The notes beneath the pieces were generated by a model. The model was not told where the DNA came from, did not search any database, and saw nothing but the letters and a program-made list of their open reading frames with translations. A stretch of 64,000 nt of DNA from Calycina herbarum. Its lineage: Eukaryota; Ascomycota; Leotiomycetes; Helotiales; Pezizellaceae. Of the stretch, positions 1-64,000 are shown piece by piece (the stretch's first letter is position 1; every line of letters starts with the position of its first letter). The position numbers were made by a program, and so were the translations under genes. The stretch spans positions 124,001-188,000 of the forward strand of contig LLEY01000001.1 in assembly GCA_001414485.1 (NCBI GenBank), in the 5' to 3' direction.

Positions 1-880
1 GTTGCCGTAACTATAGCAAGTGAAGTCAATGGCCCATGTCGGTATGTTTTTAGTGACATGGGGCTCGCCCCTGAAGCCGACCAGAGTTCTGAGACAACTT
101 TCTTGTCTGATAAGGTCGAGGGTTACGTTGGTGTATAGCATAGCTGGTGTGATTTTGTAACTACTAGACTGAACGCTGGGAAATGGGATGGTTGGGAAAA
201 GGCCCATTAAGGCATGTATTTTGTCGAGAGGATCTGTAGCATCACGATACCGCCATCGTTGCAAGAGATCCAGTGGCACCTTAGCAGTTCGGGAAATTTC
301 GATTCCTCGTACTAGATATATGAAGTTTTCGATGAGATCGTTATATAGATTCAAAGCTTGATAAACGGTGTCGGAAATGCCTTTGTCCATTTGAAGGTTC
401 TCTCCCGCCCGACAGAGGCTCTACGGAAAAAACGTCCGAATTTCCTCCCTCGAAAAATGAGTTAAAATAGAAATAAAACTACAACACAATCATTAAAAAA
501 GATATAACTTTGTTCAATGATTATTTAGCTGTAAGAGATTCTTTTTAATATTTTTCTGAGCTCTTTTAGATAAACTTATGTAGTAATGATGGGGTTCTGC
601 GTAAGAGGAAATTCAGACGTTTTTTCCGTCCCCGTAGAGAGAGGACTTCCCAAGAAATCGTTAACGGACCCCATACTGTCCAGATACGAGACCACCACAT
701 ATTTCCATGCATCATCATGGCCCCGAACGCTGCCCGGCCCTTTTTGCCTTCGTCATTGCTGGCAAGCATAACAGGGAAGTCCTCATCTGGGGACTCAGTG
801 TTTGCAGCAGCTATCATGCGGATGAAATCGAATGCGACATTAGCGTCATAAATTGAAATTCCTGGCGCTCCTTCCCCGAG
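1..880 (-). pseudogene. HET-domain (heterokaryon incompatibility) gene fragment, interrupted and truncated
   Basis: HET-domain proteins act in fungal self/non-self recognition and programmed cell death. Reading the minus strand, 880-645 encodes YDANVAFDFIRMI and later WWSRIWTVWGPL, and 390-1 encodes RWRYRDATDPLDKIHALMGL. These match the middle and the 'DxRDKIYALLGL' part of the HET family. The second part runs open off the left edge. A 221-bp inverted-repeat element (419-639) lies between the two parts and introduces frame breaks. If the element and one 5-bp target duplicate are ignored, the frame continues as EVLCRAGENLQM. The 5' end at 880 looks like an intron acceptor (TTTAG|CTCGGG), but I find no HET N-terminus just upstream. 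The locus therefore looks broken at the 5' end as well as interrupted. Its C-terminus lies outside the window. Confidence 0.75.
419..639. mobile_element. MITE-like element inside the HET gene, 5-bp target duplication
   Basis: The termini are inverted repeats. The left end reads CTCTACGGAAAAAACGTC. The right end, reverse complemented, reads CTCTACGG, then 6 extra bases, then GAAAAAACGTC. The similarity continues as (C/T)GAATTTCCTC, for about 29 bp in total. AGAGG flanks both sides (414-418 and 640-644). The interior is A+T-rich and has no ORF, so this is a non-autonomous DNA element. The superfamily is not assigned: a 5-bp duplication is not typical of Tc1/mariner (TA) or hAT (8 bp). Confidence 0.75.
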
Positions 881-2397
881 CTAAACCAAACACAAGAAGC
901 AAGACTTAAAGAAGATAAGCCCACTCCTGTGACAAGGTGTGACAAGGACCCCCCCCTCCCCGGAAATCTGCGACCCAATGATTCGAGAGTTAACAAATGG
1001 TGCAGATCTGAGAGTAAACAGTGTGGTATGACCTGAGCAATAGTGCTTGTAGTTGAGGAGATGCAGCAAGGTATCGGTGCCACGAGTTTTTGAAGGCTTG
1101 GGACTAGATCAGACTTCCTGTTTAGCTTGGACTCACAGCTCTTGTTTTCCTGGTAATGCGGTTCTCAGGATATAGGGAGAGTGAGATTTTGCAAAATGAA
1201 TACTTGATTGTGTAACCAGCAGTAAAGCCCCATACATGCATGCATTGTCCATTCAACGGGCATAATCAACCGGGCTAACCGCGATATACCGTATCTGGAT
1301 TCATCAGTCGTAACCCCGCGGCGTCGAACTCCAAATTCCTGGGAAGGACATGCATTCTGACGATGCCTGCTAGCAGAGAGGGCTTTTCGCAACCAACGAC
1401 TACTTCCTGCGCTTGGTTGAAAAGGCCGCGCGATATCCAAGACAAAACGATCTCTGCCCAAGAGAAACTCACGAAACTTCAGTTCGCAAGCAGTTGTGAA
1501 GATGCGCAGAAGGAATTCAAAAGAAGTTATCTGGACCAGGTTGATTGAATCCATTTTTAGCGCTGGAGCTAATCTATAATAGATTCAATCTAGTTCTTCT
1601 ACCACTGCAATCCTCGATATCAGTAAAATCGCCTCATGGTGGGCTCCCGAGACTTTCGTCCTTACCGGAGGTTCCTTTCGAATACCTAGCAAGACCTCAG
1701 CTGTGGCGATACCTGTGATGAAAGTTGGAAGTCCTAGAATCGAATACTACAACGCCCAGAAGGTGACCTCGTTGGTAGATTGGAACATAGCTCCGTCATT
1801 TTCATAGCTGGCGATCCAAGCTTGATGTCAAATGGCTGCGGGAACACGTCGTTCATTGCTATTCACAATTGACGCCTTCCCACAGGTGGGTCCTCTTGGG
1901 AGCTTGGGTTGGTGAGGTGGAACATCCATGATCATGCGTCCGATGTGGGCTGGGTGTTTGCGTGTTGGCTGCATCCTTGATACCAAGTCTCCCCCCGAGC
2001 GGCTGTGGGCGCAAGAATGGCACGCATATGAGAACAACATCATTATCACTGACTCTACCACTAAAGAAAGCCCGAGGGGAAGATTGATCGTCACTAGACA
2101 AGCACTTTGCAATTCATAGTGACGATAGCGATGAGGAAGATATATTGATAGAAGAAGGAAACGGAGAAGGGTCGATGGCTCAGGTCGTCTCTACAACGGC
2201 GTACTTAGGCAGTTATTCCTAATATCAAGTCAATTTTCGTCTGATATTAGAGAACATGCCTCGTGAATGTTGAGACTGCAAGATGCGATGAGGATGGCGA
2301 TGGCGAACACATGTATGAGATTGCCTCCTGGCTACTGCTTCATAAGTCCACTCAAGCCTAACAGAAAAAGAAACAAGTAGAGCACCGGAATCCATCA
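881..2397. other. No supported gene
   Basis: Several short open frames exist on both strands (for example minus 1165-1554 and 1828-2112, plus 1928-2119). None shows a recognisable domain, and I could not join them to the HET fragment on the left. This may be decayed sequence. Confidence 0.5.
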
Positions 2398-3897
2398 TTA
2401 AAGCGTGGCAATAAATTGCTCCGCTGTCATCTTCTGGTTGTCCACGTCGGCCTTATCCGCCTTCGTCCTCTCCAAGTCTTGCTCGTACTGCTCCTTTTGA
2501 GCCATCTTCTGCTCGGTAAATTTGTCTATCTCTTCTGTTTCGAAGAATGGCTCTTCGAGTTGATCCCACTTCCCGTCATCTATATGATGTCGCAGCTGAG
2601 AAAAGGGGAGACTGTGGCGATGATTGAAACCCCACGAGAGCATCATGTGGAGCCACATGGCCCCCGAATCCTCGGAACGCCTCACGAGGTCAGAGAGTGC
2701 TTTCTTCCCCCCCGTCATCTTCTCTTCTTCTTCCTCTAGGACGCTTTTGAAAATCTCTAGGTACCTCTGATATCGGGCGAGGATCTCGGGGAGCTCCTCC
2801 TCGTCCAGGTCAGTGTCCCAGTTGTTCAGTCGATCTTGCAGAAGCCACCACGGCGCCGAGCCAAACAGCTGGGCCGGTCCGACGTATGACCACTCGAAGT
2901 CCACCACTCCAACGACGGTCAAGTCTCCCTCGCTTCTAACAATTAAGTTCGCCAGGCCGAGATCGTCGCAAATGAGTTTAAACGGGCCACGGTCGTAGTC
3001 CCGCTCGACGAGATCAGGTATTAGGGATTTCAAGACGCTAAAGGACGCATACTCGGCTTTAGCAGTATATTTTCCACCTACCGAGTTGGGCTGAAAAAGA
3101 AGTTGTTTCCAATCCTGTTCGAAGAGGTACTGGAAGTACTCGGTTGTCGTCGAGAATCCCTTGCTTCGGTCATCTAGACAGAGATCAATTAGTTAGTGTC
3201 TTGACGTGATAAATCCAAAATCTTAGGGAACGTGAGAAAAGCGTCGTGGCACACCGAACGTATTGACTCCTCCAGTCTGTAGGATGTCATGCACTTTGAA
3301 TGTCAAAGGGCGTATCGGCACAGAGAATCCAGTCTTAGGCGATGGCAAACTGCCGATTCGATCAAAGTCGAGTTTGAAGAGCTGGAGCAGCATATGGGCA
3401 AACTGCTTATAGAGGAATTCGATATCGTCATCGCTAATGTCCGGTTTGAGGAGCCTCGTGTCGTTGTTCTTCCTAAGAAGATGATTGAGGCTCACGCCCT
3501 CGATGAAGTTCATAATGATAAACGGACCCAAGCCGAGAGGGTTGTCGACAGCAAGGCCCCAGGCCTTAATGTCCGGGACGGGAATGGTAGTATTCTCGCG
3601 GATAAGACTCAACACCTCAACCTCCATAGCAACCTTTTCGTCAGCGTACTCATCGCAGACGTTGCCGACAAGAGGGAGGCGGAGCAGCCAGACGGTGCCG
3701 TCGCTGAAAGCCACCTTTTGACAGACATTGTATCCGCCATGAATAAAGGCGCCCTCGAGGCGACAGGAGAGTCCACCGGGATGGAAGGTCGATACCCACT
3801 CGGGGAGATGACCGGTTACGCGAGCATTGTTCACTTTGTCGACCCAAAGTTTCGTCTGAACTCCGTGGATGAGCTCATGACGCTTGTTAACGTTCAT
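2398..3897 (-). CDS. Fungal APH-like (aminoglycoside phosphotransferase fold) kinase-like protein
   Basis: Two exons, complement(3255-3897, 2398-3173), with an 81-bp intron; 472 aa. The N-terminal half has the kinase-like fold seen in fungal APH proteins, with a nucleotide-lobe segment WLLRLPL and a conserved ...FIIMNFIEGVSL. The C-terminal lobe has the catalytic-loop equivalent ICDDLGLANLIV followed by VVDFEWSYVGP, the metal-binding DFE/DWE position. The usual HxD histidine is replaced by Cys, which is common in fungal members of this family as I know them. The C-terminus is highly charged. The substrate is unknown; these expanded fungal families are not antibiotic-resistance genes by default. 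The splice choice (TTCG|GTGTGC...CTAG|AT) gives a continuous reading frame into FSTTTEYFQY. It lies between two HET fragments on the same strand and looks intact. Confidence 0.8.
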
Positions 3898-4609
3898 GGC
3901 ATCGTATGAGGCTTTGAGTTTTGGCTATGGAGTGTTTGAGGGAATATGCTTTGCGAAAAAATAATCTGATCGAGCGAGGAAGCATTGAACCACTCGAGCT
4001 GGGTGAGGAATGCCGTTTTGTGGTGTGGCGGTGTGCACCTTAATGTACCTCTACTAGATGTGTGCGGGATTTTTAGTGTAGCTAGCTATAGGTGCGTGCA
4101 AACTAGAACGGTAATGACTGCGTCGGACTATGGAACCAAAATTGCGTTTTGCGAACGAAGAAGCGAAGATATGGTACGGGGCTGTTGGATGGTGTCTCTT
4201 TGGCAGATCGTCCGCGGAACTCATGACGGGCGGAAGGTGGAGTGATGGTTGCGAGAGCGGTGATTGTGTGTGTGTGACTATGTGGTGATTGGGGCGAGTG
4301 TTTGAAAATGGTGAAGATAGTGATAGTGATGCAGTTGGACTTGGTCTGTTATATAGGTGGTTGCGATATCTACGCCATACTGATGTGAACTGATCTGTGA
4401 GACTTAGAACTAGTAAAAAAAAAAGTTAAGTCTAACTTATCTAGTAATCTTAGACGATATTTTTTCTGACACAGTTAGTTAGCGGCGGCGCTCTATGGTC
4501 AATGGGGTTAAGATCTATTAACGGAATAGAGATAGTTGGGAATGGCTTTATTTTAGATTCGGGGTGACGTCGGCGAAAGGTGGCGACGCGAAGGCGGAAG
4601 GTCAAAACC
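3898..4609. other. Upstream region of the APH-like gene, no gene seen
   Basis: No supported coding sequence. A small imperfect palindrome lies near 4410-4445 (ACTAGT...AAGTTAAGTCTAACTT...CTAGT). The stretch 4450-4609 continues past the HET N-terminal remnant but no longer resembles HET. Confidence 0.4.
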
Positions 4610-4951
4610 TCAAGTTTCCGAGGTGTTTTGTCCGGTATCAATCGTCGGATAGCGCAGACGTAGAAAAGCGGAATACAGATTGTGTGTGATTTTGATTTCG
4701 TCACCGTTGACAGTGACAGCCTTCCCATCATCCACCGTTTCTCCTCAGACGTACGACAGTGCTTCGTAGTGTTCATCATCTCCTAAAGACACCACCCGAA
4801 GATTGCATTTGATGTCATCGTCTTCGCTGCCAGGTAGCAAGTCTAGGAGTCTGATTTCATTGAACCTAGTTCGAAGTCGAGCGCTTTGGGTATTGATGGG
4901 TGATGTGGTTGGTGTTGCCATGGGGGGACATGGTTCGGCGAGCCTTGCCAC
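4610..4951 (-). pseudogene. HET-domain N-terminal fragment with in-frame stop
   Basis: The frame starts at ATG 4951 and encodes IRLLDLLPG and HYEALSYV, the classic HET N-terminus that normally continues as SYVWG. The Trp codon is TGA here (4745-4747). Reading straight through, the same frame continues as GETVDDGKAVTVNGDEI and LYSAFLRLRYP, the expected next HET segment, until a TGA at 4610-4612. It stops just before the usual LWIDA.CINQ motif. So this is a 114-codon HET remnant with one nonsense change and a 3' truncation. It is on the same strand as the HET fragment at 1-880 and carries the part that fragment lacks, but a common origin is only an inference. Confidence 0.75.
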
Positions 4952-5919
4952 CTTTCAGAACTGTTCTAAAGTAAATTTGATAGCCAGAAATCTATAACTC
5001 AGCTGTGTTTGATTCATGTTAAAGACTCAGTTTTTTCAGGCAAATTTGTGTTGTATAAAAGGAGGCCGAGTCCAGTGAGCGGGTAAGCAGCGCCTCTCCC
5101 CTTCACTATTGGTTCACGAAGGCAACACACTCTAGTGGTAGATTTCGTTTTGGCTTCGACAACCTGTATCCTTTAGTAATTGAGACTTAATGGAAAGCTT
5201 TAAATAAAGTGTATAAAAAGTGAACGAATGAAGTGCTGAGAAATGAATGGGTAGTCTTATAAACACTGTACCCGGGGGTTGCTAGATTTAGGAAATGGTC
5301 TATGAAATATATGAAATATATGATATACATGTCTTCTCATCTTTAGTCCGTCATCCTACAACTCTAGAACAACAGGTCTGAAATAAGACGGAAATACATT
5401 CTTCAAAACACACGGCTTGCGCCTGGTTCATCGAAAATGAGGGTTGTTCTTGCGCAAGTCCTTTTTTCGAGGACGTGACTTGTGATCGCACAGCCATTGA
5501 AAAGACTGCGGACGTTGGGTATCTGTTCGTAGCGCGTTGGTTGGTGGTCAAGAATTACAATCAAAATTCGGAGTTGCGTGATCCTGTTCTCCCCTCTTTG
5601 GCTCAAAAAATTGCAAATGTAGGTGGAAGGTTGGTGTTGATTCCAGGAGCTTCTCTCCGGGCGCGTACTCGAGTATCACGATACATGCAAATCCCCCTAG
5701 TGCTTTCTGGTGGGTGCGCACAAACTGGGGGAATGAAAATAGCGACGGAGAGACTGATTCCAAGCCAGTCGAGTCCAGCAACTGCTTTTCAACCACAGAG
5801 GTAAGACCCAGGACGTGAGATGATATGTTTTTGAAAGGATCGGATTGGCTTGGCTTGGGCTTCTAGAAGCAGCTTAAGCTTTGGCGTGAGTCGTAGCGGT
5901 TCCCTGATCTCGATCGCGG
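4952..5919. other. Unassigned intergenic sequence
   Basis: Overlapping open frames occur on both strands at 5475-5804 (plus) and 5548-5796 (minus). The minus frame contains GGFACIVILEYAPGEKL but matches no family I can name. No splice-supported model emerged. Confidence 0.35.
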
Positions 5920-5943
5920 CTAAAGTGCTAAAGTGCTAAAGTG
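5920..5943. repeat. Tandem GCTAAAGT x3
   Basis: Three perfect tandem copies of an 8-bp unit, upstream of the ornithine decarboxylase leader. Confidence 0.8.
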
Positions 5944-6740
5944 CGCTAGCGTATGACCGCCACGAAAATTCAGTCCCTCTCCCCTCCACACGAACTTCTC
6001 CGCTGCCAACAAATCCCATCCACCGCCCTTTACAATAAAGGTTACCACATCAGCTTCAACTCCACGAAGCAACCTACATCGCCACCAACTCCATCGACGT
6101 GTTTCTTGAGACTCACACTCTCAATAAGCAAACCCCTACCCATTGAACTTGGTACGTCTCCCCCAGGCTCTCTAGCAGGTGCCCGTTGCCCGCTTCGCCT
6201 CAACTTGGCTCAGGCTATTTATATTGGAAAGTGAGGGAATTTCACAACACCAATCATGCTAACCATTCACTCGCAGATCATCTAGCATCACCTCCAAATA
6301 CCTTCCCAAGGCCTTTGATCACATCAAAGGCACCCTCTCTTCAACACGGCTCCCGCAGCCGCAAGCCTAGTTTCTGATCAAGATTACTCTCTACGACCCA
6401 ACCGGCACATCCTCAACACTCGTCCACCTCCTTTTGTCGCAGTCAACTAGGCAGCTTGAGCGAATTCTGTTCGACCCAACTCCCAACATCCCAATTCCGT
6501 CCCCAACTTCTCAGCTGCCGCATAGGACGGGTTTAGAGGTTCTTCCTCTCGCAGAGGAAGAGTCGAGCCGACCTCGTCAGATCAGTTCAGGATCTGATCG
6601 ATATAGACCTCCCTAATAAAACTTCAGAGTATAAAAAAAAAGGTGAGCTTCTCCTACTACCTTCGCGGGGTAATACAAATTGCTAATGGAAATCTATCAG
6701 ACCAACCAACTTCCTTAAACCCTTGAATTTTTTCGAGGAT
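5944..6740 (+). promoter_or_regulatory. Promoter and spliced 5' leader of the ornithine decarboxylase gene
   Basis: The sequence is pyrimidine-rich with no family-like protein. Two good introns are visible. One is 6231-6276 (GTGAGG ... TGCTAAC ... CGCAG). The other is 6643-6700 (GTGAGC ... TGCTAAT ... ATCAG), which ends 40 bp before the ODC start codon. The leader also contains upstream ATGs, for example at 5953. A long, intron-bearing leader suits a gene known to be controlled after transcription, but no specific element is proved here. Confidence 0.55.
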
Positions 6741-8123
6741 ATGTCACCTTCCGCCATCGAAACCATCGTCAAAACACCAAGTCTTACAAGTCTTGAAACA
6801 TACTTCGAGAAATCGAAATGTTCTTACATTGAATTCAATGGCGTGAACATACCCAAACGACTTATTGGAAATGCTCTGAAGGAGAGAGTCGATAACATCG
6901 ATCACGATGCCTGCGAGCCCGGCGACGAAGATACTTTCTTCGTAGCTGATCTCGGCGAGGTCTATAGGCAACATATGAGGTGGAAGAAGAATTTGCCCAG
7001 AGTCAAGCCATTTTATGGTACGTTGGAGTCCTGCTGCCGAAACTACTCGTGCTAATGTTGTCCAGCTGTCAAATGTAACCCCGATCCCCAAGTCATTCGA
7101 CTTTTAGCAGAGCTCGGTACGGGTTTCGATTGTGCTTCCAAAGCCGAAATCGAACAAGTCCTCAAATCCGGGGTCGAGCCTCACCGTATTATCTATGCTC
7201 AACCATGCAAGACCAACTCCTACGTTCGTTATGCTGCTGCCCAAGGAGTCAAACAAATGACATTCGACAACACCGATGAGCTGTACAAAATCAAGAAGCT
7301 TTTCCCTGCGGCCGAATTATTCCTCCGAATTTCAACTGATGATTCATCCAGCTTGTGCCAGTTGAGTCTCAAATTTGGGGCTGCTATGGACACCACCGAC
7401 CACCTTCTTGCTCTGGCCAAGGAATTGGATCTCAATGTTGTAGGAGTCAGCTTCCACGTTGGCTCTGGAGCTTCGGATCCTCTTGCATTCATCAAGGCCG
7501 TTCAAGACGCTCGTCTTGTCTTTGATCAAGCTGAAGCTCGCGGATTCTCATTCCATACTCTCGATGTTGGTGGTGGATTTTCTAGCGACACTTTTGATGA
7601 GATGGCCGCTGTACTCAGCTCAGCATTGGACGAATACATGCCTTCCAACATCCAAGTCATTGGTGAACCTGGGCGTTACTATGTTGCATCTGCGTTCACA
7701 CTCGCATGCCACGTTATCGCTCGTCGCACTATCAAGAACCCGGCAAGCGGCGAAAATAGCTACATGCTTTACATGAATGATGGGCTATATGGTAACTTTT
7801 CCAGCATCATGTTCGACCACCAAAACCCAGTCGCTCAAATCTTGCGTGCAGATGGCCGCTCTTACTACGATACCATTGCCTCGGAAGCCTCTGCTGATGG
7901 AATTGAATATTCTATTTGGGGTCCAACTTGTGATGGAATTGACCAAATTTCCAAGAGCATTCGCTTCAACCAAACTCTGGATGTGGGTGATTGGCTTTAC
8001 TTCGAGGAAATGGGCGCTTATACCAAGTGCTCTGCCACTCGATTCAATGGTTTCAGTGATGCCCACGATGTCATCTATGTTGCCAGCGAACCTGGAGCGA
8101 AGGCATTGTTGGGCATGAACTGA
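6741..8123 (+). CDS. ODC: Ornithine decarboxylase
   Basis: Converts ornithine to putrescine, the entry step of polyamine synthesis; a PLP enzyme of the cytosol. Two exons, 6741-7017 and 7066-8123, joined by a 48-bp intron with a GCTAAT branch; 444 aa, normal for fungal ODC. Visible fold-type III (alanine-racemase-like) signatures are YAVKCN with the PLP lysine near residue 95, SFHVGSG near 223, DVGGGF, GEPGRYY (phosphate/PLP binding) near 300, and WGPTCDGID with the catalytic Cys near 380. The open frame extends upstream to 6723 only through a TTG, so ATG 6741 (MSPSAIETIVK) is taken as the start. In the family, activity and turnover are controlled by antizyme; no antizyme gene is seen nearby. 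Confidence 0.95.
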
Positions 8124-9191
8124 TAGCTTGTCTATGGTAGCATTTTCATTGATGGTTTTAATCAGTTTAGCTGATGTGCGGAGAGAAGGTGCGAGAGGCA
8201 ACAATGGCGTGAAGGACGAAGGTCATATAAATGATGTGATGAGTGGATGAAGAAAACGTATATGGTTGTGGTGGTGCAAATAACGATAGATTTCTTTTTT
8301 TACTTGTAAGCTTTTGCTTCTGGTTCATACTTCAAAATCGGTGTGCATACATTCTTTTAAGATCAAATAGCATCATGATATTATTTGCAAAATAGTTCCA
8401 AATCTGCGGTGATTAAATTGATCGAAAGAAATTGGGACTCCTTTCTCAAAATGGAGAAAATTGTAAGTAAGTTTGGGGAAATGTTGGCAGGGAATTAATT
8501 TCCGATGCCAGACCGGTGCGCCACGCACTTCAGAACTTTTACCACCTGGGCACTCTAAACAAAGTCGTAAAAATACCAAAAAAATCAAGAAAGAGACGGA
8601 CTTAGTACGCATATCAAGTCTTACTACTTTGATTTGTTGGGTTGTGAGTTTATTCCATTACTTGGAAATCCGAAGTCACACATTTATTCGCTCCACAGAC
8701 CACACATAGCAGCCCTGGGGCCTCATACGTATAACGAAAAACTTACAACTGGAACAGACAAGGAGAATCAGATTGTGGAATTAGAACATAGCACTGCGGC
8801 GACCAGAAAGTGGTGTTGACGCAATGTGATTTCTGCCCAGTGCTTTGAATTGTTAAAGTGGAGTGTAATTCAACCAAGGGTGAACGATGGGAGTAACTTT
8901 GACTAGGAACGTATAGTTTCTAGCTATCTCATAATGGTCCAGCGGCACGAGAACACTGGCTGAAAAATGATGAATATATATCCTCTACCTATGTGCGGAG
9001 TTGTTTCCCATCCCCGGAAAATGCAAAATTTGGTTGGGCGTGTAAAATGCCTCATACCCCTTATTCTAAACGCCAAACCCAATGCCCGATATCATGTATG
9101 TTTGAAATATGCAAAATCCCTTAATCCCGTATCCAAATGTCGTATATGCATCACATCACTCCCTCATCCACACCATCCATGAATGAGGTAT
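8124..9191. other. Convergent 3' region between ODC and the exonuclease gene
   Basis: A+T-rich, with no supported coding sequence or RNA gene. It holds the 3' ends of two convergent genes. Confidence 0.5.
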
Positions 9192-11422
9192 TTACTTATC
9201 CCCTTCCTTCTCACCCAACTTACTTTCCAACCCCTCCCAAAGCGCATCACTGAACCCCATATCCCTCCACGCACCAAGTACCTCTCTCACTCGGGAATCC
9301 TCCAAGGGTATCCCATCTCCAGTCCCTTCTCCTCGCACACCGCCATTCTTCATTTCCCAACTTGCAACTTCTAGGATATGTTGCGTGACAGTTGTGATAC
9401 TGAGAGGTGGCGAGCGGAGGAGAGAGGCTATTTCTTGGAGGGAGAGTTGTGGGTTTTGATGCCAGAGGAAGAAAGTTCTGAGGTAGGGGAGGGTTGGCTG
9501 TTTTGTGGGGGATGATGAGGTGGATTGGGAGGGGAGAGTGGTAGTTAGATGATGGAGGGCGTGGGAGGTGGCTGTCTCTAGGATGATTGTTGGGTCGTTG
9601 TTATTGTGAGAGGGCTGTTCGGGAGAAGAGGGGTTTGTTGTTTCCAGTGGTGTGGGTTCTTCCTCGGTTGGTTTTACGGGATCCCTCATACATTCGAAGA
9701 ATTCTTCGTCGCTCTCTTCTTCTTCCTTTTTAAGAGCGGCTTTTGGCTGCGTAGCTCTAGTCCGTGAACGGGTGGTAGGCGTCTCATAGTTAATATCCAT
9801 GAGTGCTCCCTCAATTGCCCGATCCTCAAAATCAAACGGTTCTTCGGCTGCAAAATAGGGAATGGGTTTCTTGTTGTATTTTCGTTTTGGAGCTGGAGTT
9901 TCTCCCTCGGAACGTATGTATTCTCCTCCTTTCTGGCCCGCAACTGGAGCAGGAGCAGTTTTCCTGGTATATTTCCGCTTTGTTGGGACAGGGGTTTCTG
10001 GTTCTTCGGGTTTGATCTCTTCTCCATTTTCGTCTAATTCAGCTGGTTCGTCGGTAGGTATTTCTACTCCCTCGGCGGTTCGAATCGGGATATTCAATTC
10101 AGCGTGATAAGGACGTGGTGGCGTTGGATCTAATTCTTTTCGTTTTGCCTCCATATCCAAGAAGAGTTGTATCCCAGCATATGAATCGGATGCCGCATAG
10201 CGAATTTGTTTAAGATTCAGAGCTTTATTCCAAGCTCCAGATCTGACATCTCCGCCTTTGAACATTGGTAAGTGGAAATGTTCTTGTACTTGAGTTGCTA
10301 GTGAAATCAACTTCTTGTTGATTTGTTTGAACTCTTTCGATTCTGAGAACTTGACGAGTTTGAAGAGATGGGATAGTTCGAATAATCCATGTGGATCGAT
10401 GTCGAGGTTATTTCTTAATCTTGTGCAATCGCCTTTGATTGATACTCCAACTTTTGTGACCTCCGGATCCTCCAAAATCTTTTTCAATAATGGGGAAACC
10501 AAATCTTCTTTCTTGTTCCCAACGTATAATGCGAGATGGAAAAGAGCAACCCGCTCTTCGTTCGCAATCTGTATCAGTGATACATTGTTCTTCGGCCCCG
10601 CGTTCTTATTCGCATTTATCATCCACTCGATATCGAATCCAATAACCTTCTGATCCATAAAATATTTCTCCAACACTCGTTCCGTTGTAAGCTTGCTCCT
10701 ACAATAATGGACTGTGACTTTCTTCTCTTCATTATCCGTCTCGTTCACAGGTCCCCGATATAAAGCGTGTGACCAATATGAAGCAGGACTTTCCTTCTCT
10801 GCATTCTTTGCCGCTCGAAATAATTCCTCCGTCATTCTCCATTCTCGATTGCATTTCGGCAATATATCGTATTTTGGGTCCTCGGGTTCTTCTTCTGTAG
10901 GCTTTGGAGCCTCTGGTTTTTTGCCTGCCGCCGCAGGAGCGGCAGGGTTTGTTGTCGAGTCGGGCTTCTCGTTCGACTTCTTAGATTCGGCGTCTGAAGC
11001 AAATGTCGAGGAAGTTGCTAGTGTTGCTGCTGCCAAAACGTAATTGTCCTCTGCATTCGAATGCAAAGCCATATCCTGTTCCATTCCAACTGTAGTCACA
11101 GTACTCATCCGGAGCCTGCCAGAGCCAGGACTGAAAACAATTCCATTCAATGGATGCCATGTTTTCGACGATTGAGGGGAAAGTCTTGGTCTCGAGGAAC
11201 TAGAACTATCACAAGCAAGAACCTATTAGTGTCATATACTCAAGTAAAGAATAGAATATTCCCTTACACAGCTCTAGCCCCCCTCATCATAGAGCGCGTA
11301 GCACTCATCGAGTCCGTAACTAAGGAAGAAATGGTAGATTCGGCGTCGGAATTCATGGTGTAGAATCTGGGTCTTCGAAGATTCTTTGCAAACGTTGATG
11401 CTCCATGATGGCAACGGAGCAT
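9192..11422 (-). CDS. WRN-type 3'-5' exonuclease domain protein (DEDDy)
   Basis: Predicted nuclease of the RNase D/WRN exonuclease fold. Two exons, complement(11268-11422, 9192-11199), with a 68-bp intron (GTAAGG ... ACTAAT ... TTCTAG); 720 aa from the upstream ATG. The catalytic set is visible: VIGFDIEW (residues 241/243 region), VGVSIKGDCTRLRNNL, and YAASDSYAG for the final Tyr/Asp pair. An Ala/Pro/Lys/Glu-rich linker precedes the domain. A long charged tail follows, with TKRKYTRK-like and KRKYNKK-like basic repeats that could be nuclear signals. The small first exon is needed: the main open frame has only a TTG at 11150 and its first ATG at 11108. Two in-frame ATGs occur in exon 1 (11422 and 11356). 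The longer N-terminus is Arg/Ser/Tyr-rich and presequence-like. It shares a 455-bp divergent promoter region with LSM5. Confidence 0.85.
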
Positions 11423-11877
11423 GACGCGAGCATTGACAACCAAGTTATGGGTTGCTGAGTCGTGGCGGGTACACTGTACACAAGTTCGTCTTGCTTGAAG
11501 GCAGACGCGACTTGAGATCCAATCAGTTACCCGCGGGTGAATTCTTGAGGTACCCGACAAAATCCCGAGTTTTTGCGTCACGAGAATCCAGCAGGGATTA
11601 TTCACAACCACGGGCTCAACTTTGAAGACGTGTTGACGAGAAAGACTTATTTCGAGTTCTTGAGAAGTTGCGACATTCAACTGTAAGTTGCCCTTCTTCT
11701 TGCATCTCCTCCAAGCTCTCACGTGGGCTGTTTGCTTTGTCCTCCCGAGCAGATGAACTGCTTCATCAACTTCATCAACCTTGGGCAACACCCCAAATTG
11801 AGACCCAACACTTGGATATCATACTCGTGTACAGACAACTGACCATCTCCAAGCTTAACTCCAACACCTCACTCATC
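11423..11877. promoter_or_regulatory. Divergent promoter region, exonuclease / LSM5
   Basis: 455 bp between the upstream ATG of the exonuclease gene (minus) and the LSM5 ATG (plus). No clear TATA box, typical of fungal housekeeping promoters. A minus-strand open frame crosses it but is a non-coding extension of exon 1. Confidence 0.5.
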
Positions 11878-12398
11878 ATGGCATCTCAACTACTGCCTCT
11901 CGGTTTGTACCCCTCCATCGCCTCAACCTCTCATATCAACTGATGACCCCTCCAGAGTTGATCGACAAGTGCGTGGGATCCAAAATATGGGTTGTCATGA
12001 AGGGTGAAAAGGGTATGATATCTTCTCACTGATTACTTTGACAACTTGCTAATGAAAAACATTAGAATTCAGCGGCACTTTACTCGGATTTGATGACTAC
12101 GTCAGTACGTATTTGATCGCACTCTTTCGTTATGAGCCTGTTCTAACAAAGTAATAGATATGGTACTTGAGGATGTCACCGAGTTGTATGTCTTACCCAT
12201 CTACATACCTTATTGATGAAAATGCTTATGTTTTTCACAGCGATTATTCCGGAAACCACACAAAACTCTCAAAGATTTTGTTGAACGGAAATAACATTTG
12301 CATGGTAGACCAAACCTATCCACCTCTATTTTCTACAAGTACTGACTTTTCAATAGTTGATACCAGGTGGAGAGGGACCACCGGGCGCTACTTCATGA
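11878..12398 (+). CDS. LSM5: U6 snRNA-associated Sm-like protein LSm5
   Basis: Subunit of the LSm1-7 (cytoplasmic mRNA decapping) and LSm2-8 (U6 snRNA) rings. Six very short exons: 11878-11902, 11956-12012, 12066-12104, 12158-12185, 12241-12304, 12357-12398; 84 aa. All five introns (about 50-55 bp) have GT-AG ends and the frame is continuous. The protein reads MASQLLPLELIDKCVGSKIW, then MKGEKEFSGTLLGFDDYVNM, then the Sm2 motif LLNGNNICMLIPGGEG. This covers both Sm motifs and the whole length expected for LSm5. The last intron ends TCAATAG and leads into LIPGG. No single open frame spans the gene, so frame-only gene finding would miss it. Confidence 0.93.
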
Positions 12399-12904
12399 TT
12401 CTGAGCTCAAGCAGGATGGTGGTATGGTATGATGGTGGATTGATATTCATCACTGGGAGCTGATACGGTTCACCCTGCTATAAAATGCAATACCTGGATC
12501 ACCTAATCTCGCCATATTTCTGATTTCCATTTTGTGAAGTTGTTCCTTCCGTTTCGTTACCCCACCAAACCAAGGTCCTCGCCTGAGACCCAAACCCCGA
12601 AGCCATCAAGAATTCCTCCATCACAGGAGCCTATCCCATTTCAAGACCAAAGAAAGTCCCCAGATCCAAAATCCAGTATCAACTCTTCCATCCCAATAAA
12701 CACATCTCGACACATCAATATCCATATCTTGTCAACCCAATCCCAAAAGCATTATCTTCCCCTCTCCCCCATTTCCCCACAACACATTCGACACCCAACA
12801 CCCAACACCCATTAAACCAGTATCCTCTCACCACATACCTTCCTTGCCTTCGTTTTCATCCCCCTCCCCCTCTCCCTCCCCCATTTCCCCATCTCTCTAT
12901 GCCA
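12399..12904. other. C-rich intergenic sequence, 3' ends of convergent genes
   Basis: Strongly C/T-rich with no supported gene. It contains the ends of LSM5 and of the small membrane-protein gene. Confidence 0.4.
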
Positions 12905-13267
12905 TCATCTCCTCCTATGCCCCCATCCACCCTCATCAGGCAACAACCTCCACGCCAAAACAATAACCATCAACATCGGAACAGGCAAAAGATAATCCAA
13001 ACAAAAATGCGCAAACAGCACTACCGAACACCCTATCAAGAAGAGTCCAAACCGGGTCCAGGGTGACATTTCTTCTTCTGTTTTCGTGCTGATGTCTCGT
13101 GGCGGGACTGCGTCGTTTCTATCCGGTATCGTGTGGTTTGTATGGTTCGGAGAGTTTGGAAGTTCTCGATGATCTGGAAGGCTTGCGTGATTTGGGAGAC
13201 TGGGAAGACTTGCAAGATTTGGATCGGTAGGATGAGTTGGGTAGGCAGGATGGAATGGGATTGCCAT
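12905..13267 (-). CDS. Small membrane protein, unknown function
   Basis: From ATG 13267 the product is 120 aa. The first half is rich in Pro, His and Asn (PTHPTDPNLASLPSLPNH), with short degenerate repeats. The second half has two adjacent hydrophobic stretches, FGLFLIGCSVVLFAHFCL and VPMLMVIVLAWRLLP, and a basic C-terminus GHRRR. The open frame extends upstream to 13555 and includes possible splice signals (GTGAGT near 13410), so the true start is uncertain. I recognise no family. Confidence 0.5.
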   Translation of the reverse strand: MAIPFHPAYPTHPTDPNLASLPSLPNHASLPDHRELPNSPNHTNHTIPDRNDAVPPRDISTKTEEEMSPWTRFGLFLIGCSVVLFAHFCLDYLLPVPMLMVIVLAWRLLPDEGGWGHRRR

Positions 13268-14292
13268 GTCTTCCTTTTTATGAGTGTCCTCACTTTTAAG
13301 CAGTACGGATAGGGAGTCCAAATCGTTCTGTTGCCTCTTCCAGATACTGCTGGAAGAGGGGACTGTTGGTTTCGCCAGTATGAAAGAACGAGAGAGAGCA
13401 AGAAACTCACCCTCCCTGTATACGATGTCAGTAAACAGGAAAAGAAAAGGGAAGAAGAGATTCCAAACACTACTACTACCTACTACCTTCCCATCCTTTT
13501 CACCACAAACAAAACCCCCTCCTTCCCATATACCCACCCTGTACTCAGTTGGCAAACTGGTCTTGACTCATTCTCCGACCTACTTCATTGGAACTCCGTG
13601 GCAGCTCCCAAAACATCCTTTGTAGGACACGCTCTGTGGAATTGAATGGTGGGCGGAAGAATTACTTGCATTGCTGTTAAACAATGAGTGACGTGTTAAT
13701 CTTCATTGGGTTTGTTTTGCTGTTACCCTTTGTTGCTGTCTCTGATCACACCCTGCGTACCTGCTTTGGTGGGGCAACATTCTACGTGTTTTCTGTTACA
13801 CTCTTAGAGGGGTACGAGGGGTACACATCAGTCTAGAATATTCCAATCATGTTTCTCCAAAGGTACACAAAGGTATTCCACGAAAAACTACTCTCGAGAT
13901 TAAAGACACAAGGAAAAAGTCATTACGAACACAACGTCTCAAGATAGCCAAAAACTCATATTAAAGATTATCAATCGGCAGGTCTTGTTATATACCCGTC
14001 CAGATTCAAATATCGTAGCATTGTATTGTAAGGACCCCCCATGGTTTCAACGCCATTTCCCATTTAGTAAAAAAGAAGCCCCCGTGGAATCAACAACCAG
14101 ACGGAAACTAAATCAAAGGGACAAGAAAAAAAACAAAGGTGTCGGGAAAAAGAAGAAAAAGGTAGGTTGACCACCGGCGCAAACAAAATGCCCAATCCCA
14201 AATAAATGTACACGAAACGAGAAAAAGGACGTCTTTCAAAAGGCCCCAGCGAAAGAATTCCCAGCTTCAAATTGATCATTCCATGACAACGC
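13268..14292. other. Intergenic, no gene seen
   Basis: Contains the upstream part of the small membrane-protein gene and the 3' flank of the phosphatidylinositol synthase gene. No RNA gene or repeat of note. Confidence 0.4.
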
Positions 14293-15351
14293 CTATTTTG
14301 TCTTGCGCGCTCTTGGTAGACCGGCGGCCCTTCTCATCTCCATATCGCCCTCTGCCAACCACTTGCTTGCCTTGACCAATTGTACCACGTTGATGAGTTG
14401 TTTTCCAAACATAACTGGGAAACTGATTCCAGCAATGATCCATGGAATAGTCGAGTCCATTTTATTTGCACGCGCGAACTCCAAAGCTGCGGCACTATGT
14501 GGGTTGGCGAATATGAGGGAGGAAGCGGATGGTCCTGAAGGGCTTCCCGGGAGAAGTGTGGATCCGGCGCCGTTGGTTTTCTTGACCTCCAACAAGGAGG
14601 GAGAGAGGAATGGCGAGGAAAAGGAAAGGAGATATAGGGCGATGAAGAATACTTCGTTAAGACAGCAGAAGAGGAACAAGACCGTCTGAAAATTTAATTA
14701 GTACCCTTTCTTCATCAGGAAAAAAAACACAGGGGCTAAACGTACCTTATTTGTGTAATATAAATTGAGAATCCAGCTTCTGGACTTGTCCACTTTCTTA
14801 TGGCTTGTATCCGAACCTCCCATAATCAAGGTCGCATACATATGGACGTAATGACTAGCCAAATCCAAAGAGATCAGACCTTGGAAGACGAGAGCCCATC
14901 GTGGCCAGGCAGAAGAAAGGAAAACGAGTAAGCAAGCTGTTGTGCAACGATCCGTCACCATATCAAGCACCGCTCCGAATCGAGTCGATTGTTCGAAGGC
15001 TCTCGCGGCATATCCGTCCAAGGCATCGAGAAGGCATGAAATGCTGTAGAGTATGGAGCACGTTCGAGGGTGGAGTGGCATGTAATATAGAGATGCAAAT
15101 GCGAGGACGATTCTGCTGTAGCCTGGGAAGAATTAGTTACTGGCACAGCCATTATGCGGACACATCTGCCACTAACCGATGATATTAGGCCAGAAGAGAA
15201 AGATGTTCTCCTTGGGGTATTCGTCCTTGTCTTGGCTGTGAGCCGACCCGTTTCCGTTCATGATGGGAGTTTCCTTTGCCCGTGGAGCTGGAGTTGGAGT
15301 TTCTGGTGGTGAGATGGCGGCAGCCTGCCTCCGAGTTCTCACACTAGACAT
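14293..15351 (-). CDS. PIS1: CDP-diacylglycerol-inositol 3-phosphatidyltransferase (phosphatidylinositol synthase)
   Basis: Makes phosphatidylinositol from CDP-diacylglycerol and myo-inositol in the ER membrane. Three exons, complement(15177-15351, 14746-15122, 14293-14685), with introns of 54 and 60 bp; 314 aa. The CDP-alcohol phosphatidyltransferase signature D-x2-D-G-x2-A-R-x8-G-x3-D-x3-D is complete (DALDGYAARAF ... GAVLDMVTD, about residues 91-117). A hydrophilic N-terminus leads into KENIFLFWPNIIGYSR. Several hydrophobic helices follow, including one encoded at the start of exon 3 (VLFLFCCLNEVFFIALYLL). An inserted Gly/Ser/Pro-rich loop precedes the last helix, and the C-terminus is basic. 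Length and order fit fungal Pis1. Confidence 0.93.
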
Positions 15352-16846
15352 TTCTTCTTATCGTGTGATGGTGTGCTGGTGTGCTGGAAATGGGCAAATT
15401 GGGAATCTCGCGTTGGTGTTGTTTTCGTGAGAATTGGCCAAGTGGAATATCTGTCGGCTTCTGATTGCTTCGCAGACAGGTGGATATGTTTGGTATGACG
15501 TATGGCTAGATGGGAGGGAAATGGAGGGTCCACGATGGAAATTTGGAGTTGAGAGCACAGATTTGGATTGTCGGATTATATGCAAGGAGGGTGAACAAGT
15601 TGGATGTCGATATGGTCGAGGGTGGAGGTGGAGGTGAGGGCAGGTGTGGTGCGGTGTTTCCTTATCGCTGGCTGAGAAAAGGGAGGAAGGAGAGCATGTG
15701 CGGAATTATTAGCTGGCCTTGCTGGCCTTGCTGCATAGCATAGGGTAGCGACTGCCCTTCGGGTCGTTCGGTTCGCTTGGCCTTGCCGTAGCAAAAGACG
15801 CTTGGCGGTACATAAGCAGCTTCAGCCCAGAGTTTAGACAGAAGCTCCTTCCAAACACCAGCCTTGTTTAGTATTTAGTCTATGACGCTAGGCTAGCAGT
15901 TCGACACATATCAATAATAGACTACTAGTACACTACCTAGGTTACTAGACTATAAAGTACGCACTTTGTAGCTTCATCCTCAAAATCCCCTTATCATAGC
16001 CGCATCTCCAAGCTATGCCCAACACTTTTTCCAAGCTATGCCCAACACCTTTTCCAAGCTATGCCTAACACCTTTTCCAAGCTCAATGGAGCTACTGCTA
16101 CCATTCACATCACCGTCCCTCACGAACCGTTATCAAGTGGCGTAGCCCTAGATATTCAGTATATCTTGAGATATACCTCTGATTGCACCCCCTTTTCCGA
16201 GAAACCAACCGAGAACCAGCTCTTGAATATTCGAACATCAAGCTGGATCCTACTCTCACGTAGGAAGGCCTCTCGCCAATTGCTGTTCTTTGCTCTTCCG
16301 AATTGAATATCATGCTGTTGTCGGGCCATAATCACCCTACCCTACCTCACACCTACCTACCCTTCAAATGCCGACGTACGGAGGATGGGATTTCTCCCCA
16401 AGCACCCAGGGCCACTGGCACCCCACGGTTGAGGCTTCACCGGCTCAGCGCGGAGACATACCATCACCTGATTTGCTTCTTCTGGAAAAACCTGTGATTG
16501 CTGCAAACTGCTGAGTCTCCTCAGGACTCTCGACCAGTCGAGATGCGAGTTGCTGACGCATGTTGCATTGAATTGGTCAACACGTTTTCGGTGGAGTCGT
16601 GACGTTTTTTTATCGGCCACTTTTTTGGCTTCCGCGGTCGGTCTTGCCCCCAAAATCAACCCAGGCCAAGTCAACACCCCACTACCTACCACCACTTCCG
16701 AAACCCCCCCCCGCTGCAGCAACGTCAAAATCTCTCCATCACTTCCTCCTCTCAACCTTCCTTTCTTCTCCCTCGAACCCTCTTTCCTGCCTCACCAACA
16801 CCAATTCTACCATCCACCCTCCCAGATACCTCCCACCACCGCAATC
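15352..16846. other. Intergenic between PIS1 and transketolase (divergent)
   Basis: About 1.5 kb serving as upstream region for both genes. Apart from the 23-bp tandem repeat at 16008-16084, no supported gene. C-rich sequence at 16680-16840 leads into the transketolase start. Confidence 0.45.
16008..16084. repeat. 23-bp tandem repeat, about 3.3 copies
   Basis: Unit CCAAGCTATGCCCAACACYT plus two or three Ts, repeated three times with one or two changes, then a partial copy. Confidence 0.85.
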
Positions 16847-19401
16847 ATGGGCTTCACCGACGTTGATCAGCTGGCTATCAACACCATCCGTATCTTAGCG
16901 GTGAGTTTTTGCCTGCTTTACCCCTCCATCGGTCTGCGAGGGCGCTTTTTGGGCTCTCGACACCACGATGCTATCACCACGAAGCCATCCCCACGAGAGA
17001 AACTGATTTCAACCCCAGGCCGATGCCACCTTCAAGTCCAACTCGGGCCATCCTGGTGCCCCAATGTGAGTAGCTCGATTGCTTCAATTCGATTTCGCTG
17101 CTAATACCGGTTCGTAGGGGAATGGCCCCAGTCGCACACGTTCTTTTCAACAAGATCATGAACTACAACCCAAAGAACTCATCATGGGTTAACAGAGATC
17201 GATTCGTCCTTTCGTAAGTTCCCATCTATCAGATGCACAATTCCTATCGTCTAGTCTATGAGAGGCCATAGAGTGAGCTCCTGGAGCTTCACTTGGCAAT
17301 ACTTTCTTCGCGAGCTGGGGACTTTCATTGAGAAGCGCGAGGTGCTACCAATTCGAAGCAGCTCGGGAAGCCCGAAATATTGATTAAAAAAATCGTAAAA
17401 AATCAAACTTTTTTTACTAACTTCTATCCTAGCAACGGTCATGCTTGCATGCTCCAATATGCTCTCCTCCACCTTGCTGGGTACAAGCTTTCTATGGATG
17501 ATCTCAAGGCATTCCGAGTACGTCCTCCCACTATATATTTCGGAGCTCATTTGGCTAACAAATGCAACCTTAAAGACAATAGACAGCAGAACCCCAGGTC
17601 ACCCCGAGGCGCACGATACCGATGGTATTGAGGTCACCACTGGTCCTCTTGGTCAAGGTTTCGCCAATGCTGTTGGTCTCGCTATTGCCCAACACCACGC
17701 TGGAGGAGAATTTAACAAGCCCGGATTCGAGCTTATCAACAACTACACATATACCTTTATGGGAGATGGATGCATGATGGAGGGAATTGCCAGCGAGGCT
17801 GCCTCCCTCGCTGGTCATTTGCAACTTGGTAACTTGATTGCCGTCTACGATGACAACCACATTTCCATTGATGGAGACACCAACTGTGCTTTCACCGAAG
17901 ATGTTGCTTTGAGATTCCAGTCATATGGCTGGCACGTTGAGACCGTCGAGGACGGTAACAACGATCTTCAAGCCATCGAGGACGCAATCAAGAAGTGCCA
18001 AGCTGTCAAGGATAAGCCATCCATGATCAAGCTCAAGACCATTATTGGTTTCGGTTCCAAGATGGAGGGTACCCATGGTGTACACGGTGCCCCTCTCAAG
18101 GCAGACGACATTAAGCAGCTCAAGACCAAGTTTGGTTTCAACCCAGAGGAGTCATTTGTCGTCCCACAATCCGTTTACGACTTGTACAACAAGAAGGGTG
18201 CTGAGGGTGCCGCTCTTGAGAAGGAGTGGGAGCAACTTGTTTCCAAATACACTGAATCTCACAAATCCGAAGCTGCAGACTTGAAGCGACGCTTGTCTGG
18301 AGCGCTCCCAGAGGGTTGGGAGAAGAAGTTGCCAGTATACTCCCCATCAGATGCCCCAGTTGCTACCCGAAAGCTTTCTGAGATCGTCCTCCAAGCCATC
18401 CACGAAGCCATCCCAGAATTGGTTGGTGGTTCCGCAGATTTGACCGGTTCAAATTTGACCAGATGGAAGGAGGCTGTCGATTTCCAACCTCCTGCCACTG
18501 GTCTTGGTGACTGGTCTGGACGTTATATTCGATATGGTGTCCGTGAGCACGCCATGGGTGCCATCATGAACGGTCTTGCTGCATACGGAACCGTCATCCC
18601 ATTCGGTGGTACTTTCTTGAACTTCGTCTCATACGCTGCCGGAGCTGTTCGTCTATCTGCACTTTCCCAAGTCCGAGTCATCTGGGTCGCTACCCACGAC
18701 TCCATTGGACTTGGTGAGGATGGGCCAACTCATCAACCTATCGAGACTCTCGCACATTTCCGTGCTCTCCCTAACTGCATGGTCTGGCGTCCAGCTGATG
18801 GAAACGAGACCAGTGCTGCATACTATGTCGCCATGACCTCCAAGAACACCCCAAGCATCCTCGCTCTCTCCCGACAAAATCTTCCCCATCTCGAAAACTC
18901 CACCCTTGCCAACGCAATCAAGGGTGGATATGTTGTTCACGAGGCTGAGAAGGCTGACATCACAATTGTCTCCACCGGTTCCGAGGTCGGTATTGCTGTT
19001 GATGCTGTCAAATACTTGAAGGACAACCACAACCTCACTGCTCGTGTTGTTTCTATTCCTTGCTTCGAGGTCTTTGATGCTCAGACCAAGGAGTACAGAC
19101 TTAGCGTCTTGCCAGACGGTATCCCATCCCTCTCAGTCGAAGTCATGTCAACTATGGGCTGGGAACGATACACCCACGAGCAATTTGGTCTCAACAGATT
19201 CGGTGCTAGCGGTGCCTACAAGGACGTGTACAAGGCATGTTACTTTCCAGAAATTCCAGATGACAAGGGCTAACAGCGCAATAGAAATTCGAGTTCACTC
19301 CAGAGGGTATCAGTAAGCGTGCTGTTGCCACTGTTGACTTCTACAAGGATGTTCCTAACCTCCGTTCTCCTATTAACCGTGCTTTCCAGCAACTCATCTA
19401 A
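16847..19401 (+). CDS. TKL1: Transketolase
   Basis: Thiamine-diphosphate enzyme of the pentose phosphate pathway; transfers two-carbon units between sugar phosphates. Six exons: 16847-16900, 17019-17065, 17118-17213, 17433-17517, 17576-19234, 19285-19401; 685 aa, the usual length. The fit is end to end: [36 protein letters not shown], the ThDP motif GDGCMMEG with the later [32 protein letters not shown], the catalytic acidic region RYGVREHAM, and the C-terminal FNRFGASG-like segment followed by [10 protein letters not shown]. The last intron starts with GC, not GT (AAG|GCATGT ... GGCTAAC ... AATAG|AAATTC). It is required to keep the frame. Intron 3 is long (219 bp). Confidence 0.95.
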
Positions 19402-21403
19402 TTTTTTTTTAAACGTGGGGGCCTGGTTTAGAGAGAGGAGATATGTACAGACTCTTTGAAAATAGACGAAATGAATGAATAAATTGACAAATGTAAAGTG
19501 GTTCCCTTGGCTGCGTGTAGATACTTTGATCATGGGGTTGATGTAGTTACTTTCGTTCCTCCCTTTCCCTCTCATTTTCTCTCATACCTCTCTCTCTTTT
19601 CTAATTGCGTTGGAACTTTTCAGCTTCTCCTTGCCCAAACCCACTCAGTAAGTTCTCAATTAATTGTCGAGTAAGCTATGAGTTACTCGTGAGTAAGCTG
19701 TCAATTACCGCAGTGGGTTACTGACCAGTAAGCCACCAGTAACTCCACAGATGAGGGGTAAAGCATGTGCCGGGGAGTCTTTGCCAGTTAAGGGTGGTGA
19801 CTTGTCGAATCTCAGAGCGAGGAGTAATTAAAGCTGGATCGGCGGTCATATTTTAGGTTGGGATGCGAAAGTTTAAAGGGGAAGTTGGTCTGACAGGGTA
19901 TGGTGAGGGGGTATAGGTTGTGCCTTCCTTCCGCTGCTCTGGCGCGAGGTTGAAGTTGGGAAGGAGCGACCTGGATTTGAGACGAGATGGGGGTGCAATA
20001 CGGAAGGAACGATGGACGTAACAAACCCAACCCAACCGAGCGACTAGATAGAAGTAGTAGGGTAAGATGGGGTCAAATGTACTTTGGCTAATCTTGCCTA
20101 GATAAGACGACAGACATGTTGGACCAGGTTTGAGGTATTTTTTATTTCTTGCTATAAAAATCATTGTCCTCCTTTCTGCGATTCGTTTTTCAATGATGCG
20201 AAGTATTAAGTCGTGTATGAGGTATGCAAGAGCTCCCGGACGAGTCAAGAGGGTTGGTTTATACTTGGGGCTATTCTAGATCGGAATTTGAGATGGGAGT
20301 CGTGCTTTGCCTCGAGTCAATCAATCGGCCTTGAGTCCTGTCTACCGTGGTGGGTGAGGGGGGAAGGAACGAACGACCTTGAGTTTTCGAGAGCGCTTCC
20401 TTTTGGGAATGTGTGCTTTGGTAAAATAAAATACGATCACGGTATTTTCCCAAGGGACCTAGACAAGCGAGTAGTCGCCCCAGGGTAGCGGTTGTGTCTA
20501 AATAGGAGAGATATCTGCGCTCGGATGGTACACGGTTCTTGGTGGGTGTTGGTCGTGCAGCTGTGTCGTATATTTGGAATGAGGAAGGTGATACTTCCAT
20601 CTCGATAGGGGGTTGGGTTGGGTTGAGGCTGGTAAGACAGATATATCTTGAGTCTTTCTTCAGTTCGTAATTGCTGGGTGGAGTTTGTGAGCGGGGAGTG
20701 GTTGAAGTGTTCAGCTCGATGGCTGTGGTGATTGTGGAGGGGTGGGGGAGAAATGGTAGTTGGATGTTTCTGGCTTTTGGGGATAGAGGATTGAGGGACA
20801 AGGGAAGAGTGTTCTAATCTGGCTTTACGGAACTCTCACGTTTGTGTGACTTTAAGAGGTGTGTAGGTGTGTTTGTGTGTTTGTGTGTTTGTGTGTTTGT
20901 GTGTTTTTGAGACTACAAGTTTGTTATGTTCTCGCTCACTTTCTTCCCCTGCTCCTGTCTGATAGACTTTTTATTTTGATCATTTAAGTCAATTTAACTC
21001 GGATTTATTAGAATTCTGATTCTAGCTTCTTGAGAAGATTACTGTATGAGGAAGCGAAAGGTTTCTTCCAAAGAGCAGGACGGAGAATCTCAATGTAGCA
21101 TCTCTGGTTTTCGAATCATTTAGTCCTGATACTTGGAATTGTATTATGAGGCTCGTTGGAATAGCCTTCGCTGCTTTGGCGCGCCTTGGTGCCCGTTTGA
21201 CAGAACTCTAGAGAAACCTGAAAGTGTTGCCAGCTTCCCACATTGGGAAGTGTCTTTGTCTTCCTTGCCTCGCTTGCTCAACAAAACAAACAACTTCCCT
21301 ACCCCACCGACCCACTTTCTCCACCCCCAGGCATAACTTCTGGATAGCCTATTTACTTCTAAATAAGATGATTGGAAACTACTCAAACAAGTGACGATAA
21401 AAA
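19402..21403. other. 2-kb intergenic region upstream of the tRNA-like array
   Basis: No supported gene; minus-strand frames at 19853-20248 and 20271-20801 lack recognisable features. A cluster of AGTAA/TTACT motifs lies at 19640-19750 and a (GTGTGTTT)n tract at 20867-20906. Confidence 0.4.
20867..20906. repeat. (GTGTGTTT)n simple repeat
   Basis: Five tandem 8-bp units ending in a T run. Confidence 0.85.
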
Positions 21404-21587
21404 GCTCGATTAGTCTAGTGGTTAAGACGTTCCCTCTCTTACGCAGCATACCTTCCCCTCGTACGCTTGATGGCTTTAAGATTCGAGCCGAATCTTATCT
21501 CCAGGAGAGTATGTGAGGGGTAGGTGCTTCTTAGGAAGTGTGTTGTAGGGCCTGGGTGAGGCATCAGTTCGAGTCTGATATTGAGCA
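21404..21587 (+). ncRNA. tRNA-like RNA gene, copy 1
   Basis: 184 nt. The ends pair as a 7-bp acceptor stem (GCTCGAT / ATTGAGC, one G-U), followed by A. The D arm is GTCT-agtggtta-AGAC, carrying an A box (TAGTCTAGTGG). The T arm is ATCAG-TTCGAGT-CTGAT, carrying a B box (GTTCGAGTC). A T run at 21599-21606 fits Pol III termination. Between the arms, where a tRNA has a 17-nt anticodon arm, there are about 130 nt: a weak stem (TTCCC/GGGTG), a helix CAGCAT/GTGTTG, and a perfect hairpin AAGATTCG-agc-CGAATCTT. The Leu/Ser variable-arm explanation does not fit because the extra sequence replaces the anticodon loop. It is not a canonical tRNA. Confidence 0.7.
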
Positions 21588-21809
21588 TGGATCTTATCTT
21601 TTTTTTCGGCCTTTTTTGGGGCGTGGGGAAAGGGGATTTGGAATGAGAAGTAAGAGTTAGGGAATTGGTGAAGTGAAAGTGAAGAGATGTAAATGTATTT
21701 ACCTCTCTTTATAGCTCCATTGCCCCACTAGTCCCCACATCAATGGACTCCAGGTATATGAGCTAAGTTAAGCTCATTTCAAGTCAATCAAACAAAGTAG
21801 TTGTGGAAA

Positions 21810-22043
21810 GCTCGATTAGTCCAGTGGTTAAGACGTTTTCACCTAACAACGACATTGTAATAATCTTCATTGTTCCCTTCCACGAGGTGCGTCTCGCTCT
21901 GTCGAGTTCCTGGGCTTATGCTGGCCTCTGGGGTGGACTTCCTCATTGTCTGGGGGTTACGACTTTCTCTAGTAACTCTCTTTCCGTGTAGTAGGGTGTC
22001 GTAGGGCTCGGAAGAGGCATCAGTTCGATCCTGATATTGAGCA
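21810..22043 (+). ncRNA. tRNA-like RNA gene, copy 2 (long form)
   Basis: 234 nt. Acceptor GCTCGAT / ATTGAGC then A; D arm GTCC-agtggtta-AGAC; T arm ATCAG-TTCGATC-CTGAT; T run at 22057-22062. The anticodon-like stem is TTTTC/GGAAG. The inner helix CGACAT/GTGTCG and the hairpin AATAAT-cttc-ATTGTT are both present. The 220 bp before it hold no other gene and share a GAAGTGAAAGT segment with the next spacer. Confidence 0.7.
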
Positions 22044-22295
22044 TTAGAGATTCTACTTTTTTAGTATTTATCTTTTTTAATTTATGTTTTCAAGTGGGGC
22101 TGCTAGTAAGAAGGTTCTATTTTGGCAATTTGGGGTTTTGTAGTTAGTGAAAGTGGCGAAGTGAAAGTAAAACGCGATAGACGAACCAACATCACTCCTT
22201 CCTCAACTAACCCATTTACCCCATCCCCCAACCTTTCCTCGCTTCTAACTTAACCAGAAATAAGAACTCTCAACTCTAATTAACAAGTACAACAA

Positions 22296-22479
22296 GCTCG
22301 ATTGGTCTAGTGGTTAAGACGTTTCCCTTATACACGGCATTGTAATAACCTTTGTTATTCCCTCTTCTGATACCAACCCGGGACGGGATAGTCAAGGGAG
22401 GGGTTCCTAAGTATCGAAGATACTCAAGGAAGGTGTCGAGAGCTGGGAAGAATCATCAGTTCGATTCTGATATCGGGTA
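22296..22479 (+). ncRNA. tRNA-like RNA gene, copy 3
   Basis: 184 nt. Acceptor GCTCGAT / ATCGGGT then A, where the G-U seen in copies 1-2 is replaced by G-C. T arm ATCAG-TTCGATT-CTGAT; T run at 22483-22488. Anticodon-like stem TTTCC/GGAAG, helix CGGCAT/GTGTCG, hairpin AATAAC-cttt-GTTATT, and a second hairpin GTATC-gaa-GATAC. This is the only copy with T at the position equivalent to U33. The following 349-bp spacer holds no gene. Confidence 0.7.
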
Positions 22480-22827
22480 TGCTTTTTTGTGTTTTTTTGC
22501 TCAGCGAAGTTAGCAGTTGATTTGGAGTCAGAGAAAGGTTGAATGAAAGCAGCCGGGGAAGATGCCTTTCGTTTGAGAAACTCGGGAAACAAAACTTGGT
22601 AAACTTTTGTCGTCTTGATGTGCTGCTTGATATGTCACAAGTTACTAAAAATAGATAGTGTTTACAACTCTTCTCCTTGCATGATAACCTCACTCCTGCT
22701 TCTTCCTTCCTGCTTCCTTCCTCATATCCTAACCCACACACTTCACCCAGCCCACCCAAAGTGTACTTAGCCAAACATAACGCAACTCTCTCCTAATTAA
22801 AAGCCAATCAAATATGAGGCTGAAAAG

Positions 22828-23012
22828 GCTCAATTAGTCTAGTGATAAAACGCTTCCTCCTTATGCGGCATTGTCATAACCTTCATTATTCCCCTTTCCG
22901 AGAGCATGTCACATTGGTGAATCCTTAAGGGAGGGCTTCTGGGCTTGGGCTTAATTAAGGAAGATGTCGTGGGGCCCTGGGAGAGTCATCAGTTCGAATC
23001 TGATATTGAGCA
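22828..23012 (+). ncRNA. tRNA-like RNA gene, copy 4
   Basis: 185 nt. Acceptor GCTCAAT / ATTGAGC, fully Watson-Crick (A-U where copy 3 has G-C), then A. The D stem has one mismatch (GTCT/AAAC). T arm ATCAG-TTCGAAT-CTGAT; long T run at 23021-23033. Anticodon-like stem CTTCC/GGGAG, helix CGGCAT/ATGTCG, and a weaker ATAAC...TTAT hairpin. The 305-bp spacer after it holds no gene. Confidence 0.7.
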
Positions 23013-23316
23013 TTTTATTCTTTTTTTTTTTTTGGTGTTGTTGAAACCCCTCTTTTACAGTAAGCGACGCTCGATTATTATAAAGGCTTAGCAGCTTTGC
23101 TCGTCATGAGTCTCAGCATCTGTTTTAGTGTCTCTTTTGATCGATAATAGGTTCTGCTTTTACTTATTATCAAGAACCGTGGTTAGTTTTTGGAATTAGT
23201 TTTCAGATATCTCCTGTCTACTTCACCTTGGCATTTGACATGTTCACTATCTTCTATTTCCTTAATCGAAAATAAGTAACGCCTTCTCATAACAACAGCC
23301 AATTGAAACAACAACA

Positions 23317-23550
23317 GCTCAATTAGTCTAGCGGTAAGACGCTTCTCGCTTACACGACATGCAATAACACTTGTTATTCCCTTGACCTTCGACTCCCGAC
23401 TCGTGCCTCACCGGGGTTCCATTCGGGTCCAACCCTGATTGCTGTCCCTACTGGGAGTAGACGACTTTGGGCTCGTTAGGGGCGGCCTCCCTTCTAGGAA
23501 GGGTGTCGTAGCGCGTAGAAGAGTCATCAGTTCGATCCTGATATTGGGCA
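23317..23550 (+). ncRNA. tRNA-like RNA gene, copy 5 (long form)
   Basis: 234 nt. Acceptor GCTCAAT / ATTGGGC then A; D stem GTCT/AGAC; T arm ATCAG-TTCGATC-CTGAT; T run at 23555-23560. Anticodon-like stem CTTCT/AGAAG is perfect; helix CGACAT/GTGTCG; hairpin AATAAC-actt-GTTATT; second hairpin CCCTTC-ta-GGAAGGG next to the helix. The extra length is internal. Confidence 0.7.
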
Positions 23551-23560
23551 ATTATTTTTT

Positions 23561-23953
23561 GGAGTTTAACGATCAAGATCAATACCAGTAGAAATTCACC
23601 AGGGGAACATCAAACTTGGGTAGACTATTGCATTATTTGTATCTGGATTTCAACTTCGCTATGCTCCAAGTTCCTGTGTCCACTATAGAGCAAAGTAATC
23701 CTCTCAGATATTGGCCTGTGGACCATATCTGGCACGCATCTCAACGCTTTCGGTACCGCCAAGTAGACTAGCTACCAAATATAATATCCTACATTACATC
23801 AAACCTCATAAGAAGCCTGCGATAACCTGAAGCATTCGAGGTCATCCTTCTTGTCTTGGCCTTTCTTGTCTTTACCAAAACCAGTATCATGGTCCCCAAC
23901 ATGGTTTTTCTTCAAGATTCTCTTTGTGATTGTTCCAATAGATATTCGAGGTT
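23561..23953. other. Intergenic, no gene seen
   Basis: Follows the tRNA-like array. The 3' flank of the next minus-strand gene begins near 23860. Confidence 0.4.
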
Positions 23954-24577
23954 TCAACCATCATCTCCCTCTGAACTCCCAGCCCCATCCCTCTCCTCAA
24001 TTTGTGCCTGCTCAGTAACCCATTCCCGCTGGAAATCCTTTCCGATCTTCTCAATTCTCGCCGCTAGTCTTCTAGCTTCCCCTGCGTCGCTTGCTGAAGG
24101 CGCGATAACGGTTGCGACCAGTAATGGGGGTTGCGTTGAATTGTTTTCCTCGCTTGCCTTGGTCGTGTTCGTCATCGTTGTTGCGCCATTGACCACCGTC
24201 GAGCTCTCAGTCAATTGATCTTCTCTCTGTGTTGGACTACCCGTTTCCGTCGTCTCGGTGGTCCCACTCAATGGTCGTAATTCGTCTCGCGCCTGCTCTA
24301 GAATTCCTTGTGGTGTCTTTGGAGGAGCTGGTTGCGATTGGGGGGTGAGGAAGGAATGGAGGATTAATGGACCGGTCGTTTCGATCATTATTCTTTGGGG
24401 TGTTCCAAGGCCGAGACGAGAAGCAAGATCGGATGCTGTGAGGGCGCTGGTGGTGAGGGATTGGAGGGCTCGTGAGGATTGTTGATTTGAAGATGAGAGG
24501 ATGGGGGAGAGTGCGATGTCTGAGAGGTGGTGTGCGAGGTTTGCGGATTGCGACGAGGTGGGAATTGTTCCTGCCAT
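23954..24577 (-). CDS. Conserved-looking hypothetical protein, 207 aa
   Basis: From ATG 24577 (MAGTIPTSSQSANLAHHL) the frame runs to 23954 without introns. An N-terminal helical segment contains SRLGLGTPQRIMIETTGPLILHSF written as consecutive hydrophobic/charged blocks. A low-complexity middle rich in Thr, Glu and Pro follows. A C-terminal helix has ARRLAARIEKIGKDFQREW and then an acidic tail GSSEGDDG. The folded ends with a disordered linker suggest a small adaptor or complex subunit, but I cannot name the family. A longer frame extends upstream through a GATGC microsatellite; the first ATG after it is preferred. Confidence 0.6.
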   Translation of the reverse strand: MAGTIPTSSQSANLAHHLSDIALSPILSSSNQQSSRALQSLTTSALTASDLASRLGLGTPQRIMIETTGPLILHSFLTPQSQPAPPKTPQGILEQARDELRPLSGTTETTETGSPTQREDQLTESSTVVNGATTMTNTTKASEENNSTQPPLLVATVIAPSASDAGEARRLAARIEKIGKDFQREWVTEQAQIEERDGAGSSEGDDG

Positions 24578-24606
24578 GATGCGATGCGATGCGATGCGAT
24601 GTGATG
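24577..24606. repeat. (GATGC)n microsatellite at a start codon
   Basis: Five to six near-perfect units directly upstream of, and overlapping, the ATG of the 207-aa gene on the minus strand. Length changes would alter its 5' leader. Confidence 0.75.
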
Positions 24607-24948
24607 CGCGCGGACAGGCAAGGTGTTGAAAGCCAATGGTGTGTGCTGAATTGGACACTCGAGTACCTGCGACTTCTTTTTCTGGTGTTGTATTTATGTA
24701 TGTTGATAGGTCTGGGAAGCCTGTACTCGAGTAAACTCGGTGACCACAACCCCACAGGGCAAGAGGCGGGAGCTCGGGCTCTACAAGGCTACAAGGCTAC
24801 AAGGCGCCGCACAAGCACTAAAATAAGGGCCGGGGACAGGGGTTGCAGGCGATCACAGTGGTTTGACGATAGCTGTCCAGTTGACAACAGCTTCACCAAT
24901 TTCGAGAATTGTCACCATTTACAACAACACCACCAATATCACGCAATC
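24607..24948. promoter_or_regulatory. Divergent promoter region between the 207-aa and coiled-coil genes
   Basis: About 340 bp between start codons. Contains a short tandem CTACAAGG repeat (three units, 24780-24805). No TATA box of note. Confidence 0.4.
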
Positions 24949-26813
24949 ATGGCCGACGCCGAAGCAATCGCAAAGGCTGAGAAGCTGGCCGCAGCCAAGA
25001 AAAGAGTGCGTACCTTGATGGGCCCCCCTTGAGATCTCCTGTTAGATAATATGGAACTACGTATGCTAACGGGAATGATTGCAGGTCGATGCGTTGAAGA
25101 ACAAGAAAAAGAAGCCAGGCGCAAAGAAGGAAGATAAACCCGAACCCTCTCCCGTAGCAGAAAGCTCCAAGGTCGACGAGGTCCCAACTCCAGAACCATC
25201 ACCAAAACCACCTGTTGAGGAGGAAGCAAAGCCGGTAGACGATGTCAACGAGGACTCGGACGAGACGCTTTCAGAACTCAATGTTGCTAAATCTCATGGG
25301 AGACAACCTTCCTTGTCTTTGCAATCCAAAATGCGCTCTTCCTCATTTAGACAAGGCGCAGGAACAGGACCATTATCACCAGGTTATGCCTTCTCACCTG
25401 ATGGGGAAACGGCTCCAGAAATACATAGGAAACAGCAGATCAAGATTGATGAGTTGGAGAGGGAGAACAAGAGGTTAGCCAAAGAGGCAGGCGATTCAGA
25501 GAAGAGGTGGAAGAAAGCAGAAGAGGAGCTTGAAGAGTTGCGCGAGGCTGAAGATGATACCGAGACCAAGAAGGGGGGGCCTTCTCCTTCTGCAGGATCA
25601 TTAGAAGAATTGAAGAAACTCGTAAGTTCCCAAATTCCCCATTGGTTCTTCTAAGAATAGAGGCTGACAATTACTCCAGAGAACCGAGAATGCGGCCCTA
25701 CAACGTCATAACACTCAATTGCAGGCACAATCCTCGAAAGCTACTCGTCACGGATCTTCTCCATCAGTGTCGATCAATGCGCCTCCGGGTTACGAAGCGG
25801 CTCTGGCGTCTAAATCCTCCACCATTGAGGGTATGGAAATAGAAATCTCAAATCTTCGAGCACGTCTCGACAAAGTTAATTCAGGGGCGTCAGTTAAGGA
25901 ACAGGTTTCAGCCTTGGAAGATAAGTTGGCACGAAGCGAGAAAGCCACACTTATAGCACAACGGGAATTAGGGGATTTAAAGAAGAATCTGGAACGAACT
26001 ACGGAGAAGGCCGTCAAGGAAGGGAGTGAAAGAACTTCAGCTGAGACTAAATTAAGAACTCTAGAGCGCGAGTCTGAGGAGGCCAAGGCTCATAGCGAAG
26101 AACTCCAGAAGAAAGTCGAAGCCCTCGAGAAGAAAGTTTCAACTCTGGCAACGTTGCACAAAGAGCATGATGCTAGATCTCAGGCGCAAAAGAAGGAACG
26201 AGAGAAGGCAGAGAAGGATGCCTCAGAACTGAGATCACGACTTGCTGGTATTGAGAATGAGAACCATCGTCTACGAGAGGAGAGAGAACGAGCACGCAAG
26301 CGCGACGCGCAAGGCATCGATGACGAAGGGGTTGATGAACTTGAGAATGAAGAGCGTCAACGCCTGGAGAAGAAGGTCCGCGACCTAGAGGGGGAAGTGC
26401 ATGAACTGCGGCGAGGAGTCTGGAGGGACCGTCGAAAAGAATTAGAAGGCGACGAAGCTGCGGGTGCGACCAGTCCATCTGCCAAGTTTACCGATATAGA
26501 TCTCAGTGGAAGCATGTCTCCTAGCCGAAGGAGGAGTATCGCACAGGGCGGAAAAGGACTGGGAGACTTCATCACCAGTGGTTTCAACGCCATTACGGGT
26601 GCAGGGGCGGACGACTCGCTGTTAGAGGATGATGAAGACATGGACTTTGATGAAGATGCATTCCGACTAGCGCAGGAAGAAGAAGCGAAAGCTCGAATTG
26701 AGCGTGTCAAAGAGGTTAAGCGAGGCCTGAAGAACTGGGAGGGTTGGCGGCTGGATCTAGTGGAGAATCGGAGGGGCGGTGGTGAAGGAGTCGGGGAAAT
26801 CTTTGAGATTTAA
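24949..26813 (+). CDS. Long coiled-coil protein ('M protein repeat'-like, golgin-like)
   Basis: Three exons, 24949-25005, 25085-25621, 25680-26813; 575 aa, all in frame. The N-terminus (ADAEAIAKAEKLAAAKKRVD) is basic and helical, then comes a Pro/Glu/Ser-rich stretch. Heptad-rich coiled coil covers roughly residues 135-190 and 240-460 (for example ELERENKRLAKEAGDSEKRW and EALEKKVSTLATLHKEHDA). The C-terminal region has SRRRSIAQGGKGLGDF, an acidic LLEDDEDMDFDEDAF block, and a final basic/Trp segment (LKNWEGWRLDLVENRR). The architecture fits Golgi or cytoskeletal tethers; fungal homologues are often labelled 'M protein repeat protein'. Function is inferred from architecture only. Confidence 0.75.
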
Positions 26814-27712
26814 GGGATTCAGGGAGGGAGGCTTTGCTCTTTCTCCATCTCGTTTTGTTCGCTCGCATTTCGGTTATTTTTTTTTATTTCTTGCGTCGGA
26901 GCGTTCGATGTAAGAATAGAGTTCGGGTCTTCACTGCCGGCACTGCCGTGGAGGGGTTGCTGTGGTGGGTTCGAGGGGGGTATGGGTGGTGTGGTTGTGT
27001 AATCCGGTACTTTTCCCCTATAGGGATAAGCGAAAGGCTGAGCAGTTCCTATTTCAGACAGGGTGCACGGGATGGGACTAGCTTGGGATCAGCTGGGATG
27101 TATGGGATGGGACTGGGATACGTATGGGGTACGTTGGTATTGTATGTCCTGAATATGTATATGTACCGAGATCAGTCACACTTTCTTCGTTTCTTGCTGT
27201 ATCAGTCTGTTTCGTCGCGTCACCTCTGCTGCATATCTTCTTATGTCCGTATTTGTCTGCCTATTTGTACCTGTCTGTGTCTTTAAGCGCCGAGGGGCCA
27301 AGGGTCGGGAGTTTGGGAGGTTCTGCAGTGCGACTCGCGTCTCTGGCGTGTATCGTATCTAGAAAAGAGTTAAGATCTACGGGGTGAGATGTTACGGTTA
27401 GTGGAAAGCTTTGATGTCAAGGGTCGGCAGGGCTGAGGGCCTCCTGTCACAGTTTACGAGGTGTTCAGTATAAGTGGGGGTAGCGGAGAGTGAGAAGTAT
27501 ATGTGTTATTGTTACTTGAGGGGCTGAAAATGATACCTAGATACGCTTGTGTAATATTAAAAGAAGGCTTGGTATAAGAAGGTTTGTTTGTGTTTGTGGT
27601 TTTTCTGGACATCTCCGAGAGTACTGCTTTAGGAAAATTAGTTGCTCCTATAGCGAAAATTCTTTTTGTGATCCTTCATTGTCTTTCGGTCATTTTAAGT
27701 GGAAAAACGATT
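26814..27712. other. Intergenic, no gene seen
   Basis: 3' flank of the coiled-coil gene. The short frames at 26834-27387 look non-coding. Confidence 0.4.
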
Positions 27713-28110
27713 TGGGGGGATTTCACTTGATTCCAAATATTCTACATTGGGCCATTACCATAGCATAGCACCTCGCAAGTGGGGGATTTCACCTGATCCT
27801 ATAACAATTCCACCTCTGTCTAGAAATCACTTCAATCCCAAACATTCTACTTTTGGCCATTACCACAGCGGCGCAAAATGCTTAGCATCTCTGATGCAAG
27901 TGGGAGATTTCACCTGATCCTACCAGAATTCCAGCTCCATTTGGCAATCACCTGGATCCTAAACGACTACATCGGGCCATTTCTATGCAGGTAGGAGATT
28001 TACGCAAATCCCAAACAACTAGATTTGGTCATTATGACCACACGACAGCCGATGCAGAGTAGGAGATTTCACTTGGGATCCCAAATTAGCTACTTTTGGG
28101 TTATTACAAA
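27713..28110. repeat. Degenerate tandem minisatellite
   Basis: About five diverged copies of a unit built on GGGAGATTTCACCTGATCCY, followed about 40-60 bp later by ACTTTTGGYCATTACCA. Copies start near 27713, 27780, 27899, 27990 and 28060. Spacing varies from about 65 to 120 bp. Confidence 0.65.
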
Positions 28111-30237
28111 TGAAAGTCGCATCTGCAGCGCAATCCTGGTTCCGGATGCAAGAGAGTGGTTCAGTACGATCCCAAACATCACATCTCCATCGAGAGCTAT
28201 TACGAGGCACATCCTGGTCCCTGACTCCCTGGAGATCTCCACCACTCCCGGCCAGCTGCAAGTAATACAAGCAAGTCATGCCCCAGCCCAGCACCCAGGG
28301 GATATTTCGGACTTGACACTCTGGCGGTAGTAGATAGGGAGTACGCTTGGTTCGGGCCTTCATACCAAGCTCTCTTTCTGGAATAATTGGCCTGACAAAT
28401 TGAGGAATATGAGGAATATGTCTCGGAACGCTTAAGAAGGTAAAAAACAACGAGAGCTCCTTACTACCGTTTTCGTGGTCAATCGAGACCCCCACAAGGG
28501 AGCTCGCAGGAGTAGTCACGTGTATGAATTCCTCTCCAAGATATTCGATGGATGCAAGCCCCTTTCAGTTGTAGTACTTGAGACCTTGCTGCTACGCCTC
28601 CTTTTCTCCGTTCGTGGGTGTTCGTAGATTCGCAGCTGTGGTGGTGGTGTTCGCAACCCCTCCAGCTCCCTCCCCCCTTTCTACTAGTTCGGTACCTGGC
28701 TCGCCTGTTTCGCGTGCACTGCGTACATGTATCCGTCAGTGAAGGGATCCAGGTATTTTCCCTAATTGTCGTTCAAGCACTGTTTAAGTTCCAGACGTTG
28801 AAGTGCCCATTCTGGCCTCAGGAAGCAAACCAGGTTCCACTCGAAAAAGGGTGGCCTGGCGCGACAGTAATGCCTGAAGAATTGAAAAAAATCAACATCG
28901 CCGACTTCAACCTCTGGTTTCTTCGTTTCTCCCTCCTCTTCAAACATCTCCATCTTCACCTCCGCTCCCCAACCGCAACCTCATAGGTGATCAGTGATCA
29001 AAGCAATCCGAGAGACCGATCGCTCGCCCTCGTCACCCCTCCATCCTCGCTCGCCATGTCCGAGGTAGTGTCAGCAAAGCAATCAATTCTACCGTTCCGG
29101 GACTTTCAATCCGCTTGGCCCCATGGCATGGTTTGCAGATAGATGATGTCGATATACTTTGGGATATTTCGGATATTTCTGGGATATTTTCATGATCCCA
29201 AACGTCGTTCACGATCCTACCGGACTGCAGGTGTCGTTTGAGGATTTCGACCTTAGCTTGGGGACCCAAATTTCTCCCAGGTGCCCTGGTCTGGCATTGG
29301 CATTGGCATTGGTATTGGCAGCTGGTGATGGGTAATGGGTGATGGGTGATAAAAAAGACCCGGTGCTGGGAAGAAAACAGGGCTCGAGCTTAGAGAGGAA
29401 GTGTAGGCGGGGGGTAGACGAGCAAAGCGGGGGGGGTTGGACGACATCGAAACTCTTTCAAGCAACAACTTTTTTGGACCCCGCACTGCCGATGTTTCCG
29501 ACTATCACCAACATCTCGCTCCCTCACCACTCAACTTCCTCAACCACAGCCCAGCTCTCTAACCCTAAGCTGCACGACACACCACCAAAAAACCCCCATT
29601 GCTACACCAACTTGTGAATTTGCACCACCACTACCTGGCACTACACCTGCACCACCCCAAAATTTGCAGGCTACCCACGCAGCTGCATGCAGAGGAAGGA
29701 TCTCACACCGATCATTACGGGACCCTTCATTAGTGATCTCCTCCCAGACTTCACCAGCACAGCCGTCTAATGGCCCCTTGCAGCACTCCTGGCGCTTGTT
29801 TTGGGGGGGCAGAATCTGGCAATGGACCCCAACTCGCCCCCACGCAGACCCTTTGGAGTCGGTGTGGTGACTTTTGGTCCCATCTGTAGGAGCAGCAGCC
29901 TAGTCGCAATGGATCTGACATCGAGTGATGGTGACACTTATACCACTGCCGTTGTTGGTGATGGCCGAGGCGGAGGAAAAGGATTCGTCCCTTATTAATA
30001 TGCCGTTACATCGCAATTTGACCCTTCCTTTTTCCTGTTTCTCCCTTTCTATATCAGGTACCCGAGACAGCCTCAAGGCACGGTCTCCCCGCGAACTTAT
30101 CTCACTATCAAAACATCTCTTGGGGGTGGGGTTTTTTGTTATCACGGTGCATTTTTCCACTTAACCCAAATGTTTTTCTCCTGGCTTGTTGTTAAAGATT
30201 AAAGACCTTTCTACGTGAGATTCTTATCTGTCTGAAG
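28111..30237. other. 2.1-kb intergenic / upstream region of the zinc-finger gene
   Basis: No supported gene. Contains a (GGCATT)n/(GGGTGAT)n simple-repeat tract at 29291-29350 and C-rich sequence at 29500-29800. The short open frame starting at ATG 29823 (MDPNSPPRRPFG...) ends at 29998 and could be a leader ORF. Confidence 0.4.
29291..29350. repeat. (TGGCAT)n and (GGTGAT)n simple repeats
   Basis: Adjacent imperfect hexanucleotide tracts. Confidence 0.7.
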
Positions 30238-33200
30238 ATGTTTGGTTGTTTGATAGCGAGAGACCCAACCTGCGACAACACCACCGCGCCTAGTACAGCA
30301 TATCATTGTGGCAACAAGTGAGTAGCTAACAGGCTTTTTTTCCATTGGCTTTCCCCAACTTCCCCTCCATGCTTGGTTATGGTTCCTATCTACTGTGCCA
30401 CTTCCTCTTCTTATGGCTTTCATGCTCCTTCCCGTTCATATATATACATATATATATATACATAATAAGCTGACTTGGTGTCTTGAAGAAAGCAGAGGCA
30501 CAGTGTAAGTCAACCATATAACCTATCCACCAGGAAGACTTTCCGCGACGGTTCCTTCTTCTTCGCCACTTCGGAGCCAGCCTTCTCCACACACGAGTTT
30601 GCCTCTATCCTTTGTGCATACATTGCTTGCATTGAATCGCTTCACCGAGTCGTCGAACAATACTTTGCCCGAGAGCCCTGGGAATCAACACCAACAGAGC
30701 CGCTTGACTTATCTCTTGTCGAGGCCGACTACCTCCTTTTGGACGAACAGCCTGAAGCACCAACTCCAGGGCAACGACTCCACGAGACAATCTGCCGACT
30801 AGGCGCCCTTTTTGGATCAGGCTGGTTCTTTGAATGGCCAGGAGGGAAACGTCCATTGAACTCAACATGGCCATGGGCTGATGTGAAGCCCTCGCTCTTA
30901 GTTTTATGGGGTGTCTGCTGGATGTTCGTCATCTCCACCCTCGATCTTGGTTCGTACCAAACACCGGGCCACAACCGAAATCTGGGGGGAATGCCACCAC
31001 GTAATACCGACCAGTACTATTATCCTCCATCAGGTACGTGACGGCACCTCTGCTTTATATATCTTCCGTTGCCTGGACGAAAGTCTGGGTCTGCTAGCAC
31101 TGACTGGCAATCTCACTCTTATATCGGCGAAGATTGGGAATTGATGACAGGCTGAGGGAGAAAGTGGCGGCAAAAGAAGGACAATATCAAATACACGCAG
31201 GAAAGCTGAATCGCACTCGCCGCGCACACCTATTGAGCAATCCGGTGAACTGCAGTGCAAGTGCGGTTCAGATATTCACTGAGGTGGATGTGGTCCCCCT
31301 GGTAGACAAGGAAAGCGGCAGTGTATACGTACCTCCCTCTGTTGAAGTATTAACCCAGATGTTTTGGGACAACCGAAGTCGAAGTCGAAGTCGAAGTCGA
31401 AGTCGAAGTCGATTGTCCCAAGTGTCTAGGTTAACATTTTAAATTATTCTAAATGGTTGGGTTGATATCTCCAATTATCCCAAAAATTTGGGACAACGAA
31501 AACTATTTACTGCCGCCTTCATTTCCCATGGCGAAAGGGTCTTCCGAGTGAGAGTTGCGGCGGTGCTTGCAATTGGGGCTGGGTTGAAGCGAGAAAATGG
31601 AACTGAACTAACTCTCGCAACAGCAACGCAATCTCCCATCGTGAAGAGAGAACCTCACACGCACGCGCAAGGCACGCTCAGCACGCAAAGCACGCAAAGC
31701 ACGCTCCCGGGTGACTGGACTTCAGGTCTACTGAATTCCACACCAAGTCCACTGGACAATTCCTATCTGTACACCACCAGCCCGGCACCGCCGCAACCAA
31801 TCCAGGTCCTGATGCAGGCTCCCGACCCTCGACAAGGCCACTTGCCGCACTCCAGCTACCAGCAGCATCAGGCAGATACTGCTGCGCCAGCCATGCCAGC
31901 CATGCCAGCTATGCATCACAATAATTCGCGCGCCCGTCGTGAGTCATCCTTCCATTGTATTCCCTGTCGTCCCTCCCCCTCTGTGCGACCCCATCCCCAT
32001 GCTATTTTTCCTATTTTTGGGCTTTTGGGGGCCTTGCCTGCAGCGCAGCTCGCAAACTCGATTCCCTACGACTCCCTACGACTCCCTACCACTACGACTC
32101 CCTACGACTCCTTACCTCTCCTTACCACTCCCAAGGCCTGCAGCGACATGTGACTGCTTCAAAGACTCACCTTTGGACTAACTCGGATGCCTCACAGTTA
32201 CCTCCCCCCCTCAAGGCTCCCTCCGACCAGACGCAATTCACGGTGGTGCGAGTACAAATACAAGAGATAGTTCTGGTGGATCGGCCGGCTTTGGGTACCG
32301 CGATCACGTGCCAAGTATTCAGTCTGGCAAGCGCGGAAAACGAAAGGCCATAGGTAATCAGGCCGCTGCGACCGAAAATTCAGGCCGACACGTCAACCAT
32401 CAAGCATTTATCAAAACCCAACAACCACAACAGCAGCCACGCCGTTCAGACCTGACTTACGAGTCCACTCGCCACCAGAAACATCCTCAGTATCAACCTG
32501 CGGCCGTGACCCAGATTCAACAACCCGCCAACTACTATTCCTTCGATATGTCCTCAATATACGGCGACAACCAGCGGGACTTTCCCCATTACCCTGCCAT
32601 CGACGAGCATCAGGAACACGACGATAATATGCATCCACGATACCCCTCGCCAGGCACGTCGCTCAATAATCCTTATAATAATCAAGGCATCGATGTGCCG
32701 ATCAACATGGAGCTGCCTGAGTTACCAACCAAAGCCGAATCCGATCCGGCCAGCCCCGGTAGATCAAGAGCAATACCAAAACCCGATCGCGAAATCACGA
32801 AAGACACTGATGGAAGATTTATATGTACATGGCCTGCGTGCACCGAGGATACAAAGGTCTTTAATAGAAAATGCGAATGGTCCAAGGTGAGCGAACTTCT
32901 CGTCTTGAATTCCTTTTGCGACAATCGACTAACTCATTCTATTAGCATATGGACAAGCACGATAGACCTTACAAGTGCCCAGCAGACGGTTGCGAAAAAC
33001 TTCCCGGGTTTACATATTCGGGTGGTTTATTAAGACACGAGCGCGAAGTCCATAATCTCCACGGCGGTCCTCGAAAGCAACTCAACTGTCCTCATCCGAA
33101 CTGCAAGAGACATAGCGGCAAAGGATTCTCGCGACAGGAGAATTTGAACGAGCACCTGCGACGTGTACACACTCCCGGAAATACCGAGAATGGTGGCGAC

Positions 33201-33542
33201 GAGACTGAGGATGATGGAAGTGAACGAGCTGGGATGAAGCGGAAGAGAAGCTCACGTATGGGCGACGGTGGTGATATTCGTGAGGAAATGGCACGACTAA
33301 GAAAGGAAAATGAAGACCTCCGGAGTAACGCTGAACAACAACATTTGGAGACGCAAGAATGTAAGCTCATATCCATCTCTCGTTACTCCCTCTTGCATTG
33401 CTCCTTGGAGGAGCAATCAATCCCCATGACGCCATCCACAACCCATACTAACTTAACTTTAGTAATGCACCAACTTCAAAACCTACAAGCTTTGGTAGGC
33501 GCCAAATTCGGTCAGGGCGGCGCACCCCAAGCAATGATGTGA
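30238..33542 (+). CDS. C2H2 zinc-finger protein, probable transcription factor
   Basis: Model of six exons: 30238-30317, 30534-31033, 31624-31938, 32198-32886, 32946-33360, 33463-33542; 692 aa, continuous frame. The zinc-finger block (about residues 510-620) has CTWPAC...H, YKCPADGC...HEREVH and LNCPHPNC...HLRRVH, the three-finger pattern common in Pezizomycotina regulators. It is followed by a basic GMKRKRSSR segment and a short coiled coil (EEMARLRKENEDLRSNAEQQ). The middle is Gln/Pro/His-rich and disordered. Introns 3-5 have good CTAAC branch sites. Exons 3-6 contain no in-frame ATG before MQAPDPRQ, which argues for the upstream exons. The first about 193 residues (MFGCLIARDPT..., FRDGSFFFATSEPAF..., with a hydrophobic LLVLWGVCWMFVIS) are unusual for a transcription factor. 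Exons 1-2 could instead belong to a separate gene. Confidence 0.7.
31303..31530. mobile_element. MITE-like element in intron 2 of the zinc-finger gene
   Basis: The left end TAGACAAGGAAAGCGGCAGT and the reverse complement of the right end (GAAGGCGGCAGTAAATAG) form inverted repeats. They match the termini of the elements at 49483 and 51549. The interior has a (GAAGTC)n tract and GGGACAA/TTGTCCC inverted repeats. The host intron is 590 bp, far longer than the other introns here. Confidence 0.55.
31375..31413. repeat. (GAAGTC)n simple repeat
   Basis: Six to seven perfect hexamers, flanked by GGGACAACCGAAG and CGATTGTCCC, which can pair. Confidence 0.85.
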
Positions 33543-34565
33543 TATTTTAAACGGAACTGGACAATTTGCGATTATTCCCCCTCTTTTCTCGCTATTTCGA
33601 TTTCTTCGGGTTTTCGGGCATTCATCACGGAAGGGAAAGGTCGTCATCATTGCTTTGTTTTCTTGATTTTGGAGTTTGAGGACAGAAATCACAACAAGGG
33701 GGGTATATCAAACTAGCATCATGATTTTTGGCATTTCAAATCATGGCAAGGGAGTCAACGGACACATTTGTTTTTTTCTGCGTTTACCCTGGTTTTAAAC
33801 CATCTCCAAGGAACTGGGGAAGTGGGATATGGGAATTTCGTGTGGATGGGCTGGTTGGTGGGTGTGGGGAATGAACTGTTACGATATTAAGGTCTCCTCT
33901 TTTCTTCCTCGTTTTCTTCTCTTTTGTTCTTTATACGCTTGCTTTTTACAAGAGTGTTGTCAGGTGGGAGTGAGAGGATTGGGCATACATGGGTAAATGG
34001 ATGGGATATCCTGATATCGATTTCCAATGATGCGAACTTTGTTTTGACATATTGTGAATATTAGTTGTAAGAATAATAGAATCTTTCTTCGGATGTAGTT
34101 GTATGAGTTGCATTTTGAGATTTACTTGCGAGGTCAGTGGGTTGCTGAGTTCGTGATGATAGCATAACTAACGCCTCATTGCGCTGGACTTGTGCGAATG
34201 TCCAAGTTAAGTCATTTCATACTGTAAGCTAGAAAAAGAAAAAATGAATATTCTTCAGCGGCTTATCTCTTTCCATTTCTACCTATCAAACCCAACGGAC
34301 CTTAAGCCCGCTGCTACTCAAGGGGGAGCCACACGACTAAGCGATTTACAGGATAGGACAATTTTAGCGGGGGTCGCGTCGGGCCATCCCATAAAAACTT
34401 TATTGGCAAGGATGATTTCCCGCAGCTCTTTCCCTCAACACTTTTCTCTCCAAGAGCCTCGTGAAGCAGATTGAAGGATCAAATTGAAGGAACAGGAATA
34501 AATCCAATTGAAGGAGCGTATACATATTAGCTGATTGCACGCGCTTCCATTGCGATTCAGCTGAT
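33543..34565. other. Intergenic, no gene seen
   Basis: 3' flank of the zinc-finger gene and upstream region of the transporter gene. Confidence 0.4.
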
Positions 34566-36444
34566 ATGGCAGACGTTGGGGTCGATGACAAAAGGGTGGG
34601 GGTTGTGAGAGAAAGTGACGATGCGGTTACCGGGTCTGGGGGAACTGAAAATACTTTCAGTCCTGAAGACCAGGTGGGATTGGAAGAGGATGATGCTGAG
34701 GTTGAGAAGGTCGAGAAAGTTTACAGGTGAGTTATATGATTCAACCCTCTTGATTGAAGTTTTGCTAATCCGACGCTTCTAGGAAAATCGATCGCCGGAT
34801 TATTCCTGGTATGAGGCTCTAAACTCCATGCACCTTGACTTGCCATTGTTAACATCTATTTCCACCATAGCATTCTGGCTCTTGTATTTCCTTTGCTCGG
34901 CAATTCGATCCAATGTCGGTCTCGCCCAGACTATGAACAAGGCAGCAGGTCATTCTCTTGAGCAAGTTTTGCACCTGACGGCAAAGCAAACTTCTACAGC
35001 CTTGGCTCTCTTCTATGTCGCCTACGTTCTTTTCGATTGCCCTTCCAACCTTCTGATGACGAGACTCAGCCCGAGAGTCTGGATGTCCAGAATTGTCATC
35101 GCCGTCGGAATCATCGGCGCCTGTTTCGCCGCCGTCAAGGCTTCTTGGAGTCTTCTGTGAGTCACGTCCCATACATTTTTGCCCCTGGAAACCAAAACAT
35201 AGCCTAACAAATTGTTTTCTTTCTTCTTCTAGTCTCCTTCGATTTCTACTAGGAGTCGTAATTGCGGGCATGTGGCCCGGTATGGCATACTATCTGACTC
35301 TTTTCTACCCTCCTTCCCGGACCGGCAAGCGCATTGGGCAATACTTCACCGCAGCCCAAGTGTCCGCCGCTGTAGTAGGCCTCGTGTCGGCTGGTTTCCA
35401 GAAGATGGATGGATTAGGTGGACTGGTGGGATTTCAGTGGATGTTTTTGCTCTACGGACTTTGTGCTATTGTGCTTGGTTTTGTATTGTTGTGGTGGTTG
35501 CCCGACCGTCCACTGCCGCCTGGACAAGCTCGTCCTAATACATGGCGGGAAAAGTTTCTGCCTGCTACTCCCCCAATTCTAACCGGGGAAGATGCCGAGA
35601 TTCATTATAAGGATTTAACGAGGGTTTATCATCCGAGACCGTGGACTCTAAGGGACTTGACGAAGGTCTTGCTTGATTGGCGGCTTTGGCCTTTGACGAT
35701 GATGTATTTTGGAGTTGTGGGTGTGGGTATTGGGACGCAACTCTATGGCACAGTCATTATTTCCGGTATCGACTCGACTTTCTCTAGTATTACCTTGAGT
35801 TTGTTGTTCGCTCCTATCTGGATTGTAAGTTTGCCTTTCGCCATCCTCAGAATTCCGAATTAGACTAACACCATCAGATGGATCTGATCGCGATCCTCAT
35901 CGTAACGCCTATCTCAGATCGCTTCCACCATTACCGAGCCTTCTTCTTCTCAGCCGCAGTATGTATCCAAATCGCCGGTCTTTTGACCACCACATTCGCG
36001 CCTCGTTCTCAACCCTGGGCACGCTATGGAGGCCTCCTCATGGTAGGTTTCGGTCTCGGTCCTACAGTCCCCATCTGCATGACATGGACCAACGAGATCT
36101 TCCAACGAAGACATGGCGAAGTTGGTGTTGCTGCAGCTGCAGCCTTGGTTTCAGGACTGGGAAATCTGGGCAGTGTTATGACCACTTATGCGCTGTATAC
36201 CGGATGGCCCGAGGACGCGAAGAAGGGTCCTAAGCAATATCGCAAGAGTAACCTCGTCATGATTGGGATTTTGTGTTTGTCTATCTTGAGTAGTTTTGTC
36301 ATGACTGTGCTACTTAAGGTGGTGGGCAATAATCCGAGTCACAAGATTGCTAGTAGTGGGTCTTCAGTGAATGACTTTCAAGATGGGGCTGCGAGACGAG
36401 AGGAAAAGCAGAGGGGCTTTGGGAAAATGTGGTGGAGTCGATAG
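34566..36444 (+). CDS. MFS transporter, anion:cation symporter (Dal5/Tna1-like) family
   Basis: Plasma-membrane carrier, probably for an organic anion such as a vitamin precursor, allantoate or nicotinate; the substrate cannot be read from sequence. Five exons: 34566-34726, 34783-34808, 34871-35156, 35233-35824, 35878-36444; 543 aa. An acidic soluble N-terminus leads into KIDRRIIPAFWLLYFLCSAI with the family's first helix. NVGLAQ and the helix 2-4 region follow (YVAYVLFDCPSNLLMTRL, RIVIAVGIIGACFAAV). Next is LLGVVIAGMWPGMAYYLTLF, matching the 'GxxEAGxxPGxxYYLSxWY' signature with the acidic residue replaced. The central loop is hydrophilic, and the second half has six further helices. The 26-bp second exon is notably short but needed for frame. 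Confidence 0.88.
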
Positions 36445-37017
36445 ACTTCTCACATCTGTCCCAAATACATGGCGTGGGATGAGACAAGGGGATGAAATAA
36501 CTTCTCAACAAGAGATCACAGATGGATCTTAAGAGGGAGAGTTCAACCTTTTACTCCCTCATCCACTCCTTTTACGGCTGGGTCTTGCGATTTGATATTT
36601 TTTGCTTTCATTTTACTTTTTAGCGACGATACCCCATTAAGCGTTTGTATATGCTATCATTCGAGAAGGTATACCCCCGGTTGGTCTGGGGGATCCTCTC
36701 GACAGCGAAAATGCTTTGCGCTATCGCTGGCACGGCGTATTTGGACTGAGGCGGAGCACCGACAAAAATTCTTCTACGATATTGTAAGGACCGTCTCGTG
36801 GGAATTTTTGATTTATTTCTGCTTTTTAGTTATGAAGGGGGAGAGGAGATATGTATGTGTGGATGGATGGATGGATGTAAAGAAGTAGTCTTGCGTATCA
36901 AATACAAAATATTGTGTTTGAATTTGATTGTGGAGTGATGCTGTGATGCTGTGATGAAGTACTTGGGAAGAGCCTGGAAGTAGCGAGGTTGGGATGGAGA
37001 CAAAGTAAAGGACATCC
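36445..37017. other. 3' flank of the transporter gene
   Basis: No supported coding sequence. Confidence 0.4.
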
Positions 37018-37030
37018 AAAAAAGTAATAA

Positions 37031-37217
37031 TACTCGATATCAGAATCGAACTGATGACTCTTCTGGTCCCAACCTAGGCACCCTTCCTGTTGGGAAGGAA
37101 GGCCTTTCAAAAACGCGACCGATGCTGGGCTGCAAAGGGGTTTATTGAAAGGGAATAGCAAAGGTTATCACAATATCTGTGTAGAGGAGAAGCATCTTAC
37201 CACTAGACTAATCGAGC
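37031..37217 (-). ncRNA. tRNA-like RNA gene, copy 6
   Basis: 187 nt on the minus strand. Acceptor GCTCGAT / ATCGAGT then A, with G-C at the covarying position. D stem GTCT/AGAT; T arm ATCAG-TTCGATT-CTGAT. The anticodon-like stem CTTCT/AGAAG is perfect. The second hairpin CCTTCC-caaca-GGAAGG is present. The inner CRRCAT/RTGTYG helix is not well kept. A T run (37018-37023 in plus coordinates) follows the 3' end. The copy lies 13.5 kb from the array in the opposite orientation, with its own A box, B box and terminator. Confidence 0.65.
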
Positions 37218-37352
37218 TGGTGGGGGTAGATTGGTTACAGTTAGTGGGGATTTTCCTTATTGTCTGTTAAAAGGTCTGAGACTTGTATGTAGGTGGGTGA
37301 ACTGGTTTTGGGGTGCGAGCTGTGACCAGGTCTCTCTATGAACTCCACGGAT

Positions 37353-37550
37353 CTTTGATGACTCTTCTTAGACCTCGGCACCCTACAATGAGGAAGACCC
37401 CCTAAGTCCGACCAAGGTAGATCAAGCCTAGTGGTGTCTAGAAAATAAACTTTATTCAGGGGAAGTTCAGTCATGTTTGTTTGAAAAGGCCAAAGGTTAG
37501 GGAATAAGGTTATTGCAGTGTTGGTGTAAGGGAGAAGAGTCTTGCCACCA
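37353..37550 (-). pseudogene. Decayed tRNA-like RNA copy 7
   Basis: Keeps TGGTGGCAAGAC (end of the D arm), CTTCTCCCTTACACC, GCAATAACCTTATTCCC, GGGTGCCGAGG and AAGAAGAGTCATCA. The T-arm loop and B box are lost (AAGATCC instead of TTCGATT) and no acceptor stem can be drawn. Confidence 0.6.
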
Positions 37551-37888
37551 GCAAAGCAAACATTCATTGGTACGTTTTGCTTCGTTATAATTGAGAGTGG
37601 GTGTTAGTTATTAAGGCATATAAACCAGGGAGGGATATGAGTACGAAGAGGTGTGTGAATGGATTTGATATTTGGAATGAATGTCGGCTAAGCGAGGGAA
37701 GGGAGCGAAGGTGTGGTCTTTTTACATAGATGAGGGTCTAGTAAAAAGAGTGAAGGATCTACTATTGGAAATCATGATAACAAAGTAAGTTTCGGGTGAA
37801 AGGGTTTCTATTGACTCGCTGTACCTGCCAATCAATCTGATCCACAATCTAAACTGCCGGCCCAAGTCCTTTTCCTTTCATACCTTCA

Positions 37889-38125
37889 CTATCCAGCATG
37901 AGCAACCCAGCATGTCCTATAAACCACCCGCGTGCCGGTTACTCCGCACAACGTATGCCCTGTAGTGCCGACACCATCACAATCAGTACAAAGACCTCCT
38001 CCCCAGAATTTACCACTGCTGTTGCATGACCGGCATGGTTGTGTGTTGGGACACGCGCACGAAACTGTGGTAGTATATACCCCCCTTGGTTTCGTCATGG
38101 GTCGGTGACAGATTCCGCAAGTCAT
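37889..38125 (-). CDS. Small Cys-rich hypothetical protein
   Basis: 78 aa from ATG 38125, with 12 Cys: CGIC, CAC, CRSC, CTDCDGVGTTG. The pattern CxxC...CxxCxGxG resembles the DnaJ central zinc-binding repeats (CRSCNSSGKFWGGGLCTDCD), so it may bind zinc. There is no J domain and no signal peptide. It may be a single exon of a larger gene or a chance frame. Confidence 0.4.
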   Translation of the reverse strand: MTCGICHRPMTKPRGVYTTTVSCACPNTQPCRSCNSSGKFWGGGLCTDCDGVGTTGHTLCGVTGTRVVYRTCWVAHAG

Positions 38126-38306
38126 TTCGAAATGAGATGGAAGCTGATTTCGTAATGAGTCGAGTGGGGATTTTTTCCTCGGGGCAGAAGTCGACTTTAC
38201 TTGATTTGTGCTGAATCCTCAAATTTTGTGGTCGGGTTTGGGGAAGATTCTTGAAGGTTCTCGGGTTGGGTTTTTGGGAATGACAGGAGGTTTCAAATTG
38301 TGGAAG

Positions 38307-38337
<31 letters not shown>

Positions 38338-39687
38338 GGTTCTTTAAAGTATGTCTCTGGGCATCTTTTAGCTTATGCATAGCTTGGGAGTAAGCAAAAT
38401 CCCATTCACTCGCCATAAGATCTGGCCGCACGGTGACAAACATTAAAAATAACTTGCTTCAACAGTCAACGGGCATCTTAGTGTTACTACATTCTTGAAT
38501 GGCGTTTGAAATCCTTATCCCGATTGTATTGATCTGTTTGCTAGTGGACTCGCTAATCAGTTTCATTCTTATAGCAAAAGAAATTCACTCATCCTCATCC
38601 ATAACGCTTAGAAAACCACTAGCCTTCCAACTTAACTCTGTGGTAAAAGATAAAACTGCCTAAAAATGGTAAAGACTTACAGTCAGTTGCGATTTAAGCT
38701 TTGAATAGGTGGTTTGGTTTGGTTCTCCACTTATATTTTTGTAGGAACGTTAAGAAATAGGGAATTCTTCTATTCGTTCTTAGAGGACTCATCCAAGTCC
38801 TCTAGGCACCTAGAATCATTAGTATTACTATTAGAGGATCCAAAGTCCTTTCTAGCCTGCGCACAACCTTCTAAAAACTTCTTATATGCTACCTCTCCTT
38901 CTTGCTGAGCCTCCTCCGCGTACTTGTTATATAGCCTCGTTCCCTCCTTATCTATTGCTTCTATCTCCCTCTCTTTCTCTCTCTTTCTTTTCTTCCTTGC
39001 TCTCTGTATCTTCTTCTCTCTTCTTTATCTTCTTTATCTTCTTTTAATCCTTTTCTTGCAATCCCTAGTATACCTTTATATCTATTACTCCCTTAAGAGT
39101 CCTACTTCTTTAAGAATATCTTGAAAGATAAGTCTAATATACTCTTTACTTCGTCTAATATTATCTGTAATAGCTTATAGATTGGGCGTACTTAGGCTGT
39201 TGTGAATTGCTTTGCGGTTAGCTTTTTTTTTCTTCGTATATAATTCAAGGGGCTATAGCTTAGAGGGAAGGCTTCAAGAGGTAAGGGAGGCTTCGAGAGA
39301 TAGGTAGAGAGCTGTAGCTGTTTTAGGTATAGAGTTGTAGCTGTTGTAGGTGTCGTTGACGTTTTTTATTGTTTTTATGCACAGATATCTTATATAATAA
39401 GTGGAACTAAACCAAACTACCCATTTCAAGCTTAAATCGTAACTGACTGTAAGGCAAGAAGCTCTCAAGACTCTTCCAGTCAAAATGAAAAACCCAGGCT
39501 CGTTTATTGGGCCTAATGGATAGGGGTGGCTGAAGCCTATCCATTTTACTAGAACGATGAAGATAGCCTTGGGGCTGGGCTGGGTTAGTGTTGATCTGAT
39601 TGGCGTGTGGTAGTTGCTTATTCAATGCAAATTACGAACCACGTAATAAAGAGAATAGGCGATGGAGATTTTCTTATTCCCAACTAC
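38126..39687. other. A+T- and pyrimidine-rich intergenic region
   Basis: Contains a (GAA)n tract at 38302-38338 and a CT-rich stretch at 38940-39060. Sequence from about 38900 to 39420 is A+T-rich with many TpA steps, compatible with RIP-decayed repeats. No gene is seen. Confidence 0.4.
38302..38338. repeat. (GAA)n microsatellite
   Basis: Twelve perfect trinucleotides. Confidence 0.9.
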
Positions 39688-41058
39688 TCACCCCCCAACA
39701 TCTCTCCGCAAACCCCCCTCCCCAGCCCTAACCCCATCCAAATAATCTACCACGTCTAAAAAATTCATACACTCCATCATCCCCAGTCTCTCCTCCTTCG
39801 ACATGAGTGTACCCCCCCTCTGACTCCTATCGCTCCCAACCATCTCACTGATATGGTGAACAATTAACTTGAACGGTATCGGAGCAATAGCAACCTTATT
39901 AATAAAAGTTTCAACCATTTCCCAAGTACAGCCATCTCGTCCTTTCTCGGAGAACAAGCCTGGGTTTTGGAGAATTCCACGGGCGGACATGACGCCATCA
40001 ACACCTATCTCTTTGGCGTGTGAAAGAGCACCGGAAAGAGAGAAGATATCTGCGTTGGAGATGGTGGGGACAGTAGTTATTGAGGATAGAAATTTGAGGG
40101 CTTCCATGTTGGCTGGTACGGAGGACAGAGTTGAGCGAAGACGGGGGTGGATTGTGATGACTTTGAATTGTCAGCTATGGATTTTGGAAGAATAGAGATA
40201 GAAGGAGAGACATACAATCCGCACCTGCTTCTTCAACTGTTTTGATGAAGTCAACTGTATCTCTAAGATCTTTTTGGATTCTAATTTTTACCGATACAGT
40301 TCTCTTTCCCTTGTAACCTTCATTCTCTACATCTCGGTCAGCTTTCGCAAATATACAAGTAACTGGAATAAATTTACCTAAAGCATCTTTAGCAGCTCGA
40401 ACCATACCCGCAACCAACTCCCTTTCATGCATCAAAGCAGCACCCAACTTCTCAGCACAAGCCCAAGATTGCGGACATCCACAATTAATATCAACCCCAT
40501 TAACATACGGAGCAACGATAGAAGTAGCACGAGACAACTCCAGAGGAGAGTTGCAACCAAATTGAATAACTGTCGGAGGCTGAGAAGGCGAAAGTGTGAA
40601 ATCTAAACTTCCAATCAGTAGACATTTCTTATTGAGGGGACCTGTCACGTGCTTACCACTATCTCTTGCCAACATTGATCGATTGAACTCCTTGGCTAAA
40701 ATCTGTTTGGGATGAGTTTTGAGGATCAAGTGGGTTGGTTGGGAAAGATTTAACTCACCATAGGTGTCCAGGCAAGATCAACACCATATGCTCCGACGGT
40801 TTGTCGAAAAGCCAACTGCGGCTTATCAGCCATACCCATGTATTCTTATCAGAAAGACATACCTTGCTATATCGTACCATAGGAGCACAAGTGAAAAGTG
40901 GTCTCCCCTCAGATTTTGCAATATCAAAGAGCTTAAGAGGGCTGTAAAGGTCAGCTCTGCTCGTACAAATCTTGAGTCACGCTGACGTACTTGAGGTCAA
41001 GGGAAGCAGGCAAAGGCTGAGCCGCCCCTTCTTCGTCGGGGCTTAGGATATTGGGCAT
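39688..41058 (-). CDS. DUS4: tRNA-dihydrouridine synthase, Dus4 type
   Basis: Flavoenzyme that reduces specific uridines in the D loop of tRNAs (positions 20a/20b for Dus4 in yeast). Five exons: complement(40991-41058, 40863-40941, 40759-40815, 40216-40702, 39688-40160); 387 aa. TIM-barrel hallmarks are LFTCAPMVRYSKLAFRQ (FMN binding, start of barrel), TVIQFGCNSP, NGVDINCGCPQSWA with the catalytic Cys followed by GAALMHE, VSVKIRI, DFITIHPR, ISNADIFS and GVDGVMSARGILQNP. Intron 4 uses acceptor TTCAAAG with a CTGAC branch nine bases upstream, which gives the expected GADFITIHPR join. The Dus4 assignment rests on VRYSKLAFRQ-type motifs and the absence of extra domains. Confidence 0.9.
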
Positions 41059-41722
41059 CTTGGGATGTGAAATTATGAGAGCGGAGCATCTTTATGTGGA
41101 TGTTGATGGCTTCATGATGAGATTTGAGTCAATTTGGTGTGGTGTTGAAAAGGCTTGGCGAAGTTGAAACTTCTGATTGTGACAACCGGCAAGCTTCATG
41201 AGCTTCAACAATTCAATTCGCGACAACAATTTTATATCGCAATGATATTTTTGCTCTGACTAATATCTCTTGAATGTTGGGTCAATTTAATTCAAGGCTC
41301 TTATCTAAGTATTTAGTGACCTATTCCTAGAGGATTTCAAAAGAAGACCTCGACGTTTCCCCTCAGCGTTTTAACATGACTCAGTTTCGCAATTGTATGT
41401 AAGAATCATCGCAAGCACCTCCTATGAGAAGATTCGAGAAGATTTAGTGGACGTTCCCATTGAATTTATTGGCAGTATTCCACTACTAGAATATCGCAAC
41501 TCCCACTGAAGAAGTAAAGTACCTAGCATTCTCTCCCTATCTGTCTCAAATCCTCCACAAAGAAGGATGACGCCAAAATTCGCCCCAAGCATTCCAACCC
41601 TAGAATGCCATTCCTCACGTTTACCCACGCGATCTGCCCTTAATTATCAAGTGAGCCCTCTCATCCTGCCTTCCGATCTCAAATCATCATCTTAGCCCTC
41701 ATAGAAAAGCAAGTACGCCAAA
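41059..41722. other. Divergent upstream region, DUS4 / secreted-protein gene
   Basis: No coding sequence supported. Confidence 0.4.
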
Positions 41723-42420
41723 ATGGTCAACACAAAATCCCTCCTATCGATTGTAATATACACCTCTCTCTCCACTGCCATTCCCTTGACACCCCAACGA
41801 GGAACCCAATGGCAAGAGAACGAAAAAAGCCGATCACCATCGACTCAAGTCGTAGTCCCCGTCCCAGAAGTAGCACCGATAAAAATCACGATTCCAATTT
41901 CGAGGATTGAACTCTCGAGAATATCACATCCTCGAGCTCAATCAATCGTCATAGTCCCAAGTAGTACGTCCCCATCTCCCAACTCCCAACTCCCATCACA
42001 AACTCATACTAACATATCCCAGACCTTCAAAACCAAAACTCCCTGTCACCCACCCAATCATCCCCAGAAATCCAACAACAACAACCAAACTCCATCTCTA
42101 AACCAACATCCCTAAGCGAACAAATAGAAGCTTACAAACCCAATCCAATCATCATTCCGCCATCTACCCCAAATTCCAAGCCCAAGGAAAGAACACCCTG
42201 CGCCAAAGCAACCATGGAAGCAAAGAGAAAAATGTTCGCCTCACAGACGAAAATGCTGGTTAGAATTGGGAAGGGGAGATTGGTTTGGGCTGTGCTGCAG
42301 AAAGGGAAGTGGGTTGGTGTTGAGGGCGTTTCTCATTTAGTAGAAGTGCCTAAGAAAGAGGGGGTTGTGGGATTGGAAGAAACTCATAGTAGGGGTAAGG
42401 AACAGGTGGGGGAATTGTGA
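41723..42420 (+). CDS. Small secreted protein, unknown function
   Basis: Two exons, 41723-41963 and 42023-42420, with a 59-bp intron (GTACGT ... CATACTAACAT ... CCCAG); 212 aa. The N-terminus MVNTKSLLSIVIYTSLSTAI is a good signal peptide, likely cut near AIP. The body is low-complexity, rich in Ser, Pro, Gln and Asn. The C-terminal third is basic (ATMEAKRKMFASQTKML, then GKGRLVWAVLQKGKWVGVEG). Only one Cys remains after the signal region. Without splicing, the frame stops early at about 130 codons. No known domain. Confidence 0.65.
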
Positions 42421-43453
42421 TGCATGGGAGACTGGGTAGGAATTTAGGGTGGATTTTTCTTGATTTGAATTTAAAGGTGTTGAGTGGCATTGACGAGACC
42501 GAAGACAGCGAGGCAAATGGCTTTTTTCCAACGGGACAAATTAGTAAGGGGGAGTATTAAGAAAGAAGAATCAAAAAGCTAGTTTCAAACTTACTGTCAT
42601 TGTATTCTGCCACTTCAACTGGAAGCTTGGTCCGTACTCTACACCTATCAGCACCACAGGAAAAACTTCACCTCACCTTGATCAGGTGAACCAAAATCTG
42701 AAAGTCAACGATCTCGATTCCACTATAAAAGTCCAGGCTATATATCCGACCGTCCAGCGTGTCCCTAAAGAACCCCTAGGTACCAATCATCATCCATCAA
42801 CCCTTGACCTTAAAGTCAGAACCAACAACCCTTCAAGCAATATTATAAACGCCCGCTATATGCTTTATACACTCTCCCTCCGCGCCGGATCTAAAATTTC
42901 GTCTGAGAGCGAGAGAAGGCTTGCTTCGCGCGCTGATTAAAAGTTTTTGAGCCTCTACTTCCATCGATCCGCCCCAAACCTTGTCGTCACGCAATCTCCA
43001 TTTTTGTGTTTGCTCCTTTCCTTCAGCCCTGCCATGTGTAGTACTCCAAATTTGAACTAGCATAGATGCCAAGTCCACGCAATGCGTCCACCAATCCATT
43101 ATCTCTCCACTGCTGCTGCTTGGGGGGAAATGACGACTGAAGCAGGAACGACGAGAATTTTTGACGCTATGTAAATGATGATTTGTTCTCACCACACACC
43201 CTCTTGGTATGAAATGATGCTGTAACGATACTCGTCGCATACTCTGATAGTATGAAACGAAACTTTTTTTGCTCTCCCTCCGCCATAATACTCAAATAAT
43301 GCTGGTGGTGATAACCATGCCTCAACTCCCATCCCGCCACCCCACCAAAACTCCTCGAAAACAAAGCCGCAAATTGTCTATCCATAGGCTGACGATCAAT
43401 TAAGGAACGCTGAAATGATGCATAAAGGACAAAATAGAAGTCGTCGAGTGCGT
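42421..43453. other. Intergenic, no gene seen
   Basis: Overlapping frames at 42686-42940 (plus) and 42833-43240 (minus) have no recognisable features. Confidence 0.4.
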
Positions 43454-46312
43454 CTAGGCAGGAATATCCTCATCGTCGCTATCATCATCAGAAGATAACT
43501 CGACGACCTGTGGGGCTTGTGCTGGTGGTGCTTTCTCGGTTGTTGGCACTACATCATCTACACCAGGGGCCGAAATAGAAACACCACCCATCTCTGCGTC
43601 ACTGGCGGGAGTAGACTCTCGTGAAGCAGAGGCGACTTCTTTGCCTTTATTTTCCTCTCCTCCATCCTTCTTCTCCCGATTTTCTTGGATAGCTGCTTGA
43701 GCACTTCCGGGGGGATGGGAATGAGAGCTGCCAGGACGCGAGGCCGACGACAAATTAGAACTACTTGAATGACCATAAGGAGTTCGATATGAGGGATTGC
43801 CCGCAGGACCGAGTTGAGTCCCGTAGTTGTGAGAAGGGGGGCCGGGAGACGGGCGGGCAGCACCTTCATCTTCAGACTGACTACCACGACGGCGCTTATG
43901 GGTTGCTGCATATGTTGTTGGAGTCATTTGATTTTGTGGGGCATATCGAGTGGTTCTAGAGTCGCGGCGGACCAACACTCCAAATCCTTCAGGCGTACCC
44001 TGCTCTGACGAGCGGCGTGAACTTGACAAACGAGAGGCGGAATAACCCGGAACTGGATTTGGAGAACTGAAACCATTTGTAGCTGGAATACTAGGGCGAC
44101 TTTGATTGCTATTTGCAGTTGCAGCGTATGGGGAGCCATAATTTGGTACGGGGCTTGAAACAGTACGAACAACGTTGATGGGCGAGAAACCGGATGGAGC
44201 ACTAACAACAGTTGGAGCACTGACGATAGTGTTGATAGGTGAGAATCCAGTCGTTGGTTGGGCGATCGTATTATGCTGCTTCGAATCCTCCGATCGAAGC
44301 CTATTTGTTGAAGCCTTTGCAGCCAACTTATCCTTCTCTCTCAAACGAAGACTAACTCCATATCTCTTGCGAATTGTACTCTTCTTTGAAGCATTTCCAT
44401 TCTTCAATGAAGTCAGCCGAGTGGTTTTTTCAGGCTCAGTCAAACTCATCGCCTGTACTCTTGCTACCTCGTATCTAGCATCTTCAGCAGCCAACTCACT
44501 GTCAAGTTGAGCTTTCCTCTCTGCTGAAAGCTCAGAAGGAGATTGACGAATATCAGGATGCGGAGCCTGCTTTCTAGTGCCAGTATGCGGTGTTCCACTA
44601 CGCGGAGTGCTAGGATGGGAAACACTCTGGTTTGGAGTACTGAAAGGAATCTGTGCTGAACGAGTTGGCCGACTCGTGGAGCTATTGACGACAGGATCTG
44701 GGTTATTGGTAGGGGCGCTCGTTGATGAAGGGGGATTAGAACCGACAGCAGTTGGGGTTGGGGGTACCGGAGGAGTTGCGGTACTTGGAGTACGTAATGG
44801 AGGTCTAGGGATTGTTCCGGATCTCACATTTGCTGGCTGTGAAGATGCTACCGAGTTATTAGTTGCAAATTGGTTGTTCACTGGAGTGTACAGTGGTGGT
44901 CGTGTAATTGTATTTGATGGAAGAGGTACGACAACAGCCATTGTACCTGGGGGTGCTGGCGGCGGTCCGGAAAACGGTCCTGCATATACGGGTGGTCCAG
45001 GAGGTGTTGGTGCAGATGAAGGAACGGGGTTCAGTTGAAAGTTAGCCCGAGGAGCAGCGGTTAATGGCGTGGCGGGAGGAATATCGCATGTCTCGCAGAC
45101 TTTCTTCAGATTATGATATTCTCGTCCCTGCTTGGTCGTGAATCCTTGGAAGCAAAACTCGCAAGTCCATTTCCAGCCAGTCGCTGGAGGCTCCTTGGTA
45201 CAGACTTTCTTTAAATGGTGATAATTGAATCCAGAAACGTGGTTAAAGACTTTGTTGCAGTGGTTACAGACCATGGGTCCTCCTGGAGCAGGAAGAACTG
45301 CTTGTGGAGCGGCTGGGGGCAGTAGCTGATGTTGAACGTGGTTTGCAGGTGGTGGTGGATGGCTAGGAAGTGGTGCTTTGAAAATTGGAGGCCCTGGTCG
45401 GTTGAAGCCATTCATCGCAGGACGTGAATCCAACATGATCACATCTTCAGCAGCGTTCTGTGTATCTGGGTGTACCCATCCGTTGACCTCTATAACATCC
45501 TTCTCCGTGTACCCCAATCGACCTCCTTTCGCCAACCAACCGAGTAGCACCTTGGCATCAACTTTCGTAATTCGATCAGCACATGCTTGATCAAAGACTT
45601 CCTGATTCTCGAAAACCTGATTGATAACAGCCTCGTTCCTACCGGCAGCTTTAAGAATGTTTCCTTTGAATAAATTGCCGTCCTTTGCAATTCGTTCCAT
45701 AACCCCTCCATTGCAGTTCTTCAGAAGAGCTCGGAGTACGAAAATCACATGCATATCGTCAATGTCCTCAAACAAGAACTTTCGCCAGTTCGCATGTAGA
45801 ATCTTTCTTGCTGCCTCTGGTGATACCTCATCCACAGCTTGCTGCAACCGAGAGATCTCTTTTTCGACCTTGAGAGAGGTTGGGGCTCTCTTGGAGGGGG
45901 TCGATGTGCTAGCAATTGATGGAGTATGAAGACTCATACGAGGTTCATAAGACCCTTGGCCATTAATTCTCTTCTTGGTGATGTCTGCTGGTTTGGCCGA
46001 ATCTGAACTTTCTCCGTTCTTTCTCTCGTTTTCCGGTGTCGATGATTTAATTTCCCGAGTGCCATTTGGTACGTTTGATTTTTCTGGTCCATTTGATTCT
46101 TCCTTTTCACTTAATCCTCCCTTTCCGTTCGTTCCGTTCGTTCCATTGGTTTCGTTCGCGGTCACTGCGGTCGCAGGAGTTTCGCTGTCGATGATCATGT
46201 GATCGGATTCTTCAGCATTTTCACGTGATGGTGAAGTCTGGCCATTTGGCGTCGCGATCTCCCCGTCGGTCGCGTCACCAGCGCCCGCATTCTCCATTTC
46301 GTGATCAGACAT
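43454..46312 (-). CDS. Large disordered protein with paired CxxC...H zinc fingers
   Basis: Single exon, 952 aa from ATG 46312 (MSDHEMENAGAGDATDGEIA). The longer frame to 46468 begins at a TTG and is not preferred. A Ser/Thr/Asn-rich N-terminus is followed by a folded helical region (about residues 150-290, with AARKILHANWRKFLFEDIDD and VDAKVLLGWLAKGGRLGYTE). Then come two related zinc-finger-like units, CNHCNKVFNHVSGFNYHHLKK and CEFCFQGFTTKQGREYHNLKK (about residues 345-405). A very long Pro/Ser/Thr-rich region follows, with a basic coiled segment near KKSTIRKRYGVSLRLREKDK. The acidic C-terminus VVELSSDDDSDDEDIPA resembles SUMO-interacting motifs. It is probably nuclear; role unknown. Confidence 0.8.
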   Translation of the reverse strand: MSDHEMENAGAGDATDGEIATPNGQTSPSRENAEESDHMIIDSETPATAVTANETNGTNGTNGKGGLSEKEESNGPEKSNVPNGTREIKSSTPENERKNGESSDSAKPADITKKRINGQGSYEPRMSLHTPSIASTSTPSKRAPTSLKVEKEISRLQQAVDEVSPEAARKILHANWRKFLFEDIDDMHVIFVLRALLKNCNGGVMERIAKDGNLFKGNILKAAGRNEAVINQVFENQEVFDQACADRITKVDAKVLLGWLAKGGRLGYTEKDVIEVNGWVHPDTQNAAEDVIMLDSRPAMNGFNRPGPPIFKAPLPSHPPPPANHVQHQLLPPAAPQAVLPAPGGPMVCNHCNKVFNHVSGFNYHHLKKVCTKEPPATGWKWTCEFCFQGFTTKQGREYHNLKKVCETCDIPPATPLTAAPRANFQLNPVPSSAPTPPGPPVYAGPFSGPPPAPPGTMAVVVPLPSNTITRPPLYTPVNNQFATNNSVASSQPANVRSGTIPRPPLRTPSTATPPVPPTPTAVGSNPPSSTSAPTNNPDPVVNSSTSRPTRSAQIPFSTPNQSVSHPSTPRSGTPHTGTRKQAPHPDIRQSPSELSAERKAQLDSELAAEDARYEVARVQAMSLTEPEKTTRLTSLKNGNASKKSTIRKRYGVSLRLREKDKLAAKASTNRLRSEDSKQHNTIAQPTTGFSPINTIVSAPTVVSAPSGFSPINVVRTVSSPVPNYGSPYAATANSNQSRPSIPATNGFSSPNPVPGYSASRLSSSRRSSEQGTPEGFGVLVRRDSRTTRYAPQNQMTPTTYAATHKRRRGSQSEDEGAARPSPGPPSHNYGTQLGPAGNPSYRTPYGHSSSSNLSSASRPGSSHSHPPGSAQAAIQENREKKDGGEENKGKEVASASRESTPASDAEMGGVSISAPGVDDVVPTTEKAPPAQAPQVVELSSDDDSDDEDIPA

Positions 46313-49300
46313 CCTGCTTGCGCCGTGACGACACTTGGCAAATCCGATGAATTGATGAAAAAGGATGATTCTGGTCGCGATAAAAAAGGGTAGAGATGAA
46401 TGAAGAGGTTCAGTCTCAAAAGGCGTGCGAGGGTGAAACCTGTTCGATAAAAAAATAATGTTAGTCAATTAATTCGAACAATAATCAAATGCCGATGCAT
46501 CGCATCAATCCCAATATATAAGCGTGCGCGCATCTCGAAAAGGAAAAAAAGAGGCAGTCGCATACTTGATCGCGCATCAATTCATGACTCGGCACGTCGT
46601 AGCTATATGTGCAGTGCAGAGGGCAGGTGCAGAGGTGCAGCGTTGACGAATGGTACGCGTTGCTGCAGATGGTGAAAGTGTGAGTGCTCGAGGGGGGTAA
46701 GTGTATTTAAAGAAGAGAGAAGAGGGAGGGCACAGGGATATATAGAGTGTTAATAAGAACTAGCTTATAAAAGTCAAACGGCGCTAGCGAGCGAGACAGT
46801 TTAATGCGCTAAGAATAGCATTATGCCTGCTTAGGCAATAAACCCTTGGCGGGCCTTTTGTGAAAGGTGCGTTTGACAAGAAATATGAAGCGAGATGAGA
46901 GAGTGAGCAATAGTATGGATCCAATCAACCGCCCTTGATCGCTCTGCAGTTGCATAAAAAGCACGCTAAGCAGGCATATGAAAGTGGCGATTTCCATTGC
47001 CTCTCGCGGCCCGATGATTGGGTCAGGTGACAAAGAGTGAAGCTCGGTAAAAGGTAATTGCGAGATTCATCGCGTATGTGGCCCGCTAGCGTAAAGGCTG
47101 AAATTGGAATCCAACGCGACAAATGAAAGTTGCACAAAATCCATGGCGAACTCCGTACCCCCGAAAAGGCAGAAAACGTATCCCACAAGAGCGGCCAACG
47201 CTTTCCAGTAATAGAAGAAAAGTATGGCTTACCTTTAAAGGGATGAGATGCCTGCAAGGGCCACCAAGGGCGAGGTCGATGTTCGAGGGTGAGTGTTGAC
47301 AGGGCAGACGCAACCCTTGGTATGAGTTCTAGGAGAAAGAAGGTTAGCGAATTCAATTCGTGATATGGAGGACGCGAAAGTACCTTCGATTAAGATGCGA
47401 ATCAACAACTCGAGTCAAAGGAAGGGTCAATCGCGTTGAGTAAGGTGTTGTAAAGGTTCAAGGGAAAAGTCAAAGCGTAAGAGTGAAAAGTATCCAAGTT
47501 TTAGCGTCTCGACGCTAGCCAGTTTCGGATAAGAGAGACCCACTTTATGGCTCGGTGACTCGGCCACTTGAAAGATCGCTTAGCTTGAAAGAAGCTTTGA
47601 CTTGCGCTTATATAAGCGATTATAACAAATCATTACTTCTAGAAATAGAGCAACTTTTATTTTACTGATAAGGAGCTTGAAGACTATTCAACGTTGGGAA
47701 ACCCGTTTTGAGTAATGTGGAAGGGCGACTAGTTATGTATAGGTGGTCTAGTGCTTCCAAGAGATATGTAGCAACAGTTGGTGCTGAAGCTACAGTGAAT
47801 TTATAGAAATTAACTATTGGAACCAACAAGAGATTACTTAATAGAGCTAAACAAGATACCTCGATATCTTGATTGTTTACATTCAACAGTGAATTAGGCG
47901 AAATGGCGAATAGTTACAAATGCAAGCGAATGAAATCTTTAGAACCAAGTTCCTCAATGAAGAGGTACATTACATTAAATTGAAGACAACAAAGAAGCTT
48001 ACTTCGCCCCACTTGGTGTATCAAATTAAGCAGATGCATGCTAATATTTCATGGTGTTGGTTGGTTGGGGAATTTGAGAGTCTTTGGTATGTTGGATGAC
48101 ATATACGTTGGTTGGCAAAACATTTTGAACAAAGACAACTGGGAAAAGCTTCTCAGAACTCCAGAAGTACACTCGTCAACTAGAATAAAAGCCATCATTT
48201 TTCCTGAAGGGATTTAGGAGAAGAATACGAGGTGAGAGGTGAGAACTTACGAGAACCTCTCGCTTAAGTAAACATCGCCCCCTCCACCAACCATGACATC
48301 AGATTCCCTCTTCCGCCCACTCAATTTTGAAGATAAGTCAGAGAATACCAAACGGGGGTTTTTATTGCATGTCTGACCATGGACTCGACCCAGTAAGAAG
48401 TTCGGCCATTACTCTTCGGCACCCTTTATCCTATTGTACGAGATCTTTTTGGAGAATCGTAATCATTGGGCGAGAAGATTTAAAACAACAATTAAATCGA
48501 GTCTGTAAATCTACTAAGCCTTCTCGAACAATGATTTTCGGGCAATGTTTGATACGAGGGGTGAGAGCAAAGACCGGGTGTCTTACTTCTGCATCTGGGA
48601 TAAAAACACTTGTCAACATCCTTATAGAGGTCAAAACAACATTTAAATCCATGAAAGCCTCACAAGCACCCATATAAACACAGAGTGAGTTTTGGATTCA
48701 TTTTCAAAATAGTCTAAATAACGGGTGGTCTCACCTTATCTTTGAAGCCACATATGAACCTCCAGCCAGTGGAGAACGAAAGTCGGACTTTGCACTTTAC
48801 AAAATTGACCCCAAAGCGCCAAAATAAGCAATCACTGAATTACGACCTATAGAACAGATCGTTCCAAATTTCGTCTTTGTGAGTAATTATTAGTTGGCCT
48901 CTCACATGTGCGTTTGTAATATCCTCAATCTCACGTGAGATACCGGGGGATTGATTTCGTGATTTGTTTTCCTTTAGGATCCCGCATCACAACAACATGC
49001 TTTTTTACCGCCTGCAATACTAATTCCCCAAGATTAATACGAGAGAAGAGCCTTTTCGTTGCATTGTTGTAGTTCTGAGATATCTTCTTTCGGGAGATAA
49101 AAACCTTGTCAGACCACCTGCATGTATTTTTAGGTGTTGACACGTCAGCACTTGTTGTAATAGCCTCGGAGTTATGCTGATTGACACACTAATTTTCACG
49201 AGTCTTACCAGGCTATTGAACCCCATTAAGTATACGTAATCTTCTCTCGTAGCTCTTTACACTCTTTACCAAGTTATCGACTTTCGGTTCCCTTTTAACC

Positions 49301-49482
49301 ACTTGTATGAATCCACTTGCGACCTAAAAGTCGAGAATCTATAATTATTGAAACTTCATATGGGATGAAGACTATTTGGATGCCCATGTGAGGATTTGAA
49401 GGGAAGGTGAATAATGAAGTTATTTCCTAACTTGTTTAAGAACGAAGAAGGATGTGGGAGGGGATGAATACCTAGAGGGTGG
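46313..49482. other. Gene-poor region
   Basis: 46.3-47.6 kb is the upstream region of the 952-aa gene and carries only unsupported short frames. 47.6-49.5 kb is A+T-rich, with frequent stops in all frames and no recognisable protein. It looks like decayed repeats. Confidence 0.4.
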
Positions 49483-49720
49483 CTCGCGATGGACATTAAA
49501 GGTGACAGTAAATACATCCGGTTCGCACCTGCCGTACATACCTAGCTCTTGTTGTTCCGGCTTTTTGGAGTAATTCAAGCCTCAAGGTAATTATTTTAAA
49601 TACCTGGAACAATTTAAAATATTGCCCTATGTTTTTAGAACAATCAACTTCACTTGTCTCAAAGTATCTAGTAATTGAGGTTAGAACTTACTGCTACTTT
49701 TAATGTTCACAGCGTGTATT
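49483..49720. mobile_element. MITE-like element, copy A
   Basis: The left end CATTAAAGGTGACAGTAAAT and the reverse complement of the right end CATTAAAAGTAGCAGTAAGT are inverted repeats. The first about 70 bp align with the element at 51549 (shared CAGTAAATAC.TC.GGTTCG and ACCTGCC). Differences are largely transitions, as expected after RIP. Confidence 0.6.
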
Positions 49721-50436
49721 TTTAAGGCAGTCAATGTACCTTCTTGAAAGCTATACTAAAACGAATATATTTGAACTTCTCTCCATTTCTTGTCGACGTT
49801 CACTACTTACAGCAAACAACTTTTTTGCTGTACTTGCGAAATACCTCGCTCGAAAGATAGGAGGATGTGAAAATACGGTTATTGAAGTCCGCGATGAAGA
49901 ACCCGGCAGCACATTCTCGTAAAGATTCGACAATGCAAATTCTTTCGACGGTGCATAAAACTGGATTTTCAGGTGCTTGCTTCCAATCTATGGTTTTAGT
50001 TTAGTCTGTTGCTCGAGCTGCTTGAATTGTTAGTTTGCCTGTGTAAATTGCCGTATCCTTACCACCTTAGCTGAACATTAAATCACCAGATCATCCAAGT
50101 CATTCCATCTTCCGCACACCGTACTAACATTATCGTGTATGTTTAATTTGGACTTTAAATAGAGATACTTATGCTCTTTTGAAGAAATAAATTCACGGCA
50201 GTCACTGTAACTTTTGAGTGACGCGAAAGTCAACACACGGAAGAGGCATCAAGCCTTAACATCTACTTATACATGCCTATATGAACTACCGTATTGACAA
50301 AACTGCCGTCTAAATCCCAAACTCAATTCTCACCGACATATACTCATAACTCAACACACTTTATAGTAAGCTCGTTTTGATGTTCTATGAGGTTTTGTCC
50401 TCATCAGAAAATAATTGACTCAACAATTGACCCTGG

Positions 50437-50679
50437 ACCACCAGGGGGTGTCAGAATTCGCTGGACAGGCTCTTAACCACACCCAAAAAACGACTTTTTC
50501 TATATCGCTTGAATACATAACACAACTTAGAAAATCAAAACCAAGCTACAGAGTTGATAATAACTACTTGATCTCCATCGTTATCTAGTTTTTATTTCGG
50601 CAGCCGATGTTGTTGGGGTTAGTACCATAATTTTTGGTGGTAAACTACCTGTCCAGCGAATTCTGACACCCCCTGGTGG
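50437..50679. mobile_element. Small element with perfect 32-bp inverted repeats
   Basis: The left arm 50437-50468 begins CCACCAGGGGGTGTCAGAAT. The right arm 50648-50679 is its exact reverse complement. The 243-bp element has a 179-bp A+T-rich interior without an ORF. A CAGGG-type terminus recalls hAT elements, but I see no clean 8-bp target duplication. Confidence 0.7.
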
Positions 50680-51548
50680 ACTGTTATTCATCGAGAGAGC
50701 GGTGAATTTGAAGCAAATTAGCTGAGGGAAGGTGGGAAACTTCAAAGTCGTATTCACAGTCGTTAAAATCTTCAGGAAAGATTCTACCTGCAAGTTCTAG
50801 TAAACATTCGATAATAAACATCCTTTCGACAATGTGGTTTCGCTTTGCCTATGACTAGATAGTTTAGTATGATCACAACCATGAGCTGGATTTCTGATAT
50901 GTAAGTTTGTATCACAGCTTTGCTATATTCTTACTTTCTGAGCGAATGAGTAAGACACTGGCAATATAGTGGAAGTATAAATGTCTGGCTCCCTGCTGAA
51001 TATCGTTTCTGAATCAGCAACGGGTTATTATACATGGAATACTATCTCGTGGATCTCGGCTGCTATTTCGTTTGAACACTAAGGCTTTGTGGAATAAAAA
51101 TCTTGATCTTGTACGCATTTCTCGTATTTAAGTCTTGTAGGCAAGACATCGGACCAGTTTGTTTTTATTTCGGGTGCCAGTACTAGATTATAATCCCTAT
51201 TCAATGACCTATTTATGTAGCTCAAACCAAGCATAGAAGATCCTGCTTTCAGACCTAACGATTCTTCATTGTTTGTTTCGTTTCTATTGCTCTCTTCGTG
51301 ATGGACTGATGGTGATGGATCCTGAAAGGGGAAATTCATAGCATCGGTAAGCTTGGTTGGGTTCTGATATCTCTATTACTCTTGAATGAAGATACCCTGG
51401 CTGTCTCGATGACTCACCTTGTCGTTTTTATTATTGTGAAAAGGAGTTATGATTCAAGACGAGGATTGTTTATCGTTCACGGACTCAAATATGTTGAAAT
51501 GATAGTCAGCATGCCCTTGTAACTTAGATCAAAGCAATAACTATCCCG

Positions 51549-51785
51549 TCTCGCGGTAGACAATAAAAGCGGCAGTAAATACTTCAGGTTCGTACCTGCC
51601 TACCTAGCTCATTGTCCTAACCTTCTAGGGTAATGCAAGGCAATTAACTTAAATACTTGAGACAAGTGAATATTTACCTACATGGCTTGGACAATGAATT
51701 TCGATTATCGCAAAGTATTTGGGTAATATCTAAAAAGTGTGCCACAACGAGTTATTCACTGCCGCTTTTCTGGTCTACTGCGAGC
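51549..51785. mobile_element. MITE-like element, copy B
   Basis: The left end reads CTCGCGGTAGACAATAAAAG then CGGCAGTAAATAC. The reverse complement of the right end reads CTCGCAGTAGACCAGAAAAG then CGGCAGTGAATAAC. The inverted repeats are about 30 bp and the interior is A+T-rich without an ORF. It shares termini with the elements at 31303 and 49483. Confidence 0.65.
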
Positions 51786-53538
51786 CCGTACGGACTGAGG
51801 GTTTATTCCAAGAGTTCGTAAATTTTTTGTTGAATTTGGGTCGGTAGTTATTGAGTTTTGACTAGAAATAATCATGAAAATCCTGATGCGTGCATTCTGG
51901 CTTTCTGGGGTACCTTTTCTTTCTACTACAGCTTCCTTTCTTTCAATCTCCCGTTTACTTAATTAATCATTATGCTTGCCAATGATAAACAGATCGCCGC
52001 AAAGACCCAGGTCCCACTCCGAATACAGCGGCTTAGTGAAGGAAAATACCGATAGGTTCCCCCGAATAGCTTGATCGTGGCTGAAGCCGTTTCCAAGAAA
52101 CCAAATTGTAGGTCACGAAGAAACTAGCATTTTTTGAGAGTACGGAGTACATGCCGTCACTTATAAATTTGCTGTCGAATTTCCCACGGAATTCAATATA
52201 CAGCATTCCGTTGACTAGTCAACTAATACAAAGATACCCTGTCGATGTAAAAACTCCATTTTCTCGGCAAATAGCTTGATTTACTTCATTCTTTGAATTA
52301 TTAGTATTGCGCCAGCATGCCACTCTTCAGGTGTGGTTTCATTTCTAGCTGTCTGCCTATATGACTGTCGAGGTAATTTTGGATTGATTCATCATTCTCT
52401 CTATCAAACCTGCAACATAAGATATAAGTAGACATCCAACAGTGTTTAATAACTAAGCAGCCAGGAAATCGACTGCCATTGCTTAAAGAGACCTTGTCAA
52501 TACATCCAGATCACTCGGGAAAGGGGCCAAAAAACCCCGGATATCTAGAGACTGTTTATCTAAGCAACGAGCCACGTCATATTATGTTTCATCAATATCA
52601 ATCTCCCTCCAGCACACAAACTCATCTCTTCCCGGTGAAGGAAAAGAGCGCCGCACATTGAGATTAGCCAACGTTGTGGAATCCCCCGAAGCTCCAAATG
52701 ATGCATTGATAACCACTGGTCTATCTGGTCAATAGGAAGTCACATTTCAAATGCCAGAAAACGAGGAAATCGACAACAACAGAAGGTTCGACAGTAAGTA
52801 AGTTCTCACTCGCACGAGTAAGAGAAAGTGACTTGTCCAAACAAAACTTCGGACTTTCCATTCTCACTGCTTTGTAACTGAATATAGACATATTAGGAAG
52901 GTGGCATGTGAGCCATAAGTAACAGGCACAGCGTGGCGGTGAGGTGACTGGGAAGTGGATGATTGGTGTGTGGAAGTGGAAGAAATCTGGAAGAGATGGG
53001 GAGGTGCAGCGGAGGGGGAGCGGAGCAGGGAAAAGTAAAGGCTAGGCAACACAATATATCTTATAAATCATAGAGATTCTCTGTCCTTTTTAATATGGTT
53101 TGAACAAAAAGGCACGTTAAATTGCAATATGGGAATTGTTTTGGTACTAGCCAAGCTTCTCCATTTTGGAGTTTTATGGATCTTGAAAAGGAGCCTGTAC
53201 AAAAGACGGAAGGAAAATGTAATCTTTCATGAGAGGGAAACAGATATTCAACTCCTCGAGGCAAAAGAAAATAGTGGAAAGGAAGAGTAATAACTGCCTC
53301 TGCCTTGAAATTCCCATCACGGGATATCCCGTAATCAACGCCGAAGCATAGAAGAAACATATACGAATGAAGATCTTGTATAAAACAAGACGAGAAAAAC
53401 AGACACCGAAGAAAAAAAACGAAATATTAAATGTGGTTTTTTCATTATGTCCCATTTTCCAAACATAAATATGCAACCCTAGTGAAACGTGACCTCATAA
53501 ATCATGAATATCAGTTCTCAATTTACTCAATGCTTAGT

Positions 53539-53889
53539 CTATTGGTGATTTACATGAGAAACAGTTCCATCTTCCTTCAAGTGAATGTTCAATCTGGTTG
53601 AGTCAGCATGATACCCATCTGCATATTCAACAAAAGGTGCTTACCTCTCTGGGTTGAAATCCTTGGTGACGATAGATCCCTTCTGGATGATGCGAGTCTC
53701 CTTTGGAAGTTCTGCCTTGGCGAAGGTCTGTAAAGTGTAAGATTCTAAAGATTCTACTCGGGAAATTCATGAGGGACGACGTACAATGGAATCAGAGGTA
53801 TCTCCAAGCTTCTTGCCAACTAGCTTGTTGCTCCATTGCTCGGTTTTGTCGCCACCCTCCGATGTGATTCCTGGAACGACGAGAGGCAT
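53539..53889 (-). CDS. Peptidase inhibitor I78 family protein
   Basis: Small potato-inhibitor-like protein predicted to block serine peptidases. Three exons: complement(53727 downstream part 53645-53727, 53785-53889, 53539-53593), that is 53889-53785, 53727-53645, 53593-53539 in reading order; 80 aa. The protein reads MPLVVPGITSEGGDKTEQWS, LVGKKLGDTSDSI, LPKETRIIQKGSIVTKDFNP, then ERLNIHLKEDGTV. This is the full I78 pattern (LVGxxxG..., R(V/I)...PGS/KGS, D(F/Y)xPxRLN(V/I)xxDxxGxV). There is no signal peptide, so a cytosolic role is likely. Introns of 57 and 51 bp keep the frame. The last intron splits an Arg codon. Confidence 0.88.
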
Positions 53890-55342
53890 GTTGAAGGTTG
53901 TTTTGGTAGTTGTAAAGGGTTTGTAAAGGTGTTGTAAAGTGATTGTATTGGTATCGAAGTGCTGTTCTGTTGATGAGTGATGGTATGATGTTTTTGTAGA
54001 AAGACATGCAATGTGTAGAGGGGTGAGGCCTAAACAGGTTGGCGGGGGATGACGTATTGTAGCACGTGATTGAACGTCCTTCCTTATTCACGCATTTTCT
54101 GAAATTTTTGGCATTTTTACTCCGTATCCCCGTATTCAGCATTTATTTGTTCAACTTCTCACACCACTCATAATTTTTCGATGTTGGACACGATTTTCGT
54201 GATTCGGTAGAAGTTCTAGGCCTAGATCTAGATCTCGTTCCGAAAATGGGATCTGTTGGGGTTGCAGTGCTGATCCCATCACCCTATCTAAATCTCCTCC
54301 AGTCGCCTTCGCTTTCCCGTCAATCTAGTCAGAATTTAGTCAGCTCTCAAACTAGAAAACATTTCGATAACTTTAATTTGACTTGGAATTCACAAGAAAA
54401 GCTTCGACCCAAGGGATAACTGTTGTTGACTCACTGGACTCGATATTTATATAATTCATGTCTCGCTAAGCGGCGTGAGCATACCTAGTCATCACGGAAG
54501 CTCGAGCTTTTCCCTTCACAATCGCCTGGTTCTGCCCAGCACATTTGGGGTGATAGGTGGACGGGTTACATTCGTACAGTGTTCCAGTCATGTCAGCAGC
54601 TTCATGTCAGCAGCTTCATGCCAGCTTTTAACGAAGTGGTTCCCTAATGAACTCGACCAAGTGGTCCCATCCCCTTCTCCAGATTGCTGGTTCGTTGGCG
54701 ATGATTTTGCGACGAGTTGGTGGTTGGCTGAGTCGTTCTCAGCCCAAATTTCCAGCAACGCTTGTGCAGCTCCTGCCAAGGGGTCCAAGGGTTTCGTACG
54801 CATGTGGAGAAAGAAAGTCAACAACTTCATTCTTTTTCATCACCCTATTCGTCGTCAATGGCGTGGCTTTCAAAACTTCTAAATTCAATTGAAGATCTCT
54901 TGCACCCGTCGCCCCTTTCCACAGCATCAGCAAACATCCAAATGCCACAACTGTTGCAACAATTGCAGGAAATGTGCAACAATGGCCCAGGCTGACATTT
55001 TGGTGATCGAACGGGGCTAACGTTGCGCCCCGCAAAGTCCAAGTTCGCGCAAGTTCACCCTATCAGAGATGGGAGTGAGGCTGGGGGACCCCCTTTTCCC
55101 CTTAGTGCTTGTCCCTTTTGGTCTGATGAGCTTCGCCTCTGAGTTTTAAAATAAGCCGGCATGGGGCTGAAGGACTAAAGGATGATTTATATTTGTCTCC
55201 TGGGCGCCCAACTCCGTGGTCTCCTTTTTGTTCGTTTTTTGGTCAATTCACTGCTTCACGATTAATTTCCAGTTCTCACGAGGTCCTTTTCCTGCCGAGT
55301 CACTCCCGTCGTGCCTCCTCACCTTCTCAAACTACAAACAAC
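53890..55342. other. Intergenic, no gene seen
   Basis: Upstream region of two divergent genes. Contains a doubled GTCAGCAGCTTCAT at about 54590-54620. Overlapping frames at 54475-55035 occur on both strands without family features. Confidence 0.4.
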
Positions 55343-56275
55343 ATGCGTTCCTCCTTTATCACCACCGGCCTTTTGGCAGCGGCCTCTGCCGTGTCAGCTA
55401 GAGAAAATGGGTGTGGACAACGCAGTATCGAGGAGTTGGTTACCAGCAATGCCTGTGGTGACAATACTCAAATCGCGGAATGCCTCAACACAGTCGACAT
55501 CTTCAAGTTGGCTGAAGTTATCCCATGCTTCGTTGACCATGGCTGCTCTGAGAGGGATGCCACTTGGTTCGCAGCAGCTTGCACATCACCAGGCCCCCGA
55601 CCGGATTTGAAGAGAAACGATGCCTTCCCAACTGGAGATAATTCAATAATGACCGCTCAAGTTATCCGCCGAGCAGACACCACTGCCGCCGCCGCAACAA
55701 CTGCTGCAACCGGTTCCAGCACCTCCTTAATTTGCTCCACCACCTATACCACCTCAGTCGAAAAATGTGCCACAAGTACCGACACCGCTGGCCATATAGG
55801 TTCAACATGCGCACAAGCAGCTGTTACGACTTCATCCTGCGCCGCTGGCATGATCTGCTTCGTCGATACTTCCGATGAAAGCAAGCGCGTCTGCATGATC
55901 CGCGACGACAAACTCTCAACCGGAGGTCTCATCGTTTCCCTCTTCTTCTCGGTCGCTCTCGTCGGCACAATTGGCTCCCTCTTCGCCATGTCTAGAATCG
56001 AAAAGAGCAAAGCAAAGCGCGACGCACGCGAACGAGCAGCACTACTTGGAGGCGACAAGAGCGCAATGCAAGATGTCGAATCTGCGAAACCATACCGAAT
56101 TGGAGGTGGAGGAGAGAGCAACGATGATGCCGATATCTCGTCAGTTCCAGCTGGTGGTACTGCCCCTCAGATCAAGCTTCACCAGGGCATCGGTGGATTG
56201 GGACAACCGGGCCATGGAGGTGATCAACATTGGTCTAACGATTATGCCCAAGGCGGCGCTGGCAACAGATTGTAA
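55343..56275 (+). CDS. Secreted/type I membrane Cys-rich protein
   Basis: 310 aa from ATG 55343; the upstream frame to 55193 is not preferred because the signal peptide begins here. MRSSFITTGLLAAASAVSAR is a clear signal peptide with an AxA-like cut. A luminal Cys-rich domain follows (CGQRSIEELV, NACGDNTQIAECLNTVD, PCFVDHGCSERDATWFAAAC). Next are an Ala/Thr/Ser-rich stalk, a second Cys cluster (ICSTTYTTSVEKCATSTDTA ... CAQAAVTTSSCAAGMICF), a membrane helix LIVSLFFSVALVGTIGSLFAM, and a cytosolic tail rich in Lys/Arg, then Gly. The Cys count recalls CFEM-like domains but the spacing does not match well. It is probably a surface protein of unknown role. Confidence 0.8.
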   Translation: MRSSFITTGLLAAASAVSARENGCGQRSIEELVTSNACGDNTQIAECLNTVDIFKLAEVIPCFVDHGCSERDATWFAAACTSPGPRPDLKRNDAFPTGDNSIMTAQVIRRADTTAAAATTAATGSSTSLICSTTYTTSVEKCATSTDTAGHIGSTCAQAAVTTSSCAAGMICFVDTSDESKRVCMIRDDKLSTGGLIVSLFFSVALVGTIGSLFAMSRIEKSKAKRDARERAALLGGDKSAMQDVESAKPYRIGGGGESNDDADISSVPAGGTAPQIKLHQGIGGLGQPGHGGDQHWSNDYAQGGAGNRL

Positions 56276-56730
56276 GGTGGTGGAAGTGTACAATAGAAAT
56301 GGGAGAATGAGAGAATGATTTTATCATGGAGTTTGCGAGGGCGTGCTCGAGTGTTATATATTTCGCATGAGTCCTTGGCACTGGGGCTTCGGGTCCGATT
56401 GTCCAGCTTTTTTCGTATAGCGATGGCGTTATTATATCCATTTCCAGGCTGCAATTTATATAAAACCCACATTTTCTTCTTATATTCCAAAAGACTCTGC
56501 CTTTTGATATCCTCGCTGGGACATGGAGAGAAACGCGGCCTATTAATTAAGGTCTAAGAAGCATGGAATCTAGGGATAGTTATGCTACAGCCTGGGCACT
56601 CAGGGGGGAGAGGATCGTGTTCATTCATTTACTAAGTAAGATGTTAGGTAGGATTGTACAGAATTTGATGATATTTCATAAGTGCCCGACAACAATAAAC
56701 AAGGTTAGTGTGAATCCCTTACCTCCCTTC
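56276..56730. other. 3' flank of the membrane-protein gene
   Basis: No coding sequence supported. Confidence 0.4.
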
Positions 56731-57880
56731 TCATCTACTCCAATAGAAGACCTGACTATCAAACAATTCGCTCAAGTCTTCATCTTCTGAGACTTCTCTC
56801 ATAAGACGAGTATTGAGATATTCCAGTGCTTCCTTTTGCAATTGTGAGGCCTCTGGGCCTTTTTCCAGTACCTGTGAAAGTTTCCACTTGGCTCGAGCAA
56901 CAAAAGTACCGGAGTTCAAATGCTGCATATTAGCCGTCCGTTGTGAAATATGTAATGCTCTTCTGAAACATCGTCTGTTTGCGTACCAAAATTTCAGCTA
57001 AACGCCAATTTCATGTCCAATTTGGAGCGACTTATATAGCTTCATTTGTGTCTCGACCCGAAAATTCCGACATGGAAAAAATGCTACCGACTTTGCACCA
57101 GGAGTCTGCTGTGGTGGGATGCTCTGATCCAAGTTCCTTCATATAGATTTGCAGCACTTCCTTGGGGAGGGCAAGTGCCTCCTCATATCGCTTTAGTCGC
57201 AATAGGAGGTTTCCCATAGTATACTTCGCCCCTTCTGGATTGTTATTTGGCTGCAAGAGGGCTTTTTGGAGTGTGGCTTCTGCCTTTTCCAGCGATCCAC
57301 TCCACAGGTAACAACTTCCTAGATTCTGCATGAGGTTGCCCATGCTACACTGCACCGCCATGCCCAATCCCTTGCAAACTTCAATGGCTTCCTTATGAGC
57401 CTTCTCTGAGTCAGTATATCTCTTCATCGCAAGAAGGACGATTCCCTGATTTGACAGAATTTTGATGTAGAGCTCTGATTTGAGTACGCTTTGGTCCGAT
57501 TTGGCAGCTTGCTCGATGTGCCAGCGTGCTTGGTGTATATCGTCCATGGCGTCTTGGAATCGATTCTCTTCTTCGCATAGACGACAGTAATAGAAGTAGA
57601 GGCGAGACATGAGGTGATGGTCTTGATTGGCAACGTTCTTCTCCACTGCTTGGGCTTTGTGAAATGTATCTTCACCAAGACCATACCGCCCAGACTCGTA
57701 CCCATAGCTGCAAGTAACGTCAGTAAGAGTTGTGAAATTGGAGAGCATGAGGTAGCTAAGGAATACAAACTCCAAAAGCTCTGCCAGACAACTAAGCATC
57801 ATTCTTGATCCTCTCTCAGATATGCCGTGGAAACATCGGTGAAGCAGGCTTTGGACGTGGCTCAAACTTTTCGCAATAAT
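56731..57880 (-). pseudogene. C-terminal remnant of a TPR-repeat protein (NLR-type C-terminus)
   Basis: The minus frame ends at 57032 and encodes tetratricopeptide repeats (SRLYFYYCRLCEEENRFQDA, LKSELYIKILSNQGIVLLAM, NLMQNLGSCYLWSGSLEKAE, YEEALALPKEVLQIYMKELG). An intron at 57710-57770 (CTGAC branch) joins LAELL to DYGYESGRYG. A last piece, 56962-56731, encodes ALHISQRTANMQHLNSGTF and KWKLSQVLEKGPEASQLQKE, typical of the end of fungal NB-ARC/TPR proteins. I could not join the two blocks in frame, because TAA precedes the plausible donor near 57035. No start codon or NB-ARC domain is present upstream, where an A+T-rich CGATA array begins. So it looks truncated and frame-damaged. Confidence 0.6.
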
Positions 57881-57950
57881 CGCCCATCTTTAGGCTGTCG
57901 TATGAATCTAAAGTCATCCCGTGGAATGAACTTGTGAATCAGACTTGGGC

Positions 57951-58068
57951 ATCGATATATCGATACCAGTATCGGGGGGGTCTACGATAGTTATCGGTAT
58001 CGAGTAATATTCTACGATAATATATCGAATATATCCGATATTATCGATACTATATCGATAATCGAGGT
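57951..58068. repeat. Dense TATCG/CGATA palindromic array
   Basis: About fourteen copies of TATCG or CGATA in 118 bp, several overlapping as TATCGATA, with irregular spacing. It separates the TPR remnant from A+T-rich sequence. Confidence 0.75.
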
Positions 58069-58715
58069 CATGTAACTAGGAAATAGTTAATCCGAGCCGA
58101 GAGCTAATAAGAACATAGTATCATACAAATACTACTAATTCTTATAGATACTAGTTATACTATAATAGTCTATATTTAATAAAATACAAAGCTCTCTATT
58201 TACTACGTTACTTATAATTAAAAATTAAAAATAGACATTATCACGTTTTTGACACGTGAGTAAGCTGCTTAAGAAGAGAGGTTCCTACTTTTCTAAATAT
58301 AACTTTCTAAATATTTTTAATTAATATAACCTTTTATCTTTAGTACTTTTAGAGATTTAGTCTTTATAAAGTAATTTAACTTCTTTTAAAGACTAAATTT
58401 TACTCTATAATTATAGTAAAATAGCTATAACGTGGTTTATCAGGACCTGGCGCATATCAGGACCTGGCGTACTTTTCCTTGGCATTTAACTTTGAATATT
58501 AATAAATTAACTATAACTACTTAGAATCCGAAGAATCAGACATATCTATATCTATTTAACAAGTTCGTGTATTATAACCAGCTTTTCCGTAAGTGCTATA
58601 ACGCCGTCTAGACGATTACCCCTCCTTCTTATTACCCCCCTCTATACGTAAGTTGTGTCGTACTTGCTCGTTAACGTCCTTTTGAGTTAAAAGATCTTAG
58701 ACATCCTCTACTATT
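58069..58715. other. A+T-rich sequence, RIP-like, left of the retrotransposon
   Basis: Very A+T-rich with abundant TpA, and no gene. A 15-bp direct repeat, TATCAGGACCTGGCG, occurs at 58438-58452 and 58455-58469. Confidence 0.5.
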
Positions 58716-59124
58716 GTGATGGCCAGCTATTGATGGAATTGCCGAGCCATCGGAACAGCCAAGAATACGTACCGAGTATGGTACGGCATAGATGGTTTCG
58801 GAATTGTCAGAGCCGAATCGGTACGGACTTTTGTTATTATCCAGCCCTCTTATATATAGATGCCCTTACTCTCTCTTAAGGAAAGACCAATTTGGTCTTT
58901 TCCTTCGTATCAGAGCCTAGTATTCGGATATGTCATTCTATCGAACGCACTTCCATATGCCTCTTTTGTAGTAGTATCCGTTTCGTACCGTTACATTAAA
59001 AGACCAAATTCGACTCCGCCGGGGACGGCCTATTATAATATCTCACTCGAGCACGCCGGCGTACCTGCTTCGAATTCGATTCGGCCTAGATCCGGATCAG
59101 TACATCGACAACCTCAAATAGCCA
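58716..59124 (+). repeat. Candidate 5' LTR
   Basis: Proposed from TG (TGTGATGG) to CA (AATAGCCA), 409 bp, with a TATA-like TATATATAG at about 58852. It is followed by GGTAATCAGAGACC as a possible primer-binding site. The 3' LTR is outside the window, so the borders cannot be confirmed. An alternative primer-site-like TCGTATCAGAGCC lies inside it near 58905. Confidence 0.35.
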
Positions 59125-59361
59125 GGTAATCAGAGACCACCTAGACAGCCAGTAACACCGGGGTTTGGTGTCTAAACAGTCAGCTAGTAAAATCGTAGGC
59201 GATTCTTACATCAATAGGAGTAGACTACGCTGAGTACTCCTGAGACTCCTAATAACCCTCTCCGTGTAGGGATTGCTACACAAGATACGGACAGTCGACG
59301 ATATACAGTCACCCGGAAGGCTCCCGAATCTACCCCTTAACCCCCCCGAACGGCATACGAT

Positions 59362-60729
59362 ATGCCAGAACAAGGAGAGACCCCAGGTCCCTCCAAAGCT
59401 CCGCTTAAGAGCGTTGAGCAACCTACCAGGGAAGCCAGTAGACCCCCCTCCGAAAGGTCTACGAACCGCACTCGCACGCCCAAAAACAAAAGGTCCCAGA
59501 AAGGAAAGCAACCTGCTCGAAACCCCAAAGACAACCGAGACTTTTCCAATGCGGACGAGATGCGGGGCGTAGTACAAGGCTTGGAAGAAAAACTTCAAGA
59601 TAACAACGATCGGTTCATACAGTTGGAATCAATTATAAGCGAACTCAGGAATCAAATCAGAGACCCTCAACCTCAACGATCCCGATCCGAGAACGACCCT
59701 CCTTCCCTTCCAAGTCCTACACCAGACCTCTTTCGCTTAAGGGATCCTGCCCCTGATGCCTTCCCTCGACGGCAGACCACCCTACTCGACCCCGAAGGTA
59801 GTCCGAATCCCATCCGACCCGCGAAAAGCAAGATCACAGAAAAGATTGAACCCTTGGATGACGGCACATCACCCACATACCGACAATGGAAGATATCGGT
59901 ACGCGACAGACTACTAGTGAATGCCGATCATTATAATACAAGCCCGACTCGAAAGGCCCTTATATGGGGAACAACTACTGGACTCGCCAGGAACTACCTT
60001 GAGCCCAGATATGAGTCCGAATCGATTCATATTGCTTTCCACGATTATCAAGATATGATTGAACTTTTGGATTCATATTTCTTGACCGGATACGAGACAG
60101 AGGATGCACGGAACGCCTTCCAGGCCTTGCAGATGGGTGGAAAGGATCACGCTGGAGAAACGTTTGCTGACTTCAGAGGTCGCTTTTCGAGTATGGCCAT
60201 ACTCGGAGGGATACCAGAGTCAGAACGGTTCTTCTACATGTGGGAAAAGATTACACCACAGCTACGAAACTCAGCCGCTGCACTCAAGAGACGTTGGAAC
60301 CATAACTTCGTCGAAATGGTGGCAGATCTTCTAGCCTTGGATAAGGAAAAACGCCGAAACGCTGAGTTATACACAGCTAATACGACTAAGCCAGTCGGTA
60401 CAACCACTTCGGTCAAAAGGACTGCCTTTCAACCCTCATCCAGTACAACACCGAAACCCTCCCTACCCGTACGAGGATCCTTCCCTACCGTTCAGACCAC
60501 TTCCCGAACTTTCAAACCTACCTCGACTCCTGAACGCCAAAAGACTACGGATCGAGTCCCAGCTGGTGCAACGTGTCACCACTGCGGTAAGCCCGGACAT
60601 TACAAACCCGATTGCCCTCAGCTACCCAGCATCAAAGAGATAGTCCAGGAAGTGGACGAAGATGACACACAAGTCCCCGTAGAGTACCCCGATTCAGTCC
60701 CGGATCAGGGGGAAAACGAGGCGGCCTAG
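59362..60729 (+). CDS. gag: Gag polyprotein of the Ty3/gypsy element
   Basis: 455 aa; forms the virus-like particle and binds RNA. The N-terminus is a basic, Pro/Arg/Thr-rich disordered stretch. It is followed by a coiled coil (QGLEEKLQDNNDRFIQLES) and the retrotransposon gag core around residues 165-345 (YRQWKISVRDRLLVNADHYN, YETEDARNAFQAL, FADFRGRFSSMAI). A single CCHC zinc knuckle, CHHCGKPGHYKPDC, lies near residue 402. The frame ends at TAG 60727-60729, about 60 nt after the pol frame opens in the -1 phase. Confidence 0.92.
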   Translation: MPEQGETPGPSKAPLKSVEQPTREASRPPSERSTNRTRTPKNKRSQKGKQPARNPKDNRDFSNADEMRGVVQGLEEKLQDNNDRFIQLESIISELRNQIRDPQPQRSRSENDPPSLPSPTPDLFRLRDPAPDAFPRRQTTLLDPEGSPNPIRPAKSKITEKIEPLDDGTSPTYRQWKISVRDRLLVNADHYNTSPTRKALIWGTTTGLARNYLEPRYESESIHIAFHDYQDMIELLDSYFLTGYETEDARNAFQALQMGGKDHAGETFADFRGRFSSMAILGGIPESERFFYMWEKITPQLRNSAAALKRRWNHNFVEMVADLLALDKEKRRNAELYTANTTKPVGTTTSVKRTAFQPSSSTTPKPSLPVRGSFPTVQTTSRTFKPTSTPERQKTTDRVPAGATCHHCGKPGHYKPDCPQLPSIKEIVQEVDEDDTQVPVEYPDSVPDQGENEAA

Positions 60730-63700
60730 GTAAAGACTCCTTCCTGGGCCTACGCAAATGTGACCTATCAAACCTTGATCTTTCCAGCCTTATAGGAGGA
60801 AACCAATTCCTTATGGATACGACCCTTAGTATGCACGGATGCGGTGTCAAGTTACGAGCTTTGATGGATACAGGAGCGAACGGTTTTCTATTCTTGAATC
60901 GACCTTTAGCCCTACGACTAGCCCAATCACTGGGATTGCAGATTCAAAATTTACCATACTCGGTGCCTGTTCGTGGATACGACAGTAGTATCAAGAGTAA
61001 GGCAACGCGGTTTATACGGCTACATCTGAACCTGGATGGACGTCGTATCCGTAACTGCCCCTTTGTCGTCCTGAATCTCGGACAACAAGACTTAATTATC
61101 GGAAACAAATGGTTGAAACACTTTAAAATTCTCCTTGACCCCGCTAGGAATCAACTCATTTGGCCAGCCGAAACCCCACCGACTCCTTACTTCGGAAAGG
61201 AGATCTTACTTTCTTTAACTTCTGGCCGGATCCAGAAGCCTCATTTGAATATACAGTCGGATGCGAATGGAAGGGATCACGCTCTCTATCAAGACGAAAA
61301 ACGACGGAAGAAGGGTGAACTCTTGGCTGAGTTATCACTGTCATCTACGACTCTGACTCCCAACCTTTCTGCCTCCGACTCTGGTCTGAATCCCCTCCGA
61401 CCTGCAAGTACAGCCCAGACGGATCAGACCACACACTCATTTATTAGCGAGATAAGTGCGAATGCTTTGCATTTTGATATGAAACGACCCGATACCGAGT
61501 TCTTTATGACCAGCATCTACGAATTGGATCGGATTATCGAAGAGAAGTCAGCTCTGCCTATGGACGACGCTGAGACCATGGATCTGATACGGTCCCGACT
61601 CCCTAAATGTTATTTCTTGTACCAAGATGTATTCTCAAAGGCAGCCTCGGACAAACTTCCTCCTCACCGCAAATATGATCACAAAATCACCTTGAACGAA
61701 CCACTTCCCACCTCCTACTCCCCGCTGTATCGACAGTCAACCGCAGAGCTACAAGCGACGAAAGAGTACCTTATCGATAATTTAAATAAAGGATTTATCG
61801 TCAACAGTAATAGTCCTTTCGCCTCACCAGTACTCTTCGTCAAAAAGCCCAATAGCGATAAGCTACGGTTCTGTATCGATTATCGGAAGCTTAATGCTCT
61901 CACCCGAAACGACCCCTACCCGATTCCTCGTATCGACGAACTCCTTTCGAGAATAAGGAAAGCCAAGATCTTTACCAAGTTGGATATACGACAAGCCTTC
62001 TACCGTATCCGAATGGACCCCGACTCGGAAGAGATGACCACGTTCAGGACTAGGTATGGAATGTACAAATGCAAGGTCCTTCCTTTTGGACTCTGTAATG
62101 GACCCGCTACCTACCAACGTTATATGAACGACGTCTTGATCGAATATCTGGATGACTTCTGTATCGCTTACCTAGACGATATATTGATTTATTCGGACAG
62201 TATCGAAGAACATGAGGAACAAGTTAGGAAGGTCCTGAATCGGCTCCGAGAAGCAGGACTCCAAGTGGACATCAAGAAAAGCGAATTCAGTGTCACCCGA
62301 GTCAAATATCTCGGTTATATATTGACTACGAAAGGACTCGAAGTAGACCCCGAGAAAGTGGAACCTCTACGCAACTGGGTCCGACCTAGCACCGTAACGG
62401 GTGTAAAGTCCTACCTAGGCTTTTGTGGTTTCTATAGACAATTTATCAAGAACTTCGGCAAAATCGCAAAACCTCTGACCACTATAACGCGCCCTTCTGA
62501 GCCGTTTCGGTGGACACCCGAATGCGAGAAAGCCTTCGAAGAATTACGGACCCAGCTACTCTCAGTTCAAGCTTTATACCACTTCGACCCCGAACTTGAT
62601 ACGAAGCTGGAGACAGACTCTTCTGATGGAGTAATAGCAGGTGTATTCTCCCAACAACACGGTGATCGGTGGTATCCTATAGGTTTTTACTCCCACGTCC
62701 TAGTCGGCCACGAAGCAAATTGGGAAATCCACGACAAGGAATTGTTTGCAATCATCGAAGCGTTCAAGAAGTGGAGGCCTGAACTCATGTCGTGTCAGAG
62801 CCGTATCGACGTATACTCGGACCACAGATCCTTGGAATACTTCATGACAACCAAGCTGCTCACGGCTAAGCAAGTACGATGGATGGAATTCCTATCCGAC
62901 TTTAATTTCCAGATCCGATTCACGTCTGGAATGACAAATCAAAAGGCGGATATCCTAACCAGACGCGAGCAAGACATCAAAATACAGGATCAGGTCAAGT
63001 TGGACAGCCGCTCGCGTACCCTTTTCGGACCTGTCAGGTTAGACCCCCGAATCAACGCCGACCTTGCTCAGACCTTTTTACAAAAACAAGCGACATCCAT
63101 TAGTACGATTCAGCTGGATGTCATACCAGAATATGGGTCGGACCTGATTCAGAGGCTAAAGGCAGACAATATACAATCCTTCCAGGAAGAGCGTGGCCAG
63201 CTCAAGAACGGTTACACCATCTCGCCAGACAATTTACTCCTATTTAGAGGACGGCTTTGCGTCCAAAGGAACACCGAACTCTGTACGAATCTGATCCGAG
63301 AAGTCCACGACCAAGTATCCAGTGCTCACCCAAGTGCCCGAAAGACATACCAGTTGTTGGCTCCCGCCTACTACTGGATCGGCATGGGTTCGGACTGTAA
63401 AATGTACGTGGCCAACTGCCGAGCGTGTAGATACTCTCATCCTCGACAGACCAAACAACAAGGGTTTCTTCACCCACTACCAGTTCCCGATTACCCGATG
63501 CAGCATTTGTGTATGGATTTTAAGTCCTTTCCAAAAGACAAACACGGATATGACGCTATACTAGTATTCATCGACCGCCTCGGAAAGGATTCGGTATCTA
63601 TTCCCTGCTATTCCACGACCGACGCCAGAGGATTGGCTCAACTTTTCATACAATGGATCTATCGTTTTGGACACTGTCCCGAATCGATTACGTCTGATAG

Positions 63701-64000
63701 AGGACCTCAATTCGTCTCGGCTTTTTGGACGGAATTCTGTCGTATTATCGGTGTCAAGCTTAAGCTCTCTACAGCTTACCATAAACAAACAGATGGTCAG
63801 ACAGAGATTATGAACCGATATATCGATCAGAGGCTGAGGCCTTTCGTGACCTACTATCAGGATAATTGGAGCGAGTTGATCCCTCTGATGGACCGAGTAC
63901 AAATGACCCTCCCGCACTCCTCGATCGGTATGACCCCTTATCGGCTCAAGTTCGGACTCGATTCGAGAAGCTCGTGGGACTGGAATACCCCAAAGACTTC
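60666..64000 (+). CDS. pol: Pol polyprotein (PR-RT-RNase H-IN), partial
   Basis: Open frame in the -1 phase relative to gag, opening after a stop at 60663 and running off the right edge. Protease: ALMDTGANG (60864 region). Reverse transcriptase: FVKKPNSDKLRFCIDYRKLN, DIRQAFYRI, FGLCNGPATYQ and the catalytic YLDDILIY (62168 region). RNase H: LETDSSDGVIAGVFSQ, with E and D positions in HDKELFAIIEA and YSDHRSLEY. Integrase: a zinc-binding H-H-C-C region (HDQVSSAHPSARKTY ... CRACRYSH) and DDE residues at CMDFKSF, TSDRGPQF and the E of TDGQTEIMNR. No internal stop is seen over 3.3 kb. A chromodomain, if present, would lie beyond the edge. No ATG near the start suits independent initiation except MDTTLSMHG at about 60822, so expression as a fusion is likely. 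Confidence 0.92.

Follow-up and report, generated by a model that had tools for sequence, protein, structure and literature searches.

Candidate tRNA-Val-derived Pol III RNA genes with a structured domain in place of the anticodon loop form a dispersed family in Calycina herbarum

We analysed a window of 64,000 nucleotides from the ascomycete Calycina herbarum (assembly GCA_001414485.1, contig LLEY01000001.1, positions 124,001 to 188,000 of the forward strand); window coordinates are counted from its first nucleotide. Downstream of a transketolase gene (17441-19273), whose protein has its best match in Hymenoscyphus fraxineus (93% identical), five tRNA-like genes follow one another on the plus strand: c1 (21404-21587, 184 nt), c2 (21810-22043, 234 nt), c3 (22296-22479, 184 nt), c4 (22828-23012, 185 nt) and c5 (23317-23550, 234 nt). 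A previous sequence-only reading had described this tandem array, and its lengths are reproduced here with start-to-start spacings of 406, 486, 532 and 489 nt. The genes align at both ends, and the spacers share one 30-nt match of 83% identity (E ∼7e-4). To these five copies we add a sixth, a relic and a genome-wide family. The sixth copy, c6 (37031-37217, minus strand, 187 nt), lies outside the array span and has a full cloverleaf and an internal T5 run. The decayed relic (37356-37550, minus strand; nhmmer E 1.9e-11) is situated directly upstream of c6; no acceptor stem or T arm is visible in it, and the preserved copies can be set against it as a natural comparison.

All five array copies pair 7/7 in the acceptor stem, carry a T arm with the loop TTCGANN, and have A at the discriminator place; a run of at least four T begins 0-13 nt past the 3' end, in agreement with the terminator-like runs reported earlier. 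The D arm attributed to every copy is indeed present in c1-c5, but with one mismatch in c4 and 3/4 pairs in c2. The anticodon stem (27-31/39-43) spans an insert and is paired 5/5 in c2-c5 (TTTTC/GGAAG, TTTCC/GGAAG, CTTCC/GGGAG and CTTCT/AGAAG) and 4/5 in c1 (TTCCC/GGGTG, one mismatch). Since letters 27-31 find their partners ∼120-170 nt further on, it is the anticodon loop that contains the extra sequence; by our script boundaries the insert is 119-169 nt long in c1-c5. The inner 6-bp helix, here P1, is paired 6/6 in c1-c4 and 5/6 in c5, where the alignment has a gap. The AATAAC hairpin (hairpin A) holds as a shared element of the window-type copies, but it is absent from c1 and paired 4/6 in c4. 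On the alignment, c1-c5 show an irregular GGAAG hairpin (hairpin B), with 2-4/5 cells paired; it becomes clearer in other copies.

The elements are laid out as follows in c3, the sole copy among c1-c5 with U33 (that a single copy has it had been noted before). The 5' strand of the acceptor stem (22296-22302) pairs with 22472-22478 and is followed by the discriminator A at 22479; the D arm (22305-22320) overlaps the A-box region, and the T arm ATCAG-TTCGATT-CTGAT (22455-22471) overlaps the B-box region. The anticodon stem joins 22322-22326 with 22446-22450 across the insert. Within the insert, P1 is formed by CGGCAT (22335-22340) and GTGTCG (22433-22438), and encloses hairpin A (AATAAC-CTTT-GTTATT, 22344-22359), a helix P2 with a copy-specific domain V (22360-22403, approximate limits) and hairpin B (TTCCT ... 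AAGGAA, 22404-22431; placed from the sequence, as the alignment register is off by one column and gives 3/5 cells there). A T6 terminator lies at 22483-22488, and a motif AAATAAG, also seen near some ordinary tRNA genes, at 22258-22264. All these elements are on the plus strand.

The five-copy cloverleaf array is confirmed as real and beyond chance. A strict cloverleaf scan with a free insert, run on both strands of the window, returned five places, all of them family copies (c4 was missed on account of its D stem), and the same scan returned none in 20 Markov-resampled windows. ARAGORN called none of c1-c5 in the window and reported part of c6 as tRNA-Val. The Rfam tRNA model found c3 on the whole window, and c3 and c1 on a short stretch. 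At curated scores, RF00005 alone matched in the window and 15 family loci, which rules out a known Rfam family other than tRNA there and includes no snoRNA family. Our covariance model R1 matched short pieces of copies in the window. A search for relatives in viral contigs gave 20 pattern matches that by eye are phage tRNAs of ordinary length without the insert, and a transketolase scan gave nothing.

We searched the 68.8 Mb assembly (379 contigs) with letter patterns and a DNA search; reversed-pattern controls gave 0 or 1 match per strand. Copies with both ends number at least 30 and are spread over 15 contigs. This is a lower bound: there were 34 T-arm matches, from which 30 loci were cut, with C212, C223, C344 and C358 (3 mismatches) left out, and the count also excludes C46:494475 (L067; no 5' end) and the hairpin pattern matches on C311 and C318. 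A second array is located on contig C80, and three copies on C336. Beside the 30 copies there are four fragments: a split gene on C80, L060, L125 and the window relic. In the split gene (C80:29633-29906, in L048) the 5' half, with its upstream motif, is on the minus strand and the 3' half on the plus strand, a layout that a small inversion would produce. Sorted by eye, the copies fall into subfamily A, the window type (18 copies); subfamily B, on C4, C20, C94 and C119, with the T stem CTCAG/CTGAG; subfamily C, on C336, with GCTTGGT/ACCGAGC, in which L045 and L049 are loosely placed; and subfamily D, on C99 and C190. Over the family the insert ranges from 75 to 294 nt by the script boundaries.

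Two-sided changes that preserve pairing, already pointed out for the array, exceed both shuffled and slid controls in the cloverleaf and in the subfamily A insert. For the tRNA ends we used 24 of the 30 copies, dropping L049, L054, L057, L066, m7 and m8 as damaged or hard to place. Stems of 7, 4, 5 and 5 pairs have 96.8% of cells paired, a value flattered by the dropping of the six damaged or unclear copies, against 32-46% when the partners are slid by 1-3 columns. The same 24 copies hold 51 two-sided changes, compared with 11.4 in shuffles, which leave the relatedness of the copies in, and 5-18 in slid versions; none of 500 shuffles reaches 51. In the anticodon stem four of five pairs changed on both sides, and pair 31-39 occurs as five pair types. 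The comparison shows the predicted cloverleaf to be kept by compensatory change; outside subfamily A, it shows structural selection on the putative tRNA body alone.

Thermodynamic folding gave mixed results. The minimum-energy fold of c3 by itself lacks the cloverleaf, and 12 of 200 shuffled versions do no worse. Among single folds of eight copies, L068 yields the cloverleaf with the junction, L062 and L104 the cloverleaf, and the other five are incomplete. A consensus fold of the four subfamily B copies keeps the acceptor and T stems and gives the D-arm and anticodon region other partners; covariation among these near-identical copies (mean column identity 91%) is almost nil (-0.06 kcal/mol, 1 pair). 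The folding energy of the inserts is moderately low when set against shuffles, with a mean z of -1.31: it is below 0 in 25 of 30, below -1.5 in 12 of 30 and above 0 in 5 of 30.

In subfamily A the comparison extends to the insert. A 43-pair structure that includes it has 89.2% of cells paired in all 18 copies, none dropped, against 43-51% in slid versions; part of this advantage is built in, since these same sequences helped to define the structure. There are 35 two-sided changes against 16.6 in shuffles and 11-21 in slid versions, and they affect four pairs each in P1, hairpin A and P2 and two pairs in hairpin B. RNAalifold on the 18 cores mainly recovers the acceptor, D, anticodon, P1, hairpin A, hairpin B and T stems. 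P1 reads CGACAT/GTGTCG, with the variants CGATAT/GTATCG, TGACAT/ATGTCA and CGGCAC/GTGCTG; hairpin A reads AATAAC/GTTATT with a loop that is mostly CTTY, and AATAAT/ATTGTT in c2; hairpin B reads CTTCC/GGAAG. P2 (75.6% of cells paired) and hairpin B (80.0%) are irregular helices. P1 appears weak on the alignment in L051 (3/6), L068 and m7 (2/6) and L046, L054 and m8 (4/6), in some of them by misplacement. Domain V, closed by P2, differs from copy to copy and measures 18-216 nt by our own cuts. When two V domains were searched in the genome as possible captured repeats, each matched itself alone, as single-copy sequence. The covariation thus shows the window-type insert as a predicted four-way junction of P1, hairpin A, P2 with V, and hairpin B.

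The loci bear the marks of type 2 Pol III genes: A- and B-box regions in the D and T arms (the T loop is changed in m8) and a T-run terminator. In 29 of the 30 copies, all but L052, a run of at least four T starts no more than 20 nt past the 3' end. Inside the 30 inserts (4372 nt, T being the commonest base) there are six such runs against 24.4 expected, and none of 1000 shuffles is as low, a statistic that the near-identical subfamily B copies enter four times; runs of at least five T number 1 against 7.2 expected. Twenty-five inserts are free of T4 or longer runs, and c6 (T5), L049, L054, L056 and L064 (T4) have one or two each. Selection for Pol III read-through would be expected to produce such a shortage of internal T-runs. 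In the 90 nt upstream, AAATAAG is present at 17 of 32 loci (the 30 copies and two Val genes) against 6 of 28 ordinary tRNA genes, and TCAA at 26 of 32 and 23 of 28, respectively. These frequencies give a weak hint of a possible upstream Pol III element common to the family and ordinary tRNA genes.

The tRNA ends point to an origin from tRNA-Val. Introns of ∼26 and ∼22 nt interrupt the ordinary Val genes L080 (CAC) and L102 (UAC), respectively, whose 5' halves come near those of the family; the 5' half of c3 agrees with L102 at 24 of 26 letters. Among 18 ordinary tRNA genes, a set without every isotype, Val is nearest for 25 of 30 copies by the 5' 26 nt and for 22 of 30 by both ends, and Trp comes out closest for between 3 and 7 copies. 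Four copies, L104, L062, L064 and L045, combine a Val triplet with a long insert; L104, with a differing T stem (GAGAG/CTCTC) and the triplet CAC, adjoins L062 on C99. Ordinary Val tRNAs, then L104, L062 and L064, and finally the window type make up a series on which the origin of such RNAs can be tested.

We lean towards reading these loci as a family of Pol III RNA genes derived from tRNA-Val, in which a structured domain has replaced the anticodon loop. The best explanation includes a Val ancestry and birth-and-death evolution of the copies, and the family resembles a novel type of non-coding RNA more closely than it does functional tRNAs. Pol III would transcribe the whole RNA up to the terminator, the tRNA body would supply the internal promoter, signal the processing of the ends and stabilise the product, and the insert would be kept in the working RNA as its effector. 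The common core of P1, hairpin A and hairpin B probably binds one shared protein, and domain V may give each copy its own specificity. A bolder version, which we put forward tentatively and think rather unlikely, is a natural 'tRNA chassis': Val bodies would form a promoter, processing and stability module that displays a protein-binding junction with V, so that ∼20-30 RNAs would share one partner and differ in their targets, in the manner of guide RNAs.

Of the three possibilities raised by the sequence-only reading, the Pol III RNA family is the best supported, by the covariation, T-run avoidance, terminators and dispersal; the tRNA with a large structured intron fits by position, but most copies would be unlikely to decode normally; and the SINE is disfavoured by the promoter copied in subfamily B and by the missing A-tail and target-site signal. 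The intron is the main rival, and a doubtful one: the inserts would be very long introns removed at 37/38, and the products would be tRNAs, most of them with a changed anticodon and some perhaps functional as Val tRNAs. The insert does sit at the canonical intron position, and L080, L102 and other ordinary tRNAs of this genome carry introns. In tRNA splicing the rule is an intron after position 37 together with an A-I pair; this pair is possible in 14 of the 25 copies with a clear loop, as in both ordinary Val genes, but impossible in the other 11. U33 is kept in 5 of the 25 (c3, L059, L063, L064 and L068), and positions 34-36 read CAC or TAC in 4 of the 25 (L045, L062, L064 and L104) and many different triplets in the others; normal decoding is therefore unlikely for most copies. 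Against removal also speak the two-sided changes in hairpins A and B, which are distant from the splice sites. L064 without its insert has the loop CTTACAC on a Val(UAC) body, and this copy in particular, with a few others, might be spliced into working Val tRNAs. Taken together, the copies appear to have given up decoding.

The remaining explanations are much less probable than an RNA family retaining its insert. It is very unlikely that the genes act as DNA, by docking TFIIIC and Pol III or as chromatin boundaries, with the RNA incidental: dispersed, promoter-complete copies and the arrays on C1 and C80 would suit such a role, whereas two-sided changes keep pairing in stems that do not belong to the A- and B-box regions and internal T-runs are avoided. 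A tRNA-derived SINE, or another retroposed element that has both tRNA ends, would likewise be dispersed, multi-copy and tRNA-derived, but in subfamily B, on four contigs, pairwise homology extends from ∼-57 to between +31 and +40; one pair is alike from -118, and in one pair a further 49 nt upstream are common to both copies. Since this homology begins upstream of the gene, DNA was copied together with the promoter. Over the 30 copies the longest word shared between flanks averages 6.53 for a copy's own flanks and 6.36 for mismatched ones (P 0.23), giving no signal of target-site duplication, and no A8 run of a 3' A-tail occurs in the 80 nt downstream. We consequently set the SINE aside as disfavoured and grant it a very slight chance. 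Equally improbable are decaying tRNA-Val pseudogenes, with which the fragments, four or more in number, and a set of damaged copies would agree, but not the pairing-keeping two-sided changes in 24 copies, the T-run avoidance and the terminators.

Comparison with known systems sets the family apart on several sides. With intron-containing tRNA genes (L080, L102; RF00005) it shares the cloverleaf, the A- and B-box regions, the insert in the anticodon loop and the discriminator A, but its inserts of 75-294 nt compare with 34 and 30 nt in the two Val genes under the same rule, the window subfamily has a conserved junction, and U33 and the anticodon are mostly lost in the family. Fungal tRNA-derived SINEs are dispersed, Pol III-type elements of tRNA origin, as the family is; the family differs in having its T arm and acceptor strand at the extreme 3' end, in the copied promoter of subfamily B and in the missing A-tail and target-site signal. 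Archaeal pre-tRNA-Trp has an intron that is a box C/D guide, hence a functional RNA domain at the tRNA intron position; that tRNA decodes, however, and the family has no snoRNA match in the window or 15 loci. Bacterial YrlA RNAs and MHV68 TMER RNAs are non-coding RNAs built on a tRNA-like module with a domain that is not known to lie inside the anticodon loop, and the family, although built on such a module too, has its domain inside this loop and thus another topology. Ponchon and Dardel reportedly engineered a tRNA scaffold with an RNA domain grafted on the anticodon stem and a protective tRNA. The arrangement on the stem is alike; the family is natural and multigene and has copy-specific domains, and its stabilising role is proposed here.

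Should the mature RNA retain its insert, the family would be a lineage-grown class of non-coding RNA, in which tRNA genes have been turned into carriers of folded domains, a step known from engineering. tRNA introns are among the subjects treated in PMC4090602, and in a limited literature search we noticed nothing on tRNA bodies with such an insert family. The long insert would account for tRNA finders having overlooked or partly called the family loci. Some other tRNA-like loci came up in the genome search. L083 (C26) and L095 (C317) are tRNA-Trp(CCA) genes with rather different bodies; the T arm of L083 (ATCAG/CTGGT) is family-like. L099 (C336:461666-461723) is an odd tRNA-like composite that ARAGORN reports as a SeC tRNA with an intron and that is probably an Arg-like pseudogene.
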